Below the pieces are notes generated by a model. It had not been told where the DNA came from, did no database searches, and was given only the letters and a program-made list of their open reading frames with translations. This document shows positions 1 to 64,000 of a stretch of DNA of 64,000 nt, one piece after another. This stretch comes from Sinomonas sp. ASV486. Its GTDB lineage: Bacteria; Actinomycetota; Actinomycetes; Actinomycetales; Micrococcaceae. The position numbers and the translations under genes were made by a program. Within the stretch, counting starts at the first letter, position 1, and every line of letters starts with the position of its first letter. The stretch is from NCBI RefSeq assembly GCF_030908215.1, contig NZ_JAVFJK010000006.1, positions 124,001 through 188,000 on the forward strand, read 5' to 3'.

Positions 1-50
1 TAGTGCTGGATGCTCGTCGGGAGATTCTCCGGGACGAATTTGCTGCTCAC
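1..50 (-). CDS. 5' end of a dehydrogenase gene, probably HpaE-like (partial)
   Basis: Only the first 16 codons are inside the window, read on the minus strand from GTG at 50-48. An AAAGGAG ribosome-binding site lies at 63-57 with 6 bases of spacing, which makes the start convincing. The visible peptide is SSKFVPENLPTSIQH after the initiator. From memory, 5-carboxymethyl-2-hydroxymuconate semialdehyde dehydrogenases (HpaE, homoprotocatechuate meta-cleavage pathway) of Arthrobacter-like species begin with a similar PENLP..IQH segment. The gene lies 48 bases downstream of the GntR regulator, in the same direction as the FAH/RraA enzyme, so it probably belongs to the same catabolic operon. The identification rests on a very short peptide and on context. 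Confidence 0.45.
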   Translation of the reverse strand, partial: MSSKFVPENLPTSIQH

Positions 51-98
51 GTGTCGCTCCTTTGAAGGGCTGGTTGTCAGGTGGGACGGGTGGAGGGT

Positions 99-791
99 CT
101 AGAGGGTCGGAAAGCCGGGGCTCTCGCCCGTGTGGGCGAGGTAGGCCTCAAGGGTCGCGGAACGGTGGCGGCGCGCGGCGAGCTCGATGTCGGCCGTCGG
201 CGCCCTCCGCTCGATGAGGCGCAGGAGCGCCTCGTGCTCCTCGGTGGACTGGCTCGCGCGCTCGGGAACGTAGCTGAACGTTGAGCCGCGCAGTGCCTTG
301 AGCCGGTTCCAGCCGCGGTGCACGAGGTCGAGGATGTGGGGGTTCGGGCAGCGTTCGAACAGTACGGAATGGAACTCCCGGTTGAGGGCCGTGAAGACCA
401 CTGGGTCGAAGTGCACCGGATCGGCCGCGAGGAACGTGCGCATGCGCTCGTTGACCTCCCGCGCCGCAGCGATGTCCTCCGCCGTGACCAAGGGCGCCGA
501 GAGCGCCGTGGCTGCCCCCTCGACGAGGCTCAGGGTCTGCATCGTGTACAGGTACTCGACGGGATCGATCCCGGCGACCGTGGCTCCGACGTTCCGCTCG
601 AACGTCACGAGCCCCTCTGCCTCGAGCCTCCGGACGGCCTCTCGGACCGGAACCACCGAGACGTGGAGCTGCTCCGCGACCTGGGCGAGGACGAGGCGGG
701 CGCCGGGCGCGAGCTCGCCCGAGACGATCTGCTCGTGGAGCCATTCGTAGGCGAGCTCGGACTTGCTCGCGGACGCCGGGGCGACGCTCAT
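99..791 (-). CDS. GntR family transcriptional regulator (FCD type)
   Basis: A 230-residue regulator. The N-terminal winged helix-turn-helix is at about residues 10-75 (YEWLHEQIVSGELAPGARLVL, then VSVVPVREAVRRLEAEGLV), the classic GntR recognition pattern. A helical FCD ligand-binding domain follows at about 85-215, with LNREFHSVLF resembling the metal-binding part of that domain. The ATG at 791 overlaps the stop of the upstream FAH/RraA gene by 4 bases (ATGA), so the two are translationally coupled. It probably represses this catabolic operon and binds the 35-bp palindrome at 2396-2430, releasing it when a pathway intermediate is present. The ligand cannot be read from the sequence. Confidence 0.9.
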   Translation of the reverse strand: MSVAPASASKSELAYEWLHEQIVSGELAPGARLVLAQVAEQLHVSVVPVREAVRRLEAEGLVTFERNVGATVAGIDPVEYLYTMQTLSLVEGAATALSAPLVTAEDIAAAREVNERMRTFLAADPVHFDPVVFTALNREFHSVLFERCPNPHILDLVHRGWNRLKALRGSTFSYVPERASQSTEEHEALLRLIERRAPTADIELAARRHRSATLEAYLAHTGESPGFPTL

Positions 792-2359
792 CGCTGGCCG
801 GCCGCGCCGGTTGCCGACTGTGCGGCCTTGTACTTCGCGGTCCACTCGGCGTTCATCGGGAACAGCCCGTCGACGGCGTGGCCCTCGGCGACCCGCTCCG
901 CGACCCAGGCTTCCATGCGCTCCTGGGCAACGGCGTCGTCGGCGACCTCCTCGGCGAGCGCCGGCGGGATGACGACGATCCCGTCCTCGTCGCCCACGAT
1001 TACGTCGCCGGGCTGGACTGCAGCACCGCCGCACGCGACGGTGTCGTCGACACTCCAGGGGACATGCCTGCGCCCGAGCACGGCCGGGTGGGCGTTCGCG
1101 CCCCATGCCGGTATGTCCATGGCCGAGACGGGGCCGAAGTCCCGGATGCCGCCGTCGGTGATGACTGCCGCGGCGCCGAGCACCTGGGCACGGAGCGCGA
1201 GGACGTCTCCGAGCGTGCCGGAGCCCTTCTCGCCGCGCGCATCCATGACGAGGATGTCGCCCGGGCGGAGGGAATCGACGGCCCGCTTCTGTGCATTGAA
1301 ACCGCCGCCGTGGGTCTTGAACAGGTCTTCGCGTGCGGGGATGTAGCGCAGCGTCCGGGCCGTCCCGACGACCTTCGCGCCCGGCTTGGTGGGGATGAGG
1401 CCTTCGATGTGGCAGTTCTGCATGCCGCGCTTGCGCAGCTGCACACTCAGGGTGGCCGTGCCGACCGAACGGAGCTTCTCCTCGAGTTCGGGGGTCACGA
1501 CGCTCACTGGCCGCGTGTCCTCGGTCTGAACGGCGGACGACGGCGCGCCGCTGGCTTTTGCCTCGCCCGCGCCATCCGCTGGGAGTCCGGCTGCTTCGGG
1601 CGAGCCCCACGCGTCGATGCGGTCGGCGTCCGTGAGCTTGGGCAGGGCGCCGTAGGACTCGAGGACGAGTCCCGAGTCGACCACCGCGTTCGACAGGCGC
1701 CCGGTGGTGAGCGACGCGCCGTCGGACGCGACGCCGTCGACCTCGATCTCGACGACATCACCCGGCTGGGCCACCGTTGCGCCGGCAGGAGTGCCGGAGA
1801 GGATGATGTCGCCGGGCTCGAGCGTCATGAGGCGGGAGAGGTCCGCGACGAGCTGCGCGAACGGGAAGAAGAGCGTCGCCGTCGAGTCCTCCTGGGCGAG
1901 CTTGCCGTTGATCCACATGCGCACGCGCAGGGCCGCGGGGTCGAGCTCCTGCGCGGGGAGCAGCGTCGGACCGATCGGCGCGATGCCGTCGACGCCCTTG
2001 GAGCGGAGGTTGGAGCCCTTGTCTGCCCAGCGCAGGTCGGCAAGTCCGGCGTCGTTCGCGGCCGTCACATAGCCGACGTGCGCCCAGGCGTTCTCCGGGG
2101 AGATGTTGCGGGCGCGGGCTCCGATGACAAGTGCCACCTCTCCCTCGACCGTGAGGAGCTCGACGCCTTGCGGGCGCTTGAGCTCGGCGCCGTTGAGCGC
2201 CAGCGACGTTGCGGGCTTGAGGAAATAAGAGGGGACTGCGGGGGTGCGGCCGCGCTGGGCTGCGCGGCTCGGGTAGTTGAGGTGGACTGCGATGACCTTG
2301 CCGGCGGCGTCGATCGTGTCCTGGCGAACCTGGTCTGCGAGCTGCCCTGGATGCTGCAC
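788..2359 (-). CDS. Fused fumarylacetoacetate hydrolase-family / RraA-like aldolase protein
   Basis: About 523 residues carrying two enzymes in one chain. Residues 15-245 are an FAH-family domain, with the metal-site pattern VEGEVALVIG and the LEPGDIILSGTPAG segment typical of HpaG-like isomerase/decarboxylases. Residues 300-505 are an RraA/HMG-aldolase-like domain with GTLGDVLALRA and ITDGGIRD, which hold the glycine loop and the Arg-Asp pair used for metal and pyruvate chemistry. An Ala/Gly/Pro-rich linker joins them. The pair could act in sequence: isomerise or decarboxylate a ring-cleavage product, then split the hydrated product into pyruvate and a semialdehyde. I chose GTG at 2359 because GAGGAAGAGG lies just upstream; ATG at 2392 is an alternative. 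It is the first gene of a GntR-controlled operon. Confidence 0.8.
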   Translation of the reverse strand: MQHPGQLADQVRQDTIDAAGKVIAVHLNYPSRAAQRGRTPAVPSYFLKPATSLALNGAELKRPQGVELLTVEGEVALVIGARARNISPENAWAHVGYVTAANDAGLADLRWADKGSNLRSKGVDGIAPIGPTLLPAQELDPAALRVRMWINGKLAQEDSTATLFFPFAQLVADLSRLMTLEPGDIILSGTPAGATVAQPGDVVEIEVDGVASDGASLTTGRLSNAVVDSGLVLESYGALPKLTDADRIDAWGSPEAAGLPADGAGEAKASGAPSSAVQTEDTRPVSVVTPELEEKLRSVGTATLSVQLRKRGMQNCHIEGLIPTKPGAKVVGTARTLRYIPAREDLFKTHGGGFNAQKRAVDSLRPGDILVMDARGEKGSGTLGDVLALRAQVLGAAAVITDGGIRDFGPVSAMDIPAWGANAHPAVLGRRHVPWSVDDTVACGGAAVQPGDVIVGDEDGIVVIPPALAEEVADDAVAQERMEAWVAERVAEGHAVDGLFPMNAEWTAKYKAAQSATGAAGQR

Positions 2360-2395
2360 GTGGTCCTCTTCCTCGAGTCGGCCAGCTCTCATGGA

Positions 2396-2430
2396 ACTGG
2401 ATCGTATACGATCATCGTATACGATCCAGT
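2396..2430. promoter_or_regulatory. 35-bp perfect palindromic operator, probably for the GntR regulator
   Basis: Two 17-bp arms around a single central base (2413) are exact reverse complements. Each arm contains ATCGTATACGAT, itself a palindrome, so the site presents two stacked 12-bp dyads at 2401-2412 and 2414-2425. It lies 37-71 bases upstream of the GTG of the FAH/RraA gene. FCD-type GntR repressors often bind GTATAC-like dyads, so this is the likely autoregulated operator of the operon. Protein binding is inferred; the symmetry is directly visible. Confidence 0.75.
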
Positions 2431-2471
2431 GTGCCGTGGGACACTGCAACCCGTCAACCCCTCGACGCTGG

Positions 2472-2633
2472 GGGGTCACCTCTCAAGGTTGCGGGGTCAT
2501 GTCTCGAGGTTGCGGGGTCACGTCTCGAGAGTGGGCCTTGCCACAGTAGAGAGGTGACTCCTCATCGTGCGGAGGTGACTCCGCAACGTTGGGAGGTGAC
2601 TCCGCAACGTTGAGAGGTGACTCCGCATCAGGG
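2472..2633. repeat. Inverted array of 21-bp repeats (3 units, spacer, 4 opposite units)
   Basis: Three direct 21-bp units starting GGGGTCACCTCTCAAGGTT at 2472, 2493 and 2514 are followed by a 15-bp spacer and then four units in the opposite orientation (GAGGTGACTCCGCAACGTT) at about 2550, 2571, 2592 and 2613. The last unit runs over the stop codon (2628-2630) of the alpha/beta hydrolase gene. The region lies between two minus-strand genes, so the transcript could fold into a long branched hairpin at the end of the upstream operon. It fills most of the 269-base gap between 2359 and 2628. No protein-coding capacity is believable here. Confidence 0.85.
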
Positions 2634-3536
2634 GCGGGCGAGGAACTCGATGGCCGCCTGCTTGAATGCCCGCGCGGTGACGACGTTGACGTGGTTCCGG
2701 CCCGGGACCACGACGATCTCGGCGGAGGGCGCGAGCCCCTTGAGGACCTCGAGCGCACCCAACCGCTCGTCCTTCTCTCCTGCGACCATGAGCACGGGCT
2801 GACGCGGCACGGCTTCTGCGGCGTCGAACGGCTCCTCCTTGATGCCCTCGACGAGCGAGAGCAGCGCGTACATGTCGGACTCGGGGGAGGCCTGGGCCAT
2901 CGTCACGAGCGAGGCGGTCGATGCGTCCTCGATCGGCGTCCCGTCGGCCAGGAAGCGCTGGACTGCCGGGAGGTCGAACTCGGCAAGCGGGTCGCGGTTG
3001 CTCGGGCCGCCGAGGACGAGGCGGCGCACGAGTGCGGGCTGGGTGGCGCCGAACTCCCACGCGAGGCGCGAGCCCAATGAGTACCCGATCACGTCCAGCC
3101 CGCTGTCGGCGTGGCGCGGATCGAGCGGTCGTGCGCCCGCATCGGTCACGATCTGAAGGAGGTCCGCGCGGATCCGTCCGGGAGTGTACGAATCGACGTC
3201 CTCGGGTGCCGTGCTCCTGCCGTGCCCGGGGAGGTCGACGGCGACCACGCGCCGTCCTGCCTCGAGGAGTGCCGCGATCCAGCCGCTCTGCTCCCAGTTG
3301 AGCGCGACCGAGGAGGCGAACCCGTGGATCAGCAGGACGGGCGGCAGGGCCGCGGGCGACTCGGGCTCGGCCACGACCACGTGGAGCCCCGGGTCGGTCC
3401 CCTCGACCGTGTGCTGTGCCGCCGACCCCGCGTGCTGTCCTGCCATCATGTGCGCCATCCCCTCGTCCTGCGCGGCCTCATCGTGCGTGGCCGTGCCGCG
3501 TGCTGCATCAAGGTCCAGCGTAGGTCCCTGCGGCAT
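2628..3536 (-). CDS. Alpha/beta hydrolase, partner of the lipoyl protein in a 2-oxoacid dehydrogenase operon
   Basis: A 302-residue alpha/beta-fold protein. The oxyanion-side motif VLLIHGF, the nucleophile elbow GYSLGS, an acid candidate in AGEKDERLG and the histidine in PGRNHVN give a complete Ser-Asp-His triad. The chosen ATG at 3536 follows GAGG by 4-5 bases; an internal ATG at about 3455 after GAGGGG is also possible. The gene follows the lipoyl-domain gene by 10 bases in the E1 alpha-E1 beta operon. In some acetoin dehydrogenase E2 proteins (AcoC type) a lipoyl domain is fused to an alpha/beta hydrolase domain, so this and the preceding gene may be the split equivalent. Substrate unknown; it could also be an unrelated thioesterase or lactonase. 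Confidence 0.7.
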   Translation of the reverse strand: MPQGPTLDLDAARGTATHDEAAQDEGMAHMMAGQHAGSAAQHTVEGTDPGLHVVVAEPESPAALPPVLLIHGFASSVALNWEQSGWIAALLEAGRRVVAVDLPGHGRSTAPEDVDSYTPGRIRADLLQIVTDAGARPLDPRHADSGLDVIGYSLGSRLAWEFGATQPALVRRLVLGGPSNRDPLAEFDLPAVQRFLADGTPIEDASTASLVTMAQASPESDMYALLSLVEGIKEEPFDAAEAVPRQPVLMVAGEKDERLGALEVLKGLAPSAEIVVVPGRNHVNVVTARAFKQAAIEFLARP

Positions 3537-3546
3537 CAATCCTCGC

Positions 3547-3876
3547 TCAGTCCTCGTCGAGGTTTGCGCTCAGACGGACACGCCGCTTCGGCGCGTCCTC
3601 GGACGGCACGGTGCCGACGATCCCCGCGGTCTCGTCCGCGACCTCGAAGACGATGAGGGGTTCGCCCACCTTGATGACCTCGCCGGGCGCGCCGTAGACC
3701 TTCTTCACGACCCCGGACTGGGGGGAGGGAAGCTCAAGGGCGGACTTTGTGGTCTCGACCTCGACCATCGGCTGGTTCCGCTCGATCTGGTCGCCCTCGG
3801 CGACGAGCCAGTCGAGGACGGTGGCCTCGATGAGTCCCTCGCCGAGATCGGGGAGGGGGAAGGAAATCTCAGCCAC
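3547..3876 (-). CDS. Free-standing lipoyl-domain protein (E2 lipoyl carrier only)
   Basis: Only 109 residues, made of one lipoyl/biotinyl attachment domain. PLPDLGEGL at the N terminus is typical of 2-oxoacid dehydrogenase E2 subunits, and the lipoylated lysine is K44 in VETTKSALELPSP. There is no peripheral-subunit-binding domain and no catalytic acyltransferase domain, which a normal E2 (about 400-600 residues) would carry. The GTG start at 3876 overlaps the end of E1 beta by 8 bases, so it is translated with it. It presumably shuttles acyl groups from E1, but the second half of the E2 function must come from elsewhere, perhaps the alpha/beta hydrolase downstream or another locus. The reading frame stops cleanly after a charged tail, so this does not look like a recent truncation. 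Confidence 0.8.
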   Translation of the reverse strand: MAEISFPLPDLGEGLIEATVLDWLVAEGDQIERNQPMVEVETTKSALELPSPQSGVVKKVYGAPGEVIKVGEPLIVFEVADETAGIVGTVPSEDAPKRRVRLSANLDED

Positions 3877-4924
3877 GCTTGTACTCCAATACTCGCTGGA
3901 TGCCGAACAGGATGCGGTCGATATTCGGGATGTACTCGTCCTCCAGGTCACCTGAGGGATACGGTACGTCGAAGCCGGTGACGCGCTCAACGGGTGCCTT
4001 GAGCGCTCCGAAGCAGCGCTCGGTGATGAGCTGGGCCACCTCGGCTCCAAGGCCCGCGGTGAGCGGGGCCTCGTGGACGACGACGGCGCGCCGCGTCTTC
4101 GCGACGGACGCCGCCAGGGTCTCGGCGTCGATCGGCTTGAGCCAGCGCAGGTCGACGACCTCGACGTCGATCCCGTCCTCCGCGGCCAGCTCGGCCACCT
4201 GCAGGCAGCGGGCCACCATCGCGCCCCACGCGACGAGTGTGAGGTGCCGCCCCGCGCGGGCGACGCGCGCCCCCCAAGGCGAATCGACGCGCGACGGCGA
4301 GGAGTCGCCGTCGTGCGCGCCCTCCGCCTCGGTCACGACCGGCCCCTTCTGCCAGTACCGCGACTTGGGCTCCATGAACATGACCGGATCGTTCATGCGC
4401 ACGGCTGCCTTGAGCAGCGTGTAGCCCTGCTGCGGGTCGGAGGGGGAAACGACCTTGAGGCCCGGGACATGCGCGAAGACGGCCTCGAGGCTCTCGCCGT
4501 GGTGCTCAGGTGCCCGGATGCCGCCGAAGCTCGGGACCCGGAGGGTGACTGGCATGGGCAGGGTGCCGCGGGAGCGGTAGTGCATGCGGCCGAGCTGCGT
4601 GACGATCTGGTTCATCGCGGGGTACGCGAAGCCGTCGAACTGGACCTCGGGCACGGGCCGGAATCCGGCAATCGCTAGGCCGATCGACATGCCGAGGATC
4701 CCGGACTCGGCGAGGGGGGTGTCGAAGACGCGCTCCGCCCCGTGCGAGGCCGCGAGGCCGCTCGTGACGCGGAAGACTCCGCCGAGCGTGCCGACGTCCT
4801 CGCCCAGCACAAGGACCTTCTCGTCCTCGGCGAGGAGCTCGTCGAGGGCCAGATTGAGTGCCCCCTGGAGGGACAGCACGGGGGAGGGCGTGCGGGTTTC
4901 AGGTACAGCGACCGTCTCAGGCAT
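3869..4924 (-). CDS. 2-oxoacid dehydrogenase E1 component, beta subunit
   Basis: A 351-residue transketolase-like protein, the usual size for E1 beta. Visible family segments are GEDVGTLGGVFRVTSGL, FDTPLAESGILGMSIGLA, EVQFDGFAYPAMNQIV and the C-terminal VVDLRWLKPID plus VVVHEAPLTAGLGAEVA. With the alpha subunit it forms the thiamine-diphosphate E1 that decarboxylates a 2-oxoacid and reductively acylates the lipoyl lysine. Its ATG at 4924 overlaps the E1 alpha stop by 8 bases, and its own end overlaps the lipoyl gene. The substrate could be branched-chain 2-oxoacids, pyruvate or acetoin; the neighbouring Lrp regulator and amino-acid permease favour branched-chain oxoacids, while the hydrolase favours an acetoin-type system. 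Confidence 0.88.
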   Translation of the reverse strand: MPETVAVPETRTPSPVLSLQGALNLALDELLAEDEKVLVLGEDVGTLGGVFRVTSGLAASHGAERVFDTPLAESGILGMSIGLAIAGFRPVPEVQFDGFAYPAMNQIVTQLGRMHYRSRGTLPMPVTLRVPSFGGIRAPEHHGESLEAVFAHVPGLKVVSPSDPQQGYTLLKAAVRMNDPVMFMEPKSRYWQKGPVVTEAEGAHDGDSSPSRVDSPWGARVARAGRHLTLVAWGAMVARCLQVAELAAEDGIDVEVVDLRWLKPIDAETLAASVAKTRRAVVVHEAPLTAGLGAEVAQLITERCFGALKAPVERVTGFDVPYPSGDLEDEYIPNIDRILFGIQRVLEYKRG

Positions 4925-6029
4925 GCTCGGACTCCTCGCGCCAGGCAGCCTTCTGCCGCAGCAGTTCGTCGGTGGGTTCGGTGAAGACGAAGTCGAACAT
5001 CTCGGCGCCGGGCCGCGGACCGAGCGCGAGCACGCCCGCGCGCACCTCCTCGGCTTCGGCGGTCGCCGTCTCGTCGAGGGCATCAAGGGTCGACTCGGAG
5101 GCGATCCCGGCCGCCAGGAGCCGCTCGCGCAGTCGCACGAGGGGATCGGCACCGCCGTCGAGCCTCTCCTCATCGAGGGTGCGGTAGCGGCCGGGATCGT
5201 CGCTCGTTGCGTGGGGGCCTCGCCGGTACGTCATGGCCTCGACGATCGCCGGACCGTGGCCTGCGCGGGCATGGGCGACGGCGCGGCGGGTCGCCTCGAG
5301 CACGGCCGCGGCGTCATTGCCGTCGACCTGGAGCGACGGCATGCCGTACCCAGTCCCGCGGGCGGCAACGCTTCCGCCGGCGACCTGCTTCTCGGTGGGC
5401 ACCGAGATGGCCCAGCCGTTGTTCTGCACGAAGAACACGACCGGGGCCGCGAACACGCCCGCGAAGTTCATGGCCTCGTGCACGTCGCCCTGGCTCGACG
5501 CGCCGTCACCGAGGTAGGTGACCGCGACCGCGAGCCCCTCGGCTGCGGCGCCGGCGGTGCGGGCGAGCAGTGTCTGACCATGCGCCCAGCCGACAGCGTG
5601 GAGCACGGACCCGGCCACGACGGCCTGGATCGGTGCGACGTGGGAGGCCGCGGGGTCCCAGAGGCCGCCGTGCCATGTGGCGAGGTGCGTGGACATGTAC
5701 TCGACCATGTTGACCCCGGCGGCACGTGCAACGCCCAGCTCGCGGTAGGTCGGGAACACGAAGTCCCGGGAGAGGTCGAGGGCGAGGGCCGAGCCGACCT
5801 GGGCGGCCTCCTGGCCGAGCTCAGGGGCGTAGGCCGGAAGGATCCCCTGGCGCTGCCACGCGATGGCGGCCTGGTCGAGCCGGCGAACGGCCGTCATGAG
5901 GCGATAGAGCTCGAGGAGCTCGGCGTCGGTCGCCGGCGTAGCCGAGGGGAGTTCGGGGAGCGGCTTCCGTGGCCCCCCGGCCAGCCCGGCACGGCCCGGA
6001 GAGGCCGTGGCAATTGCTGAAGTCTGCAT
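4917..6029 (-). CDS. 2-oxoacid dehydrogenase E1 component, alpha subunit
   Basis: 370 residues. The thiamine-diphosphate motif is clear: GDGASSQGDVHEAMNFAG begins it and VQNN closes it. RRLDQAAIAWQRQG and the MTYRRGPHATSDDPGRYR region, which carries the regulatory-loop serine/threonine zone in branched-chain E1 alpha proteins, are present. It is the first gene of the four-gene E1 alpha/E1 beta/lipoyl/hydrolase operon. The ATG at 6029 lacks a Shine-Dalgarno sequence but lies 6 bases after a good -10 element, so the transcript is probably leaderless. No E3 (dihydrolipoamide dehydrogenase) gene accompanies it, as is common because E3 is shared between complexes. Confidence 0.88.
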   Translation of the reverse strand: MQTSAIATASPGRAGLAGGPRKPLPELPSATPATDAELLELYRLMTAVRRLDQAAIAWQRQGILPAYAPELGQEAAQVGSALALDLSRDFVFPTYRELGVARAAGVNMVEYMSTHLATWHGGLWDPAASHVAPIQAVVAGSVLHAVGWAHGQTLLARTAGAAAEGLAVAVTYLGDGASSQGDVHEAMNFAGVFAAPVVFFVQNNGWAISVPTEKQVAGGSVAARGTGYGMPSLQVDGNDAAAVLEATRRAVAHARAGHGPAIVEAMTYRRGPHATSDDPGRYRTLDEERLDGGADPLVRLRERLLAAGIASESTLDALDETATAEAEEVRAGVLALGPRPGAEMFDFVFTEPTDELLRQKAAWREESEHA

Positions 6030-6035
6030 AGCATG

Positions 6036-6064
6036 ACCGTAGATTGAGCAAACATCCTGTGCAA
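6036..6064 (-). promoter_or_regulatory. Leaderless promoter of the E1 alpha operon
   Basis: Read on the minus strand, TTGCAC (6064-6059) and TACGGT (6041-6036) are separated by 17 bases, and only 6 bases separate the -10 element from the ATG at 6029. Transcription would therefore begin at or next to the start codon, fitting the lack of a ribosome-binding site. Confidence 0.55.
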
Positions 6065-6120
6065 TACAAGAGTTTCGAGCAATGCAATCTGTATAGAACA
6101 CCGGGGTTGTGCCGTATATC

Positions 6121-6132
6121 ACTGTGCACAGT
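6121..6132. promoter_or_regulatory. 12-bp palindrome upstream of the E1 alpha promoter, possible Lrp site
   Basis: ACTGTGCACAGT is a perfect 12-bp palindrome 57-68 bases upstream of the -35 element of the E1 operon. The dyad between the permease and the Lrp gene (ACTGCAC...GTGCAGT, 7852-7875) uses related half-sites, so one regulator may act at both. The 253-base gap from 6030 to 6282 otherwise shows only a GC-rich stretch that could hold the permease terminator. Confidence 0.35.
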
Positions 6133-6282
6133 GTCCAGCCGCACATGAGTGGCACAGCACGGGCCGGAATGCGGCAGGGGGCGGGATGCAGCAGCGGGCC
6201 GGATGCAGCAGCGGCTCCGGACCCGCGCTCGCGCGCTCGGGGTCCGGACCCGCTGCTTCTGGGCCCGTGCCGGCCCGCCGCC

Positions 6283-7746
6283 TCAGCTGTGCTGGTTTTG
6301 GACGGCGATGTCGGTCTCGACCGCCCCGTCACCCGACGTAGCGAATTCGGTCTGGCGGGCGCGTGCGCGTCGTCCGAGCCATGCGGCGAGCGCGATAGCC
6401 GCGACGAGGGCGAACGTGCTCAGGAGCTGGATGCGGCTGTCCTCGCCGATGAGGCCCACGAGGAAGATGGCGGCCAGCAGGAGCACGCCGAACCCCGAGA
6501 GCCAGGGGAACCCGGCCATGCGGAGCGGGAGCCGAGTTCCAGCGGCATCCGCCCTGCGGCGCAGCACGATCTGCGAGACGAGGGCGGAGCCCCACACCAC
6601 GAGGCACGTGGAGCCGACGAAGTTGAGCAGCAGGGGGAGGACATGCTCGGGGAACAGCAGCTCGAGGACCGTGGCGATGAAGCCGAACGCCACCGAGGCG
6701 GCCACGGCGATCGCTGGCACCCTCGCCCCCGTGAGGCGCCTGAGTGCACTCGGGGCCTCCTGGCGCTCGGCGAGAGAGAAGATCATGCGCGAGGCGCCGT
6801 AGAGGTTTGCGTTGAGGGCAGAGAGGAGGGCTACCACGGCCACGAGCGTAATGACGGTCGCGGCGGCCGGAAGGCCCGCGATGTCGAGGACCCCCGCGAA
6901 CGGGCTCTTGATTTCGGGGGAGTCCGACGGGATCACGGCGGCGATCACGAAGATGGAACCCACGTAGAACACCAGGATGCGCCACACGACCGTGCGGACG
7001 GCACGGGCCACGCTGCGCTCGGGGTCCCGCGTCTCGGCGGCCGCGACGGAGACGATCTCGGTGCCACCGAAGGCGAAGACCACCACAAACAGGCCGGTTG
7101 CGATGCCCGCCATTCCGTGAGGCGCGAAGCCGCCTGCGGCCGTGAAGTGGCCCAGGCCCGGCGAGGCGGCATTCGGGATCCAGCCGAGCAGGAGGGCTGC
7201 GCCGATCAGCAGGAAGACGACGATTGCCGTGACCTTCAGGAGCGCGAACCAGAACTCGAACTCGCCGAAGTTCCGCACCCCCGTCAGGTTCACTGCGGTG
7301 AAGACCCCCATGAATACCAGGGCCATGAGCCATACCGGCAGCGCGGGGAACACCGTGGCCAGCAGGCCGGCCGCGCCCAGGGCTTCGGCTGCGATCACCA
7401 CCACGAGCTGAGCCCACCAGAGCCAGCCGACTGTTGCGCCGGCGACGCCTCCAAGGGCCTTGCCGGTGTATACGGAGAACGCGCCGCTGTTGGGGTTGGC
7501 GGCGGCCATCTCGCCGAGGGCCCACATCACAATGATGATGAGGGTGCCCGCGACAAGGTAGGAGATGAGGACGGCGGGGCCGGCGGCCTGGACGCCTGCG
7601 CCCGAGCCGATGAAGAGGCCGGCGCCGATCGCGCTGCCGAGCCCCATCATCGTGAGCTGGCGCGGAGACATGGAGTGTCCGAGCTTGGGTTCCTGCGTCG
7701 TCGTCGACGAGGAGCCGAGGCCCTTTGACGTGTGCATAGCTGTCAT
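6283..7746 (-). CDS. Amino acid permease (APC superfamily)
   Basis: 487 residues with about 12 hydrophobic segments. The first helix carries LTMMGLGSAIGAGLFIGSGAGVQAAGP, the unwound substrate-binding helix 1 of the APC family, and FAFGGTEIVSVAAAETRDPERSV is the conserved helix 6-7 region. It imports amino acids across the cell membrane by proton symport; the sequence does not give the substrate. The ATG at 7746 follows a weak GACGGAA; a second in-frame ATG lies at 7737. It is divergent from the Lrp/AsnC regulator (start 7984) and upstream of the E1 operon in the same direction, suggesting co-regulation with 2-oxoacid oxidation. Confidence 0.85.
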   Translation of the reverse strand: MTAMHTSKGLGSSSTTTQEPKLGHSMSPRQLTMMGLGSAIGAGLFIGSGAGVQAAGPAVLISYLVAGTLIIIVMWALGEMAAANPNSGAFSVYTGKALGGVAGATVGWLWWAQLVVVIAAEALGAAGLLATVFPALPVWLMALVFMGVFTAVNLTGVRNFGEFEFWFALLKVTAIVVFLLIGAALLLGWIPNAASPGLGHFTAAGGFAPHGMAGIATGLFVVVFAFGGTEIVSVAAAETRDPERSVARAVRTVVWRILVFYVGSIFVIAAVIPSDSPEIKSPFAGVLDIAGLPAAATVITLVAVVALLSALNANLYGASRMIFSLAERQEAPSALRRLTGARVPAIAVAASVAFGFIATVLELLFPEHVLPLLLNFVGSTCLVVWGSALVSQIVLRRRADAAGTRLPLRMAGFPWLSGFGVLLLAAIFLVGLIGEDSRIQLLSTFALVAAIALAAWLGRRARARQTEFATSGDGAVETDIAVQNQHS

Positions 7747-7807
7747 TTCCGTCTTTCGGATCTGCGGTGGCCGAGCGCGGGATGGGCGCCTGTGCGGCCA
7801 GAGGACC

Positions 7808-7875
7808 CACTGACCATAGCGCGTGCGCCGCCGGTCAGTGTGGTCTGGTTCACTGCACCGTGCATCGTGTGCAGT
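7808..7875. promoter_or_regulatory. Two inverted repeats in the permease-Lrp intergenic region
   Basis: CACTGAC (7808-7814) pairs with GTCAGTG (7834-7840), and ACTGCAC (7852-7858) pairs with GTGCAGT (7869-7875). Both dyads sit between the divergent permease and Lrp genes, where an autoregulating Lrp/AsnC protein usually binds several sites in phase. Function is inferred from position. Confidence 0.4.
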
Positions 7876-7983
7876 ATCAGGGTGAGATGCGTCGCACGGC
7901 ATGGCAGAATGCGCAGTACATGCGGGAGCGATCATCAATCTGTAGCATACGACCAACGCCGTTGCGACCATCTGGAGGCTTGC

Positions 7984-8454
7984 ATGAAGGTCGACAAGCT
8001 CGACGCGAAGATCGTCCGCCTGTTCACCGACGAGCAGCGCATGAACGTGCTCGAGGCGTCCCGCATCCTCAAGGTGGCCCGCGCCACGGTGCAGGCCCGC
8101 CTCGACCGCATGGTCGCCAATGGAGTGATCGGCGAGTGGGCGCCACACCCCGAGCCGCAGGCCTTCGGGTTTCCGGTGGTCGCCTTCTGCTCGCTGACGA
8201 TCAACCAGGACTTCGGGCACGACGCCGTGGCGTCGGCTCTCGCTGAGATCCCGGAGGTCCTCGAGGTGCATACGGTCTCGGGCGACAGTGACCTCATGGC
8301 CCGCGTCGCGGCACGCTCCAACTCGGACCTGCAGCGGGTGCTGGATGCCGTGACGGCGACCCGGGCCGTGGTCCGCTCGTCGTCGGTGATCGTCCTCAAC
8401 ACCCACTTCGAGGGCCGCACCCTCCCGCTGCTCGAGGCCTCCGCGGAGAGCTGA
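7984..8454 (+). CDS. Lrp/AsnC family transcriptional regulator
   Basis: 156 residues. The N-terminal helix-turn-helix (VDKLDAKIVRLFTDEQRMNVLEASRILKVARATVQARLDRMVANGVI) occupies about residues 3-50. The rest is an AsnC-type alpha/beta ligand domain (VSGDSDLMARVAA, the usual G-x-x-D segment that senses amino acids). GGAGG at 7974-7978 supports the ATG. It is divergent from the amino-acid permease, and a 2-oxoacid dehydrogenase operon follows that. In other bacteria a BkdR/Lrp-type protein controls the branched-chain oxoacid dehydrogenase in this arrangement. The effector amino acid is not evident. Confidence 0.9.
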   Translation: MKVDKLDAKIVRLFTDEQRMNVLEASRILKVARATVQARLDRMVANGVIGEWAPHPEPQAFGFPVVAFCSLTINQDFGHDAVASALAEIPEVLEVHTVSGDSDLMARVAARSNSDLQRVLDAVTATRAVVRSSSVIVLNTHFEGRTLPLLEASAES

Positions 8455-8481
8455 GGCGCAACCCCGCCGCTACGTCACCTT

Positions 8482-8511
8482 TTGTCTTCGGACCCGGGCT
8501 AGGCGTATCAT
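8482..8511 (+). promoter_or_regulatory. Promoter of the NAD biosynthesis operon
   Basis: TTGTCT (8482-8487) and TATCAT (8506-8511) with an 18-base spacer precede the nrtR-nadABC operon. The predicted transcription start (about 8518) falls inside the palindrome at 8515-8535. Confidence 0.5.
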
Positions 8512-8514
8512 GAC

Positions 8515-8535
8515 TTAGAGTCAAACTGACTTTAA
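8515..8535. promoter_or_regulatory. 21-bp palindromic operator, probably for NrtR
   Basis: TTAGAGTCA and TGACTTTAA flank AAC and match as an inverted repeat in 8 of 9 positions. It covers the predicted transcription start of the operon, a position suited to repression. NrtR-type regulators are known to bind 21-bp palindromes in front of NAD synthesis genes. The link to this regulator is inferred from size and position. Confidence 0.65.
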
Positions 8536-8606
8536 CTAGCGGTGAACTTGTTGCCTAGCGATGAACTTGGCCCTGGTGAACCGGCACGCGGTATCGGGAG
8601 GTGCGC

Positions 8607-9545
8607 ATGGGCGGGATCTTCGACCCGACGCTGCTGCGACCTGCCGCGCCGCACGGCGCCAATGTGGCGGAGCGGGCGCAGTTGCCGCCGTCGTTGGCCA
8701 TTTCCACGGTGATCTTCGCCCTCACTCCGGACCGCGCCCGGGGCGAGGCCAGCCAAGGGCGCCCGACCCTCTGGATCCCGCTCGTGCGGCGCGTCAAGGA
8801 GCCGTTCAAAGGCCAGTGGGCGCTCCCCGGCGGCCCGCTGACCTCTACCGAGTCATTGGAGGATGCGGCCCGACGCAACCTCAAGGAGACCACAGGGCTC
8901 GCGCCCGAGTACCTCGAGCAGCTCTACGCGTTCGGTGGCCTCAACCGCTCGAGCCGGCCCGATCGGGGGAGCCAGCGCGTCGTGTCGATCGTCTACTGGG
9001 CGCTCGTCCGGCCGACCGAGGCCGAGCTCCTCGGTGCCGGGGAAGCGACGGGGAACGTTGCGTGGCACCGCGCAGACTCTGCTGGTGCAGACAAAGACGG
9101 TGCAGACACAGCCGGCTCGGGCGACGGTGGGCTTGCCTTCGACCATCGCGACATCGTCGACTACGCCCTGTGGCGGCTGCGCAGCAAGCTCGAGTACGCC
9201 CAGATCGCCTATCACTTCCTCGGCGAGACGTTCACCCTCGCGCAGCTCCGCGAGGTCTACGAGGCCATCCTCGCCAAACCGCTCGACCCCGCCAACTTCC
9301 GCCGCCAGCTCAAGGGGATGGCGGAGATCGAGCCGACCGAGCACGTCCTGGAGGGCGGCCGGCACCGGCCCCCGCGGCTCTACCGTTACACCGGAGCCCG
9401 GGGAGCCATCGATACGACCACCGCGCCGCCCCTGCTGGGTTCCGCGCCGGAGGCGCTTTCCGCACAACGGCCGCGTCCAGCACCGCAGCCCCGTCCTGTT
9501 TCCACCCCCTCCGACCTGACCGCATCCACCAGGAGCACCCCATGA
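8607..9545 (+). CDS. nrtR: NrtR-like Nudix-related transcriptional regulator of NAD metabolism
   Basis: 312 residues. A Nudix-fold domain (about residues 25-150) is followed by a winged-helix region (about 185-275; IVDYALWRLRSKLEYAQIAYHFLGETFTLAQLREVYEAIL), the architecture of NrtR. The Nudix box reads GGPLTSTESLEDAARRNLKETTGL: where a catalytic enzyme has RE and EE, this has RN and ET, so hydrolysis is probably lost and the domain acts as an ADP-ribose or NAD-derivative sensor. The ATG at 8607 has GGGAGG upstream; GTG at 8601 is less likely. The stop overlaps the nadA ATG (ATGA). The last 40 residues are Pro/Ala-rich and look unstructured. Confidence 0.85.
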   Translation: MGGIFDPTLLRPAAPHGANVAERAQLPPSLAISTVIFALTPDRARGEASQGRPTLWIPLVRRVKEPFKGQWALPGGPLTSTESLEDAARRNLKETTGLAPEYLEQLYAFGGLNRSSRPDRGSQRVVSIVYWALVRPTEAELLGAGEATGNVAWHRADSAGADKDGADTAGSGDGGLAFDHRDIVDYALWRLRSKLEYAQIAYHFLGETFTLAQLREVYEAILAKPLDPANFRRQLKGMAEIEPTEHVLEGGRHRPPRLYRYTGARGAIDTTTAPPLLGSAPEALSAQRPRPAPQPRPVSTPSDLTASTRSTP

Positions 9546-10828
9546 CCTCTGTTGCCACCGCCATCAGCCTCATTCCGCTCACGGATGCCGGCGCCAGCAC
9601 GTGCGGGGCGGACCTCGCCAAGGGCCCCTGGGAGTTCGACGCCGCGGAGGCGCTCGCAGGGATGCCCGCCTACGGCCCCGGCGCCTCGAGCGCGGACACG
9701 GCTCCGGCCGCAACGCCACGGCAGGGCCAGCTCCCGCAGGAGTACAAGGACGCCTCGGAGGCGGAGCTCCACTCCCGGATCGTCGCAGCCAAGGAAACGC
9801 TCGGCGAGCGCGTCGTCGTGCTCGGGCACTTCTACCAGCGGGACGAGGTCGTTGAGCACGCGGACTTTGTGGGCGACTCCTTCCAGCTGGCCAACGCGGC
9901 GCTCACCCGGCCGGACGCCGAGGCGATCGTGTTCTGCGGGGTGCACTTCATGGCCGAGACCGCGGACATCCTCTCGCGGGGGGACCAGGCCGTCATCCTG
10001 CCGAACCTCGCCGCGGGCTGCTCGATGGCGGACATGGCGGACATCGACTCGGTCGAGCAGGCCTGGGCCCAACTCGAGGAGCTCTTCGGCACGGACCCCG
10101 ACGCCGATGGCCGCGTTCCGGTCATCCCCGTCACCTACATGAACTCCTCCGCCGCGCTCAAGGGCTTCTGCGGCGAGCACGGTGGGATTGTCTGCACGTC
10201 CTCGAATGCGGCGACGGTGCTCGACTGGGCGTTCGAGCGTGGGCAGCGGGTCCTCTTCTTCCCGGACCAGCACCTCGGCCGCAACACGGCCAAGGCCATG
10301 GGCGTGCCGCTGTCGCACATGCCGATGTGGAACCCCCGCAAGCCGCTCGGGGGCAATGACGCGCAGACGCTCCGGGACTCGCGCGTGATCCTGTGGCACG
10401 GGTTCTGCTCCGTGCACCGCCGCTTCAACGTCGCCCAGATCGAGAAGGCGCGCGCCGAGTACCCGGGCGTGCGGGTCATCGTGCACCCTGAATGCCCCAT
10501 GGAGGTCGTCGACGCCGCGGACGAGTACGGCTCGACCGACTACATCCGCAAGGCCATCGCGGCCGCAGCCGAGCCGACCGTCTTCGCCATCGGCACCGAG
10601 GTCAACCTCGTCAACCGGCTCGCCGCCGAGTACCCGCAGCACACCATCTTCTGCCTCGACCCCGTGATCTGCCCCTGCTCGACGATGTACCGGATCCACC
10701 CCGGCTACCTCGCCTGGGTCCTCGAGGGCCTTGCCGAGGGCGAGGTGCGCAACCGCATCGAAGTCCCGGCCGACGTCGCCGGAACGGCGCGCGTCGCGCT
10801 CGAGCGGATGCTGGCGGCGCGGCCGTGA
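9542..10828 (+). CDS. nadA: Quinolinate synthase
   Basis: 428 residues, the long form found in actinobacteria. NadA condenses iminoaspartate with dihydroxyacetone phosphate to quinolinate using an oxygen-sensitive [4Fe-4S] cluster. Cluster-type cysteine regions are visible: FCGVHFMAETA, GFCGEHGGIVCTSSNA, HPECPMEV and CLDPVICPCSTMYRIHP. GHFYQRDEVVEHADFVGDS near residue 105 is the conserved substrate-binding segment. The ATG overlaps the end of nrtR by 4 bases, and its own stop overlaps nadB (GTGA), so translation is coupled along the operon. The first 65 residues are a poorly conserved Ala-rich extension. Confidence 0.95.
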   Translation: MTSVATAISLIPLTDAGASTCGADLAKGPWEFDAAEALAGMPAYGPGASSADTAPAATPRQGQLPQEYKDASEAELHSRIVAAKETLGERVVVLGHFYQRDEVVEHADFVGDSFQLANAALTRPDAEAIVFCGVHFMAETADILSRGDQAVILPNLAAGCSMADMADIDSVEQAWAQLEELFGTDPDADGRVPVIPVTYMNSSAALKGFCGEHGGIVCTSSNAATVLDWAFERGQRVLFFPDQHLGRNTAKAMGVPLSHMPMWNPRKPLGGNDAQTLRDSRVILWHGFCSVHRRFNVAQIEKARAEYPGVRVIVHPECPMEVVDAADEYGSTDYIRKAIAAAAEPTVFAIGTEVNLVNRLAAEYPQHTIFCLDPVICPCSTMYRIHPGYLAWVLEGLAEGEVRNRIEVPADVAGTARVALERMLAARP

Positions 10829-12591
10829 GCCAGCCCCGGCGGGCGTCCCGGCGCCTCGTCGTCGTAGGGAGCGGTGTCGCGGGGCTGACGGCGGCGATCA
10901 CCGCTGCCACGGCCAGCGGAACCTCGTCCGGGGCGGTATCGCCCGAGGTGACGGGCGCCGACGTCGTGCTCCTGACGAAGGCCCGGCTCGCCGACAGCAA
11001 CAGCATGCTCGCGCAGGGCGGCTATGCAGCCGTGCTGCCCGAGGGCCAGCGCACCCCCGGCGACAGCCTGGTCAGCCACGTCGCCGACACGGTTTCCGCC
11101 GGTGCCGGAGTGGGGTCGCGCCCAGCCATTGAGCAGATGTGCCGGGCCGCTGCAGAGAGCGTGCTGGAGCTCGCGGCGCGCGGCGTCGTGTTCGACCGTG
11201 GCACCGATGGCCGTTTCCTCCTCGGCCTCGAGGCCGCCCACTCGTTCCCGCGCATCCTCCACGCGGGCGGCGATGCCAGCGGCGCGGGCATCACCCGAGC
11301 CCTCATCGCCCGGGTCCGCGAGCTTGAGGCGACCGGGCGCGTCACCGTTCTCGAGGACGCGATGGCCACCGAGATCCTGATCGACGCCGGTGCCGTCACC
11401 GGCGTTGCCTACACCCCGCGTGGCGCGGCCGAGGGCGCTCGGACGGCTTGCCGCACAGTAGCGGCGGACGCCGTGATCCTCGCCACCGGGGGAGCAGGCC
11501 AGCTCTACGCCCAGACCACGAACCCGGACGTCGCAACGGGCGACGGCGCGGCGCTCGCCTTCATGGCAGGGGCGGTGCTGAGGGACCTCGAGTTCTACCA
11601 GTTCCACCCCACGGCCCTGCAGATCGTGGGGCCGGACGGAACTCTGCGGTCGTCTCTCATCTCCGAGGCCGTCCGAGGCGAGGGCGCAGTGATCCGCGAT
11701 GCGGCGGGCCACCGTTTCGTGGGCGACTACCACCCCCTCGCGGAGCTGGCGCCGCGCGACGCCGTCTCCCGCGCTATGGCCTTGCACGCGCGCGCCGGAG
11801 GCGGCCAGGCCTACCTTGACGCCACCGCTTTGGAAGCGGACCACGGCGAGGGCCTCCTGGCCAAACGCTTCCCGACGCTGAACGCGATGGTCCGGGATGC
11901 GGGGTACGACTGGCGGCGCGAACCGCTTCCCATCGGGCCGGCCGCCCACTACTGGATGGGCGGGGTCGCGACGGACGTGAACGGCGCCACGAGCGTCCCC
12001 GGCCTGTACGCCGTGGGCGAGGCAGCGTGCACCGGGGTCCACGGGGCCAACCGCCTCGCCTCGAATTCGCTGCTCGAAGGCGTTGTCTTCGCTGGCCGCG
12101 CCGTGGGCCACGCGCTGGCCGGGGACGCTCAGGCTTGGGGCGGTCCCGTGCGCGCAGCCGATCCGCTCCAGGTCAACGTGGCCCCTGGCGCCGATGCCGA
12201 GGTTCTGGCCGGCCTGGCGGGGCATGCCCGGCTCGCCGACGCGATGCAGCTCGACGGAGGCGTGATCCGCGATGGCCGCGGCCTCGCGCGGCTCTCACGC
12301 ACGCTCGGCGGCTGGACCTCGGACGAGCCCGAGACCGCCCACCTCCTGGTCCTCGGTCGGCTGCTCGCGGAGGCCGCCGCGCACCGCGAGGGATCCGTCG
12401 GCGCCCACTACCGTCTCGACTTCCCAGAGCGCCGCTTCCCTGCGCCGGGCCCGGACGGCCGGGGCCGCGGCGACGTGCGCGCAGAGGGGCGGATCGACGT
12501 GGTGCGCGCGGTCGGGAAGCCCTCCCGGAACGCGTCGCCGCGTCCGTCCCGGCGCGCGCCCCAGCCAGCCCTGGCAGGGAGGAGCGCCTGA
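10825..12591 (+). CDS. nadB: L-aspartate oxidase
   Basis: 588 residues. FAD-binding VVGSGVAGLTAAITAA is at the N terminus, followed by the family segments NSMLAQGGYAAV, ATGGAGQLYAQTTNPDVATGDGAALAFMAGA, EFYQFHPTAL and GGVATDVNGATSVPGLYAVGEAACTGVHGANRLASNSLLEG. It oxidises L-aspartate to iminoaspartate, which NadA uses directly. The GTG start overlaps the nadA stop. The C-terminal 60 residues are Arg/Pro/Ala-rich and look like a loosely conserved tail. The gene ends one base before the nadC ATG. Confidence 0.95.
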   Translation: MSQPRRASRRLVVVGSGVAGLTAAITAATASGTSSGAVSPEVTGADVVLLTKARLADSNSMLAQGGYAAVLPEGQRTPGDSLVSHVADTVSAGAGVGSRPAIEQMCRAAAESVLELAARGVVFDRGTDGRFLLGLEAAHSFPRILHAGGDASGAGITRALIARVRELEATGRVTVLEDAMATEILIDAGAVTGVAYTPRGAAEGARTACRTVAADAVILATGGAGQLYAQTTNPDVATGDGAALAFMAGAVLRDLEFYQFHPTALQIVGPDGTLRSSLISEAVRGEGAVIRDAAGHRFVGDYHPLAELAPRDAVSRAMALHARAGGGQAYLDATALEADHGEGLLAKRFPTLNAMVRDAGYDWRREPLPIGPAAHYWMGGVATDVNGATSVPGLYAVGEAACTGVHGANRLASNSLLEGVVFAGRAVGHALAGDAQAWGGPVRAADPLQVNVAPGADAEVLAGLAGHARLADAMQLDGGVIRDGRGLARLSRTLGGWTSDEPETAHLLVLGRLLAEAAAHREGSVGAHYRLDFPERRFPAPGPDGRGRGDVRAEGRIDVVRAVGKPSRNASPRPSRRAPQPALAGRSA

Positions 12592-12592
12592 G

Positions 12593-13594
12593 ATGACAGT
12601 GCACATCACGGCCCAGACAGCCCGGGCCCAGATAGCTCCGACCCAGACAATCAAGACAGCGGGGACAGTAGAAGTCGTGCAGCATCCCTCAGGGCTTCCA
12701 GCCCGTGTAGCGCCCATCCCGCTCCCGGAAGCCGCGGTAGGCCGCGTGCTCGAGGCAGCGTACGCCGAGGACGCCCCGAGCGGTGACCTCACGTCGCTGC
12801 TGCTCATCCCGGCCGAAGCCAGCGCGACCGCGGAGCTGCGCGCCCGGGTGCCCGGCGTGTTCTCGGGAGGACCGATCGTCGAGGCCGGGTTCCGGTTCCA
12901 CGACCGCTCCGCCCGCACCGAGCTTCTCGTCGCCGAGGGAGAGCCCTTCGACGCCGGCGCCGTCCTCGCGCGGGTGACCGGACGCGCGCAGGCGATCCTC
13001 ACGGCCGAGCGTGTGGTGCTCAACCTCGTGCAGCGGATGAGCGCGATTGCGGCTCTCACTGCCCGGTACGTTGCCCTCACAGCAGGTACGAAGGCCCGCA
13101 TCGTCGACACGCGCAAGACCACGCCGGGACTGCGCGAGCTCGAACGGTACGCCGTACGCTGCGGCGGAGGCCGCAACCACCGCTTCAGCCTCTCCGACGC
13201 GGTCATGGCCAAGGACAACCACCTCGCCGTGCTGACGGGGGGCGACGCCTCGCGCCTCACCGGAGTGCTCCGGGCCGCGCGTGAGCGTCTTGGCCACACG
13301 ACGCACTTCGAGGTCGAGGTGGACAGGATCGAGCAGATCGAGCCGGTGCTCGCGGCCGGCGTGGACACGATCATGCTCGACAATTTCAGCCTCGACGACC
13401 TCCGCACGGGCGTTGCACTCATCGACGGGCGGGCCATCGTCGAGGCGAGCGGCGGGGTTAACCTCGACACGGTGTCCGGAATCGCGGCGACCGGTGTCGA
13501 CGTCATCTCTGTGGGCGCCGTCACGCACTCCGTGGTGAACCTCGACCTAGGGCTGGACATTGTGATCGACCGCGGGGAGGCGGACCCGGCGTGA
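12593..13594 (+). CDS. nadC: Nicotinate-nucleotide pyrophosphorylase (carboxylating)
   Basis: 333 residues; the first 40 (rich in Thr/Gln/Ala) extend beyond the usual family start, so an internal start is possible. Core motifs are DAPSGDLTSLLL, ILTAERVVLNLVQRMSAIAALT, VDTRKTTPGLRELERYAVRCGGGRNHR and MAKDNHLA, which hold the phosphate- and quinolinate-binding Arg/Lys/His residues. It converts quinolinate and PRPP to nicotinate mononucleotide, the third step of the pathway encoded here. The start is one base after the nadB stop and the stop overlaps the cysteine desulfurase start (GTGA). Confidence 0.95.
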   Translation: MTVHITAQTARAQIAPTQTIKTAGTVEVVQHPSGLPARVAPIPLPEAAVGRVLEAAYAEDAPSGDLTSLLLIPAEASATAELRARVPGVFSGGPIVEAGFRFHDRSARTELLVAEGEPFDAGAVLARVTGRAQAILTAERVVLNLVQRMSAIAALTARYVALTAGTKARIVDTRKTTPGLRELERYAVRCGGGRNHRFSLSDAVMAKDNHLAVLTGGDASRLTGVLRAARERLGHTTHFEVEVDRIEQIEPVLAAGVDTIMLDNFSLDDLRTGVALIDGRAIVEASGGVNLDTVSGIAATGVDVISVGAVTHSVVNLDLGLDIVIDRGEADPA

Positions 13595-14748
13595 TCTACC
13601 TCGACGCTGCCGCGACCACCCCCGTGCGCCGCGAGGTCATCGAAGCCATGTGGCCGTACCTCACGGGCGACTTCGGGAACGCCTCGAGCCACCACGAGCT
13701 CGGTGCGCGGGCACGTGACGCGCTCGAGGGAGCCCGCGCGGAGGTGGCGGGTCTGCTGGGCTGCCGGCCGTCCGAGGTCACGTTCACGTCCGGGGGGACC
13801 GAGGCGGACAACCTCGCGGTCAAGGGGATCGCGCTGGGCAGGCGGGCTGCCGGCGCCGGGCGCGCTCGGCTCGCGGTCAGCTCGATCGAGCATCCGGCGG
13901 TGCTCGAGTCCGCGCGGGCTCTCGCGCGGCTGCACGGCTTCACCGTCGACGAGGTGGGGGTCGACGCTCTCGGGCGGGTCGAGCCTGATGCGCTGGCCGC
14001 CGTCGTCGGCCCGGAAACCGCCGTCGTCTCGGTCATGTACGCGAACAACGAGGTGGGGACGGTGCAGACCGTTGCCGAGCTGGCCGCCGTCGCCCGCGCA
14101 GCCGGGGTGCCCTTCCACACCGACGCCGTCCAGGCCGCCGGATGGCTGCCGCTTGACGTTCAGGCGCTCGGGGTCGACGCGCTCTCGGTCTCCGGGCACA
14201 AGATCGGCGCGCCCAAGGGCGTTGGTGCGCTGTACGCCGCCGGACGGCTTGCACTCGAGCCCGTCATCGACGGAGGCGGACAGGAACGCGGTCTCCGGTC
14301 CGGCACCGAGAACGTTGCCGGGGCCGTGGCGCTCGCCACCGCCTTGCGGCTCGCTGAGTCGGAACGCATGACGTCGGCGGCTCGCCTCACAGAGCTCCGC
14401 GACGCCTTCATCGCACGGGTCATCGAACTCGTGCCGGATGCGCTCCTGACCGGCCACCCCTCGGAGCGGCTCCCGGGCAGCGCGTCCTTCTGCTTCCCTC
14501 GGGTGAGCGGCGAGTCGGTCCTCCTCGAGCTCGAGCGGCGCGGGATCGTGTGCTCCTCAGGGTCGGCGTGCGCGGCGGGCTCGAGCGATCCCTCACACGT
14601 GCTCCTGGCGATGGGCCTGAACCCCGAGACCGCACAGACGGCCGTTCGATTCACACTCCCGGCATCAGTCGGTGCCGACGACCTCGATCAGACCGCATCC
14701 GCCCTCCGCGACGCCTACGCCGCTGTCACCGGGATCGCCCGAAGGTAG
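13591..14748 (+). CDS. Cysteine desulfurase (NifS/IscS type)
   Basis: 385 residues of a fold-type I PLP enzyme. DAAATTPVRREV, FTSGGTEADNLAVKG, VMYANNEVGTVQ, HTDAVQAAG and the PLP lysine in SVSGHKIGAPKGVG are all present. The active cysteine lies in the loop IVCSSGSACAAGSSDPSHVLLAMG. It removes sulfur from cysteine for Fe-S cluster assembly. It is the last gene of the nad operon, overlapping nadC by 4 bases, so it most likely supplies the NadA [4Fe-4S] cluster, as NifS-like proteins linked to nad genes do in other bacteria. General sulfur donation (for example tRNA thiolation) is possible. Confidence 0.92.
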   Translation: MIYLDAAATTPVRREVIEAMWPYLTGDFGNASSHHELGARARDALEGARAEVAGLLGCRPSEVTFTSGGTEADNLAVKGIALGRRAAGAGRARLAVSSIEHPAVLESARALARLHGFTVDEVGVDALGRVEPDALAAVVGPETAVVSVMYANNEVGTVQTVAELAAVARAAGVPFHTDAVQAAGWLPLDVQALGVDALSVSGHKIGAPKGVGALYAAGRLALEPVIDGGGQERGLRSGTENVAGAVALATALRLAESERMTSAARLTELRDAFIARVIELVPDALLTGHPSERLPGSASFCFPRVSGESVLLELERRGIVCSSGSACAAGSSDPSHVLLAMGLNPETAQTAVRFTLPASVGADDLDQTASALRDAYAAVTGIARR

Positions 14749-14794
14749 GAAGCCAGCGCGAGGTGCGCGGCGTCGTCATGCGTCAGCGGCCGTA

Positions 14795-15316
14795 TCAGGC
14801 GTTGCGCGCGCGGCGGAAGATCCAGTGCCGCAGGAGGCTGAAGCGCACGGCGGTCGCGAGCCAGCCTGCGATCGTCGTCGTCCACAGCTCGGTCGCGACG
14901 GATGCCGAGGGGTCCACCCAATGGAGGCCGGCAAGGCTTCCGGCCGTGAGCACGAGGGCCACAGCCATGGCCACGAGGCCGTTGAGGTGGTCCTGGGCCA
15001 GCTTCGAGGACCCGCGCAGCTTGAAGGTGAAGCGCCGGTTGAGCGCGGTGTTCATGACCGACGTGAGAATGAGGGCGACGGCGTTCGCGGCCTGGGAGCC
15101 GAGGGTCGGCCGGCACAGCGCGTACAGCGCGAGGGACGTCACCGTGCAGACCAGCCCCACGCCCGTGAACCGCACGAGCTGCCGCATGAGCGGCGTCCGC
15201 CACGCCCGGCCCAGCGCCCCCGCGGCAAGGCCGGGGAGACGGCCGAGGGCCCCGAGCACCGGCGCGATGAGCACGCCTGCCTCAGGGTCCTGGGACCGTG
15301 TCTGCGGGTTGTCCAT
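14795..15316 (-). CDS. GtrA-like membrane protein
   Basis: 173 residues with four predicted transmembrane helices. VRFTGVGLVCTVTSLALYAL, NAVALILTSVMNTALNRRFTF and the closing RFSLLRHWIFR are the typical GtrA pattern. GtrA proteins are thought to help move lipid-linked sugars across the membrane in cell-wall or teichoic-acid glycosylation. It is convergent with the cysteine desulfurase and stands alone before the asparagine permease, so context adds nothing about its partner. Confidence 0.85.
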   Translation of the reverse strand: MDNPQTRSQDPEAGVLIAPVLGALGRLPGLAAGALGRAWRTPLMRQLVRFTGVGLVCTVTSLALYALCRPTLGSQAANAVALILTSVMNTALNRRFTFKLRGSSKLAQDHLNGLVAMAVALVLTAGSLAGLHWVDPSASVATELWTTTIAGWLATAVRFSLLRHWIFRRARNA

Positions 15317-15367
15317 GCCTTCAGCCTCTCACGATGACGCTGTGGACGCGCTGTGGCCCAGCGGTGA

Positions 15368-16906
15368 CTACTCGGACCGTCCCGGCAGCGGGCGGTTCGC
15401 GATCACGGGGGCTGCGCCGGTGAACCCGTCGCGTGCCTCGGCGATCTCGTGGATGCGCTCGCGGCTCGCGTACCACCCTGCCACCATGAGGACGCACGCC
15501 ACCGCCGTGGCCAGGAGGGTCCACGGCGAGTCGATGAGGACCATGACGAGTACCACAACGAGGAAGACGAGCGTCACGTACCCCGTGTAGGGCGCACCGG
15601 GCATACGGAAGGACGGGCGCACCGTCCAGCCCTTCCTCGCCCACCGCGCCAGCTGCATCTGGCACAGCACGATGGTCGCCCAGGTCGAGATGATCCCGAC
15701 AGACGCGACATTGAGGACGATCTCGAACGCGTCGGAGGGCACAAGGTAGTTCAGCGGCACACCGAGCAGCGACACGACGGCCGTGATGGCGATGCCGCCG
15801 TAGGGAACGCCGGCCTTGTTCATGCGCAGCGCGAACTTCGGTGCCGAGCCCGCGGCCGCCATCGACCGCAGGATGCGGCCGGTCGAGTACAGGCCGGCGT
15901 TGAGCGAGGAGAGGGCCGCGGTGAGGACGACGAGGTTCATGATGACGTCCACGCCCTGGATCCCGATCGATCCGAAGAACGTCACGAAGGGGCTCACGCC
16001 CTTCTGGTACGCGGTGTAGGGCAGGAGGAGCGAGAGGAGGATCACCGAGCCGACGTAGAACACCGCGATCCGGAACACGACCGCGTTGATGGCGCGGGGC
16101 ATGATCTTCTCGGGGTTCTTGGTCTCTCCGGCTGCCGTTCCGATGAGCTCGACCGACGCGTACGCGAACACGACGCCCTGCATGAGCAGGATCATCGGGG
16201 CGATGCCCATCGGGAAGATGCCGCCGTGGTCCGAGATGAGGGAGAGTCCGGTGGGATCGCCGTTCGGGGTGCCGAAGAGCACGAAGTAGACGCCGACGGC
16301 GAGGAACGCCACGAGCGCCGCGACCTTGATGAGCGCGAACCAGAACTCCATCTCGCCGAAGACCTTGACGGAGACGAGGTTGAGCGAGAGCACGAGTGCG
16401 AGCGCGATGAGGGCCCACAGCCACTGCGGGACGGCAGCGATCCACGGAACGTACTTCCCGAAGAAGTGCATGTAGAGCGCCGCCGCGGTGGTGTCGACGA
16501 TCGTCGTCATGGCCCAGTTGATCCAGTAGAGCCATCCGGAGATGTACGCGGCCTTCTCACCGAAGAACTCGCGGGCGTAGGAGACGAAGGAGCCCGACGA
16601 GGGGCGGTGCAGCACGAGCTCCCCGAGGGCGCGCAGGATGAGGAAGACGAACGCACCGCAGATCGCGTAGGCGAGCACGAGCGACGGCCCAGCCTGCGCG
16701 AGCCGTCCGCCAGCGCCGAGGAAGAGACCCGTGCCGATGGCGCCGCCGATGGCGATCATCTGGATCTGCCGGGCCTTGAGCCCCTTGTGGTAGCCGGTGT
16801 CCTCGGCGTGGATGACGTGGTCGGCCGCGTGGGCGTGGCCGTGGTCTTCGAGGTGGTCAGGGATGTCTGGAGGGCTCTGGGGCGCAGCAGGCGTGGGGGA
16901 GGACAT
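15368..16906 (-). CDS. ansP: L-asparagine permease (APC superfamily)
   Basis: 512 residues, about 12 transmembrane segments. A His-rich N-terminal tail precedes [33 protein letters not shown], the amino-acid-transporter helix 1; later [37 protein letters not shown] and [28 protein letters not shown] are typical of the AnsP/GABA-permease group. AAAGGGACCCG precedes the ATG. The specificity call rests on the neighbours: aspartase and asparaginase genes lie directly upstream on the same strand, giving import, deamidation and deamination of asparagine as one cluster. Confidence 0.82.
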
Positions 16907-17060
16907 CGGGTCCCTTTCGGTATGGAGGTGGCTGGGGGTTACCAGAGTGCGAGGGGGTCGGGCGGGAATCAGAAGTGGGAAGACGGAACCGCGCGAATCA
17001 GTGGGGTGCTGATCAGGGGCGGGCCTCGGGCGGGCCGCCCACCGGCGGCTTGGGCGGGTT

Positions 17061-18530
17061 CTAGGCGCTCAGGTTGGCCAGGCGCTCGGGCCGGAGCAGT
17101 TCTTCGAGGCGCTCGGCGGTGAGGAGCCCGCGCTCGAGGACGAGCTCGGCGACACCGCGCCCGCTCGCAAGCGCCTCCTGCGCGATGGCCGTCGATTCGG
17201 CGTATCCGAGGTAGGGGTTCAGCGCTGTCACGAGTCCGATCGAGTGCTCAACGCTCTCCCGCAGCCGTGCGGCGTTGGCGGTGATCCCGCTGACGCAGCG
17301 CCGGGAAAGCGTGTGGCAGGCGGCCGTGAGATGCGTGATGCTCTTGTGCAGGCTGTGCACGATCACTGGTTCGAACGCGTTGAGCTGGAGCTGCCCACCT
17401 TCGGCAGCCAGCGTGATGGTCACGTCGTTGCCGATCACCTCGAATGCCACCTGGTTGACGACCTCCGGGATGACGGGGTTGATCTTGCCCGGCATGATCG
17501 AGGAACCCGACTGCACCGGCGGGAGGTTGATCTCGGCGAGCCCCGCGCGGGGGCCCGACGAGAGAAGGCGCAGGTCGTTGCAGATCTTCGACAGCTTGAC
17601 CGCCACGCGCTTGAGGACCCCCGAGAGATGGACGAACGCGCCCATGTCTTGAGTCGCCTCGATCAGGTCGAAGGCGGTCACGAGCGGCAGTCCCGTGATC
17701 CCGCCGAGATGGCGGCACGCCGCCTCGGCATAGCCGGCGGGGGCATTCAGGCCTGTGCCGATAGCGGTCGCCCCGAGGTTGATCTCGTGGACGAGCCCGG
17801 CGGATTCGCGCAGGCGCTCGCGGTCCTCGCCAATCGTCACGGCATACGTGCCGAACTCCTGTCCGAGGGTCATCGGCACGGCGTCCTGGAGCTGCGTGCG
17901 GCCCATCTTCACCACAGTGCGGAACTCGGTGGCCTTGGCTGCGAACGCGTCCTCGAGCTCACTCAGCGCGGCCAGCAGATCGTCGATGCCCATCACCGTC
18001 GCGATGCGGACGGCAGTGGGGTAGACGTCATTGGTCGACTGGCTCAGGTTGACGTGGTCGTTGGGGTGCAAGGCCGCATAGTCGCCCTTCTCCTGGCCGA
18101 GCAGTTCCAGTGCGCGGTTCGCGATCACCTCGTTCGCGTTCATGTTCGACGACGTCCCCGCGCCGCCCTGGATGACGTCAACCACGAACTCGCGGAGCAG
18201 TTCCCCGTCCAGGATCTCCCGGCAGGCGGCCTCGATCGCGTCCGCACGCTCGGCGTCGAGCAGGCCGAGCTCACGGTTCGCCCGGGCCGCGGCGAGCTTG
18301 ACGGCCGCGAGTCCGCGAACCAGATGGGGATTGGTCGAGAGCGGCTGGCCGGTGATCGGGAAGTTCTCGATCGCGCGCAGGGTATGCACGCCCCAGTAGG
18401 CGGCCGTGGGGACGCGGCGGTCGCCGAGCAGATCGTGCTCGGTGCGGAACCCGGCGGGCTCGTCGACGGCGATCGTGGCGAGGGCCGCTGTGCTGCTCGC
18501 AACGGTCGTCGGGGTCATGGGGGAGACCAT
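17061..18530 (-). CDS. aspA: Aspartate ammonia-lyase
   Basis: 489 residues from ATG 18530 (AGAAAG 8 bases upstream; GTG 18539 and ATG 18518 are alternatives). The fumarase/aspartase signature [12 protein letters not shown] and the substrate segments [19 protein letters not shown] and [19 protein letters not shown] are intact, as is [17 protein letters not shown] near the N terminus. It converts L-aspartate to fumarate and ammonia. With the asparaginase upstream and the permease downstream it completes the route from asparagine to a TCA-cycle intermediate. Confusion with fumarase C is possible from the superfamily motifs alone; the neighbours favour aspartase. Confidence 0.93.
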
Positions 18531-18613
18531 AGGGGTCACTTTCTGGAGGAGGTGGGGGCGTGAGGGAGAGAGGAGACGAGGGGTACAGACGGCCAGGGGT
18601 ACAGGCGAACGGA

Positions 18614-19663
18614 TCAGACGGCCGGGGCCGGGAACGCGCCGTCGAGCGCTGCGAACACGCCGACCTGACGGCCACCACCGAGCACCGGGCGGGTTGCGAG
18701 GGCCGCGAGCGGCCCGTCAGGGGCCGCCTCGGGGACGTCGAGGGCGGCGAGGGCGCGGACCGTGATCGGCAGACGGGCGCGATCGCCGCCGTCCGAGATC
18801 TTGATGGCGAGGCCCCGGCCATCCGGCAGCCCCACGAGCTGGATGCCCTCAAAGCCGTCCTTGGCCACCGTTCCAGGAAGGGCCCGCATGAGGAGCGTGA
18901 CGTCACGGTCGGCTCCTGCAACCATCTCCGGGTGCGTGGTCATGGCACGGGCAACGGCAGCCTCGGCTGTCCCGCCAGCGGCGCGGGCGAGGCGACCGTA
19001 GGAACGGGCCATCCCCGCAAGGCTCACGGCGGGGAGAGGAGTGCCACAGCCGTCGGTGGTCCACAGGGAGGGCACCTCTCCCGTGAGCTCCTCGACGGTC
19101 GCGGCAATGAGCTGCTGCAGCGGGTGTCCGGGATCGAGGTATCCCTCGAGAGGCCAGTCGTTGAGCACGCACACCGAGACCATGGCAGCGTGCTTGCCGG
19201 AGCAGTTCTGGCACACGCGGTCCGCGTGCCCGCCACCGGCGAGCCACTCCTCGCGCTCGCGGATGCCATACGGAAGGTCTTCCGTGTTCGCGAGGACCGA
19301 CTCGTCGAGACCGTTGAGGGACAGGATCCTGCGCGCGCCGTCCCGGTGCATGGCCGCGCCAGAATGGCTCGCGGCGGCGAGGGCGAGGAGCTCGTCTGGG
19401 AGGGCCAGCCCTGCGCGGACCATCGCAACCGCCTGGAGGGGTTTGAGCGCCGAGCGCGGGAAGACGGGAGCGGTGGCGGCTCCGGCCGCCCACAGGAGAA
19501 CGCCATCGGCGTCGGTCGCGGCGACGCTGCCGTAGTGCACTCCCTCGATCATGCCGCCGCGGGTCTGGGCGGCGAGAGGGACGTGGGCGGGGAAGTCAGC
19601 GACGGCGCGGGCCGCTGCTGCGGCGTCCTGGAGGGTGAGTGCCGCGGATGCGGGAGGGATCAT
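18614..19663 (-). CDS. L-asparaginase, Rhizobium-type (class 3)
   Basis: 349 residues. It does not resemble the E. coli-type asparaginases but the family of the Rhizobium etli inducible enzyme. RSALKPLQAVAMV carries the Ser-x-x-Lys pair used for catalysis in that family, and CQNCSGKHAAMV carries the cysteine/lysine cluster next to its metal site. TTDGCGTPLPAVSL and GFEGIQLVGLPDGRGLAIKISDGGDRAR are also family segments. It hydrolyses asparagine to aspartate and ammonia in the cytoplasm. It is 83 bases upstream of aspA on the same strand and follows the GntR gene. Confidence 0.88.
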   Translation of the reverse strand: MIPPASAALTLQDAAAAARAVADFPAHVPLAAQTRGGMIEGVHYGSVAATDADGVLLWAAGAATAPVFPRSALKPLQAVAMVRAGLALPDELLALAAASHSGAAMHRDGARRILSLNGLDESVLANTEDLPYGIREREEWLAGGGHADRVCQNCSGKHAAMVSVCVLNDWPLEGYLDPGHPLQQLIAATVEELTGEVPSLWTTDGCGTPLPAVSLAGMARSYGRLARAAGGTAEAAVARAMTTHPEMVAGADRDVTLLMRALPGTVAKDGFEGIQLVGLPDGRGLAIKISDGGDRARLPITVRALAALDVPEAAPDGPLAALATRPVLGGGRQVGVFAALDGAFPAPAV

Positions 19664-19784
19664 GGCTCGCTCACGGTAGGGGATCGGTGGTCAGGAGTCC
19701 GTGCGGTCGGTGCGGCCGGGGTTGAGGCCCGACGGCGCCGGGCAGTGCGGGGCGATAGGCCGGTTGTGTGGCCGCCAGCGGGTG

Positions 19785-20507
19785 TCAGGGGTTGGGTCCG
19801 AGGAGCCCGAGAGCCTCGTCCACGGCCGCAAGATGCTTGGCCATGGCGGCGCTGGCGCGCTCGGCCGAACCTGCCTCGATGGCGTCGAGGATTTCCTGGT
19901 GCTCGTTGTCTGAGGCGGCCTGACGGTCGGCGAGCAGGTTGAGCGTCTCCGACTGATGGGCCAAGGCTTCGCGGAGGTCGGCGAGGACGTCCTCGAAGAT
20001 CTGGTTCCCGCTCGCCTTGGCGATGGTGCCGTGGAAGGCCGCCTCGAGGGTGACCCTTCTGGCAGGCTCGTCTTCGACGGCGGTCTCGGCGACGATTCCC
20101 CTGAGGGTCGCCAGGTCCTCCTCCGTACGTCGGAGGGCGGCGAGCCCGGCGGCCGGTACTTCAACGTGGGGCCGCGCCTCGGTGAGGTCCCGCGCTGAGT
20201 ACCGTCCCAGGACCAGGTCGCCGGCAATCCGGCTAGACACCACAAACGTGCCCTTGCCGGTGTGGGTCTCGGTGAGCCCCAGTGCCGCGGACGACCGCAG
20301 GGCCTCGCGGACCACCGAGCGGCTAACGCCGTACCGCGCAGCTAGCGCAGCCTCGGAGGGGAGCTTTGCGCCGACGGGGACCGCCCCCGCTTCGATGTCG
20401 CCGCGCAGGTCGGCGAGCACGGCCTCGGCGGCGCCTACACGGACAATCGGCCGCTGGGCGGTCTGGCCAGCCGACTGCCTGGGTGTACGGCTGTCTGACA
20501 GGTTCAC
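19785..20507 (-). CDS. GntR (FadR-like, FCD) regulator of the asparagine cluster
   Basis: 240 residues from GTG 20507. The winged helix is at about residues 25-85 (VLADLRGDIEAGAVPVGAKLPSEAALAARYGVSRSVVREALRSSAALGL) and the FCD domain at about 105-230 with FHGTIAKASGNQIFEDVLADLREAL. A consensus promoter whose -10 ends 6 bases before the GTG supports a leaderless start. Upstream in-frame codons lie inside the promoter and are unlikely starts. Being first in line before asparaginase, aspartase and permease on the same strand, it probably controls them, but no operator could be picked out in the 121-base gap to the asparaginase. Confidence 0.88.
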   Translation of the reverse strand: MNLSDSRTPRQSAGQTAQRPIVRVGAAEAVLADLRGDIEAGAVPVGAKLPSEAALAARYGVSRSVVREALRSSAALGLTETHTGKGTFVVSSRIAGDLVLGRYSARDLTEARPHVEVPAAGLAALRRTEEDLATLRGIVAETAVEDEPARRVTLEAAFHGTIAKASGNQIFEDVLADLREALAHQSETLNLLADRQAASDNEHQEILDAIEAGSAERASAAMAKHLAAVDEALGLLGPNP

Positions 20508-20513
20508 GCCACG

Positions 20514-20543
20514 ACTATGGCAGCGATCACACTGCGTTGTCAA
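20514..20543 (-). promoter_or_regulatory. Leaderless promoter of the GntR regulator
   Basis: On the minus strand, consensus TTGACA (20543-20538), an 18-base spacer and CATAGT (20519-20514) end 6 bases before the GTG at 20507, placing the transcription start at the start codon. Confidence 0.65.
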
Positions 20544-20600
20544 ACGGGCAGCAAGGGCCCCTGTCTGGTGGTGGCAGGCCGCGCGTCGGGGGGTTCGCCC

Positions 20601-21464
20601 CTAGGGTGCCGCGACGACGCTGTTCGTCAGCGTGCCGATCCCGTCGATGCGGCATTCAACGTGCTGCCCGGCGGTGATGGTGCCCGATGTTCCGGGGAAT
20701 CCGGTGAGGATTACGTCCCCGGGATGCAGGGTCATGAACGAGCTCGCGTACACGAGGATTTCCTCGATGCCCCATCCCAGATCGGCAACCGTTCCGCCCG
20801 GGAGCCGAGCGCCGTCGATCCCCACACCGATCCCCGCATCATCGTGCGGACGCTGCGTGACGATCCAGGGGCCGAGCGGGGTGAACGTGTCAGCACTCTT
20901 GGCGCTGATCCAGAGCTCGTCGCGGCCTTGTGCCAGCCGGTCGGTCACGTCGTTGCCGATCGTGAATCCGAGGACTGCCTCCATGGCGTTCTCGGTGGTC
21001 AGATGCCGAGCGAGGGCCCCGATGACGACCGTGAGCTCGGACTCGGGCTCGACCCGGGCGCCCGTCGGTGCCTCGATGGCGTCTCCCGGTCCGATGACGC
21101 TCGTGGCGGCCTTGTGGAACGCCTGCGGGGGAAGTGCTCGGCCAGCTGCCCCCGTGTTGTGCGCCATGCCGAGGACGTTGGACGGAGAGCAGGGTGCGAG
21201 GAAGGTGAAGGCGTCTTGCGTCACCTCGGCGCCCGCCTCCCAACCGGCGCGAGACGGCGAGGCCGCGTTGCCCGGCGAGCCTGGGAATGGTGTCTCCACG
21301 ACGGTCCAGCGCTGCCCGTGGGGGGAGGCGAAGTCCTCTGCGCCGCTGGCCACGAAGAAGGACTCCTGTGCGTTGGGGGCGTCTGCCGGCCTCACGCGGG
21401 CGATGCGGAGCGGAGGTGCGGAGGTGGGTGCGGCTGGGGCGGGGGAGGCGGTCACAATGGACAT
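20601..21464 (-). CDS. Fumarylacetoacetate hydrolase-family protein
   Basis: 287 residues. The FAH fold is shown by VLGMAHNTG, VEPESELTVVIGALARHLTTENAMEAVLGFTIGNDVTDR, WISAKSADTFTPLGPWIV and LHPGDVILTGFPGTSGTI. The acidic triad for Mg2+ (the two glutamates of ESE and the downstream aspartate of NDVTDR) looks intact. The family includes isomerases, decarboxylases and acylpyruvate hydrolases acting on 2-oxoacids from ring cleavage. The usual NYADHA motif is replaced by AHNTGAAG, so substrate contacts may differ. It lies 93 bases upstream of the GntR gene on the same strand, but a separate promoter divides them. Confidence 0.82.
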   Translation of the reverse strand: MSIVTASPAPAAPTSAPPLRIARVRPADAPNAQESFFVASGAEDFASPHGQRWTVVETPFPGSPGNAASPSRAGWEAGAEVTQDAFTFLAPCSPSNVLGMAHNTGAAGRALPPQAFHKAATSVIGPGDAIEAPTGARVEPESELTVVIGALARHLTTENAMEAVLGFTIGNDVTDRLAQGRDELWISAKSADTFTPLGPWIVTQRPHDDAGIGVGIDGARLPGGTVADLGWGIEEILVYASSFMTLHPGDVILTGFPGTSGTITAGQHVECRIDGIGTLTNSVVAAP

Positions 21465-21589
21465 CCTATGTCCCGGGGGCCGCCTGGGGCATGGCGCGGG
21501 GGAGTGGCGTTGCGGAAGCGATAGTGGCGCGGGGAGCAGGATTGCGTAGGGTCACGGCACACATGGATTCACAGCCACGCGCCGGCCGG

Positions 21590-22390
21590 TCACCCGTACA
21601 GTTCGCCAACCGGGATCTCAGCCTCGACGCGGTTCTCGGGCCCGGGCAACGGGCACGCCCATGCCTCGTTGTACGCGCAGCTGGGGTTGTACGCGAAGTT
21701 GAAGTCGAGGATGAAGCGCGGACCCAGCCGCGCGCCGTCGTGCGCACGGTCCGGGGCAGCGGAGTTCCGTGCGGCCGTCTCCTCGGCGACTCCGAGGAAC
21801 GCGCCCTTGATCGTGTCGATGAGGTACCGGCCAGCCCCGTACGATCCCGCCCCACCGCCCGTCCTCCCCGCCGTAGCATCACGGAACGGGACGAAGATTC
21901 CGCCGCCGTAGCCCTGATGCCGCCACGCGGCGACGGAACCGATCCCCGGGACCTCGAAGGTTCCGAGCCGCACGAACGGCACCACGCCATCGGTGCCGGT
22001 CCGCACGGGGCGCTCCTGCCCCGCGCCCCCGGGGCTGAGTGGCAGTTCGAAGCGGTACGCGGGATCGTAGTCGGCCACCGAGAGGCCGGTGAACGCCGCA
22101 CGGTCCCGCAACAGGAGCGGCGACGCGGGGTGCGTTCCCATGAGTGCGTCACGCTCGCGCCGCCACAGCGCGTGGGCTTCGCGCGGGCTGGCCGCCGCCC
22201 GGACCCGTTCGTAGACCGAGAACATGCGCAGGCGCCAGTCGACCACCTCGTGCGCCGGCAGGTCCAAGGCCGCCTGGGCATCCTCCCACTCGGCGTCGGA
22301 CCATTCCGTGCTGTCTGGGCTGGCCGGGCCATCCTGTTCGCCCTGGCCGTCCTGGCCGTCCGACCTTGCGTCCCTGTGATCCTCGCGCAT
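21590..22390 (-). CDS. DUF1684 domain protein
   Basis: 266 residues. The C-terminal half carries the DUF1684 hallmarks YLIDTIKGAFLG, GPRFILDFNFAYNPSCAYNEAWACPLPGPENRV and the earlier TGLSVADYDPAYRF. No signal peptide or membrane segment is seen; the first 30 residues are acidic and probably disordered. Family function is unestablished. The gene stands alone between the FAH-family gene and the divergent lipoprotein gene (starts 41 bases apart). Confidence 0.8.
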   Translation of the reverse strand: MREDHRDARSDGQDGQGEQDGPASPDSTEWSDAEWEDAQAALDLPAHEVVDWRLRMFSVYERVRAAASPREAHALWRRERDALMGTHPASPLLLRDRAAFTGLSVADYDPAYRFELPLSPGGAGQERPVRTGTDGVVPFVRLGTFEVPGIGSVAAWRHQGYGGGIFVPFRDATAGRTGGGAGSYGAGRYLIDTIKGAFLGVAEETAARNSAAPDRAHDGARLGPRFILDFNFAYNPSCAYNEAWACPLPGPENRVEAEIPVGELYG

Positions 22391-22431
22391 GGCGCAAGAC
22401 TACTCGGGCCCCGCTTCGCTAGGGTGGGGGC

Positions 22432-23340
22432 ATGGACGTCACGCCCCGAAGTGCACCCCACAGTGCACCGCGCACGGGACACCGAACCGGACACTGGACC
22501 GGACACTGGACTGGACACCGGGCAGCAGCCGCCAACCATGTCATCGCGGCGGGCGCCGCGATCGCCGTCGCCGCGGTTCTCACAGTTGCTCTGGCCGGGT
22601 GCGGCGCGGGTTCCACGGAACCGGTGTGGACTGGCGTTCCGAGCGGGTCGTCGTCGGCGGCACCCGGCGGCCCGACGTCCGGCAGCCCGGGCGCGGGAGG
22701 CACGACGGCGAGTGGTCCCGCGGCGTCGTCGGGAACGCCCTCGCCGGGCGCCACGAGCGCCCAGTGGAAGACGTATACGGATCCGGCCAAGAAGGTGAAG
22801 TTCGATCTGCCCGCGGCATGGATCGTCCAGTCCACCGATCCAGCTCCCGGTGCGGCCGCTGGGTCCCTGCGCCTGGAGGTCAAGAAGGCGGACGGGACCT
22901 TCGTCGCGGCGCTCGCCACGGGCCTCCCGGTGCCCGCGCCGTCCACCTGCGACCCCGCACAGGCCAAGGCCTACTCAGTGCTCAACAGCCTTCCCGTGAC
23001 AGTGCCGTTCGCGGATGGCCCGAACGTCATCACGCCGCGGTTCGTGTTCCGCGTGATCCAGGGCTACAAGTTCTTCGGCACGTTCGGCCTCACGGGCCTC
23101 GCCACCTCCGCCCAGGACGGCAAGGCGTGCGTGCTCGTCAATGTCGTGCCCGGTCCCGCGGGCATCGGCGGCTACTCGTTCGCCGACACCATCGCGGCCA
23201 CACCCCCCCAAACCGATGCGAAGGTTGCGCCCCTCAAATCTTTCGATACCCTAGCTCAGGCGTCGGCCTACGTCCGCGACTCGGGCGACTTCGCGGACGC
23301 GCAGCGCATGATCATGTCGCTGACCTTCACCCAGAACTAG
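22432..23340 (+). CDS. Predicted lipoprotein of unknown function
   Basis: 302 residues. A hydrophobic segment (about 35-55) ends in LAGC, a lipobox with the lipidated cysteine at about residue 57, then a Ser/Thr/Gly/Pro linker and a globular domain (about 100-300) starting WKTYTDPAKKVKFDLPAAW, which resembles PsbP-like or secreted domains of actinobacterial lipoproteins. The 30 residues before the hydrophobic segment are unusually long and contain GH(R/W)TG repeats encoded by a 12-bp tandem repeat, so the true start could be later; I see no better in-frame ATG. The gene is 15 bases upstream of the transglutaminase-like gene. Confidence 0.7.
   Translation: MDVTPRSAPHSAPRTGHRTGHWTGHWTGHRAAAANHVIAAGAAIAVAAVLTVALAGCGAGSTEPVWTGVPSGSSSAAPGGPTSGSPGAGGTTASGPAASSGTPSPGATSAQWKTYTDPAKKVKFDLPAAWIVQSTDPAPGAAAGSLRLEVKKADGTFVAALATGLPVPAPSTCDPAQAKAYSVLNSLPVTVPFADGPNVITPRFVFRVIQGYKFFGTFGLTGLATSAQDGKACVLVNVVPGPAGIGGYSFADTIAATPPQTDAKVAPLKSFDTLAQASAYVRDSGDFADAQRMIMSLTFTQN
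22477..22524 (+). repeat. Four 12-bp tandem repeats inside the lipoprotein gene
   Basis: Four copies of GGACACTGGACC-like 12-mers at 22477, 22489, 22501 and 22513. In frame they encode repeats of Thr-Gly-His-Arg/Trp ahead of the lipoprotein signal sequence. The two middle copies differ by a single base at the last position, indicating recent slippage. Confidence 0.8.
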
Positions 23341-23355
23341 CCCTACTGGAGCCCC

Positions 23356-24159
23356 ATGCAGCGCACCGTCGGTGCCCAGCTGTCGTTCACGACCGCGGCA
23401 CAGACCAAGCTGGCGATGGCGATTGCCGTCGCCCGCCACCCCGGCTACACGTCCTTCGAGGAGGAACTCGTTGTCACCGCGGACGGGGCGGCGGTGGAAC
23501 CGCGGGAACTGCTGGACGGCCACGGCGGGCGATTCCACGTGCTCGAGCTGCCCGAGCCCGCACACGTCGAGGTCGCCTACACGGCCCGCGTCGAGGGAAC
23601 GAGCGAGCCGGAGCCCGTCGACGAGATCGAGCTGATCCGCTACGTGCGCCCCAGCAGGTACGCCGAGAGCGACCGGCTCCTGCCCACGTCGTACGCCGAA
23701 TTCGGGACTCTCCGGGGTCTTGAGCTCGTCCAGGCGGTCCGTGACTGGGTCAACCGCCAGCTCGCCTACGTGAGCGGCTCGTCCCGTGGCACCGACGGTG
23801 CGGTGGAGACGCTCCTCCACCGGCGCGGTGTGTGCCGCGACTTCGCCCACCTCGCGATCGCGCTGTTGCGGGCCAAGGACGTCCCGGCGCGGCTCGCGGC
23901 AGTGTATGCCCCCGGGCTGAGGCCCATGGACTTCCATGCGGTGGCCGAGGCCTACGTGGACGGCGCGTGGCACGTGATCGACCCGACGGGCCTCGCCCCG
24001 CGCGCCTCGATGGTCCGCATCACGGCCGGCCGGGATTCCGCGGACACGGCGTTCCTCTCGACCGTCGGCGGGCGGATCGTGCTCAAGAAGCTCACCGTCA
24101 CGGCCGTGGCCGACGAGCTTCCGTTCGAGGACCCCCGGGCCTCCGTCCGCCTAGCCTGA
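23356..24159 (+). CDS. Transglutaminase-like protein
   Basis: 267 residues. The papain-like core is at about 125-215: the cysteine in RRGVCRDFAHLAIALLRAKDVPARLAAVY, the histidine in MDFHAVAEAYVDGAWHVID and the aspartate of IDPT form the triad. The N-terminal 100 residues are a beta-rich domain that precedes transglutaminase cores in this bacterial family. No signal peptide is visible, so it is probably cytoplasmic; such proteins may be proteases or amidases rather than cross-linkers. The 15-base gap after the lipoprotein gene suggests one transcript. Confidence 0.82.
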   Translation: MQRTVGAQLSFTTAAQTKLAMAIAVARHPGYTSFEEELVVTADGAAVEPRELLDGHGGRFHVLELPEPAHVEVAYTARVEGTSEPEPVDEIELIRYVRPSRYAESDRLLPTSYAEFGTLRGLELVQAVRDWVNRQLAYVSGSSRGTDGAVETLLHRRGVCRDFAHLAIALLRAKDVPARLAAVYAPGLRPMDFHAVAEAYVDGAWHVIDPTGLAPRASMVRITAGRDSADTAFLSTVGGRIVLKKLTVTAVADELPFEDPRASVRLA

Positions 24160-24178
24160 GGGCTCGCGAGCTGTGCCT

Positions 24179-24204
24179 CCGCACCCCTACGTCGCGGGGT
24201 GCGG
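24179..24204. terminator. Stem-loop between convergent transglutaminase-like and MarR genes
   Basis: CCGCACCCC (24179-24187) pairs perfectly with GGGGTGCGG (24196-24204) over an 8-base loop. It ends directly at the MarR stop codon. There is no U tract on either strand, so it may only act as a barrier between convergent transcripts. Confidence 0.45.
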
Positions 24205-24756
24205 TCAGAGCGGGTGGTGGGCCACGACGTGCGCGCGGACGCGCTCGGTGAGGTCCCGCAGCTCGGCCAGCCCCCCAGTGTCGAGGGCGTCGCCCATGAT
24301 CCGCTGGATCTCCCTCACGTGGGCGCGCCCCACCTCGCGCTGGAGCCGCGCGCCCTCGTCCGTGAGCCGCACGACGACGCCGCGCCCGTCCTCGGGCGAG
24401 CTCTCGCGCGCCACGAGGCCCTGCTTGGCGAGTCGTTCGACGAGCCTCGACAGGCTGGACTGGGCCAGCAGCACGTGGTCGTTGAGCTCGTTGAGCCGAA
24501 GGCCCGCGCCCTCGCACGTGCTCAGGGTGAAGAGCACGTCGTAGGCATTCATGCCGAGCTTCCGGAAGGCCGGGTCGCGCTGCAGGCGGCGCATCACCGC
24601 CACCTGGGCGCGGAAGAGCGACTCCCAGGCCTCCGAGACGTCCTTCACCGAGGGTGTGGGCCCGGGAGCCGCCGGGCGGGAAGGCGCCGGAGCTGCCATG
24701 AGCGAGGGCGCGGTGTCGGGCCCGGGAGCGGCGCCGGCCACCGGCTGCGTGCTCAC
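24205..24756 (-). CDS. MarR family transcriptional regulator
   Basis: 183 residues. A 35-residue Pro/Ala-rich lead-in precedes a MarR winged helix: MNAYDVLFTLSTCEGAGLRLNELNDHVLLAQSSLSRLVERLAKQGLVARESSPEDGRGVVVRLTDEGARL at about residues 68-138, including the DGRGV wing. The GTG at 24756 overlaps the stop of the flavin-dependent oxidoreductase by 4 bases, so it is the second gene of that operon. Its probable operator is the near-perfect 30-bp palindrome at 25968-25997 at the head of the operon. Confidence 0.9.
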   Translation of the reverse strand: MSTQPVAGAAPGPDTAPSLMAAPAPSRPAAPGPTPSVKDVSEAWESLFRAQVAVMRRLQRDPAFRKLGMNAYDVLFTLSTCEGAGLRLNELNDHVLLAQSSLSRLVERLAKQGLVARESSPEDGRGVVVRLTDEGARLQREVGRAHVREIQRIMGDALDTGGLAELRDLTERVRAHVVAHHPL

Positions 24757-25925
24757 CGCGCCGTCGCCCCGGCGGTCGCCTCAGCGGACGCCGTCGCAGC
24801 CGACCCGGTCCCGGAGCCTGCGTCCGTCTCGGCCGTCTCTGACCCGGACATGGCAGCGCTGCGGGCTGCGACTCGCGCGGCGTGCGTCGGCCCCTCGGGG
24901 ACGTCCGCGGGACGCCCCTCGGCGAAGCCCGCCTTGAGCTCGGGAAGCACCTCGCCGAGCAGGTCGAGCTGTTCGAGCACGGTCTTGAGCGGAAGGCCCG
25001 CATGGTCCACCAGGAACAGCTGGCGCTGGTAGTCGCCGAAGTAGTCTCGGAACGCGAGGGTCTTCTCGACGAACTCGGCCGGACTGCCCACGGTCAGCGG
25101 GGTCTGCGCGGTGAACTCCTCCATCGATGGCCCGTGTCCATAGACGGGTGCGTTGTCGAAGTAGGGGCGGAAATCCCGCTTGGCGTCCTGGGAGTTCCTG
25201 CGCATGAAGAACTGGCCGCCGAGGCCCACGATCGCCTGGCTCGCCGTGCCGTGCCCGTAGTGCTCGAACCGCTCGCGGTAGAGGTTGATGAGGCGGATGT
25301 AGTGCTCCTTCGGCCAGAAGATGTTGTTGGCGAAGAAGCCGTCGCCGTAGTAGGCGGCGAGTTCGGCGATCTGCGGGGTGCGGATGGAGCCGTGCCATAC
25401 GAACGGGGCCACCTCGTCGAGGGGGCGCGGCGTGACCGTGAAGTTGTGCAGCGGGGTGCGGAACTTGCCGCTCCACGTGACGGTCTCCTCGTCCCACAGG
25501 CGTCGCAGGAGCGCGTAGTTCTCGATCGTCAGCTCGAGGGAGTCCTGCGGGCTCTTGCCGAACCAGGGGTAGACGGGTGCTGTGTTGCCGCGGCCCAGCA
25601 CGAGGTCCGTGCGGCCGCCCACGAGATGCTGGAGCATCCCGAAGTCCTCGGCGATCTTCACCGGATCGTTGGTGGTGATGAGGGTCGTGGTCGTGGAGAG
25701 GATGATCTTCTCGGTCTGCGCGCCGATGTACCCCAGGAGGGTGGTCGGCGAGCTCGGGTAGAACGGGGGATTGTGGTGCTCGCCCGTCGCGAAGACGTCG
25801 AGCCCCACCTCCTCGGCGTGCTTGGCGATCTTCACGATCGCCTGGATCCGCTCGCCCTCAGACGGCATGTGGCCGGTCGTCGGGTCGAGGGTGACATCTC
25901 CGACGCTGAAGATACCGAACTGCAT
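24753..25925 (-). CDS. LLM-class flavin-dependent oxidoreductase
   Basis: 390 residues of a luciferase-like monooxygenase TIM barrel. MQFGIFSVGDVT at the start, GLDVFATGEHHNPPFYPSSPTTLLGYIGAQTEKIILSTTTTLITTNDPVKIAEDF, GGRTDLVLGRGN and the later FVWHGSIRTPQIAELAAYYGDGFF are group-specific segments. It uses reduced flavin supplied by a separate reductase; substrate unknown. GGAAAGG lies 7 bases upstream of the ATG. The last 45 residues are an Ala/Ser/Thr-rich low-complexity tail not expected for the fold. The MarR partner gene suggests induction by a small aromatic or toxic compound. Confidence 0.88.
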   Translation of the reverse strand: MQFGIFSVGDVTLDPTTGHMPSEGERIQAIVKIAKHAEEVGLDVFATGEHHNPPFYPSSPTTLLGYIGAQTEKIILSTTTTLITTNDPVKIAEDFGMLQHLVGGRTDLVLGRGNTAPVYPWFGKSPQDSLELTIENYALLRRLWDEETVTWSGKFRTPLHNFTVTPRPLDEVAPFVWHGSIRTPQIAELAAYYGDGFFANNIFWPKEHYIRLINLYRERFEHYGHGTASQAIVGLGGQFFMRRNSQDAKRDFRPYFDNAPVYGHGPSMEEFTAQTPLTVGSPAEFVEKTLAFRDYFGDYQRQLFLVDHAGLPLKTVLEQLDLLGEVLPELKAGFAEGRPADVPEGPTHAARVAARSAAMSGSETAETDAGSGTGSAATASAEATAGATAR

Positions 25926-25967
25926 GGAACGACCTTTCCTCACGCGGTTGCCCTGAGCTGCCGCACA

Positions 25968-25997
25968 TTGAGATAAATGCATTTGCATCTATCTCAA
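25968..25997. promoter_or_regulatory. 30-bp near-perfect palindrome, probable MarR operator
   Basis: TTGAGATAAATGCA (25968-25981) and TGCATCTATCTCAA (25984-25997) are reverse complements at 13 of 14 positions around a 2-base centre. The site sits 43 bases upstream of the oxidoreductase ATG and is AT-rich in a GC-rich genome. It also contains TTGAGA, a -35-like element on the minus strand, so binding would block the promoter. Confidence 0.7.
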
Positions 25998-26036
25998 CGG
26001 GTGAGGTCCCCTGATCATTCCCGGGTCCGTTATGCC

Positions 26037-29000
26037 TTATGCCTTGGCGGCCCGCCGTCCGGTGACCTTCGGCACGGCACCCGTCGTCCAATCGCCCTCG
26101 TCTGTGTCATCGACGTCGTCGGCCGGGAGCTCTGGGGTGCGCTTCAGGCCGCGCAGGAGCCTGCTCTTCTCGAGCCGGCCCTCCACAAGCCGGTACAGGA
26201 CGGGCACGAGGACGAGTGTGAGCGTCGTCGAGGACACCAGACCGCCGATGACGACGACGGCGAGCGGCTGCGAGATGAAGCCCCCGCCGCCGGTGAGCCT
26301 GAGGGCCATCGGCGTGAGCGCGAAGATCGTCGCGAGCGCGGTCATGAGGATCGGCCGCAGTCGTTGGCGCGCGCCCTGTTCGATCGCCTCGGCGAGCGGC
26401 AGCGCGGGCCTGCCGCGGTGCGGCCGCCGGTACTGGTTGATGAGGTCGATGAGGACGATCGCGTTGGTCACGACGATGCCAACGAGCATGAGCAGGCCGA
26501 TGAGGGATGGCAGCCCCAGCGGAATCCGCGTCGCGAGGAGCAGCACGATCGCGCCTGTCGCGGCGAACGGGACGGAGACGAGCAGCACCAGCGGCTGGAG
26601 GAGGCTCTTGAAGGCAGCGACCATGATGACGTAGACGATCGCGATGGCCGCGAGGAGTGCCAGACCGAGCTGCTGGAACGACTGGGTCTGCTGGCTCGCC
26701 GCGCCGCCCACGGACGCCGTCGCGCCGCCGTCGAGCGTCAGATCCGCCACACGCTTGGTGACCTCGGCGCTGACCGAGCCGAGATTCGTGTCGCCGGGCG
26801 TCACGGAGACTGTCGCCGTGCGCTGTCCGGCCGTGCTCGTCACCGTCACCGGGACGTCGACGGCTGTGACGGAAGCGATCTGCGCAAGCGTCAGCCCGCC
26901 CGGCGCGCCGGCGATCGGCATGGCTCGGACGGCATCGATGCTTTGGAACTGGGTTCCCTTGCCGATGCGGACCGGGTAGTCCGTCGTGTCGATCCGCACG
27001 GTTCCCGCGGGAATCGGGCTCACGGTCGCGGCGAGCGCCGTGCTGATCTGCTGCTCATTGAGGCCAGCGGCAGCGGCCTTCGCGCGGTCAACCTTCACCT
27101 GGACCACAGGCTGGCCGGCGGCGAGGTTGCTCGTCACGCCCGTCGCGCCGGGGACATCCTTGAGAGCTGCCGAGACGGCGTCGTTGGCCTTCGCAAGCGC
27201 GGCGGAGTCGGGTGCCTTGACCGTCACATCGACGGTCGAGGCCGTGCCGAAACCGCTCTGCTGGCTCCCCACCGAGACGGTGCCGGCCCCGCTGAGGCGC
27301 CCGACGGCGTCGCGCACCTGCTGCTGGAGCGCAGCCTGGTCCTTGGACTCGTCCGTGATGACCGTGAAGGTCGCGTTCGAGGCGCCGGACGAGAGGAAGG
27401 CGCTGAAGCCGGTCGTGGAGTTGCCGATCGTGACCTGGACCGTCTGGATCCCGTCGATGCCGCGGAGCGCGTCCTCGACCTTCGCGGCGGCCGTGCTCGT
27501 CGCGTCGAGGCTTGTGCCCGGGTCTAGCTTCTGCGTCACGGTGAAGTTGTTCTGGCCCGTGTTGCCGAGGAGGTTGGTCGGAAGGAGCGGCGTGAGGGCG
27601 AATGTGCCCACGAGGATGAGCGCGCCCGCCACGAGCGTGATGACGGGGTGCTTCTGGGTCCTGTGGAGGATCGGAAGATAGCCGCGCTGGAGCAGGCTGC
27701 GGCGCTCCTTCTCGTGCGCCTGGGCTTCGACTTCTGCGGGGTTCACGGCGCCGGGTGACTTGTGCCCGAGGAACCAGTATGCGAGCACCGGAACGATCGT
27801 GAGAGAGACGACGAGTGATGCGAGCAGGGCGATCGTGACCGTGAGCGCGAACGGCCGGAACAGCTCGCCCGCGAGGTTGCCGACGAACGCGATGGGCAGG
27901 AAGACCGCGACGGTCGTGAGCGTCGAGGCGGTCACTGCGGCGGCGACTTCTCGCACGGCGCCCAGGATCGCCGTCGTCTTCTCCTCGCCGTAGCTCAGGT
28001 GCCGCTTGATGTTCTCGATGACCACGATCGAGTCGTCGACGACGCGGCCGATCGCGATCGTGAGCGCCCCGAGCGTGAGGATGTTCAGCGAGTACTTCGA
28101 GGCGTACAGCCCGATGAACGTGATGAGGAGCGAGAGGGGGATGGAGACGGCCGTGACGAGGGTCGAGCGGACGGAGAGGAGGAAGACGAGGATCGTCAGG
28201 ACGGCGAATCCGAGTCCCAGGAGTCCCTCGGTCGCGAGGTCGCGGATGGACTTCTCGATGAACGGCGCCTGATCGAAGACGGCGGTCATCTTCGCGTTCG
28301 AGCCGAGGTCCGAGGCCAGCTGGGGGAGCGCGTCGCGCACGGCGTGCGAGACCGCCACGGTGTCGCCCTCCGGCTTCTTCGTCACGGACAGCGCGAGAGT
28401 GGGCTTGCCGTCGGTGCGGGTGATCGACGTCGCGGCGTCGTCCTCGATCGTGACGGCTGAGACGTCGCCGATGGTGGTCGGCTGCTTCGCGCCGGTGAGC
28501 GGCAGGCCCTTGACCGCATCCGTCGAGTCGACGGGGCTCCCGGCCTGGAGGGAGAGGGTCTTGCCCTGCTCGGACACCGTGCCGATCGGGACGAGCGAAC
28601 CGCTGTTCTGCAGGGCCGTGCGGATCGAACCGATGTCGACGCCGCGGCTCGCCATGGCCGCCTGGTCCGGCTGGATCTGGAGGTGCTGCGTCGCGCCCCC
28701 GGTCACGTCCACGCTGCGGACTCCGTCGATCTTCGTGAGCTTCGGGACCGCCTGCTGGATCAGCTGGGTGTCGAGCTCGCTGAGCCGCTTGTCCGAGGAG
28801 ACTGCGATGAAGACGATCGGGAAGTCGCTGATGCTGCCCGCGAGGGTGTTCGGCGAGGCATCGGCGGGCAGCTGGGACTTCACGTTGGAGATCGCCCGGT
28901 CGATCTGGTTGCGCGCGCGGTCGAGGTTCGTCCCGTACTGGAACGAGAGGCGGATCGTCGAGACCCCGGTGCGGGACGTCGATGCGCTGCTCTCGAGGCC

Positions 29001-29228
29001 CTCGACGGCCTGGAGCGACTTCTCCAGCGGCTGGCCGATCTGCTTGTCCACGACGTCCGGCGACGCGCCGGCCATCGCCGTGACGACCGTGAGCTGGGGA
29101 AACTCGATGGACGGGATGAGTTCCTGCTTGAGGCTTCCCGCAGTGATGACGCCGAAGACCGAGGCGAACACCATGATGAGCGCGATCAGCGCCCTGTTCG
29201 CCATGGACAGTCGGGCGAGCCGGAACAT
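26037..29228 (-). CDS. RND-superfamily efflux permease (AcrB/HAE1-like)
   Basis: 1063 residues, the normal length for an RND permease. One membrane helix at the N terminus (about 10-30), a first periplasmic-type loop to about 335, a helix bundle with the proton-relay aspartates in GRVVDDSIVVIENI (about 394-407), a second external loop (about 560-860) and a second helix bundle give the classic duplicated layout. It probably exports lipophilic compounds by proton antiport. There is no membrane-fusion or outer-membrane partner gene, as expected in a Gram-positive. The tail (PADDVDDTDEGDW) is acidic. The gene stands alone, 104 bases downstream of mqo on the same strand. Confidence 0.9.
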   Translation of the reverse strand: MFRLARLSMANRALIALIMVFASVFGVITAGSLKQELIPSIEFPQLTVVTAMAGASPDVVDKQIGQPLEKSLQAVEGLESSASTSRTGVSTIRLSFQYGTNLDRARNQIDRAISNVKSQLPADASPNTLAGSISDFPIVFIAVSSDKRLSELDTQLIQQAVPKLTKIDGVRSVDVTGGATQHLQIQPDQAAMASRGVDIGSIRTALQNSGSLVPIGTVSEQGKTLSLQAGSPVDSTDAVKGLPLTGAKQPTTIGDVSAVTIEDDAATSITRTDGKPTLALSVTKKPEGDTVAVSHAVRDALPQLASDLGSNAKMTAVFDQAPFIEKSIRDLATEGLLGLGFAVLTILVFLLSVRSTLVTAVSIPLSLLITFIGLYASKYSLNILTLGALTIAIGRVVDDSIVVIENIKRHLSYGEEKTTAILGAVREVAAAVTASTLTTVAVFLPIAFVGNLAGELFRPFALTVTIALLASLVVSLTIVPVLAYWFLGHKSPGAVNPAEVEAQAHEKERRSLLQRGYLPILHRTQKHPVITLVAGALILVGTFALTPLLPTNLLGNTGQNNFTVTQKLDPGTSLDATSTAAAKVEDALRGIDGIQTVQVTIGNSTTGFSAFLSSGASNATFTVITDESKDQAALQQQVRDAVGRLSGAGTVSVGSQQSGFGTASTVDVTVKAPDSAALAKANDAVSAALKDVPGATGVTSNLAAGQPVVQVKVDRAKAAAAGLNEQQISTALAATVSPIPAGTVRIDTTDYPVRIGKGTQFQSIDAVRAMPIAGAPGGLTLAQIASVTAVDVPVTVTSTAGQRTATVSVTPGDTNLGSVSAEVTKRVADLTLDGGATASVGGAASQQTQSFQQLGLALLAAIAIVYVIMVAAFKSLLQPLVLLVSVPFAATGAIVLLLATRIPLGLPSLIGLLMLVGIVVTNAIVLIDLINQYRRPHRGRPALPLAEAIEQGARQRLRPILMTALATIFALTPMALRLTGGGGFISQPLAVVVIGGLVSSTTLTLVLVPVLYRLVEGRLEKSRLLRGLKRTPELPADDVDDTDEGDWTTGAVPKVTGRRAAKA

Positions 29229-29285
29229 CAGAGGCCCTTTCGCAGGGGTCCCGGCCGAGCCGGGGAGAGGTGGACGGGTAGCGAA

Positions 29286-29319
29286 CGGCCCGCGTCCTCG
29301 TTGAAGAGGTCACGGGCCG
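29286..29319 (-). terminator. Imperfect hairpin after mqo
   Basis: CGGCCCG (29286-29292) and CGGGCCG (29313-29319) enclose a second CCTC/GAGG pairing. It begins 14 bases past the mqo stop. No U tract follows, so it is a tentative terminator. Confidence 0.4.
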
Positions 29320-29332
29320 AGGAGGGACCGCC

Positions 29333-30823
29333 TTAGCGGGCCGGGGCCGCGAGGCCGAGGGACGTCGCGGTGTCCGCGGCGATCTCGGCAGCGAGGTCCG
29401 CGTTCTCGTTGAGCTTGAGGCCGTAGCCCGGCATCATCTCGCTGAACTTGGGTTCCCATCCCTTGAAGTTCTTCGGGAAGCAGCGCTGCATGAGCTCCAG
29501 CATGATCGGCACGGCCGTGGAAGCGCCCGGCGAGGCTCCGAGGAGGGCACCGATCGACCCGTCGCGGGCCGTGATGACCTCGGTGCCGAACTGGAGCTCG
29601 CCGCCCTTGGAGGCGCTTTTCTTGATGATCTGCACGCGCTGGCCCGCGGTGATGAGTTCCCAGCCGTCGCCTGCGGCCTCGGGGAAGTACTCACGCAGGG
29701 CCTGGACCTTCGCATCGCGGCTCTTGGCGACTTCCTTGATGAGGTAGGCCGTGAGGTCCATGTTGTCCTTGCCGACGGCGAGCATGGGGATGATGTTGCC
29801 GAGGCGGATCGAGCCGGGGAGGTCCCAGAGCGAGCCGTTCTTGAGGAAGTTCGTCGAAAAGCCCGCGTACGGGCCGAAGAGGAGCGAGCGCTTGCCGTTG
29901 ACGTAGCGCGTGTCCAGGTGCGGGACCGACATGGGCGGGGCCCCGACGGACGCCTGGCCGTACACCTTCGCGTTGTGCTGGGCGGCAACCGACTCATCGG
30001 TGCTGCGCAGGAACTGGCCCGAGACGGGGAAGCCGCCGTAGCCCTTGCTCTCCGCGATCCCGGAGGCCTGAAGGAGGTGCAGCGCACCGCCGCCGGCGCC
30101 GACGAACACGAACTTGGCGTGGATTCCGCCACGCTCGCCCGAGGCCTTGTGCTTGGTCGCGACGCTCCAGCCGCCGCGGGAGCGCTCGAGGTTGGTCACG
30201 TCGGTGCCGTAGTTGACCTCGACTCCGTTGCCCGCGAGGAACCCGACGAGTTCCCTCGAGAGGCGGCCGAAGTCGACGTCGGTGCCCTCGGCCACGCGGG
30301 TGGCGGCGACGCGGCCGGCGCCGCGGCCGCCCATGACGAGCGGTGCCCACTCGGCGATCTTCGCAGGGTCCTCGCTGTACTCCATCGAGGAGAAGAGCGC
30401 GTTCGGGTGGAGCGCCTCGTAGCGGGCCTTGAGGAAGTCCGCGTGGGCGTCGCCAATCACGAAGCTCATGTGCGGCACCGTGTGGATGAAGTTCGACGGC
30501 GCGCCGATGCTGCCGTCGTTGACGAGGTGCGACCAGAACTGGCGCGAGAGCTGGAAGCCCTCGTTGATCCCCAGCGCCTTCGCCGGGCTCACCGAGCCGT
30601 CCTTGGCCTGGGGCGAGTAGTTCAGCTCGCAGTACGCCGCGTGCCCCGTGCCCGCGTTGTTCCAGGGGTCCGAGCTCTCGAGCCCCACATCGTCGAGGCG
30701 CTCGAAGAGGACGATGCTCCAGCTGGGCTCTAGCTTCTTGAGGAAGGCGCCGAGGGTGGCGCTCATGATGCCCCCGCCGATCAGAACGACGTCGGCAGAT
30801 CGGGTGGTGGAAATGAAGGTCAC
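29333..30823 (-). CDS. mqo: Malate:quinone oxidoreductase
   Basis: 496 residues from GTG 30823, chosen because AGGGAG lies 6 bases upstream; a TTG at 30841 is further up. The dinucleotide-binding motif [63 protein letters not shown] and [16 protein letters not shown] are Mqo-specific. This membrane-associated FAD enzyme oxidises malate to oxaloacetate and passes electrons to menaquinone, and often replaces or complements soluble malate dehydrogenase in actinobacteria. It has its own promoter (30879-30907) and appears monocistronic. Confidence 0.95.
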
Positions 30824-30878
30824 TGAAGTCTCCCTGCACAATTGGACCAGTGGCAGAATATCCCCGCCATGGCCGGAT

Positions 30879-30907
30879 CGCTAAATCCTCCGGTGCCGGT
30901 CAGTCAA
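30879..30907 (-). promoter_or_regulatory. Predicted mqo promoter
   Basis: On the minus strand TTGACT (30907-30902) and TTAGCG (30884-30879) are 17 bases apart, 56 bases upstream of the mqo GTG. The rest of the 114-base gap up to the substrate-binding-protein stop shows no other signal. Confidence 0.4.
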
Positions 30908-30937
30908 GCCCCTTGAAGGATATTTTTCCGGCCTTCA

Positions 30938-32602
30938 CTAGGCTGAGACAAGGGTCACATGATTGAAGGTCTCGTTGAGCACGGGCGACGTCGGATAGCT
31001 CGCCACCCGCGCCGAGACTGCAACCGCCGAGATCGGGTAGGCGATAGGCACCGCGGGCGCCGTTGAGCCGATCTGGCCGTTGATGTTCTGGTACGCCTGC
31101 GTCCGGTCGGTGCCGTCAGGGAGGCCTCGGGCGCGCTCGATCTTGCTGAAGATCTGGGCGTCGAACATCCCGAATTCGCCGTTCTTGGCGCCGAAGAGCG
31201 GAGCGAGGAAGTCATCGGGGTCGGCGTACGTGCCGTACCGGCCCAGGAGGTGGAAGGCGTGGTCCCCGGGGGAAGTGACCTTCTGCAGATATCCGTCGGA
31301 CCAGTCCACCGGCACGGGCTTGATGTTCAGGCCCAGCAGCGTCAGCTGGGAGGCGATCTCCGCGTAGACCTTCTCGGGGCTCGGCAGGTAGAGGCGGGCC
31401 ACGTTCAGCGGGTAGTAGAAGGGGAGTTCCTCGCCCTTGTAGCCGGCCTCGCTCAGCAGGCGCTTAGCCTTCTGGGGATCGTAGCCGGGGAAGCCGCCGG
31501 AGGTGTTGAAGCCGCTGAGCTTGGGCGGAACGAACTGGGACGCCGTCTTCGTGTCCTCGAGGAAGAACGGCTTGATCACCGCATCCTTGTTGATGCCGAT
31601 CGCAATCGCCTGGCGCACCTTGTCGTTCTGCAGCAGCGGCACCGACTGGTTCATCCCCACATACATGACGGAGAACGGGTCGCGGCGGACCACTTGGAAG
31701 CCCTTGCGGACGAGCGTCTCGATGTTCGCCACGGTCACGGCGTCGTACCCGTCGATCGTGCCCGCGACGAGCGCCTGGAGCCGGCTCTGGGGAGTGTCGT
31801 AGACGACGAACGAGAGCTGGGAGATCTGTCCGCGCTCCCCCCAGTAGTCCGGTGAAGACTCGACGACCACAGCGTCCTTGGTCCATGCACGGAACCGGAA
31901 GGGCCCGGTGCCCACGGGATGCTGGGCGTAGCGCGAGATCGGGACCCCGGACGAGGTCTGGTCCTCCACGTCCGCGGTGCTGGCCGTGAGGGCAGCAGGG
32001 GAGGAGATCGCCAAGCCCGGCGCGGTCATGGCCGCCAGGAAGCTCGTGAGCGGCTGCGTCAGGTCGATGCGGACCTCGTGGTCGCCCAGGACGGTGCAGC
32101 CCTTGTACAGGGAGAGCGCTGCCTGATCCGCGTGCGCCTTGAACACCGCAGTGAAGGGAAGGCCCGGGTGCGAGGCGCGGAACTGCGGGGTGAACGCGAA
32201 CCAGCGGTCGAAGTTGGCCTTGACGGCCGCGGCATTGAAGGGCGTTCCGTCGTGGAACTTCACGCCGCTGCGGAGGGTGAACGTCCAGGAGAGGAGGTCC
32301 GAGCTCTGGGTCCACGCGGTCGCGAGGGCGGGCGCCGGCGCCCCTGTGTCCGGATCGGTGGTCAGGAGGCACTCGAGGACCTGCCGGGTGATGCGCGATG
32401 ACTCGATGTCCGGTGTCACCGCCGGGTCAAGGGCGATCGGCGGCGCCGGGGTCGCGAACGTGAACTTGGCGGTGGGGCCCGCTGAGCCACTCGGGGTGGG
32501 CGACGGTGCCGGGGAGGGCGACGGCGTGCAGCCGGCGAGCAGCGCCGCTGTCGCCGCAGCCTGGAGCAGTTCCCTGCGCCCGATGGTCCGTGAACGGCTC
32601 AC
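30938..32602 (-). CDS. ABC transporter substrate-binding lipoprotein (family 5, peptide type)
   Basis: 554 residues from GTG 32602 (AAAG-rich site just upstream). The signal sequence SRTIGRRELLQAAATAALLAGC has a double arginine and a lipobox (LAGC), so the protein is exported, possibly by Tat, and anchored to the membrane. The body is a DppA/OppA-type solute-binding fold: DPAVTPDIESSRITRQVLECLLTTDPDTGAPAPALATAW, FTLRSGVKFHDGTPFNAAAVKANFDRW and HPVGTGPFRF. No permease or ATPase genes are adjacent, so this is an orphan binding protein; peptides, opines or other small solutes are possible ligands. Confidence 0.88.
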   Translation of the reverse strand: MSRSRTIGRRELLQAAATAALLAGCTPSPSPAPSPTPSGSAGPTAKFTFATPAPPIALDPAVTPDIESSRITRQVLECLLTTDPDTGAPAPALATAWTQSSDLLSWTFTLRSGVKFHDGTPFNAAAVKANFDRWFAFTPQFRASHPGLPFTAVFKAHADQAALSLYKGCTVLGDHEVRIDLTQPLTSFLAAMTAPGLAISSPAALTASTADVEDQTSSGVPISRYAQHPVGTGPFRFRAWTKDAVVVESSPDYWGERGQISQLSFVVYDTPQSRLQALVAGTIDGYDAVTVANIETLVRKGFQVVRRDPFSVMYVGMNQSVPLLQNDKVRQAIAIGINKDAVIKPFFLEDTKTASQFVPPKLSGFNTSGGFPGYDPQKAKRLLSEAGYKGEELPFYYPLNVARLYLPSPEKVYAEIASQLTLLGLNIKPVPVDWSDGYLQKVTSPGDHAFHLLGRYGTYADPDDFLAPLFGAKNGEFGMFDAQIFSKIERARGLPDGTDRTQAYQNINGQIGSTAPAVPIAYPISAVAVSARVASYPTSPVLNETFNHVTLVSA

Positions 32603-32722
32603 GACTTCTTTGCCTTTCGCTTCCGCCGCATGCCCGGCGCCGTCATGACTGGGTGTCGACCTGTTCGGCCGGATCAACCGCTGGCCGGGTCGACCGCAAC
32701 GGCGGGACTGGGCCGGAGGCAG

Positions 32723-32804
32723 TGCGCGAGGAGGGACTTGAACCCTCACGTCCTAGGACACAGGAACCTAAATCCTGCGTGTCTGCCAATTCCACCACTC
32801 GCGC
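32723..32804 (-). tRNA. tRNA-Leu (anticodon UAG)
   Basis: The 82-nt minus-strand sequence has acceptor arms GCGCGAG/CTCGCGC followed by A73, the D-arm GTGGTGGAATTGGCAGAC, the anticodon loop TTTAGGT, a long class II variable arm and the T-arm GGGTTCAAGTCCC. The anticodon UAG reads CUA and other CUN codons. CCA is not encoded. Confidence 0.93.
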
Positions 32805-32831
32805 GGACCCCGCCACGGCGGGGCAACCCGA

Positions 32832-33326
32832 TCAGTCTACCGGCAGGATCTTCAGGTCCCGGTGGAGCTTGGCGACATGCCCCTTCGCGCGGACGTTGTA
32901 CTGCGCAACGTCGATCCGCCCGTCGGCGCCGATCACGAAGGTCGACCGGATGAGCCCCTGGTAGACGCGCCCGTAGTTGACCTTCTCGCCCCACGTGCCG
33001 TACGCCTCGGCGACCGCGTGATCCTCGTCCGCGAGCAGGAGGAACCCCAGGTGCTGCGCGGCGGCAAATTTCCGCACGTCTGCGGCCGGATCAGGGGAGA
33101 CGCCCACCACCCTCAGTCCGGCCCCGTTCAGGCCCGCAAGGCTGTCGCGGAAGTCGCATGCCTCCTGGGTGCACGCAGGCGTGTCCACCTGGGGGAAGAA
33201 GTACAGGATCGTGCGCTCGCCTGCGAGGTCCGCGAGCGACGTCGTGCCTCCCTCGGAATCCGGGAGGGAGAAGGCAGGGGCAGCATCGCCCGCGGTGAGG
33301 CGGCGTTCAGGTCCAGAAGTGGTCAC
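32832..33326 (-). CDS. bcp: Thioredoxin-dependent peroxiredoxin, BCP/PrxQ type
   Basis: 164 residues. The peroxidatic cysteine C52 and the resolving cysteine C57 lie in TPACTQEACDFRD, the CX4C arrangement of PrxQ. FSLPDSEGG, ILYFFPQVDTP and the C-terminal IRSTFVIGADGRI complete the fold. It reduces peroxides in the cytoplasm with thioredoxin. The GTG start lies 7 bases after a -10-like TAGGCT (33339-33334), so the message may be leaderless. It stands between tRNA-Leu and tRNA-Lys. Confidence 0.93.
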   Translation of the reverse strand: MTTSGPERRLTAGDAAPAFSLPDSEGGTTSLADLAGERTILYFFPQVDTPACTQEACDFRDSLAGLNGAGLRVVGVSPDPAADVRKFAAAQHLGFLLLADEDHAVAEAYGTWGEKVNYGRVYQGLIRSTFVIGADGRIDVAQYNVRAKGHVAKLHRDLKILPVD

Positions 33327-33506
33327 GACGACGAGCCTAGCGGCCCCCGTAGAGCGACAGGGCAGCCGTCGACGCGGTGGCCGAGCTCACGCCGGAAAGG
33401 CTCGGCGCCGATTTCGTTTTTCGAAGGGACTCCTGTAGAGTTTCATGTCGTTGCGGGGCACGGAGATGATCCAAACGGATCGTCGAAATCTTCCTGCAGC
33501 GACAAT

Positions 33507-33579
33507 GCGCCTCTAGCTCAACTGGCAGAGCAATTGACTCTTAATCAATGGGTTCCGGGTTCGAGTCCCGGGGGGCGCA
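33507..33579 (+). tRNA. tRNA-Lys (anticodon CUU)
   Basis: 73 nt with acceptor GCGCCTC/GGGGCGC, D-arm GCTCAACTGGCAGAGC, anticodon loop CTCTTAA (anticodon CUU, reading AAG) and T-arm CCGGGTTCGAGTCCCGG. A -10-like TAGAGT lies about 70 bases upstream. A terminator hairpin follows at 33589. Confidence 0.95.
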
Positions 33580-33588
33580 CGGAAGAAA

Positions 33589-33620
33589 TTGAGGGCTCCG
33601 GCTGACGCCGGGGCCCTCAA
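33589..33620 (+). terminator. Terminator hairpin after tRNA-Lys
   Basis: TTGAGGGC...GGCCCTCAA with an internal CCGGC/GCCGG pairing and a short loop starts 10 bases past the tRNA. It also lies just beyond the stop of the convergent small membrane-protein gene and could serve both strands. Confidence 0.65.
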
Positions 33621-33625
33621 TGCGT

Positions 33626-33790
33626 TCAGGCCGAGGCCGGACCGCGAGGCACCGCGGATGCCGAGGTGAGCGTCCGGAGAGATCCACGATGCCGTCCGCG
33701 ACGCGCCGTCGAGGCATCTTCGCGGACCACCGTCCATACGGCAAGGGCGAGCGTGATGGCGCCCGAGATCCCGATCAGCACCACGTCCAT
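33626..33790 (-). CDS. Small single-pass membrane protein (54 residues)
   Basis: A 54-residue frame starting MDVVLIGISGAITLALAVWTVV, which forms one transmembrane helix near the N terminus, followed by a basic Arg-rich cytoplasmic tail (ARRGRHRGSLR). A strong GGAGG lies 5 bases before the ATG at 33790, the main reason to accept it as a gene. It is 77 bases downstream of the unknown 152-residue gene on the same strand. Function unknown; such tiny membrane proteins can modulate transporters or sensors. Confidence 0.55.
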   Translation of the reverse strand: MDVVLIGISGAITLALAVWTVVREDASTARRGRHRGSLRTLTSASAVPRGPASA

Positions 33791-33867
33791 GGCAGCCTCC
33801 GTGAAGGTCCCGTCGCTGTGGACGGATGTGCCTATTGAACGACTCGTGCCCAGCCGGAGTCCAGTGC

Positions 33868-34326
33868 CTAGAGGTCCGCGAGATCGCGCAGGAAGGAGGC
33901 GAGATCGGCGGCATCCTCGTCCTGTGAGAGCGTACTGGCCGAATGGGGGCCCAGGACGCAGGTCGCGCGCAGGGTGAGGGTGATGATGCGGCCCGTGCTC
34001 ATGGCAATGTCGAAGGCGCCGGGGGCGGCCTCGGCGACGAAGGCGAGATTGGAGAGGTCGATGGCAACCGGTCGGTCGAGCGCCGCGAGCGTCGCGCGGT
34101 TGAACGGGGTCAGGATCAGCTCGACAGGCCTGCGACGGTACCCGACGATGATGCCCGCCGGGACAGGTGCGGCCGGGCGCTGGCCCGTCACTGTCCCGCC
34201 GCACTCCGAGGCGCATACGAGGTTGTAGTCGCCGTAGTTGGGTATCTGGGTATCGAAGACATGGTGGAGCGCTGCCTTCAACGCAACGTCCGAGCCGGGA
34301 ACGTCTCCGGCGGCTGTGCTGCTCAT
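33868..34326 (-). CDS. Hypothetical protein, 152 residues
   Basis: No family recognised. AAAGGAGC precedes the ATG at 34326 with good spacing, and codon use matches the neighbours. The protein is soluble, with no signal or membrane segment, and alternates beta-like stretches (PAGIIVGYRRRPVELILTPF, FDIAMSTGRIITLTLRATCVLG) with an acidic C terminus (DEDAADLASFLRDLADL). There are two cysteines close together (CASEC). It is divergent from the LysR gene, starts 84 bases apart. Confidence 0.6.
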   Translation of the reverse strand: MSSTAAGDVPGSDVALKAALHHVFDTQIPNYGDYNLVCASECGGTVTGQRPAAPVPAGIIVGYRRRPVELILTPFNRATLAALDRPVAIDLSNLAFVAEAAPGAFDIAMSTGRIITLTLRATCVLGPHSASTLSQDEDAADLASFLRDLADL

Positions 34327-34409
34327 TCATGCTCCTTTCACCGTGGACAGTCTACGTATCCCGTCTGGCGGCGGGGCCGGACGGCGGCCCGGCCCAGTAG
34401 CCTGTGCGC

Positions 34410-35333
34410 ATGGACTTCCGCAGACTCCTGCTCCTGCGGGAACTGGCCGATCGCCGCACCGTCGGCGCGACGGCCGACGCCCTCGGGATCACGCCGTCGG
34501 CCGTCTCGCAGCAGCTCAAGCTCCTCCAGGAGGAACTCGGGATCGTCCTCCTCGAGCGCCAGGGCCGCGGCGTGCGGCTCACCGAGGCAGGGGAGGCGAT
34601 GGCGGCTGCCGCGGCCGGAGTGGCCGTCGCCATGGCCCGCGCGGAGGCCACGGCCGATGGCTACCGCCGCGGAGAACAGGCGATTGTGACGGCGGCTTTC
34701 TTCCCAAGCTCGGCTGAGATGCTGCTCCCGGGCCTGCTGGACCGGGTCGCGGAGCGTGAGGGCCTGCGCCTCGATGCTCGGCTCGAGGACCCGAACGTAC
34801 AGGGCTTCATCGACCTCGCGGCGGATGTGGATGTCGTGGTGGCCCACTCGGTCAACGGGCCCGCCGAGTTCGCGAGGCCCGGCCTCGTGGTCGAGCTCCT
34901 CCTCGAGGAGCCGCTCGACGTTGCGCTCCCCGCGGCCCATCCGCTCGCAGCCAAGGCAGCGCTCGAACCCTCCGATGTGGCCAGCTATCCGTGGATCGGC
35001 GTGCCGTCGGGGTTCCCCTTCGACACCGTGCTGCGGCAGGTCGAGCTGCAGGCGGGCCATGTCATCGAGCGGACGCAGCTCATGCCGGACCTCAGGGCCA
35101 TGGAGGCCCTCGTGCGGGGCGGGCACGGACTGAGCCTCCTCCCGCGTTTCACCGCGCGTGGGGCGCTCGCGAGCGGACTCGTTCTGCGGCCGCTCACGGG
35201 AGTCCACGCGGGTCGTAGCATCGTGCTCCTTGCGCGCGCCGAGGTGGCCGCGCGGCCCACGGTGCGCAGCGTCATGGACATGGTCCACGCTGAAGCGCGC
35301 CGAGTCCTGCACGACGACCTCCTGCGCGGGTGA
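34410..35333 (+). CDS. LysR family transcriptional regulator
   Basis: 307 residues. The N-terminal helix-turn-helix is at residues 1-60 (LLLLRELADRRTVGATADALGITPSAVSQQLKLLQEELGIVLLERQGRGVRLTEAGEAM) and the periplasmic-binding-protein-like effector domain follows from about 90. A TAGCCT -10-like element at 34398-34403 ends 6 bases before the ATG, supporting a leaderless start here rather than the GTG at 34404. It stands between the divergent unknown gene and ilvD; either could be its target, but the effector is not apparent. Confidence 0.88.
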   Translation: MDFRRLLLLRELADRRTVGATADALGITPSAVSQQLKLLQEELGIVLLERQGRGVRLTEAGEAMAAAAAGVAVAMARAEATADGYRRGEQAIVTAAFFPSSAEMLLPGLLDRVAEREGLRLDARLEDPNVQGFIDLAADVDVVVAHSVNGPAEFARPGLVVELLLEEPLDVALPAAHPLAAKAALEPSDVASYPWIGVPSGFPFDTVLRQVELQAGHVIERTQLMPDLRAMEALVRGGHGLSLLPRFTARGALASGLVLRPLTGVHAGRSIVLLARAEVAARPTVRSVMDMVHAEARRVLHDDLLRG

Positions 35334-35390
35334 AGGGACCCGCTCGCGATTGCACCTCCCGGACCCGTGATCTGCCTCACCCTCCGGTCC

Positions 35391-35396
35391 TAGACT
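35391..35396 (+). promoter_or_regulatory. -10 element of ilvD (leaderless)
   Basis: TAGACT lies 7 bases before the ilvD ATG at 35404, which lacks a Shine-Dalgarno sequence. No strong -35 element is visible upstream. Confidence 0.5.
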
Positions 35397-35403
35397 GTGC
35401 GCC

Positions 35404-37176
35404 ATGACCGAGCAGAGCATGGCCCAGACTGTGTCAGCGGATCCTTCAGCGTCGACGGCTCGTTCGGGGTCGGCGGCCCCTTCGACGCCGGTCGACCCCA
35501 AGCCGCGGAGCCGCGTGGTGACGGACGGCATCCACGCTGCCCCCGCGCGCGGCATGCTGCGTGCGGTCGGCTTCGGCGACGAGGACTTCGCCAAGCCGCA
35601 GGTGGGCATTGCGAGCTCGTGGAACGAGATCACCCCCTGCAACCTCTCCCTCGACCGCCTCGCCAAGGCCGCCAAGGAGGGCGTCCACGCCGCGGGTGGA
35701 TTCCCGATGCAGTTCGGGACGATCTCCGTCTCCGACGGCATCTCCATGGGCCACGAGGGAATGCACTTCTCGCTGGTCTCGCGCGAGATCATCGCCGACT
35801 CGGTCGAGACGGTCATGCAGGCCGAGCGGATCGACGGGCAGGTGCTCCTCGCGGGCTGCGACAAGTCGCTGCCCGGCATGCTCATGGCCGCCGCGCGCCT
35901 CGACGTCTCCAGCGTCTTCCTCTATGCAGGCTCGATCATGCCGGGTTGGGTCAAGCTCGAGGACGGCACCGAGAAGGACGTCACGCTCATCGACGCCTTC
36001 GAAGCCGTCGGCGCCTGCGCGGCGGGCAGGATGTCCACCGGGGACCTGGACCGGATCGAGCGGGCCATCTGCCCGGGCGAGGGCGCCTGCGGCGGCATGT
36101 ACACCGCGAACACCATGGCGAGCGCTGCCGAGGCGCTCGGGATGTCCCTGCCGGGCTCGGCAGCCCCGCCGTCCGCAGACCGGAGGCGGGACATGTTTGC
36201 CCACCGTTCGGGGGAGGCCGTCGTGAATCTGCTGAAGCAGGGCATCACCGCACGCGACATCCTCACGCGCGAGGCGTTCGAGAATGCGATCGCCGTGACG
36301 ATGGCGTTCGGAGGCTCGACCAACTCGGTGCTGCACCTCCTGGCGATCGCCCGCGAGGCCGAGGTCGAGCTCGAGCTCGCGGACTTCAACAGGGTCGGGG
36401 ACAGGGTTCCCCATCTGGGAGACCTCAAGCCGTTCGGCCGGTATGTCATGTACGACCTCGACAGGGTGGGCGGGGTTCCCGTCGTCATGCGCGCCCTGCT
36501 CGACGCCGGTCTCCTGCACGGCGACGCCCTCACGGTCACCGGCAGGACGGTCGCGGAGAACCTCGCCGAGATCGCACCCCCGGACCTCGACGGCAAGATC
36601 GTGCGCGCGATGGACAACCCGATCCACCGCACCGGCGGGCTCTCGATCCTGCACGGCTCGCTCGCTCCGGACGGCGCTGTCGTGAAGACGGCAGGCTTCG
36701 ACGCCGAGGTGTTCGAGGGCACCGCGCGCGTCTTCGAGCGCGAGCAGGCCGCGCTGGATGCGCTCGACAACGGCCAGATCGCGGCGGGGGACGTCGTCGT
36801 CATCCGCTACGAGGGGCCCAAGGGCGGCCCGGGCATGCGTGAGATGCTCGCGATCACGGGCGCGATCAAGGGAGCCGGCCTCGGAAAGGACGTCCTCCTC
36901 CTCACCGACGGCCGATTCTCCGGCGGGACGACGGGGCTCTGCATCGGCCACGTGGCCCCGGAAGCGGTCGACGGCGGCCCGGTCGCCTTCGTGCGCGACG
37001 GCGACCGCATCCGCGTTGACATCCCGCAGCGGAGGATCGACCTCCTGGTCGACGACGCGGAGCTCGCGTCGCGCCGCGAGGGCTGGGCGCCGCTGCCGGC
37101 CAGGTTCACCAGGGGAGTACTGTCGAAATACGCCAAGCTCGTCCACTCGGCGAGTGAGGGCGCCGTCCTCGGGTGA
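35404..37176 (+). CDS. ilvD: Dihydroxy-acid dehydratase
   Basis: 590 residues. Cysteine positions for the Fe-S cluster are C79 (EITPCNLS), C152 ([10 protein letters not shown]) and C229 ([13 protein letters not shown]), spaced as in known IlvD proteins. [17 protein letters not shown] near the C terminus is the second family signature. It dehydrates dihydroxyisovalerate and dihydroxymethylvalerate to the 2-oxoacids for valine, leucine and isoleucine. The first 35 residues (Ser/Ala/Thr-rich) extend beyond the usual start. It precedes ilvBNC on the same strand but is separated from it by the leader-peptide attenuator. Confidence 0.96.
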
Positions 37177-37289
37177 CCCCTCTGCGGGTGACCGCGCCCC
37201 TGAGTCTCACGTGCTGGATAAGCGTCCGTATATTGAGACGGGCGCGGGCCAGATTGACACGCCAGAGCGAGATTGGCAAGACTGTCCGC

Positions 37290-37355
37290 ATGCAGACCGT
37301 TCCGACGAGCAGAGTGCTCGATGTCGTCGTCCTTGCCAAGCGCGTGGCTCACTGA
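37290..37355 (+). CDS. ilvBNC leader peptide (attenuator)
   Basis: A 21-codon frame ending RVLDVVVLAKRVAH. The run Val-Leu-Asp-Val-Val-Val-Leu supplies valine and leucine control codons directly before a terminator hairpin (37384-37417), the arrangement of transcription attenuation. Similar leader peptides with VVVL(A/G)KR precede ilvB in actinobacteria. When charged tRNA-Val or tRNA-Leu is scarce, the ribosome stalls here and the terminator should not form. No good ribosome-binding site was seen upstream, so it may be translated from a near-leaderless transcript. Confidence 0.8.
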   Translation: MQTVPTSRVLDVVVLAKRVAH

Positions 37356-37383
37356 GTCCGTCTGGCACGATCTGTCACGCGCA

Positions 37384-37417
37384 ACCCCTCGAGACGCCAG
37401 GCGGCCGAGGGGTTTTT
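37384..37417 (+). terminator. Attenuator terminator before ilvB
   Basis: ACCCCTCG (37384-37391) pairs with CGAGGGGT (37406-37413), followed by TTTTT. It lies 28 bases after the leader-peptide stop and 50 bases before the ilvB start, so it controls read-through into ilvBNC. Confidence 0.8.
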
Positions 37418-37466
37418 CGTTTCTGAGCACACAACCTTCGCCACGAAGATCCTAAGGAAGAGACTG

Positions 37467-39341
37467 ATGAGCAAAGGAACGCCAATCAGCCCATCGCTGA
37501 TGGCTTCGAAGCCGTCCTCGGCCAAGGCCGCGGATCCTGTCGACACCGTCGACTCTGCCTCTGCCGTCCTGGGGCCCAACCGTGTTGTTGAGCCCACAGA
37601 GATGACTGGATCTGAAGCAATTGTCCGCTCGCTCGAGGAACTGGGCGTGGACGATGTCTTTGGTCTACCGGGCGGCGCGATCCTGCCGACCTACGACCCT
37701 CTGATGGCTTCGAAGATCAACCACATTCTCGTGCGCCATGAGCAGGGCGCAGGCCACGCGGCCCAAGGGTACGCGATGGTCACCGGGCGTGTGGGAGTCT
37801 GCATTGCGACGTCAGGTCCGGGAGCCACCAATCTGGTGACCGCGATCGCCGACGCGCACATGGACTCCGTCCCCCTCGTTGCAATCACCGGTCAGGTCGC
37901 GAGCTCCGTGATCGGCTCGGACGCCTTCCAGGAAGCGGACATCGTGGGCATCACCATGCCCATCACGAAGCACTCCTTCCTGGTGACGAATCCGGCGGAC
38001 ATCCCCCAGGTCCTCGCCGAGGCCTTCCACCTTGCCTCGACCGGCCGCCCCGGACCCGTCCTCGTCGACGTGGCGAAAGACGCCCAGCAGGCCAAGACGG
38101 TCTTCAGCTGGCCGCCGAAGATCGACCTGCCGGGCTACCGGCCCGTGACCCGCGGCCACAGCAAGCAGGTCCGCGAGGCAGCCAAGCTCATCGCCGCCGC
38201 GTCCAAGCCCGTGCTGTACGTGGGCGGCGGCGTCGTCAAGGCCCATGCCTCGGCGGAGCTGCTTGCGCTTGCAGAGGTGACCGGTGCCCCCGTCGTCACG
38301 ACCCTGACCGCCCGTGGCGCATTCCCCGATTCGCACCCCCAGCACCTCGGCATGCCGGGCATGCACGGCGGCGTCGCCGCGGTGACGGCCCTCCAGCAGG
38401 CCGATCTGCTCATCACCCTCGGCGCGCGGTTCGACGACCGCGTGACCGGCGTCCTGAGCACCTTCGCTCCGAACGCGACCGTGATCCACGCCGACATCGA
38501 CCCGGCCGAGATCTCGAAGAACCGCACGGCCGACGTGCCGATCGTGGGCTCGGTCAAGGAGATCCTCCCCGAGCTCGCGGAGACCGTGAAGGCCAGCTAC
38601 GAGAAGGACGGCGCGCCCGACCTCACCGCATGGTGGTCGTTCCTGAACAAGCTGCGCGAGGACTACCCCCTCGGCTGGACGGAGCCGGAGGACGGACTCC
38701 TCTCACCGCAGCACGTCATCCAGCGGATCGGTGAGCTCACCGGTCCGGAGGGCGTGTATGTCGCCGGCGTCGGGCAGCACCAGATGTGGGCTGCGCAGTT
38801 CATCAAGTACGAGCGGCCGCACGCGTGGCTCAACTCGGCCGGCCTCGGCACGATGGGCTACTCCGTGCCGGCCGCGATGGGCGCCAAGGTGGGCAATCCG
38901 GACCGGGTGGTCTGGGCGATCGACGGTGACGGCTGCTTCCAGATGACCAATCAGGAACTCGCGACATGCGCGCTGAACAACATCCCGATCAAGGTCGCGA
39001 TCATCAACAACTCCTCGCTCGGCATGGTCCGGCAGTGGCAGACGCTCTTCTACGACGGCCGCTACTCCAACACTGACCTCCAGACGGGCGCCGACACGGT
39101 CCGCATCCCCGACTTCGTCAAGCTCGGCGAGGCCTACGGCTGCGCGTCCTTCCGCGTCGAGCGCGAGGAGGACATCGACGCCACGATCCAGAAGGCGCTC
39201 GAGATCAACGACCGGCCGGTGGTCATCGACTTCGTGGTCAGCCCCAATGCCATGGTCTGGCCCATGGTGCCCTCCGGCGTCAGCAACGACCTCATCCAGG
39301 TCGCCCGCAATTCCACTCCCGACTGGGAAGAGGAGGACTGA
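37467..39341 (+). CDS. ilvB: Acetolactate synthase, large (catalytic) subunit
   Basis: 624 residues. The first 40 residues are an extra Ser/Ala-rich stretch. The N-terminal thiamine domain has [16 protein letters not shown] and the catalytic glutamate region [13 protein letters not shown]; the C-terminal domain has [39 protein letters not shown], the thiamine-diphosphate motif. It condenses pyruvate with itself or with 2-oxobutyrate, the first common step of branched-chain synthesis. AAGGAAG precedes the ATG. Expression depends on the attenuator upstream. Confidence 0.96.
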
Positions 39342-39343
39342 GC

Positions 39344-40964
<1,621 letters not shown>

Positions 40965-40975
40965 CCCCCGCCGAC

Positions 40976-41013
40976 CGCGGCGGCGGGCGACCTGAGCGCC
41001 CCGCCGCCGCGGC
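40976..41013 (+). terminator. Terminator-like hairpin after ilvC
   Basis: A 13-bp perfect GC-rich stem (40976-40988 with 41001-41013) and a 12-base loop, starting 11 bases after the ilvC stop. It lacks a U tract, common in high-GC genomes. Confidence 0.6.
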
Positions 41014-41100
41014 TTCTGGGGCGGATCGCCTCACCTACCCGCATCCCTCAGCACCGCTATTCCCGCCGTTACCCCGCCTGAACTGGAGAGGCCCCGCCCA

Positions 41101-42693
41101 GTGACCACCAAGCCCGTCGTCCTCCTCGCCGAAGAACTCTCTCCCGCCACGATTGCCGCACTCGGCCCGGACTTCGAGATCCGCTACACCGACGGCTCCG
41201 ACCGCGCCCAGCTCCTGCCCGCAATCGCGGACGTGGATGCGATCCTCGTCCGCTCCGCAACCCAGGTGGACGCCGAGGCCATCGCCGCCGCCAAGAAGCT
41301 CAAGGTCATCGCCCGCGCCGGCGTCGGCCTCGACAACGTCGACATCAAGGCCGCCACGCAGGCCGGTGTCATGGTCGTGAACGCCCCGACCTCGAACATC
41401 GTCTCCGCCGCCGAGCTGACGTGCGGCCACATCCTGAGCCTCGCCCGCAACATCCCCGCCGCGAACATCTCGCTCAAGGGCGGCAAGTGGAAGCGTGCCA
41501 AGTACGCGGGCACCGAACTTCTCGACAAGAAGCTCGGCGTGATCGGCCTCGGACGCATCGGCGCCCTCGTCGCCGCACGCATGCAGGCGTTCGAGATGGA
41601 GGTCCTCGCCTTCGATCCCTACGTGACGGCGGCTCGCGCGGCCCAGCTGAACGTCAAGCTCGTCACCCTCGACGAACTCCTCGCGCAGAGCGACTTCATC
41701 ACGATCCACATGCCCAAGACGCCAGAGACCGTGGGCATGCTGGGCAAGGACGCGTTCGCCAAGATGAAGAAGACCGCCTATGTGGTCAACGTGGCCCGCG
41801 GCGGTCTCATCGACGAGGAGGCCCTCGCCCGGGCGCTCGAGGACGGCGAGATCGCCGGCGCCGGCGTCGACGTGTTCTCGAAGGAGCCGAGCACGGACCT
41901 CGCGTTCTTCGGCCACGAGAGCGTCGTCGTCACGCCGCACCTCGGTGCGTCCACCGACGAGGCGCAGGAGAAGGCCGGGGTGTCCGTTGCCAAGAGCGTG
42001 CGGCTCGCCCTCGCGGGCGAGCTCGTGCCCGACGCTGTGAACGTGGCTGGCGGCGTCATCGCCCCGGACATCCGCCCGGGCATCCCGCTCATCGAGAAGC
42101 TCGGCCGCATCTTCACTGCGCTCGCGCAGGACTCGGTCACCCAGATCGACGTCGAGGTGGCAGGCGAGATCGCGAGCCTGGACGTCAAGGCCCTCGAGCT
42201 CGCGGCACTCAAGGGCGTCTTCACGGACGTCGTGTCGGACAAGGTCTCCTACGTCAACGCGCCCGTCCTGGCGGAGCAGCGCGGTGTTGCCGTCCGCCTC
42301 CTCACCACGACCGAGGCCGAGGACTACCGCAATGTGCTCACCATCCGCGGCCTTCTCCAGGACGGCACGCAGGTCTCGGTGGCCGGTACGCTGACGGGCC
42401 CCAAGCAGGTCCAGAAGCTCGTGGGCATCAACGGTTACGACGTCGAGATCCCGATCTCTGAGCACCTCGTGGTGATGTTCTACTCGGACCGCCCGGGCGT
42501 GATCGGCACGATCGGCCACATTCTGGGCATGAACGAGATCAACATCGCGGGCATGCAGGTGGCCCGGGCCGACGCCACGGGCACCGCGATGGCGCTGCTC
42601 ACCGTGGACTCCGCGATTCCGCCGACGGTCCTCGAGACCGTCAAGCGCGAGATCGGCGCGACGGTGCTGCGCGAGGTCGACCTCGAGGACTGA
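41101..42693 (+). CDS. serA: D-3-phosphoglycerate dehydrogenase
   Basis: 530 residues, the long three-domain form. The NAD-binding motif is LGVIGLGRIGALVAARMQAF; catalytic residues are in VNVARGGLIDEEAL and ...TPHLGASTDEAQEKAG. An intervening domain and a C-terminal ACT domain (VVMFYSDRPGVIGTIGHILGMNEINIAGMQVAR) follow, the latter binding serine for feedback control. It makes the first committed step to serine. The GTG is preceded by GGAGAGG. Confidence 0.95.
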   Translation: MTTKPVVLLAEELSPATIAALGPDFEIRYTDGSDRAQLLPAIADVDAILVRSATQVDAEAIAAAKKLKVIARAGVGLDNVDIKAATQAGVMVVNAPTSNIVSAAELTCGHILSLARNIPAANISLKGGKWKRAKYAGTELLDKKLGVIGLGRIGALVAARMQAFEMEVLAFDPYVTAARAAQLNVKLVTLDELLAQSDFITIHMPKTPETVGMLGKDAFAKMKKTAYVVNVARGGLIDEEALARALEDGEIAGAGVDVFSKEPSTDLAFFGHESVVVTPHLGASTDEAQEKAGVSVAKSVRLALAGELVPDAVNVAGGVIAPDIRPGIPLIEKLGRIFTALAQDSVTQIDVEVAGEIASLDVKALELAALKGVFTDVVSDKVSYVNAPVLAEQRGVAVRLLTTTEAEDYRNVLTIRGLLQDGTQVSVAGTLTGPKQVQKLVGINGYDVEIPISEHLVVMFYSDRPGVIGTIGHILGMNEINIAGMQVARADATGTAMALLTVDSAIPPTVLETVKREIGATVLREVDLED

Positions 42694-42721
42694 CCGGCCG
42701 CGTCCAAGGCGACGACTCACG

Positions 42722-42757
42722 ACGGCGACCCTCACCGCACGCGGTGGGGGTCGCCGT
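42722..42757 (+). terminator. Terminator hairpin after serA
   Basis: ACGGCGACCC (42722-42731) pairs with GGGTCGCCGT (42748-42757), with an inner CACCGC/GCGGTG pairing, 28 bases after the serA stop; a short T-containing run follows. Confidence 0.65.
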
Positions 42758-42895
42758 TGTCCGTGGCCCGCAGTCCGTGGGCGCCCAGCAGGGCGGCCGA
42801 GATCCGCCGACGGGGGACTTTCGACGCTGGCACGGCGGAACGAGCCCTCCTACTGTCGTCATCAGGGATGTTCCTGATTCAGAGGCAGGCGAACC

Positions 42896-43357
42896 ATGCG
42901 CGCGAGTGGACTGACCAGAGCTGCGCGGGGCAGCCTGATCGCAGTGGCTGTCTTCAACGCGCTGTCGGCTGTCGCGGGCGGAGTCGGCATGCTGCTCACG
43001 GACGGCCTGGGCATGCCCCGATCGTTCCTGGACAACAGTCCCTTCAACTCGTTCCTCGTGCCGGCGCTCATCCTGCTGATCGTCATCGGTGGCACCCAGA
43101 CGCTCGCGACGGTACTCCTGATTGGCCGGCGCGCGTCCGCCCTCCTGTGGACCGCCGTTGCCGGGTTCGCCATGCTGATCTGGATCCTCACGGAGACGGT
43201 CATGATCCAAGGGTTCAGCTGGCTGCAGGCCCTCTACTTCGCCACGGGCGGCGTGGAGCTCATCCTCGTCCTTGCGCTCCTCGGCATCGTGTCCTGGCTC
43301 CCGCGGGCTGCGGACTGGGCGCCGGCGGTCCGGGCCGGGAACGGGCGGCGGCGCTAA
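42896..43357 (+). CDS. Four-helix membrane protein of unknown function
   Basis: 153 residues with four hydrophobic segments: GSLIAVAVFNALSAVAGGVGMLL, FLVPALILLIVIGGTQTLATVLLI, SALLWTAVAGFAMLIWILTETVMI and ATGGVELILVLALLGIVSWL. A small-protein family with this layout is common in actinobacteria, but I cannot name a function. There is no clear ribosome-binding site, and MRAS could follow CAGGCGAACC. It stands alone between serA and metG. Confidence 0.65.
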   Translation: MRASGLTRAARGSLIAVAVFNALSAVAGGVGMLLTDGLGMPRSFLDNSPFNSFLVPALILLIVIGGTQTLATVLLIGRRASALLWTAVAGFAMLIWILTETVMIQGFSWLQALYFATGGVELILVLALLGIVSWLPRAADWAPAVRAGNGRRR

Positions 43358-43439
43358 CGCTCCTCGGCGCCGACGGCTCACGTGGAGGCCGGAGCGGGCA
43401 CTTTTCGCCACGGTCCACCGCATCCGGTAATTTCGTAGG

Positions 43440-44999
43440 GTGACGTCCGCATCTGAGAAGGTTCCCTTCTACCTCACCACTGCCATTACGTACCCGAACG
43501 GTGCGCCCCACATCGGCCATGCTTACGAGTACATCTCCGCGGATGCGATGGCGCGTTTCAAGCGACTCGACGGATTCGACGTCTTCTTCCTCACCGGAAC
43601 CGACGAGCATGGGCTCAAGATCGCCCAGACCGCCGAGAAGGAGGGGCTCACGGCAAAGGAGTTCGTCGACCGTCAGGCTGCGGTGTACCGGGACGTGCAC
43701 GAACTCCTCGGCACGAGCTACGACCGCCTCATCCGAACGACCGATTCGGACCATTACGCCGCGGCCAGCGATCTCTGGAAGCGCATGGAGGGCGCGGGGG
43801 ACATCTACCTCGACAAGTACGAGGGCTGGTACTCGGTCCGCGATGAGGCGTACTACACCGAGGACGAGACCGTGGTGCGCGACGGCGTGCGGTACTCGAA
43901 GGAGACCGACACCGAGCTCACCTGGACCGCTGAGGAGAGCTACTTCTTCCGCCTCTCGGCCTACCAGGACAGGCTTCTGGCGTACTACGAGTCCCACCCC
44001 GAGTTCGGCGCACCGCAGTACCGGTTCAACGAGGTCATCTCCTTCGTCAAGCACGGGCTCGAGGACCTCTCGATCTCGCGCACGTCGTTCGACTGGGGCG
44101 TTCCCGTGCCGGACGCCCCCGGCCACGTCATGTACGTCTGGGTCGACGCGCTGACCAACTACCTCACCGGCGTGGGCTACCCGGACACGGACTCCGAGCC
44201 GTTCCGGAAGTACTGGCCAGCGGACGTTCACATCATCGGCAAGGACATCTCGCGCTTCCACGCGATCTACTGGCCCGCGTTCCTCATGAGCGCGGGGCTC
44301 GAGCTGCCCCAACGGGTGATGATCCACGGGTTCCTGCAGAACAACGGCGTCAAGATGTCCAAGTCATTGGGCAACGTGGTGGCGCCAGCGGACATGATCG
44401 CCCAGTACGGGCTCGATTCCGTCCGCTACTTCTTCCTGCGCGAAGTGCCTTACGGTGCCGACGGCAGCTACAGCCACGAGGCGATCGTGGGCCGCATGAA
44501 CGCGGACCTCGCCAACAACCTCGGGAACCTCGCCCAGCGGTCGCTCTCGATGGTGGCCAAGAACCTGGGCGGCGTCGTGCCCTCGCCGGGGGAGTTCAGC
44601 GACGCGGACCGGGCGATCCTCGATGCCGCGGCTGGTCTGCTGGCGGCCGTGCGGGCATCGTTCGGCAAGCAGGAGTTCTCGCGCGCACTCGAGGCGATTT
44701 GGACGGTGCTCGGCGACACCAACGCCTACTTCGCTGACCAGGCCCCGTGGGTTCTGCGCAAGACGGATCCCGCCCGCATGGCAACCGTGCTGTACGTGAC
44801 GCTCGAGGTGGTCCGCACGGTGGGGCTCCTCGTGCAGCCCGTGGTGCCCGCATCCGCAGCGAAGCTGTTGGACGTGCTCGGCCAGCCTGAGGGCGAATCC
44901 CGCCAGTTCGCCGCCATCGCGACCCCCATCGCCCCTGGCACTCAGCTCCCCGCCCCCGTGCCGGTCTTCCCGCGCTACGAGGAGCCCGCAGAGGCCTGA
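43440..44999 (+). CDS. metG: Methionyl-tRNA synthetase
   Basis: 519 residues. The HIGH motif is [13 protein letters not shown] and KMSKS is VKMSKSLGN. The connective region [15 protein letters not shown] lacks the cysteine pairs of zinc-binding MetRS, marking the zinc-free short form. The anticodon-binding helical domain fills the last 150 residues, with no C-terminal tRNA-binding extension. A TAATTT -10-like element ends 6 bases before the GTG, suggesting a leaderless message. Confidence 0.96.
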
Positions 45000-45015
45000 C
45001 CGCCTCCCTCCCGCC

Positions 45016-45172
45016 GAGGTCACGCCGTGTGGTGTCGAGGTCACCGGGTGTGGTGTCGAGGTCACGGGGTGTGGTGTCGAGGTCACCGGGTGGGTGTTGA
45101 GGTCACCGGGTGTGGTGTCGAGGTCACGGGGTGTGGTGTCGAGGTCACCTCTGGCGCTGAGGTCGCCCGGTG
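45016..45172. repeat. Tandem array of 21-bp GAGGTCAC repeats
   Basis: Six near-identical units (GAGGTCACCGGGTGTGGTGT core) start at 45016, 45037, 45058, 45079, 45099 and 45120, followed by two degenerate units to 45172. C/G alternates after GGTCAC between successive units. The array lies between the convergent metG and DUF559-type genes. There are no unique spacers, so it is not CRISPR. It shares the GGTCAC core with the array at 2472. Confidence 0.85.
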
Positions 45173-45240
45173 GCCGCGGTCATCCGGCGGCACGGCGGCG
45201 ACTGAACATCGCTGTCCGCAACGCGTCTGGGCAGTGTCTC

Positions 45241-46212
45241 TCACGCGACGTCGAACAGGGCATGCGGCGTCGTGAGGAAGGCACGCACTTTGGTGCGGAG
45301 AGCCTCGACGTCGTCGAGCTCGGGCCAGTACACGTTGAGAACGCGCCATCCAGCAGCGACCAGCCGTGCCTCGCGCTCACGCTGCGCTACAACCTTCGTG
45401 TCCGGCGGTCCGTAGTCGAAGTACTTCGCGTACCCATGAACCTCGATGACGAGCCGCCTCGCTGACCAGGCGAAGTCGACGCGTTCACGACCACCCGCAG
45501 TCGCGATCCAGAGCTGGAGCTCTGGTTCGGGAAGGTTCCATTCCTCCAGAAGCAGACGGAAGCGTGTCTCGGCCGGAGATTCCGAGAGCCCGTTGGCGGC
45601 GGCCAGCGCCTCACGGACTCGCCGTATTCCACGCGTGCCCCTGCCTTCGACGACGAGACGACGGATGGTCTCACGATCTGCGCCGTTTGCGAGCCCGGAG
45701 TCGGCGATGATCACGGCCAGCTCGAAGGGCAGCAACCGCGCGCAGTCGATGATGGTCCGCTCCAACGAGGTCACCCTGAGCCCGCCCCTGGTCGTGACCT
45801 GTGAGTCAGGGATTCGTTGGTTGTGCCGCACGATGTCGCACGCGGGACCGGAGTTTCCCCGACGGCCAGCATGCGCGACATGTACGAGCGGCCGCGCACG
45901 CCACACCGAGAGGCCCCAGATCAGCGCCGCCGATGTGTGGGTGTATACGTGCGAAGCACCGGTCGAGGCGGCATGGTGCGCGCAGATTCTGATGATCATG
46001 GGATCAGGAGTGCCAACCCCCATCGGCGCATAGACACCGCGTCCCTGTCGGGACAGGTCGCCAGAGTCGGTGAGGCTCCGGATGGTCTGGTCATCGAGAC
46101 CGGCGGAGCGAAGCTGACGTCGCGTGAGCATGGGGACGGGGGAAGCCGCTGAGGCGGCCAGATCACCAATCCGGTTCCGGGCGTGGGGAGTGAGGTCGAG
46201 GTCGAGGTCCAT
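45241..46212 (-). CDS. DUF559-type nuclease-fold protein with AbiEi-like N terminus
   Basis: 323 residues. The N terminus (MLTRRQLRSAGLDDQTIRSLTDSGDLSRQGRGVYAP) is a winged-helix segment like those in AbiEi-type antitoxins and many actinobacterial DUF559 proteins. The C-terminal 110 residues have an endonuclease-like pattern: ESPAETRFRLLLEEW, RVDFAWSARRLVIEVHG and REREARLVAAGWRVLNVYWPEL, that is E, D and ExH positions of a Vsr/PD-(D/E)XK fold. Biological role of the family is not established. It is flanked on both sides by arrays of 21-bp repeats (45016 and 46299) in opposite orientation. No toxin partner gene is present. Confidence 0.75.
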   Translation of the reverse strand: MDLDLDLTPHARNRIGDLAASAASPVPMLTRRQLRSAGLDDQTIRSLTDSGDLSRQGRGVYAPMGVGTPDPMIIRICAHHAASTGASHVYTHTSAALIWGLSVWRARPLVHVAHAGRRGNSGPACDIVRHNQRIPDSQVTTRGGLRVTSLERTIIDCARLLPFELAVIIADSGLANGADRETIRRLVVEGRGTRGIRRVREALAAANGLSESPAETRFRLLLEEWNLPEPELQLWIATAGGRERVDFAWSARRLVIEVHGYAKYFDYGPPDTKVVAQREREARLVAAGWRVLNVYWPELDDVEALRTKVRAFLTTPHALFDVA

Positions 46213-46298
46213 GGTGGGAGTCTCCCGTCCCGACTCGTCATCCGCAGCGTCGCGACCTTGTATGTGGATAACTCAAAGGGTCGCGCGCCTGCAGCTCC

Positions 46299-46380
46299 AG
46301 GGCGACGTCGCGGCCGTAGGGGGTGACTTCGCGTCCACAGGGGGTGACCTCGCGCCCGCCGGGGGTGACTTCGGCGCTAT
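46299..46380. repeat. Array of 21-bp GGGGGTGAC repeats upstream of leuB
   Basis: One degenerate 19-bp unit at 46299 and three 21-bp units at 46318, 46339 and 46360, each beginning (A/C)GGGGGTGAC(T/C)TCG. The core is the reverse complement of the GGTCAC core in the array at 45016. It lies between the divergent DUF559-type gene and leuB and ends 61 bases before the leuB ATG. Confidence 0.75.
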
Positions 46381-46441
46381 GGCGTCCGCAGTGTGAGACC
46401 AATGTGACCAGCATGTGGATGATCGCGTTAGTCTTTCGATC

Positions 46442-47494
46442 ATGACCCAGACGCAGCTCGATCTTGCAGTGATTCCCGGAGACGGCATCGGCCCCGAAGT
46501 GACGGCAGAGGCCCTCAAGGTCCTCCACAAGGCGCTCGAGGGATCGGGCCTCGAAGTCAAGGAGACGCGCTACAGCCTCGGCGCGGAGCACTGGCTCACG
46601 ACGGGGGAGACGCTCTCCGAGGAGACCCTCGCGGACATCCGCGGCCGCGATGCCATCCTCTTCGGTGCAGTGGGTGCCGCCCCCGGTGACACACGCATCC
46701 CCTCGGGCATCCTCGAACGCGAGATCCTCCTCAAGCTCCGCTTCAGCCTCGACCACTGCGTCAACCTGCGACCGTCCCGGCTCTACGCGGGAGTTCCCAG
46801 CCCGCTCGCGGACCCGGGGCAGGTCGATTTCGTTGTGGTGCGCGAGGGCACCGAGGGCCCGTACACCGGCAACGGCGGCGCCCTGCGGGTCGGCACGCCC
46901 CAGGAGATTGCCACGGAGGTCTCCGTCAACACGGCCTACGGGGTCGAGCGCGTGGTTCGCGACGCCTTCCGCCGCGCCACCCAGCGCCGCAACAAGGTCA
47001 CGCTCGTCCACAAGCACAACGTCCTCGTGTACGCGGGCCACCTGTGGAAGCGCACCGTCGAGGCCGTCGCCGCCGAGTTCCCGGGGGTCGAGCACGACTA
47101 CCTGCACGTCGACGCGGCCACGATCTTCCTCGTCACCGACCCCTCCAGATTCGACGTCATCGTCACCGACAACCTGTTCGGCGACATCCTCACGGACCTC
47201 GCGGGTGCAGTAACGGGCGGCATCGGCCTCGCCGCAAGCGGCAACATCAACATCGACCGCACCGCGCCGAGCATGTTCGAGCCCGTCCACGGCTCGGCCC
47301 CCGATATCGCCGGCCAGCAGAAGGCCGACCCGACCGCCGCGATCCTCTCGGCCGCGCTCCTGCTCGACCACATCGGCCAGCCCGAGGCAGCTGCGCGCAT
47401 CCAGGCTGCCGTGCGGGCCGATGTCGAGTCCCGTACCCCGGGCGAGGCGCGCACGACGTCTGCCGTTGGGGACGCCGTCGCGGCGCGCCTCTAG
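46442..47494 (+). CDS. leuB: 3-isopropylmalate dehydrogenase
   Basis: 350 residues. [72 protein letters not shown] and [15 protein letters not shown] cover the substrate, metal and NAD sites. It oxidatively decarboxylates 3-isopropylmalate in leucine synthesis. The start has no ribosome-binding site. It stands apart from leuCD and is followed by ilvE. Confidence 0.95.
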
Positions 47495-47513
47495 CGCGCC
47501 GCACCGAAGGAAG

Positions 47514-47549
47514 GAGGACGACGGCGGGTGCCACCCCGCCGTCGTCCTC
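47514..47549 (+). terminator. Terminator hairpin after leuB
   Basis: A perfect 15-bp stem (47514-47528 with 47535-47549) and a 6-base loop start 20 bases past the leuB stop. Confidence 0.7.
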
Positions 47550-47649
47550 GCACCGAATCCCGACGGGTGCGCAGGCGTAAGCTGGACGCACTTGCAGGCC
47601 CCGGGCCTGACGGCAGTGAGGCCGTCCGCCCGATCGATGTGGAGGAATC

Positions 47650-48762
47650 ATGACTCAGAACGCTCTCAGCGTTGAATTCGCACGGCGGCTCTCGGAGACC
47701 CCGAAGAGCGCCGAGGAGCGTGCGGCGATCCTGGAGAACCCCGGGTTCGGCGACTATTTCACTGACCACACCGTCGTCGTCGACTGGAAGGTCGATCCCG
47801 AGGGGAAGGGCGGCTGGCACAACGCGCGGGTCGAGCCGTACGGCCCGATCGCGATGGATCCGGCTGCGGCGGTGCTGCACTATGGCCAGGAGATCTTCGA
47901 AGGCCTCAAGGCGTACCGCCACGCCGACGGCACCGTCTGGACGTTCCGTCCCGAGGCGAACGCTCACCGCTTCAACAAGTCGGCCCAGCGCCTCGCGCTG
48001 CCCGAGCTGCCGACTGAGGTCTTCATCGAGTCTCTGCGGCAGATCGTGTCCGCGGACAAGGATTGGGTGCCGAACGGCGACGGCGAGGCCCTGTACCTGC
48101 GCCCGTTCATGATTGCCACCGAGGCGTTCCTGGGCGTCCGTCCGGCCCGTGAGGTCTCGTATCGCGTCATCGCTTCGCCCGCGGGCAACTACTTCGGCGG
48201 CGAGCTCGAGCCTGTCTCGATCTGGCTCTCCGAGCACTATGCGCGTGCAGGCCACGGCGGCACGGGGGAGGCGAAGTGCGGCGGCAACTACGCGGCGTCG
48301 CTCGCGGCCCAGCTCGAGGCCGAGGCGAATGGGTGCAAGCAGGTCCTGTTCCTCGACCCGACCAACGACTTCGCTGTCGATGAGCTCGGCGGCATGAACA
48401 TCTTCTTCGTGTTCAACGGCGACACCCTCGTCACGCCGGCGCTCAACGGCAACATCCTCCACGGCGTCACCCGCGACTCTGTCCTGCAGCTCGCGAGCGA
48501 CCGCGGGCTCACGGTCGAGGAACGCAAGATCACGATCGACGAATGGCGTCAGGCCGTCGCCGACGGGACGCTCACCGAGGTCTTCGCGTGCGGCACCGCG
48601 GCCGTCATCACGCCTATCGGCGAGCTCAAGACCGCCGACGGTTCCCTCGTGACGCCTGAGCTCAAGGGCGAGTCGGTCGCGATGAGCATCCGCGAGCAGC
48701 TCCTCGGGATCCAGACCGGCACGGTCGAGGACCTGCACGGCTGGCTCACGCAGCTCGCGTAG
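47650..48762 (+). CDS. ilvE: Branched-chain amino-acid aminotransferase
   Basis: 370 residues of PLP fold type IV. YGQEIFEGLKAYRHADGTVWTFRPEANAHRFNKSAQRLALPELP, KCGGNYAASLAAQLEAEANGCKQVLFLDP (the PLP region) and ELGGMNIFFVFNGD are typical of class II IlvE. It transfers amino groups to the 2-oxoacids made by the ilv and leu genes nearby. GTGGAGG precedes the ATG by 4 bases. Confidence 0.95.
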   Translation: MTQNALSVEFARRLSETPKSAEERAAILENPGFGDYFTDHTVVVDWKVDPEGKGGWHNARVEPYGPIAMDPAAAVLHYGQEIFEGLKAYRHADGTVWTFRPEANAHRFNKSAQRLALPELPTEVFIESLRQIVSADKDWVPNGDGEALYLRPFMIATEAFLGVRPAREVSYRVIASPAGNYFGGELEPVSIWLSEHYARAGHGGTGEAKCGGNYAASLAAQLEAEANGCKQVLFLDPTNDFAVDELGGMNIFFVFNGDTLVTPALNGNILHGVTRDSVLQLASDRGLTVEERKITIDEWRQAVADGTLTEVFACGTAAVITPIGELKTADGSLVTPELKGESVAMSIREQLLGIQTGTVEDLHGWLTQLA

Positions 48763-48767
48763 CCTGC

Positions 48768-48813
48768 GCTGATCGAGCGGACCCGAAGACGCTGGTTGAG
48801 CGGAGTCGAAACC
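48768..48813 (+). repeat. Two copies of a 23-bp GGTTGAGCGGAGTCGAAACC-type repeat
   Basis: GCTGGTTGAGCGGAGTCGAA at 48791 is preceded by a diverged copy (GCTGATCGAGCGGACCCGAA) at 48768. From memory, repeats of this wording occur between genes in many actinobacterial genomes. It lies directly after the ilvE stop and may affect the mRNA end. Confidence 0.5.
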
Positions 48814-48968
48814 GAGGTTCCGCCGCACCGGGCTTCCGCTGTGCTGCGCACGACGGCGCGTCCCCGGCTCAGGCGGGCATCCCGCCTGCCTGCCCAGGGA
48901 CGCGCTGTCGGAGGCTGCCCCTCACGGTGCCGCCAGGCCACCCGCCCGGTCACGATAGGGTGAACCCC

Positions 48969-49745
48969 ATGCGCATTGCCCGTTGTGTACTCGACTCCGA
49001 ACCCTTCTACGGCGTGGTCCAGGGGGAGCCCGGCCACGAGACCGTCGCCGTCATCAAGGGCGACCCCTTCTTCAACGGCGTCGAGCCGACGGGCGTCACC
49101 CACCCGCTCGAGGACGTGCGCCTCCTCGCGCCGATCATCCCCCGCAGCAAGGTCGTGGGGATCGGCCGCAACTACGCGGACCACGCCAAGGAGATGGGCA
49201 ACGACCTGCCCACCGAGCCGTCCATGTTCCTCGTGGCCAACACGGCAGTGGTGGGCCCCGGCGACCCGGTCGTCCTGCCGGAGTGGACCGAGGAAGTCTC
49301 CTACGAGGGCGAGCTCTGCGTCGTGATCGGACGCATCTGCAAGGACGTGCCAGCAGAGAAGGCCGGGGATGTCATCTTCGGCTACACCGTGGGCAACGAC
49401 CTCACGGCACGCGACAAGCAGCGCACTGATCTCCAGTGGGCGCGAGCCAAGTCGTTTGACACGTCCAAGCCCCTCGGACCCTGGATCGAGACCGACCTCG
49501 ACGTCGAGGATCTCCGCCTCTCCACCAAGGTCAACGGCGAGGTCAGGCAGGACGGCAGCACCGCAGACATGGTCTTCGGCGTCAATGAGCTCGTTGCTGC
49601 CGTCTCCGCAGCCTTCACCCTCCTGCCCGGCGACGTCATCATGACCGGCACCCCTGCCGGCGTGGGCCTCGTGAAGGAGGGTGACCGCGTCGAGATCGAG
49701 ATCGAGGGCCTCGGGGTCCTCTCGAACCCTATCGTGCGTCGGTAG
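48969..49745 (+). CDS. Fumarylacetoacetate hydrolase-family protein
   Basis: 258 residues. VVGIGRNYADHAKEMGN, the metal site YEGELCVVIG, FGYTVGNDLTARDKQRTDLQWARAKSFDTSKPLGPWI and LPGDVIMTGTPAGVGLVKEGD are complete. The close FAHD1-like pattern suggests an acylpyruvate hydrolase or oxaloacetate decarboxylase. A TAGGGT -10-like element ends 7 bases before the ATG (leaderless). It lies between ilvE and gltX as a single gene and looks like a housekeeping copy, unlike the two catabolic-region FAH genes. Confidence 0.88.
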   Translation: MRIARCVLDSEPFYGVVQGEPGHETVAVIKGDPFFNGVEPTGVTHPLEDVRLLAPIIPRSKVVGIGRNYADHAKEMGNDLPTEPSMFLVANTAVVGPGDPVVLPEWTEEVSYEGELCVVIGRICKDVPAEKAGDVIFGYTVGNDLTARDKQRTDLQWARAKSFDTSKPLGPWIETDLDVEDLRLSTKVNGEVRQDGSTADMVFGVNELVAAVSAAFTLLPGDVIMTGTPAGVGLVKEGDRVEIEIEGLGVLSNPIVRR

Positions 49746-49750
49746 CCGCT

Positions 49751-49788
49751 GCGCCGCAGGCTGAATGCCGTGTGCTTCCCTGCGGCGC
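49751..49788 (+). terminator. Hairpin after the FAH-family gene
   Basis: GCGCCGCAGG (49751-49760) pairs with CCTGCGGCGC (49779-49788), beginning 6 bases past the stop codon. A second long-range dyad, GCGCACGACG (49787-49796) with CGTCGTGCGC (49831-49840), follows. Confidence 0.6.
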
Positions 49789-49899
49789 GCACGACGCCGC
49801 GTGGCCGGCCCGCACGGGTCGGGAGCCCGCCGTCGTGCGCACCACAGCTGGGATGACGCGAGCCGAGCCAAGGGAGAGGCCCCTTAGAATAGGGGCACT

Positions 49900-51423
49900 A
49901 TGACTTCCTCGCCCCCAGCACCTCTGCTCGACCCCGCCTCCATCCCGTCCGTCGTGCCCGACACGCCGGTGCGTGTGCGCTTCTGCCCCTCTCCGACGGG
50001 CACGCCGCACGTCGGCATGGTGCGCACTGCCCTGTTCAACTGGGCCTACGCGCGCCACACGGGCGGCACGTTCGTGTTCCGCATCGAGGACACCGACGCG
50101 CAGCGGGACACCGAGGAGAGCTACGAGCAGATCGTCGAGGCCCTGCGCTGGCTCGGCCTGACGTGGGACGAGGGGATCGACGTCGGCGGCCCGCACGAGC
50201 CGTACCGGCAGTCGCGTCGTCTCGACCTCTACAAGGACGTCGCGGCGAAGCTCAAGGACGCGGGGTTCCTGTACGAGTCGTTCTCCACGCCGGCCGAGAT
50301 CGAGGCCCGCCACAAGGCGGCGGGCCGGGATCCCAAGCTCGGCTACGACAACTCGGACCGAGACCTCACGGACGAGCAGAAGGCAGCCTTCCGTGCCGAG
50401 GGACGCGAGCCCGTGCTGCGCTTCCGCATGCCCGAGGAGGACGTGGTCTTCAATGACATCATCCGCGGCGAGATCACGTTCAAGGCCGGAACAGTGCCGG
50501 ACTTCGTCGTGGTGCGCGCGGACGGCTCGCCCCTGTACACGCTCGTCAACCCGGTCGACGACGCTCTCATGGGCATCACCCACGTGCTCCGTGGCGAGGA
50601 CCTCCTGTCCTCGACCCCGCGCCAGGTCGCGCTCTACTACGCGCTCCACGCGGTGGGCGTTGCGAGCTACATGCCGATCTTCGGCCACCTGCCGTATGTG
50701 ATGGGCGAGGGGAACAAGAAGCTCTCCAAGCGCGACCCGGAGTCGAACCTCTTCCACCACCGCGAGCGCGGCTTCATCCCCGAGGGCCTCCTGAACTACC
50801 TCGCGCTGCTCGGCTGGTCGATCTCGGCGGACGAGGACATCTTCACGGTGGAGCAGTTCACGTCCGCGTTCGACATCGCCGACGTGCTGCCCAACCCGGC
50901 CCGCTTCGACCTCAAGAAGGCCGAGGCGATCAACGGCACGCACGTGCGCCTGCTCGAGGCCGCCGACTTCCGCGAGCGCCTGGTCCCGTACCTGCGCGAG
51001 GCCGGCATCGTGGGGGAGGCCCTCACCCCGCGCCAGGACGAGATCCTGACCGAGGCCGCGCCGCTCATCCAGGAGCGCATCACGCTCCTCGGCGAGGCCC
51101 CCGAGATGCTCGGCTTCCTCTTTGCCGAGGACTCCGCGATCCGCATCGCCGACGATGCGCTGAAGGGCATGCCCGCGAACCTGCCCGAGGTCCTCGACGC
51201 CGCCCTCACGGCCCTCGAGCCGGTCACGGACTGGTCGGCTGAGGACATCCAGGCAGCCCTGCGCAGCGCCCTCGTGGAGGGACTCGGCATCAAGCCGCGC
51301 CTCGCGTTCGGGCCAGTCCGCACGGCCATCTCCGGCCGCCGCATCTCGCCGCCGCTCTTCGAGTCCATGGTCATCCTCGGCAAGGACTCGTCCCTCGCAC
51401 GCATCAAGGCCTTCCGTGGCTGA
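49900..51423 (+). CDS. gltX: Glutamyl-tRNA synthetase
   Basis: 507 residues. The HIGH region is [22 protein letters not shown] and the KMSKS loop is [24 protein letters not shown] and [15 protein letters not shown] are further class I GluRS segments. TAGAAT at 49885-49890 ends 9 bases before the ATG and there is no good ribosome-binding site, so the message is probably leaderless. The HAD-family gene overlaps its end. Three tRNA genes for Gln and Glu lie 1.1 kb downstream. Confidence 0.96.
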
Positions 51424-52258
51424 CACGGTGACTGCGACGGTGGCTGAGGCGCTGGCCGAGAGCACAGGACCCGCGACGCCGGCGACGCACGACGGCGGCC
51501 GCGCACCCGCCGTCGTTCGCGTGCCCGGCGTGGTCGGAACGGCGCAGGTGGAGGGCGTGCTCCTGGACATCGACGAGACTCTCGTGGATCTCGAGGGCGC
51601 CATGGACCGGGCGCTTCGTGAAGTCAGCGCTCCGCTCCTCCCCGGCCTGGTCGAGGCGGAGTGGGTGACGTTCTGCCGCATCTTCACGCGCGGGTCCGAC
51701 GACATCTATGAGCGCTACATGGCGCACGAGATCACATTCGCCGAGCAGCGGGTGCTGCGGGCCGAGCGGTGCCTCGCGCACTTCGGGACGGGTTTCGCCT
51801 CCGATGCCCAGGCTGCTCAGTGGCTCAGCGAGTACGAGACGGCGCAGCCCTCATACGTGCGGGCGTTTGACGACGTGCACCCGTTCCTCGATGCCCTCGA
51901 GGCCGCGGGGATCGCCTACGGCGCCGTCAGCAACAACGTGCACGACTACCAGCGGGCCAAGCTCGATGTCGCCGGTCTCGAGCGCATCAGCGTCCTGGTG
52001 GGCATCGATGCGGTGGGCGTTGCGAAGCCGGATCCGGCCATCTTCCGTGAGGGACTGCGCCGGCTCGGCACGGCGGCCGAGCAGACGGTGTACGTCGGGG
52101 ACAACCCCGCGCACGACGTCGTCGGGGCGGCCGGCGCGGGAATCCGCGGGATCTGGCTCAATCGCCGCTCGACGGTCCTCGACCCCGCGGCCGCACTGCT
52201 GGTGCCCGAGCAGGTTGCGAGCCTGGGCGAGATCCCGGGGATCCTCGGCCTCCTCTGA
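51416..52258 (+). CDS. HAD-family hydrolase
   Basis: 280 residues; GTG start overlaps gltX by 8 bases. A 45-residue low-complexity N terminus precedes [17 protein letters not shown], which holds the nucleophile and general-acid aspartates. [43 protein letters not shown] and [27 protein letters not shown] are HAD motifs II to IV. It probably dephosphorylates a small metabolite; substrate unknown. Translational coupling to gltX is conserved in related actinobacteria as far as I recall. Confidence 0.88.
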
Positions 52259-52264
52259 CGCTCA

Positions 52265-52378
52265 GCGACCCCGCAACGTCCTGCCAGAGACCCCGCAACG
52301 TCCTGCCAGAGACCCCGCAACGTCCTGCCAGAGACCCCGCAACGCTGTAGGGTCTCTGGCGTTGTGCTGTGGGGTCTC
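52265..52378. repeat. 22-bp tandem array with inverted end, before the tRNA cluster
   Basis: Three full units (GAGACCCCGCAACGTCCT core) at 52265, 52287 and 52309, a shortened one at 52331, then an inverted partial unit ending GTGGGGTCTC at 52378. The CCCCGCAACGT core resembles CTCCGCAACGT in the array at 2472. It fills the first part of the 304-base gap between the HAD gene and tRNA-Gln; the second part holds the tRNA promoter. Confidence 0.8.
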
Positions 52379-52450
52379 AGGTCAGGCTCTCATCGCGCGA
52401 ACATGACACGGATCACGTGCGCGAGGGGTTCCGTGACCGTGTTGCGGATT

Positions 52451-52478
52451 TTGCGCCCGACAGAGCATCGGGTAGAGT
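52451..52478 (+). promoter_or_regulatory. Promoter of the tRNA-Gln/Glu/Glu cluster
   Basis: TTGCGC (52451-52456) and TAGAGT (52473-52478), 16 bases apart, lie 84 bases before tRNA-Gln. No coding signal is visible between them and the tRNA. Confidence 0.5.
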
Positions 52479-52562
52479 AATTACTCGTGCTGAGGGGCAC
52501 GGGAGCATTCGGGTGGACCACCAAGGTTGACGCGAAGAGCCGAGCAGAGCCCCGATAGCCAG

Positions 52563-52634
52563 TGGGATATGGTGTAATTGGCAACACTACGGTTTCTGGT
52601 ACCGTCATTCTAGGTTCGAGTCCTGGTATCCCAG
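52563..52634 (+). tRNA. tRNA-Gln (anticodon CUG)
   Basis: 72 nt; acceptor TGGGATA/TATCCCA with G73, anticodon loop TTCTGGT (anticodon CUG) and T-arm TAGGTTCGAGTCCTG. First of three tRNA genes. Confidence 0.95.
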
Positions 52635-52700
52635 CTCCTGATGTTCCGCCGTTGTGCGGAATCAAAGGAATGCTCATTTGTGAGCACGGTAAAGTACCAC

Positions 52701-52773
52701 GGCCCCATCGTATAGCGGCCTAGTACGCCGCCCTCTCACGGCGGTAACGCGGGTTCGAATCCCGCTGGGGTCA
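52701..52773 (+). tRNA. tRNA-Glu (anticodon CUC), copy 1
   Basis: 73 nt; acceptor GGCCCCA/TGGGGTC with A73, anticodon stem CCGCC/GGCGG, loop CTCTCAC (anticodon CUC), T-arm GCGGGTTCGAATCCCGC. 66 bases after tRNA-Gln. Confidence 0.95.
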
Positions 52774-52869
52774 CGGACAGGGTGCCGGCAATTGCGCCGG
52801 GACCCTTTCTGAAAGAGCCTTCCTCAGGAAGGCAGGAGCGCCGTCCGGCAACGGGCTGGCGCAGTGCAG

Positions 52870-52942
52870 GGCCCCATCGTATAGCGGCCTAGTACGCTGC
52901 CCTCTCACGGCGGTAACGCGGGTTCGAATCCCGCTGGGGTCA
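52870..52942 (+). tRNA. tRNA-Glu (anticodon CUC), copy 2
   Basis: 73 nt, identical to copy 1 except for one C-to-T change in the 5' anticodon stem (CTGCC against GGCGG), which makes a U-G wobble. It ends 6 bases before a strong terminator. Confidence 0.94.
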
Positions 52943-52948
52943 CCTCAG

Positions 52949-52980
52949 AGGAGGGCCCGGTCTTCGGACCGGGCCCTCCT
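52949..52980. terminator. Strong bidirectional terminator after the tRNA cluster
   Basis: A perfect 14-bp stem closed by a UUCG tetraloop (52949-52962, loop 52963-52966, 52967-52980), followed by TCGTTT. It sits between the tRNA cluster and the convergent DUF1697 gene. Confidence 0.9.
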
Positions 52981-53002
52981 TCGTTTCTCGGACTGGATGG
53001 CC

Positions 53003-53563
53003 TCACGCGAAGGCTGCCTGGACCTTCAGGAGCGTTCGGAGGTTGCGCGTCGTGGTCGTGGCCTTGAACGCCGGCTTGGCGCTGGCCTTGGAGATGGGCG
53101 CGTCAAGGGTGGAACCCTTCGGGCAGCGCCACGCGAGCGCCATCGGGGAGAGGCGCATGTGCTCCGTCTCGGCTGAGCTGCCGGTCTCCGGACGCGATTC
53201 CGCGAGGGCCGCCGCGGTGTCAAGGAGGCCGTCGAGCGCCGTGGGGTCCGAGGCGAGGGTGATGTACGCATGGACCGCGGGTTCGTCGGCCGGGTACGGG
53301 CAGGCTGCAACGAGCGAGTCGACCTCGTCGCGCGGGAGCACCACGACCCATGCGTCGTAGCCGAAATCGGACCGCAGCGCCCGCTCGACCAGGTCTTTGA
53401 CCTCGGTCGTGGTCTTCTCGGCAGAGAGAACGGCGTTGCCGCTCGCGAGCAGCGTCTTGACGCCAGAGACCGGCAGCGCCGCAAGAGTCGCGCGGACGTC
53501 CGCCATCTTGAGCGTGATGCCGCCTACGTTGACGCCGCGCAGGAACACCGCGTACTCGGCCAC
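53003..53563 (-). CDS. DUF1697 domain protein
   Basis: 186 residues. YAVFLRGVNVGGITLKMADVRATLAALPVSGVKTLLASGNAVL at the start is the clear DUF1697 pattern; the later TRNLRTLLKV also fits. Cytoplasmic, no membrane segment. Function of the family is unestablished. It lies downstream of the IclR gene on the same strand, 37 bases away, but there is no reason beyond position to link them. Confidence 0.85.
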   Translation of the reverse strand: MAEYAVFLRGVNVGGITLKMADVRATLAALPVSGVKTLLASGNAVLSAEKTTTEVKDLVERALRSDFGYDAWVVVLPRDEVDSLVAACPYPADEPAVHAYITLASDPTALDGLLDTAAALAESRPETGSSAETEHMRLSPMALAWRCPKGSTLDAPISKASAKPAFKATTTTRNLRTLLKVQAAFA

Positions 53564-53600
53564 TGGCCCCCCTCGTCCGCCTTGTCTCGGTGCTGCTGGC

Positions 53601-54320
53601 TCAGTCGTTGCCCTTGCGCAGGGCCTCCGTCAGGAGCCGTCCGGCATTGCATACGACCTCAGCATGCTGGCGGCCCGGCTGGCGGGTCAAGCGCTCGATG
53701 GGCCCCGAAATGGACACCGCTGCGATCACCCGGCCGGAGGGTCCCCGCACCGGGGCGGAGACGGAGGCGACCCCCGGCTCGCGTTCGCCGAGCGACTGGG
53801 CCCAGCCGCGGCGTCGTACTCCCGCGAGGACTGTGGGCGTGAAGCGCGCCTGGTTCAGGCCCTCGAGGAGCCGGTCGTGGTCTTCCCATGCTACGAGCAC
53901 CTGTGCCGCCGAGCCTGCCTTCATGCTCAGCTGGGTGCCCACGGGGATGGTGTCGCGCAGCCCTACCGGGCGCTCGGCCGAGGCGACGCACACGCGCCAG
54001 TCGCCCTGTCGGCGGAAGATCTGGGCGCTCTCGCCGGTTGCATCGCGGAGCTGGACGAGGATGGGGCCTGCAGCGGCGATGAGGCGGTCCTCGCCCGCGG
54101 CGGAGGCGAGTTCGACGAGCCGCGAGCCGAGCACGAACCGACCCTGCATGTCCCGCGCCACGAGCCGGTGGTGCACGAGGGCGAGAGCGAGCCGATGGAC
54201 GGTGGGCCGGGCGAGGCCGGTCGCCGCTACGAGCTGAGCGAGGGTCGTAGGCCCCGCCTCGAGGGCGTCGAGCACGAGGGCGGCCTTGTCGATGACGCCG
54301 ACGCCACTAGAGTTGTCCAT
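53601..54320 (-). CDS. IclR family regulator, NdgR-like
   Basis: 239 residues. The winged helix is at about residues 8-65 (VIDKAALVLDALEAGPTTLAQLVAATGLARPTVHRLALALVHHRLV) and the IclR effector domain at about 70-235 (RDATGESAQIFRRQGDWRVCVASAERPVGLRDTIPVGTQLSMKAGSAAQVLVAW). It is divergent from leuCD, the position held in actinobacteria by NdgR, a regulator of leucine and other amino-acid genes. The 21-bp palindrome between the two starts is its likely operator. The ATG at 54320 has AGGATG overlap but no strong ribosome-binding site. Confidence 0.88.
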   Translation of the reverse strand: MDNSSGVGVIDKAALVLDALEAGPTTLAQLVAATGLARPTVHRLALALVHHRLVARDMQGRFVLGSRLVELASAAGEDRLIAAAGPILVQLRDATGESAQIFRRQGDWRVCVASAERPVGLRDTIPVGTQLSMKAGSAAQVLVAWEDHDRLLEGLNQARFTPTVLAGVRRRGWAQSLGEREPGVASVSAPVRGPSGRVIAAVSISGPIERLTRQPGRQHAEVVCNAGRLLTEALRKGND

Positions 54321-54332
54321 AGGATGATATTG

Positions 54333-54353
54333 GCGTCTCAGTATCTGAGATGC
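54333..54353. promoter_or_regulatory. Palindromic operator between the IclR gene and leuC
   Basis: TCTCAG-TAT-CTGAGA (54336-54350) is a perfect inverted repeat; extending three bases each side adds GCG/TGC with one mismatch. It lies 13 bases upstream of the regulator ATG and about 100 upstream of leuC. Probable binding site of the adjacent IclR protein. Confidence 0.65.
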
Positions 54354-54455
54354 AAGTTGGCGGAGTGGCCAGCAGGGCCGCGGCGCTGGTGCACTGGTAC
54401 GTAGACAGCCATGGCGGCTGGCCAGACAACTGGCACGAGCTGGAGGGAGTAGGCC

Positions 54456-55895
54456 GTGGGACGCACACTGGCCGAGAAGGTCTGGGACGCACACGTGGTG
54501 CGCAAGGGCGCGGATGGGCAGCCCGATCTGCTGTACATCGACCTTCACCTCGTGCATGAGGTGACGTCGCCTCAGGCGTTCGAGGGCCTCCGGCTCGCCG
54601 GCCGCAGACTGCGCCGACCCGACCTCACGATTGCGACCGAGGACCACAACACCCCGACGCTCGACATCGACAAGCCGATCGCGGATCCGACGAGCCGTAC
54701 GCAGATCGAGACCCTGCGCGCCAACTGCGCGGAGTTCGGCGTCCGACTGCACTCCCTCGGTGACCGCGAGCAGGGCATCGTGCACGTGGTGGGCCCGCAG
54801 CTCGGCCTCACACAGCCCGGGCTCACGATCGTGTGCGGCGACTCGCACACGTCGACGCACGGTGCGTTCGGTGCCCTTGCCATGGGCATCGGCACATCCG
54901 AGGTTGAGCACGTGATGGCCACGCAGTCGCTCTCGCTCACTCCGTTCAAGACCATGGCCATCACGGTCGAGGGCACGCTCAAGCCCGGCGTGAGCAGCAA
55001 GGACATCATCCTCGCCGTCATCGCCAAGATGGGCACCGGCGGCGGCCAGGGCTATGTCCTCGAATACCGTGGCTCCGCGATCCGCGCCCTCTCAATGGAG
55101 GCGCGCATGACGATCTGCAACATGTCCATCGAGGCGGGCGCCCGCGCAGGCATGGTCGCGCCGGACCAGACCACCTACGACTTCATGAAGGGCCGCCCGC
55201 ACGCCCCGCAGGGCGCCGAGTGGGATGCGGCCGTCGAGTACTGGGACACACTGCGGACCGACGACGACGCCGTGTTCGACGCCGAGGTGTTCCTCGACGC
55301 TGACACGCTCGAGCCGTTCGTCACCTGGGGAACGAACCCCGGCCAGGGCGTCTCGCTCTCGCAGGCCGTGCCGGATCCGGACGACTTCGCGGACGAGAAC
55401 GCCAAGGCCACCGCGCGCCGTGCCCTCGACTACATGGGCCTCAGTGCGGGAACGCCGATGAAGGATATCCGCGTCGACACGGTCTTCCTCGGATCCTGCA
55501 CCAATTCCCGTCTCGAGGATCTCCGGGCCGCCGCGGAGATCGTCCGCGGCCGCACCAAGGACCCGACGGTCCGCATGTTGGTTGTCCCGGGGTCTGCCCG
55601 AGTGCGCCTCGAGGCCGAGGCCGAGGGGCTCGACAAGGTGTTCAAGGACTTCGGTGCCGAGTGGCGCTTTGCAGGCTGCTCGATGTGCCTTGGCATGAAT
55701 CCCGACCAGCTCCAGCCGGGCGAGCGGTGCGCCTCGACGTCGAACCGCAACTTCGAGGGCCGCCAGGGCAAGGGCGGCCGCACGCACCTCGTCTCACCCG
55801 TCGTCGCGGCGGCGACCGCGATCCGTGGCACACTCTCGTCGCCCGCGGACCTCGATCCCGTGCCCGACTCCCAAGCCGCCGGCGCGGCTGCCTAA
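54456..55895 (+). CDS. leuC: 3-isopropylmalate dehydratase, large subunit
   Basis: 479 residues. The aconitase-type [4Fe-4S] cysteines are in FLGSCTNSR and [43 protein letters not shown] and TEDHNTPT are substrate segments. GGAGGGAG lies before the GTG. With LeuD it isomerises 2-isopropylmalate to 3-isopropylmalate. Confidence 0.96.
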
Positions 55896-55912
55896 GGAAG
55901 GACCACCCAGCC

Positions 55913-56512
55913 ATGGAGAAGTTCACCACCCATACCGGCATCGGTGTCCCGCTGCGCCAGAGCAACGTGGACACGGACCAGATCATCCCTGCCGTCTTCC
56001 TCAAGCGCATCACGCGTACAGGCTTCGAGGACGCACTCTTCGCCAGCTGGCGCAAGGACGAGTCGTTCATCCTCAACCAGGAGCCGTTCAGCCGGGGCTC
56101 CGTCCTCGTGGCCGGTCCCGACTTCGGAACGGGCTCGTCCCGCGAGCACGCGGTGTGGGCGCTCAAGGACTATGGCTTCAGGGCCGTGCTCTCCTCGCGG
56201 TTCGCAGACATCTTCCGCGGCAACTCGGGCAAGCAGGGACTCGTGGCGGCGGTCGTGGCCCAGGATGACATCGAGCTCATCTGGAAGGAGCTCGAGAACC
56301 ACCCGGGCACGCAGATCACCGTCGACTTGACCTCTAAGACTGCCACGTGCGGCAACATCGTGGCCCCGTTCGAGATCGATGACTACACGCGCTGGCGCCT
56401 CATCGAGGGCCTCGACGACATCGGCCTCACGCTCCAGCACGAGGACGAGATCGAGGCGTACGAGGCCGGGCGTCCGGCGTTCAAGCCCACGACCCTCCCC
56501 GCCAGGACCTGA
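55913..56512 (+). CDS. leuD: 3-isopropylmalate dehydratase, small subunit
   Basis: 199 residues. [26 protein letters not shown] and [43 protein letters not shown] carry the aconitase swivel-domain motifs. It follows leuC by 17 bases; AAGGAAGG precedes it. Confidence 0.96.
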
Positions 56513-56653
56513 GCGCGCGCAGTTCGCGCACCACGGCACTGAGGCTCGCGCCCGGGTTTTCACCTCCCCGGACGCGAGCTTCTATGCTTAGCAGGGTCCC
56601 GTGCCGGCGGGGTACTGACCGAGGCTATGGGGGCCAGTGAGGAAAAGGTGCAG

Positions 56654-57979
56654 ATGAGCAGTGTCCTGACCATCCGAGGCGGCGTCCCCCTTTCGGGACG
56701 GGTGGCGGTCCGTGGTGCCAAGAACCTCGTTCCCAAGGCCATGGTGGCCGCGCTCCTGGGCAACGAACCGTCCACGCTCCGCAGCGTGCCGGAGATCAAA
56801 GACGTCGACATCGTCACGAGCCTGCTCCAGCTCCACGGGGTCTCGGTCAACCGGGACACCGCCACGGGCGATCTGACTCTCGACCCCACCAACGCCAAGA
56901 CCGCGGCCGTGGCGGACATCGATGCCCACGCCGGTGACTCGCGGATCCCGATCCTGTTCTGCGGCCCGCTCATCCACGCGATCGGCGAGGCCTTCATCCC
57001 GGACCTCGGGGGCTGCCGTATCGGCGACCGCCCCATCGACTACCACCTCGACGTGCTGCGCCAGTTCGGCGCCGTGGTGGACAAGCGTCCAGGCGGCATC
57101 AGCATCTCGGCTCCCCGCGGACTCAAGGGCGCACGGATCTCGCTGCCGTACCCGAGTGTGGGCGCCACGGAGCAGGTGCTCCTGTCGGCAACCCGCGCGG
57201 AGGGCGTCACGGAGCTCAAGGGTGCCGCGATCGAGCCCGAGGTGATCGATCTCGTTGCCGTCCTGCAGAAGATGGGTGCGATCATCGCGGTCCTCAACGA
57301 CCGGACGATCCGGATCGAAGGCGTTCCCGAGCTCGGCGGCTACACCCACCGCGCCCTCCCAGACCGCAACGAGGCGGCCTCCTGGGCGTCGGCGGCGCTC
57401 GCGACCCACGGCGACATCTTCGTCGAAGGTGCGAGCCAACGGGACATGATGACCTTCCTGAACGTCTACCGGAAGATCGGAGGCGGCCTCCAGATCACCG
57501 ACGAGGGGATCCGCTTCTACCATCCCGGGGGCAAGCTCTCCCCGCTGGTCCTCGAGACGGACGTCCATCCGGGCTTCATGACCGACTGGCAGCAGCCGCT
57601 CATCGTGGCCCTCACGCAGGCTGAGGGCGTGTCGATCGTGCACGAGACCGTGTACGAGAACCGCTTCGGCTTCACCGAGGCGCTCGGCCGCATGGGTGCC
57701 ACGATCCAGCTCCATCGCGAGTGCCTCGGCAGCGTTCCGTGCCGCTTCGGCCAGCGCAATTTCCTGCATTCGGCGGTCATCTCCGGCCCCACGCCGCTGC
57801 ACGGCGCCGACTTCGACATCCCCGACCTGCGGGGCGGATTCAGCCACGTCATCGCGGCTCTCGCGGCCGACGGCGTGTCGCGGGCTACCGGGGTCGGCAT
57901 CATCCGTCGCGGCTATGAGCATTTCACCGAGAAGCTCAGCGCCCTCGGCGCGGACTTCGACCTCGAGGAGACGAAGTGA
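56654..57979 (+). CDS. murA: UDP-N-acetylglucosamine 1-carboxyvinyltransferase
   Basis: 441 residues from ATG 56654 (AAAAGG 5 bases upstream); ATG 56627 would add nine residues. Substrate lysine and asparagine lie in RGAKNLVPKAMVAALL, and the PEP-binding cysteine is in DLGGCRIGDRPIDYHL (about residue 121), the fosfomycin-sensitive type rather than the aspartate variant of mycobacteria. NRFGFTEALGRMGATIQ and GFSHVIAALAADG complete it. It starts peptidoglycan precursor synthesis in the cytoplasm. Its stop overlaps the plsC-like start (GTGA). Confidence 0.93.
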   Translation: MSSVLTIRGGVPLSGRVAVRGAKNLVPKAMVAALLGNEPSTLRSVPEIKDVDIVTSLLQLHGVSVNRDTATGDLTLDPTNAKTAAVADIDAHAGDSRIPILFCGPLIHAIGEAFIPDLGGCRIGDRPIDYHLDVLRQFGAVVDKRPGGISISAPRGLKGARISLPYPSVGATEQVLLSATRAEGVTELKGAAIEPEVIDLVAVLQKMGAIIAVLNDRTIRIEGVPELGGYTHRALPDRNEAASWASAALATHGDIFVEGASQRDMMTFLNVYRKIGGGLQITDEGIRFYHPGGKLSPLVLETDVHPGFMTDWQQPLIVALTQAEGVSIVHETVYENRFGFTEALGRMGATIQLHRECLGSVPCRFGQRNFLHSAVISGPTPLHGADFDIPDLRGGFSHVIAALAADGVSRATGVGIIRRGYEHFTEKLSALGADFDLEETK

Positions 57980-58764
57980 GCACATCGCCCCGCGAGGGGG
58001 CTCGCGAGAGCACGGGCGAGAAGGTCGCGTTCGCCATCGCGGCCGCCGTCGTCCGGCCCATCATGAACCTTCTCATGAGCAAGGAGTGGCAGGGCACGGA
58101 GAAGCTCAAGGGCCTCCCCGGCCGGGGCGGCTTCATTGCATGCCCCAACCATTGCACTGAGCTCGACCCCCTCACGGTCGGCCACATGCTCTACAACCAG
58201 GGCCGCCCGCCGCATTTCCTCGCCAAGGCCGGTCTGTTCAAGCCCCCGGTCCTCGGCCAACTCATGCGCGGGACCAAACAGGTCCCTGTCGACCGAGGCG
58301 GGACGGGCGCGGGGGCCTCGCTCGAGGTTGCGCGCGAGGTCATCGACGAGGGTGGGGCGATCATCGTCTACCCCGAGGGGACCCTCACGCGCGACCCCGG
58401 ACTCTGGCCCATGAAGGGCCACACCGGTGCGGCCCGGCTCGCGCTCAAGACCGGAGCGCCCGTCGTCCCCATCGCCCACTGGGGCGACCACGAGCTCTTC
58501 CCGCGGTATGCCAAGCGGCTGTACCCGTTCCCCCGGAAGAAGGCCGTCGTCCTCGTCGGTGACCCGGTGGATCTGAGCGACCTTGCGGGTCGCCCTCTCG
58601 ACAAGTCAACGCTCGTCGAGGCCACCGAGCGCATCATGGACGCGATCACGGCGCTCGTGGCCGAACTGCGCGGCGAGCAGCCGCCGGCCCAGCGCTGGGA
58701 CCCGTCGCAGCACCAGCAGAGCACCCACGGACGGGACGTCGAGCGGGGCGGGAAGTCCGCGTGA
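57976..58764 (+). CDS. plsC: 1-acyl-sn-glycerol-3-phosphate acyltransferase family protein
   Basis: 262 residues. NHCTELD is the NHx4D catalytic motif, with FLAKAGLFKPPVLGQLMRGTKQVPVDR and IVYPEGTLTRDP as blocks II and III. The C-terminal 30 residues are polar and probably disordered. It acylates lysophosphatidate for phospholipid synthesis. It overlaps murA and gpsA by 4 bases each (GTGA), so the three are translated together. Confidence 0.9.
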   Translation: MSTSPREGARESTGEKVAFAIAAAVVRPIMNLLMSKEWQGTEKLKGLPGRGGFIACPNHCTELDPLTVGHMLYNQGRPPHFLAKAGLFKPPVLGQLMRGTKQVPVDRGGTGAGASLEVAREVIDEGGAIIVYPEGTLTRDPGLWPMKGHTGAARLALKTGAPVVPIAHWGDHELFPRYAKRLYPFPRKKAVVLVGDPVDLSDLAGRPLDKSTLVEATERIMDAITALVAELRGEQPPAQRWDPSQHQQSTHGRDVERGGKSA

Positions 58765-59831
58765 CGACTGGAAACGAGGCGGGTGCGCCCGGCACTGGGA
58801 CGGCGCGCGGGCCGCTGCGGCAGATCGCGGTGATGGGGGCGGGGAGCTGGGGCTCCACGTTCGCCAAGGTCCTCGGCGACGCCGCCGCAAGCCACGGGAT
58901 CGAGCGCAGCATCCGCGTCTGGGGGCGCACCACGGACGTGGTCGCCGACTTCGGCCGGCATCGCAACACCAAGTACCTCGGGGACATTGCGCTGCCCGAA
59001 AGCATCACCGCGACGATGAGTCCCGCCGAGGCGCTCGAGGGTGCCCAGGTCGTCGTTCTTGCCATACCCGCCCAGTCGCTGCGCGCCCAGCTGACCGACT
59101 GGGGCGCCCACATCCCCCGGGACGCCGTGGTGCTCTCCCTCATGAAGGGGCTCGAGCTCGGCACCGACAAGCGCATGAGCGAGGTGATCGCCGAGCTCAC
59201 GGGCCTGCCGCAGGGCCAGATCGCGGTGCTCTCGGGCCCGAACCTCGCCCTCGAGATCGCCCGCTCCCAGCCCACGGGGTCGGTCGTGGCGTGCACCGAC
59301 CACGAGACCGCCCAATGGATCGCCGAGTCGTGCACCGCGCCGTACTTCCGCCCCTACATGAGCACCGACGTCGTCGGCGTCGAGATCGGCGGCATCGTGA
59401 AGAACGTGATCGCCCTCGCCGTCGGCATCTGCGAGGGCAAGGAGATGGGGGACAACACGAAGGCCACCGTCATCACGCGCGGACTGGCCGAGACGACCCG
59501 CCTGGCCGTAGCCCTCGGAGGCGATCTCACGACCATGGCCGGGCTCGCAGGCCTCGGTGACCTCGTTGCAACCTGCTCGTCCAAACTCTCCCGAAACCAC
59601 ACCGCGGGCAGCCTCCTGGGCCAGGGACTGGACGCCGATCAGGTGGGCGCCCGGATGACCCAGGTCGCCGAGGGAATCAAGTCGGCGCCCGCTGTGCTCG
59701 AGCTCGCCCAGCGGGTCGGGGTCGACATGCCCATCACGGCCGCCGTGGTGGCCGTGCTCAGGGGGGAACTCCCCGTAGACCAGCTCGAACCGCTGCTGCT
59801 GGCGCGGCAGCTCAAGTCAGAAGGCGACTAG
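58761..59831 (+). CDS. gpsA: Glycerol-3-phosphate dehydrogenase [NAD(P)+]
   Basis: 356 residues. IAVMGAGSWGSTFAKVLGD binds NAD(P); IGGIVKNVIALAVGICEG holds the catalytic lysine, and LAGLGDLVATCSSKLSRNHTAGSLLGQG binds substrate. It makes glycerol 3-phosphate for the phospholipid pathway that the preceding gene serves. A 20-residue Gly/Thr-rich extension precedes the core. Confidence 0.95.
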   Translation: MTTGNEAGAPGTGTARGPLRQIAVMGAGSWGSTFAKVLGDAAASHGIERSIRVWGRTTDVVADFGRHRNTKYLGDIALPESITATMSPAEALEGAQVVVLAIPAQSLRAQLTDWGAHIPRDAVVLSLMKGLELGTDKRMSEVIAELTGLPQGQIAVLSGPNLALEIARSQPTGSVVACTDHETAQWIAESCTAPYFRPYMSTDVVGVEIGGIVKNVIALAVGICEGKEMGDNTKATVITRGLAETTRLAVALGGDLTTMAGLAGLGDLVATCSSKLSRNHTAGSLLGQGLDADQVGARMTQVAEGIKSAPAVLELAQRVGVDMPITAAVVAVLRGELPVDQLEPLLLARQLKSEGD

Positions 59832-59835
59832 AAGC

Positions 59836-60963
59836 GTGACAGAGACCAGGAAGAGCACAAAGACGAGAGTCGCACTTCTCTTCGGGGGGCGCTCGAGCGA
59901 GCACGCCGTGAGCTGTGTGACGGCCGCTGGAGTGATGGGCGCCATCGACGCTGAGAAGTACGAGGTGGTCCCGATCGGGATCACCCGCGAAGGCCAGTGG
60001 GTCCTCTCGCGCGGAGACTGGCACCGGTGGGCGCTCAACGCTGGCCACCCACCCGAGGTCGAGCCAAGCAGCGAGACGGTGCGCCTCTCCGAATCCGACG
60101 GCGCAGCCCACCTCGTGGTGACCGAGCCGAACCAGGTGCCGAGGGAGCTCGGCGACGTCGACGTCGTCTTCCCACTCCTCCACGGTGCCTTCGGCGAAGA
60201 CGGCACGGTCCAGGGCCTGCTCGAACTCGCCGACGTCCGCTACGTGGGCGCCGGTGTCCTCGCGTCCGCGGTCGGGATGGACAAGCACTTCATGAAGGTG
60301 GCCTTCGAGGCGGCCGGCCTCAGTGTCGGGCCGTACGTCACGGTGACCGACAAGGAGTGGCGCCGCGACCCCCAAGCGGTGCGTGACGCCGTCGGCCGCC
60401 TCGGATTCCCCGTGTTCGTGAAGCCGTGCCGCGCGGGCTCCTCAGTGGGCATCTCCAAGGTAGACGGTCCCGAGGGACTCGACGCCGCAATCGCGGAGGC
60501 ACGCCGGCACGACCTGCGGCTCGTCATCGAGGCGGGCATCACGGGCCGGGAGATCGAGTGCGGCGTGCTCGAGGGCCGCGGGTGCGACGCGCCCCGCACC
60601 TCGCTGCCCGGCGAGATCGTCGTGCAGGGAGGGCAGCATGCGTTCTACGACTTCGAGGCGAAGTACGTCGAGAACGATGCCGCCTCGCTCTCATGCCCCG
60701 CCGACCTTCCGCAGGAGGCCATCCACCGGGTGCGCGAACTCGCAGCGACCGCGTTCGACGCCGTCTCCGGCGAGGGCCTGAGCAGGGTGGACTTCTTCTA
60801 CACACCCGAGGGAGAGTTCGTCATCAACGAGATCAACACGATGCCGGGCTTCACGCCCATCAGCATGTATCCGGCGATGTGGGCCGCGACGGGGATCGGC
60901 TACCGCGAGCTCATTGACGAGCTCATCCAGCTTGCCCTCGCACGGCCGACAGGCCTCCGCTAG
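59836..60963 (+). CDS. ddl: D-alanine--D-alanine ligase
   Basis: 375 residues. LLFGGRSSEHAVSCVTAAGV, PLLHGAFGEDGTVQGLLEL, GFPVFVKPCRAGSSVGISKV and FVINEINTMPGFTPISMYP form the ATP-grasp core with metal-binding Glu/Asn. It ligates two D-alanines for the peptidoglycan stem peptide. GTG start 4 bases after the gpsA stop. Confidence 0.95.
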   Translation: MTETRKSTKTRVALLFGGRSSEHAVSCVTAAGVMGAIDAEKYEVVPIGITREGQWVLSRGDWHRWALNAGHPPEVEPSSETVRLSESDGAAHLVVTEPNQVPRELGDVDVVFPLLHGAFGEDGTVQGLLELADVRYVGAGVLASAVGMDKHFMKVAFEAAGLSVGPYVTVTDKEWRRDPQAVRDAVGRLGFPVFVKPCRAGSSVGISKVDGPEGLDAAIAEARRHDLRLVIEAGITGREIECGVLEGRGCDAPRTSLPGEIVVQGGQHAFYDFEAKYVENDAASLSCPADLPQEAIHRVRELAATAFDAVSGEGLSRVDFFYTPEGEFVINEINTMPGFTPISMYPAMWAATGIGYRELIDELIQLALARPTGLR

Positions 60964-61004
60964 CTCGCCCGCCCTCCAGAGCGAGGGCCGCTGCCTGCCA
61001 ATGC

Positions 61005-61619
61005 TCAGCCGTTGGCGGGCAGCTTGGCGAGGTCTTCCTGCCCCACGCAGTGCTTGGTTGCGGGAACCTTCGACACCGCGGCCGAGAGGCTCGCGAGCAC
61101 CGTCGCCGAGCTGATCCGGCCAGAATCCAGAAGGAGCTCGGTGGCGGGCTCTCGGCCGAACGTGGTGAGGGTGAAGGTTCCGCCGTCTGTGGCCGCAGCC
61201 GATGGCGAGGATGCTGCCGAGGGCGCGGATGCCGAGGGCACTGAGGACGCCGTGCTCGGCGAAGACGACGACGGACCTGCGTCCGGCGCGCCGGCATTGG
61301 TCTCCTTGATGACCCAGTCGACGCCGTTCACGCTGACGCAGCGGTCGGTCGTGGGACCAGGGGACGCCACACCGCACCGGAGCACGACGGCGGCGGGGTC
61401 GCCCCACGCGGCAGTGGCCTGGCTCGTGGTCTTCCGCAGTGACGCATCGCCGAGCGAGTCGGGGAGCGCAAGCATGAGCGGCGCGCACGCGGGGTTGGCG
61501 GCACCCGGAGCGGGCTGGACCGTGACAGGCGCCGAGCAGGCCGAGAGGGCGAGAGCGGGGACCGCGAGCATCAGCGGGATGCCGATCCGGGCTGCGCGGG
61601 TCAGGCTGCGTGCGGGCAT
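61005..61619 (-). CDS. DUF3515 lipoprotein
   Basis: 204 residues. A signal sequence ends in LALSAC, a lipobox with the lipidated cysteine at about residue 28. CAPLMLALPDSLGDASLRKT, AAWGDPAAVVLRCGVASPGPTTDRCVSVNGVDWVI are DUF3515 segments with four conserved cysteines. A Ser/Ala-rich insertion (about 115-145) interrupts the domain. It is convergent with ddl, and in this order is commonly found beside ddl and thiL in actinobacteria. Confidence 0.85.
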   Translation of the reverse strand: MPARSLTRAARIGIPLMLAVPALALSACSAPVTVQPAPGAANPACAPLMLALPDSLGDASLRKTTSQATAAWGDPAAVVLRCGVASPGPTTDRCVSVNGVDWVIKETNAGAPDAGPSSSSPSTASSVPSASAPSAASSPSAAATDGGTFTLTTFGREPATELLLDSGRISSATVLASLSAAVSKVPATKHCVGQEDLAKLPANG

Positions 61620-61720
61620 GCTGCTCCATCCGGGGATTGGGGGTCCCCCCAGACTACCGCTGCAGGGGACCGCTGCCGGCTGCGGAGCCGACGCCGAGGA
61701 GCTGCCGATACGCTAAGGAG

Positions 61721-62740
61721 GTGACGGATTCCCAGCGGCGCAGGGCCCGCGTATGCGACCTGAGCGAGCGAGAGCTCCTTGAGCGGATCTTTCCCCGCTT
61801 GGCTGTCCTGGGCTCGCCGATCCTCGGCCCCGGGGACGACGCCGCGGTGGTCGCAGTCCCAGACGGCCGCGTCGTCATCAGCACCGACACCCAGACCGAG
61901 GGACAGGACTTCCGGTTCGAGTGGCCGAACGGATACCGCACGACCGGCGCTGACGTGGGGTGGAAGGCGGCCGCCCAGAACCTGAGCGACATCAATGCGA
62001 TGGGCGCCGTCGCGACGAGCATGGTCGTGAGCCTCACCCTCCCCGCCGAGACAGAGGCTGGATGGGTCGAAGGCCTCGCCGACGGGCTCGTCGAGGCCAT
62101 CCGAGCCCTCGGAGCCAAGGGCTGCACGGTGGCCGGAGGTGACCTCGGGAGAGGCGGTGAGCTTTCGGTGACGGTCACGGTCCTTGGGAGCCTTGAGGGC
62201 CGGGCTCCAGTGCTCCGCTCAGGCGCCCGATCCGGTGACGTGCTCGCCGTGGCCGGGCGGCTCGGTTCGGCGGCCGCGGGCCTCGCGCTCCTCGAGCACG
62301 GGCCAGCGTACGGCGTACTGGACGCGGATCTCCGCGACGTGGTCCAGAGCCAGTGCCGTCCCATTCCACCGCTCGCGGCCGGCCCCGCCGCCGCTCGTGC
62401 CGGCGCGACGGCGCTCATGGACCTCTCGGACGGGCTCCTCAAAGACGGCGACCGCATGGGCCGGGCGAGCGGCGTCGTGCTCGACCTCGATGAGGCGGCG
62501 ATCAGGGATCACGCGGCGCTCCTCAGCGGGCCGGCAGAGGTCCTGGGGGCGGACCCGCTCCCTTGGGTCCTGGGCGGCGGAGAGGACCACGGACTCCTCG
62601 CGGCATTTCCCGCAACATCACAGCTGCCTCATGGCTTCACTGCGATAGGCTCGGTGGTGCCTCCGGCCGGTGGGCCGGGCGGAGTCGCCGTCGCTGGGCG
62701 TCCCGCGCAACCGAGCGGATGGGATCACTTTGCACGCTAA
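61721..62740 (+). CDS. thiL: Thiamine-monophosphate kinase
   Basis: 339 residues. LGPGDDAAVV, STDTQTEGQDFRFEWPNGYRTTGADVGWKAAAQNLSDINAMGA and LMDLSDGLLKDGDRMGRASGV carry the metal- and ATP-binding aspartates. The GTG at 61721 directly follows AAGGAG (too close to act as a ribosome-binding site) and lies 6 bases after TACGCT, so a leaderless start is plausible. It makes thiamine diphosphate, the cofactor of IlvB and the 2-oxoacid dehydrogenase seen here. Confidence 0.93.
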   Translation: MTDSQRRRARVCDLSERELLERIFPRLAVLGSPILGPGDDAAVVAVPDGRVVISTDTQTEGQDFRFEWPNGYRTTGADVGWKAAAQNLSDINAMGAVATSMVVSLTLPAETEAGWVEGLADGLVEAIRALGAKGCTVAGGDLGRGGELSVTVTVLGSLEGRAPVLRSGARSGDVLAVAGRLGSAAAGLALLEHGPAYGVLDADLRDVVQSQCRPIPPLAAGPAAARAGATALMDLSDGLLKDGDRMGRASGVVLDLDEAAIRDHAALLSGPAEVLGADPLPWVLGGGEDHGLLAAFPATSQLPHGFTAIGSVVPPAGGPGGVAVAGRPAQPSGWDHFAR

Positions 62741-63758
62741 GATCGCCTCGAACGCCGCCGCCATGCGCCGGTGGCTCGCGGATGCCGAGACCGTGCTGGC
62801 CAACCACAGCGACCGCCTCAACGCGATCAACATCTTCCCGGTGGCCGACGGCGATACCGGCACCAATCTGTACCACACGGTCTGCGCCGCCTCCGCTGCC
62901 GCGGCAGAGGCGCCCGGAAACGACGTCGGAACCCTGCTCGCCGCTGCGGGCCAGGCCGCGATGGAGGACGCCTGGGGCAACTCCGGGACTCTCTTCGCCG
63001 TGTTCCTCGACGCCTTTGCCGCATCGCTCGCCGGACACCAGAGGCTCAGCGCGCCCCTGCTTGCGAGGGCTCTTCACCGTGCCCAGATCCGCGCATGGTC
63101 CGCCCTCAGCGAGCCTGTCGGCGGGACGATGCTCTCGGTCCTCGAGGCTGCGGCCGACGGCGCGGCCTCGGTTTCCGGGAGGGCGGCCCATGAGGACAGC
63201 AACGTTGCCCTGGCCGCGGCGCTCGACGCCGTCGTCGAGGCCGCACTGGGTGCGGTCGTGGCAACCGAGACCCAGCTCGGCGTCCTCACCAAGGCGCGTG
63301 TGGTCGACGCCGGCGGGGTCGGCCTGCTCCTCGTCCTCGCCGCGCTGCGCACCGCAGTCCTCGGGGAAGGCATCCCGGAGGACACCCTCGAGACACTCCA
63401 TGGATTCCGCGTACAGGACCCGCACATCCACGGCGACCAGCCCGAGACCCAGGGGGTCGAGATCATGTGCACGATCACCCTCAGCCCCCTCGATGCCGCC
63501 GACCTCAGACGGCGCCTCGATGAGGTGGGGGATTCCGTGATCATGAGCCCGGTGGGTGCCTTCGACGACGTCGCCGGTGCGTGCCGGTGGCGTGTGCACG
63601 TCCACGTCACGGACCCGGACAGCACCCTGGAGCTGATCCGCACGGTGGGCGAGCCGGAACGTCTGGCCCTCACCGAGCTGCGGTCCGATGCCCCGGGGTC
63701 GGACGGCCAGCCGGCGGAGCATTTCGTGGAGGACACCGGGCGTGGCCGCACAGCGTGA
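62730..63758 (+). CDS. DAK2 domain protein
   Basis: 342 residues from TTG 62730; GTG 62670 and ATG 62763 are alternatives. LNAINIFPVADGDTGTNLYHTV holds the ADP/metal-binding aspartates of the DhaL-like (DAK2) domain, and GNSGTLFAVFLDAF its second half. A C-terminal domain (about 235-340; TQGVEIMCTITL) resembles the middle part of FakA/YloV. It lacks the extra length of FakA fatty-acid kinase (about 550), so its substrate is uncertain. It overlaps thiL by 11 bases and precedes recG. Confidence 0.83.
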   Translation: MHAKIASNAAAMRRWLADAETVLANHSDRLNAINIFPVADGDTGTNLYHTVCAASAAAAEAPGNDVGTLLAAAGQAAMEDAWGNSGTLFAVFLDAFAASLAGHQRLSAPLLARALHRAQIRAWSALSEPVGGTMLSVLEAAADGAASVSGRAAHEDSNVALAAALDAVVEAALGAVVATETQLGVLTKARVVDAGGVGLLLVLAALRTAVLGEGIPEDTLETLHGFRVQDPHIHGDQPETQGVEIMCTITLSPLDAADLRRRLDEVGDSVIMSPVGAFDDVAGACRWRVHVHVTDPDSTLELIRTVGEPERLALTELRSDAPGSDGQPAEHFVEDTGRGRTA

Positions 63759-64000
63759 CCTCGACCTGTCCAGGCTCCTCGGCGGAGCCTCGGCCAAGAA
63801 GCTCAAGGACCATCTCGGCCTGGCGACGGCGGGCGAACTCCTCGACTACTTCCCCCGCCGGTATGCGGAACGCGGCGAGCTCACGCGCATCGCCGAGCTT
63901 CCGATTGACACTGACGTGACGCTCCTCGCGCGCGTGGTGAAGGCCACGAGCCGGACGATGACCACTCGCAAGGGCCGCATCACGGAGGTCGTGGTCAGCG
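63742..64000 (+). CDS. recG: ATP-dependent DNA helicase RecG (5' end, cut by window)
   Basis: The first 86 codons. LSRLLGGASAKKLKDHLGLATAGELLDYFPRRYAERGELTRIAELPIDTDVTLLARVV matches the N-terminal and wedge-domain entry of RecG, which reverses stalled forks. The GTG at 63742 follows GGAGG and overlaps the DAK2 gene by 17 bases, an arrangement common in actinobacteria. Confidence 0.9.
   Translation, partial: MAAQRDLDLSRLLGGASAKKLKDHLGLATAGELLDYFPRRYAERGELTRIAELPIDTDVTLLARVVKATSRTMTTRKGRITEVVVS

Follow-up and report, generated by a model that had tools for sequence, protein, structure and literature searches.

What place does a nuclease-like gene have between two arrays of short repeats that face each other? 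The question arises in a stretch of DNA of 64 kb, here called the window, which is part of a genome of 4.28 Mb (G000 below) from the soil bacterium Sinomonas. The gene lies at 45241-46212 on the minus strand and encodes a protein of 323 aa with an AbiEi-like winged helix and a Vsr/EDxHD-like nuclease part. According to Pfam, its neighbours are the genes of methionyl-tRNA synthetase (metG) and isopropylmalate dehydrogenase (leuB). The left array (45015-45149, plus strand) begins 16 bp past the metG stop codon and consists of about 6.5 units of 21 bp with 90% matches in TRF and with the core (GCC)GAGGTCAC. The right array (46300-46373, minus strand) occupies the gap that separates the start of the nuclease gene from that of leuB. 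It has about 3.5 units of 21 bp with 81% matches in TRF, and on the minus strand its core reads GAAGTCAC/GAGGTCAC. Because the left cores GAGGTCAC read on the plus strand and the right cores on the minus strand, the arrays are head-on, and the bracketing of the gene by opposed 21-bp arrays, first proposed in a sequence-only reading of this DNA, is borne out by TRF on both sides. Chains of at least three cores at a spacing of about 21 bp occur four times in the window, whereas 100 resamples from a first-order Markov model gave a total of two.

All eight Sinomonas orthologues have significant arrays on both flanks, which is the opposite of the gene occurring mostly without repeats, the outcome that the sequence-only reading had named as damaging to it. 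Every orthologue found adjoins leuB. Upstream of the gene in the window there is a TATGTGGATAAC motif (46261-46272, plus strand), and the strings TGTGGATAA/TGTGGACAA, which are akin to it, were seen by eye upstream of the seven other orthologues. TGTGGATAA(C) is also present upstream of several family genes (window 46261-46272, L030, L031, L034); we take it to resemble a DnaA box.

The same reading had given the product a winged-helix N terminus and a Vsr-like, DUF559-type C terminus. The first part is confirmed by Pfam, where the N-terminal AbiEi_4 domain alone was recognised (1e-9); the second finds no Pfam match in the protein itself and rests on its homologues and on the predicted fold. 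Among 37 homologues, Pfam identified AbiEi_4 in 17, REase_MTES_1575 in 10 and DUF559 in four. The AlphaFold2 model of the 323-aa protein has a mean pLDDT of 90.1 and a pTM of 0.87. Its top matches in a Foldseek comparison with the PDB were the AbiEi antitoxin (6y8q, E 7e-7) and then Rv2827c (1zel, E 5e-6); the catalytic domain of I-Bth0305I (3r3p, E 2e-3, rmsd 2.7, target-normalised TM 0.80) came next, followed by Vsr (1vsr, E 0.017). For the C-terminal part, the profile of the 37 homologues matched the endonuclease-like protein 3hrl (E 5e-6) and 3r3p (E 0.0095). Residues E211, E215 and D246 are invariant in the 37 sequences, and E257 is present in at least 90% of them.

Judged by the model, the N-terminal and middle part would have the same fold as AbiEi and Rv2827c, proteins of type IV toxin-antitoxin systems, and the C-terminal domain would resemble the EDxHD/Vsr nucleases (I-Bth0305I, Vsr, DUF559). 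According to PMC7319586, AbiEi binds two 23-bp inverted repeats with 3 bp between them, the paired 23-bp inverted repeats of AbiEi-family proteins are located in their own promoters, and Rv2827c binds two repeat pairs with 13 bp separating the repeats within a pair. A DNA-binding part for inverted sites of about 20 bp is therefore expected in the nuclease protein, and by analogy this part may read the arrays described here. The gene shares with the AbiEi family the inverted repeats of about 20 bp, which here stand upstream as arrays; it differs from AbiE in the extra C-terminal nuclease domain and in the dispersal of its sites over the genome. No AbiEii (DUF1814) toxin gene is present at the two adjoining genes, which are metG and leuB. 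Unlike in homing of the I-Bth0305I type, we saw neither an intron nor an intein, nor one single site for homing: the gene is intergenic, between repeat arrays.

How closely does the number of arrays follow the presence of the gene? The sequence-only reading had suggested counting arrays in genomes with and without it. We compared 15 Sinomonas genomes, eight with a close orthologue (66-100% identity) and seven without one, and counted unit pairs about 21 bp apart, summed over the three core variants GAGGTCAC, GARRTGGGG and GARRTCGGG, the patterns being taken from gene-flanking arrays. Arrays proved frequent in the eight genomes with the gene (79 pairs in G000, 82 in G011, 129 in G006, 32 in G003, 127 in G009, 40 in G005, 46 in G012 and 84 in G007) and scarce in the seven without it (1 in G001, 3 in G002, 4 in G004, 1 in G008, 8 in G010, 0 in G013 and 1 in G014), while the reversed-pattern controls gave 0 or 1. 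The separation is complete, 32-129 versus 0-8 (exact Mann-Whitney p 1.6e-4, kinship ignored). On the leuB tree the presence of the gene needs four changes, at least three of them forced by well-supported branches, and therefore presence and absence do not go back to one old split. In the metG-leuB gap of the gene-less genome G010 single units persist at both ends, and the same gap of G002, also gene-less, holds one possible degenerate unit; such loci with unit remnants look like losses. The arrays decay after the gene is lost.

As the patterns were drawn from gene flanks, a fourth variant in the gene-less genomes was a concern. A variant-free check with TRF on 20 evenly placed 20-kb stretches per genome found GARRT arrays of period 21 four times in G006 (five period-21 arrays if L261, with an altered core, is included) and five times in G011, and none in the 20 stretches each of the gene-less G014 and G002. 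One array flagged in G002 has a period of 22 bp and belongs to another family. This genome lacks a gene of the 21-bp clade, yet 22-bp arrays are plentiful in it (nine in 400 kb), and it carries two L037-like genes, L338 and L340, with 22-bp arrays on both sides. A single GGTCAC pattern was rejected as a measure over the genus. It gave 124, 129, 42, 23, 136, 2, 231 and 6 in genomes with the orthologue and 4, 64, 14, 3, 29, 2 and 8 in those without, a result blurred because several repeat families were mixed and two core variants were missed.

The last bases of the core differ between species. The variant at the gene flanks, the same on both sides, is CAC in G000, G011, G006 and G003, GGGG in G009 and G005, and CGGG in G012 and G007. 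In seven of the eight genomes it is also the main dispersed variant. The exception is G005, with GGGG at the flanks and with 2 CAC, 13 GGGG and 25 CGGG dispersed; this genome could be in transition, or it could be a counter-example. Eight of the 22 clusters of G009 (GGGG) and seven of the 24 clusters of G007 (CGGG) adjoin orthologues of genes that stand beside the 24 clusters compared in G000 (CAC), one of the seven (L230) being an array-on-array match. Positions are therefore partly conserved while the cores differ, and the core has changed species-wide at conserved positions. Residue differences between the proteins of the core-variant groups were tabulated, and no specificity residue could be named.

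The gene of dihydrolipoamide acyltransferase (E2) contains arrays within its coding sequence. The lipoyl domain is followed by an array, the E3-binding domain, an inverted array and the catalytic domain, all in frame; as 21 bp make seven codons, arrays in the E2 linkers would grow in frame. The linker arrays of each gene-bearing genome carry its own variant, GAGGTCAC, GARRTGGG or GARRTCGG. Forward and reverse cores number 5 and 7 in both G000 and G011, 3 and 3 in G006 and 2 and 2 in G003 for CAC (with one CGG in G003), 5 and 5 in G009 and 4 and 1 in G005 for GGG, and 5 and 4 in G012 and 2 and 1 in G007 for CGG. In gene-less genomes, CAC cores number 2 and 2 in G010, 1 and 1 in G002 and 0 and 1 in G004, the last two with one CGG each; G013 has one CGG, and G001, G008 and G014 have no cores.

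The dispersal of the repeats over G000 is seen from the pattern GGTCACN{14,16}GGTCAC, found 76+48 times against 2+1 for the reversed control. A survey of their context covered 70 clusters of arrays in three genomes, G000, G009 (S. mesophila) and G007. Convergent gaps hold 28 of them, codirectional gaps 24 and divergent gaps three; 14 overlap a called gene and one lies at a locus edge. Convergent gaps are thus enriched for arrays (28/55 versus 5/54 window gaps, Fisher p 2e-6), and a depletion from divergent gaps is suggested, not significant (3/55 versus 6/54, p 0.32). Of 74 arrays in classed gaps, 53 follow a same-strand gene at its 3′ end. Arrays that occur together are mostly head-on (21 of the 70 clusters); the other clusters have one array or, twice, two codirectional arrays. 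Among the 14 overlaps with called genes, a check showed the E2 case to be genuine, and the other called genes may be false ORFs. At several sites (L019, L039, L040, L042) the space between gene end and array holds the palindrome CGCACGACGGCG...CGCCGTCGTGCG, a probable terminator.

The cores are kept while the linkers vary. As the linkers between cores are not alike at different sites, there is no clear sign that sites were recently copied from one another. Between G000 and G011, which belong to one species, nine of 14 sites were comparable; all nine are common to both genomes, with no gain or loss of a site among them. Unit number changes within the species, as seven of these nine shared sites differ in length (+126, +43, -22, -29, -61, -21 and +40 bp), in steps near the repeat period.

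Several of these features are in keeping with a network of host binding sites, in which the protein would be a chromosome organiser or regulator, each site would be selected, the nuclease domain would be a vestige or serve regulation, and the shift of the core would be slow co-evolution. Array positions conserved across species, their place near the ends of transcription units and the kept cores with variable linkers all agree with it. So do the paired inverted promoter repeats of AbiEi-family proteins (PMC7319586) and, for the 19-bp family in G012, the fixed 27 bp that separate the inner cores at 18 of the 19 sites with a pair. Conserved positions, this fixed geometry and the lack of new sites between strains favour such a network, or else a slow activity of the protein. 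However, in-frame arrays in the E2 linkers are hard to see as useful sites, the separate selection needed to rewrite several units at many sites would be demanding, and the residues of the nuclease motif are conserved. For these three reasons (E2 insertions, core rewriting and nuclease residues) we favour an explanation by nuclease and repair and consider the network of selected sites, its main rival, unlikely.

Does the same gene account for the other arrays of the window? The sequence-only reading had taken the arrays at 2472 and 52265 as products of one process, and this is not supported; their cores match other families, which flank paralogues. The first is an array of a second 21-bp family (2461-2529, plus strand, core GGGGTCAC), head-on with its partner at 2551-2627 on the minus strand (family cores GGGGTCAC/GGAGTCAC); in S. 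mesophila (G009), the homologue L341 has units like those of this family (CGGGGTCACCTCCCAACG) at its flanks. Beside the 2461 array, at 2401-2426, there is a 26-bp ATCGTATACGATC tandem/palindromic sequence. The second is a 22-bp array (52263-52344, minus strand, core GGGGTCTC; GGGGTCTCTGGC on the minus strand), and its core GGGGTCTCTGGC also occurs in the flanks of the paralogue L036 (G000:C13:27141-27950). Over 52263-52385 this minus-strand array is followed by plus-strand units, so that the two members of this pair face away from each other, which those of the 21-bp pairs do not.

Flanking repeats are found in much of the gene family. At the 37 Sinomonas loci with a homologue, tandem periodicity was significant upstream in 22, downstream in 19 and on both sides in 17, with neither flank at p<0.01 in 13 of them; the eight orthologues, whose arrays have a period of 21 bp, group together in one clade (100/100). 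A further set comprised 20 weak homologues, of which 17 are closest to L036/L037, with 780 ORFs of at least 200 aa from four genomes as the control. Arrays of 18-23 bp stand on both sides of 13 of the 20 (with periods of 19-22 bp) versus 3 of the 780, and on at least one side of 15 of the 20 versus 95 of the 780.

A 19-bp family with the core ACCGTC behaves alike. RACCGTC pairs number 47 in the genome with L056, 15 in that with L048, 14 in that with L050 and 8 in that with L049; there are 7 in G007, where the gene is split, and 0-2 in the other ten genomes (controls 0-2). The split gene, L091 of S. gamaensis (G007:C6:70903-71612), forms two ORFs. ACCGTC arrays are lacking with the intact homologue L076 of S. 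mesophila. Of 20 ACCGTC sites read in G012, 19 have an inverted pair, and in 18 of these 19 the inner cores are exactly 27 bp apart, the centres being otherwise variable. The periods of 19 and 22 bp misfit a simple rule of two helix turns.

By coincidence, ordinary intergenic tandem repeats might have expanded for replication reasons, with the gene merely among them, and the near-period steps of unit number at seven of nine shared sites are what any tandem repeat would give. But the array counts separate by presence and absence of the gene, the flanks of the weak homologues differ sharply from those of control ORFs, and the ACCGTC family repeats the behaviour of the first; we give coincidence hardly any credence.

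In S. susongensis the gene of the 19-bp clade (L077) is inverted relative to its flanks, which are otherwise collinear (compared with L076, L078 and L091 over 4 kb), as if it had flipped between its inverted arrays. This inversion, and the head-on layout common to array-gene-array and array-gap-array, would suit a classical mobile element. The arrays would then be its terminal repeats, the copy with the gene would be autonomous, and solo pairs would be MITE-like derivatives that transpose as units. Yet the gaps contain local sequence (the E2 domain, terminator-like palindromes), all nine comparable sites are common to two strains of one species (close relatives only), and all orthologues found adjoin leuB, and such an element appears to us quite improbable.

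In a wider set we analyzed 66 loci from several actinobacterial genera, with significant flanks upstream in 22, downstream in 16 and on both sides in nine, a few of them being simple sequence. The number of 9-mers shared from flank to flank exceeded the 99th percentile of mismatched pairs in inverted orientation at 29 of 87 loci and in direct orientation also at 29 of 87, versus 0 and 5 among 83 neighbouring control genes. In the other genera, direct sharing (19/48) was about as common as inverted sharing (21/48).

Among known systems, the sequence-only reading had compared the locus with RAYT/REP elements, and the comparison holds for anatomy and evolution and fails for the enzyme. RAYTs are single-copy, vertically inherited genes tied to REPINs, which are inverted REP pairs with variable spacers (PMC8049555). 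Likewise, the Sinomonas gene is flanked by its associated repeats in inverted orientation in all eight orthologues, has a single locus and vertical inheritance, and goes with inverted pairs dispersed mostly outside genes and scarce where the gene is absent. The Y1_Tnp transposase of RAYTs (PF01797), however, was found in none of the 15 Sinomonas genomes, while the control search matched five of 14 well-known genomes; therefore the Sinomonas system is not a RAYT. Its enzyme is AbiEi-like plus Vsr/EDxHD-like, its units form tandem arrays of 19-22 bp, in contrast to REP hairpins, many of its gaps are long and consist of local sequence, and a gene can contain arrays in frame. In the passages located by term in PMC3733652, which deals with REP superfamilies, neither Actinobacteria nor Arthrobacter nor Micrococc- is mentioned. 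In the open PMC literature searched, we found no description of this nuclease family with dispersed arrays. We rate the parts as new as a category and the way of working as close to that of RAYT/REPIN.

Regular arrays of protein sites of about 20 bp, inverted at two ends, are also known from iterons (vertebrate-style or plasmid) and from the ends of Tn7-like elements. The Sinomonas arrays differ in that neither a replication gene nor a transposase gene is linked with them.

The coupling of nuclease and arrays is well supported. We conclude, with a probability of roughly 0.6, that the gene and its dispersed arrays are one two-part, vertically inherited system, a counterpart of RAYT/REPIN with an unrelated enzyme. 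From the pattern described we infer binding, cutting and repair-driven copying, as well as any benefit to the host. A single-copy chromosomal protein would read the 21-bp unit (GCCGARRT plus three to four species-specific bases) through its AbiEi-type winged helix, and its domain resembling Vsr and I-Bth0305I would nick or cut DNA at the units. Repair of the break from other units would lengthen or shorten arrays and keep them alike within a genome; a shift in the preference of the protein would lead to rewriting of the arrays, and loss of the gene to their decay.

A wider version of this conclusion falls a little short of even odds in our estimate. By it, the AbiEi-Vsr fusion nuclease would drive a second kind of long-lived bacterial repeat population: it would cut weakly matching units, repair would copy arrays over them, a change of preference would rewrite tens of conserved sites, and many paralogous pairs with differing cores and periods would coexist in Actinobacteria.

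If this is true, there is another such repeat population, with an unrelated enzyme, and one can ask which properties of these populations are general. The three natural core variants, each with its own proteins, would make both the recognition code and the rewriting directly testable. A nuclease family so far annotated as DUF559/REase_MTES_1575/AbiEi_4 would thereby gain a testable function.
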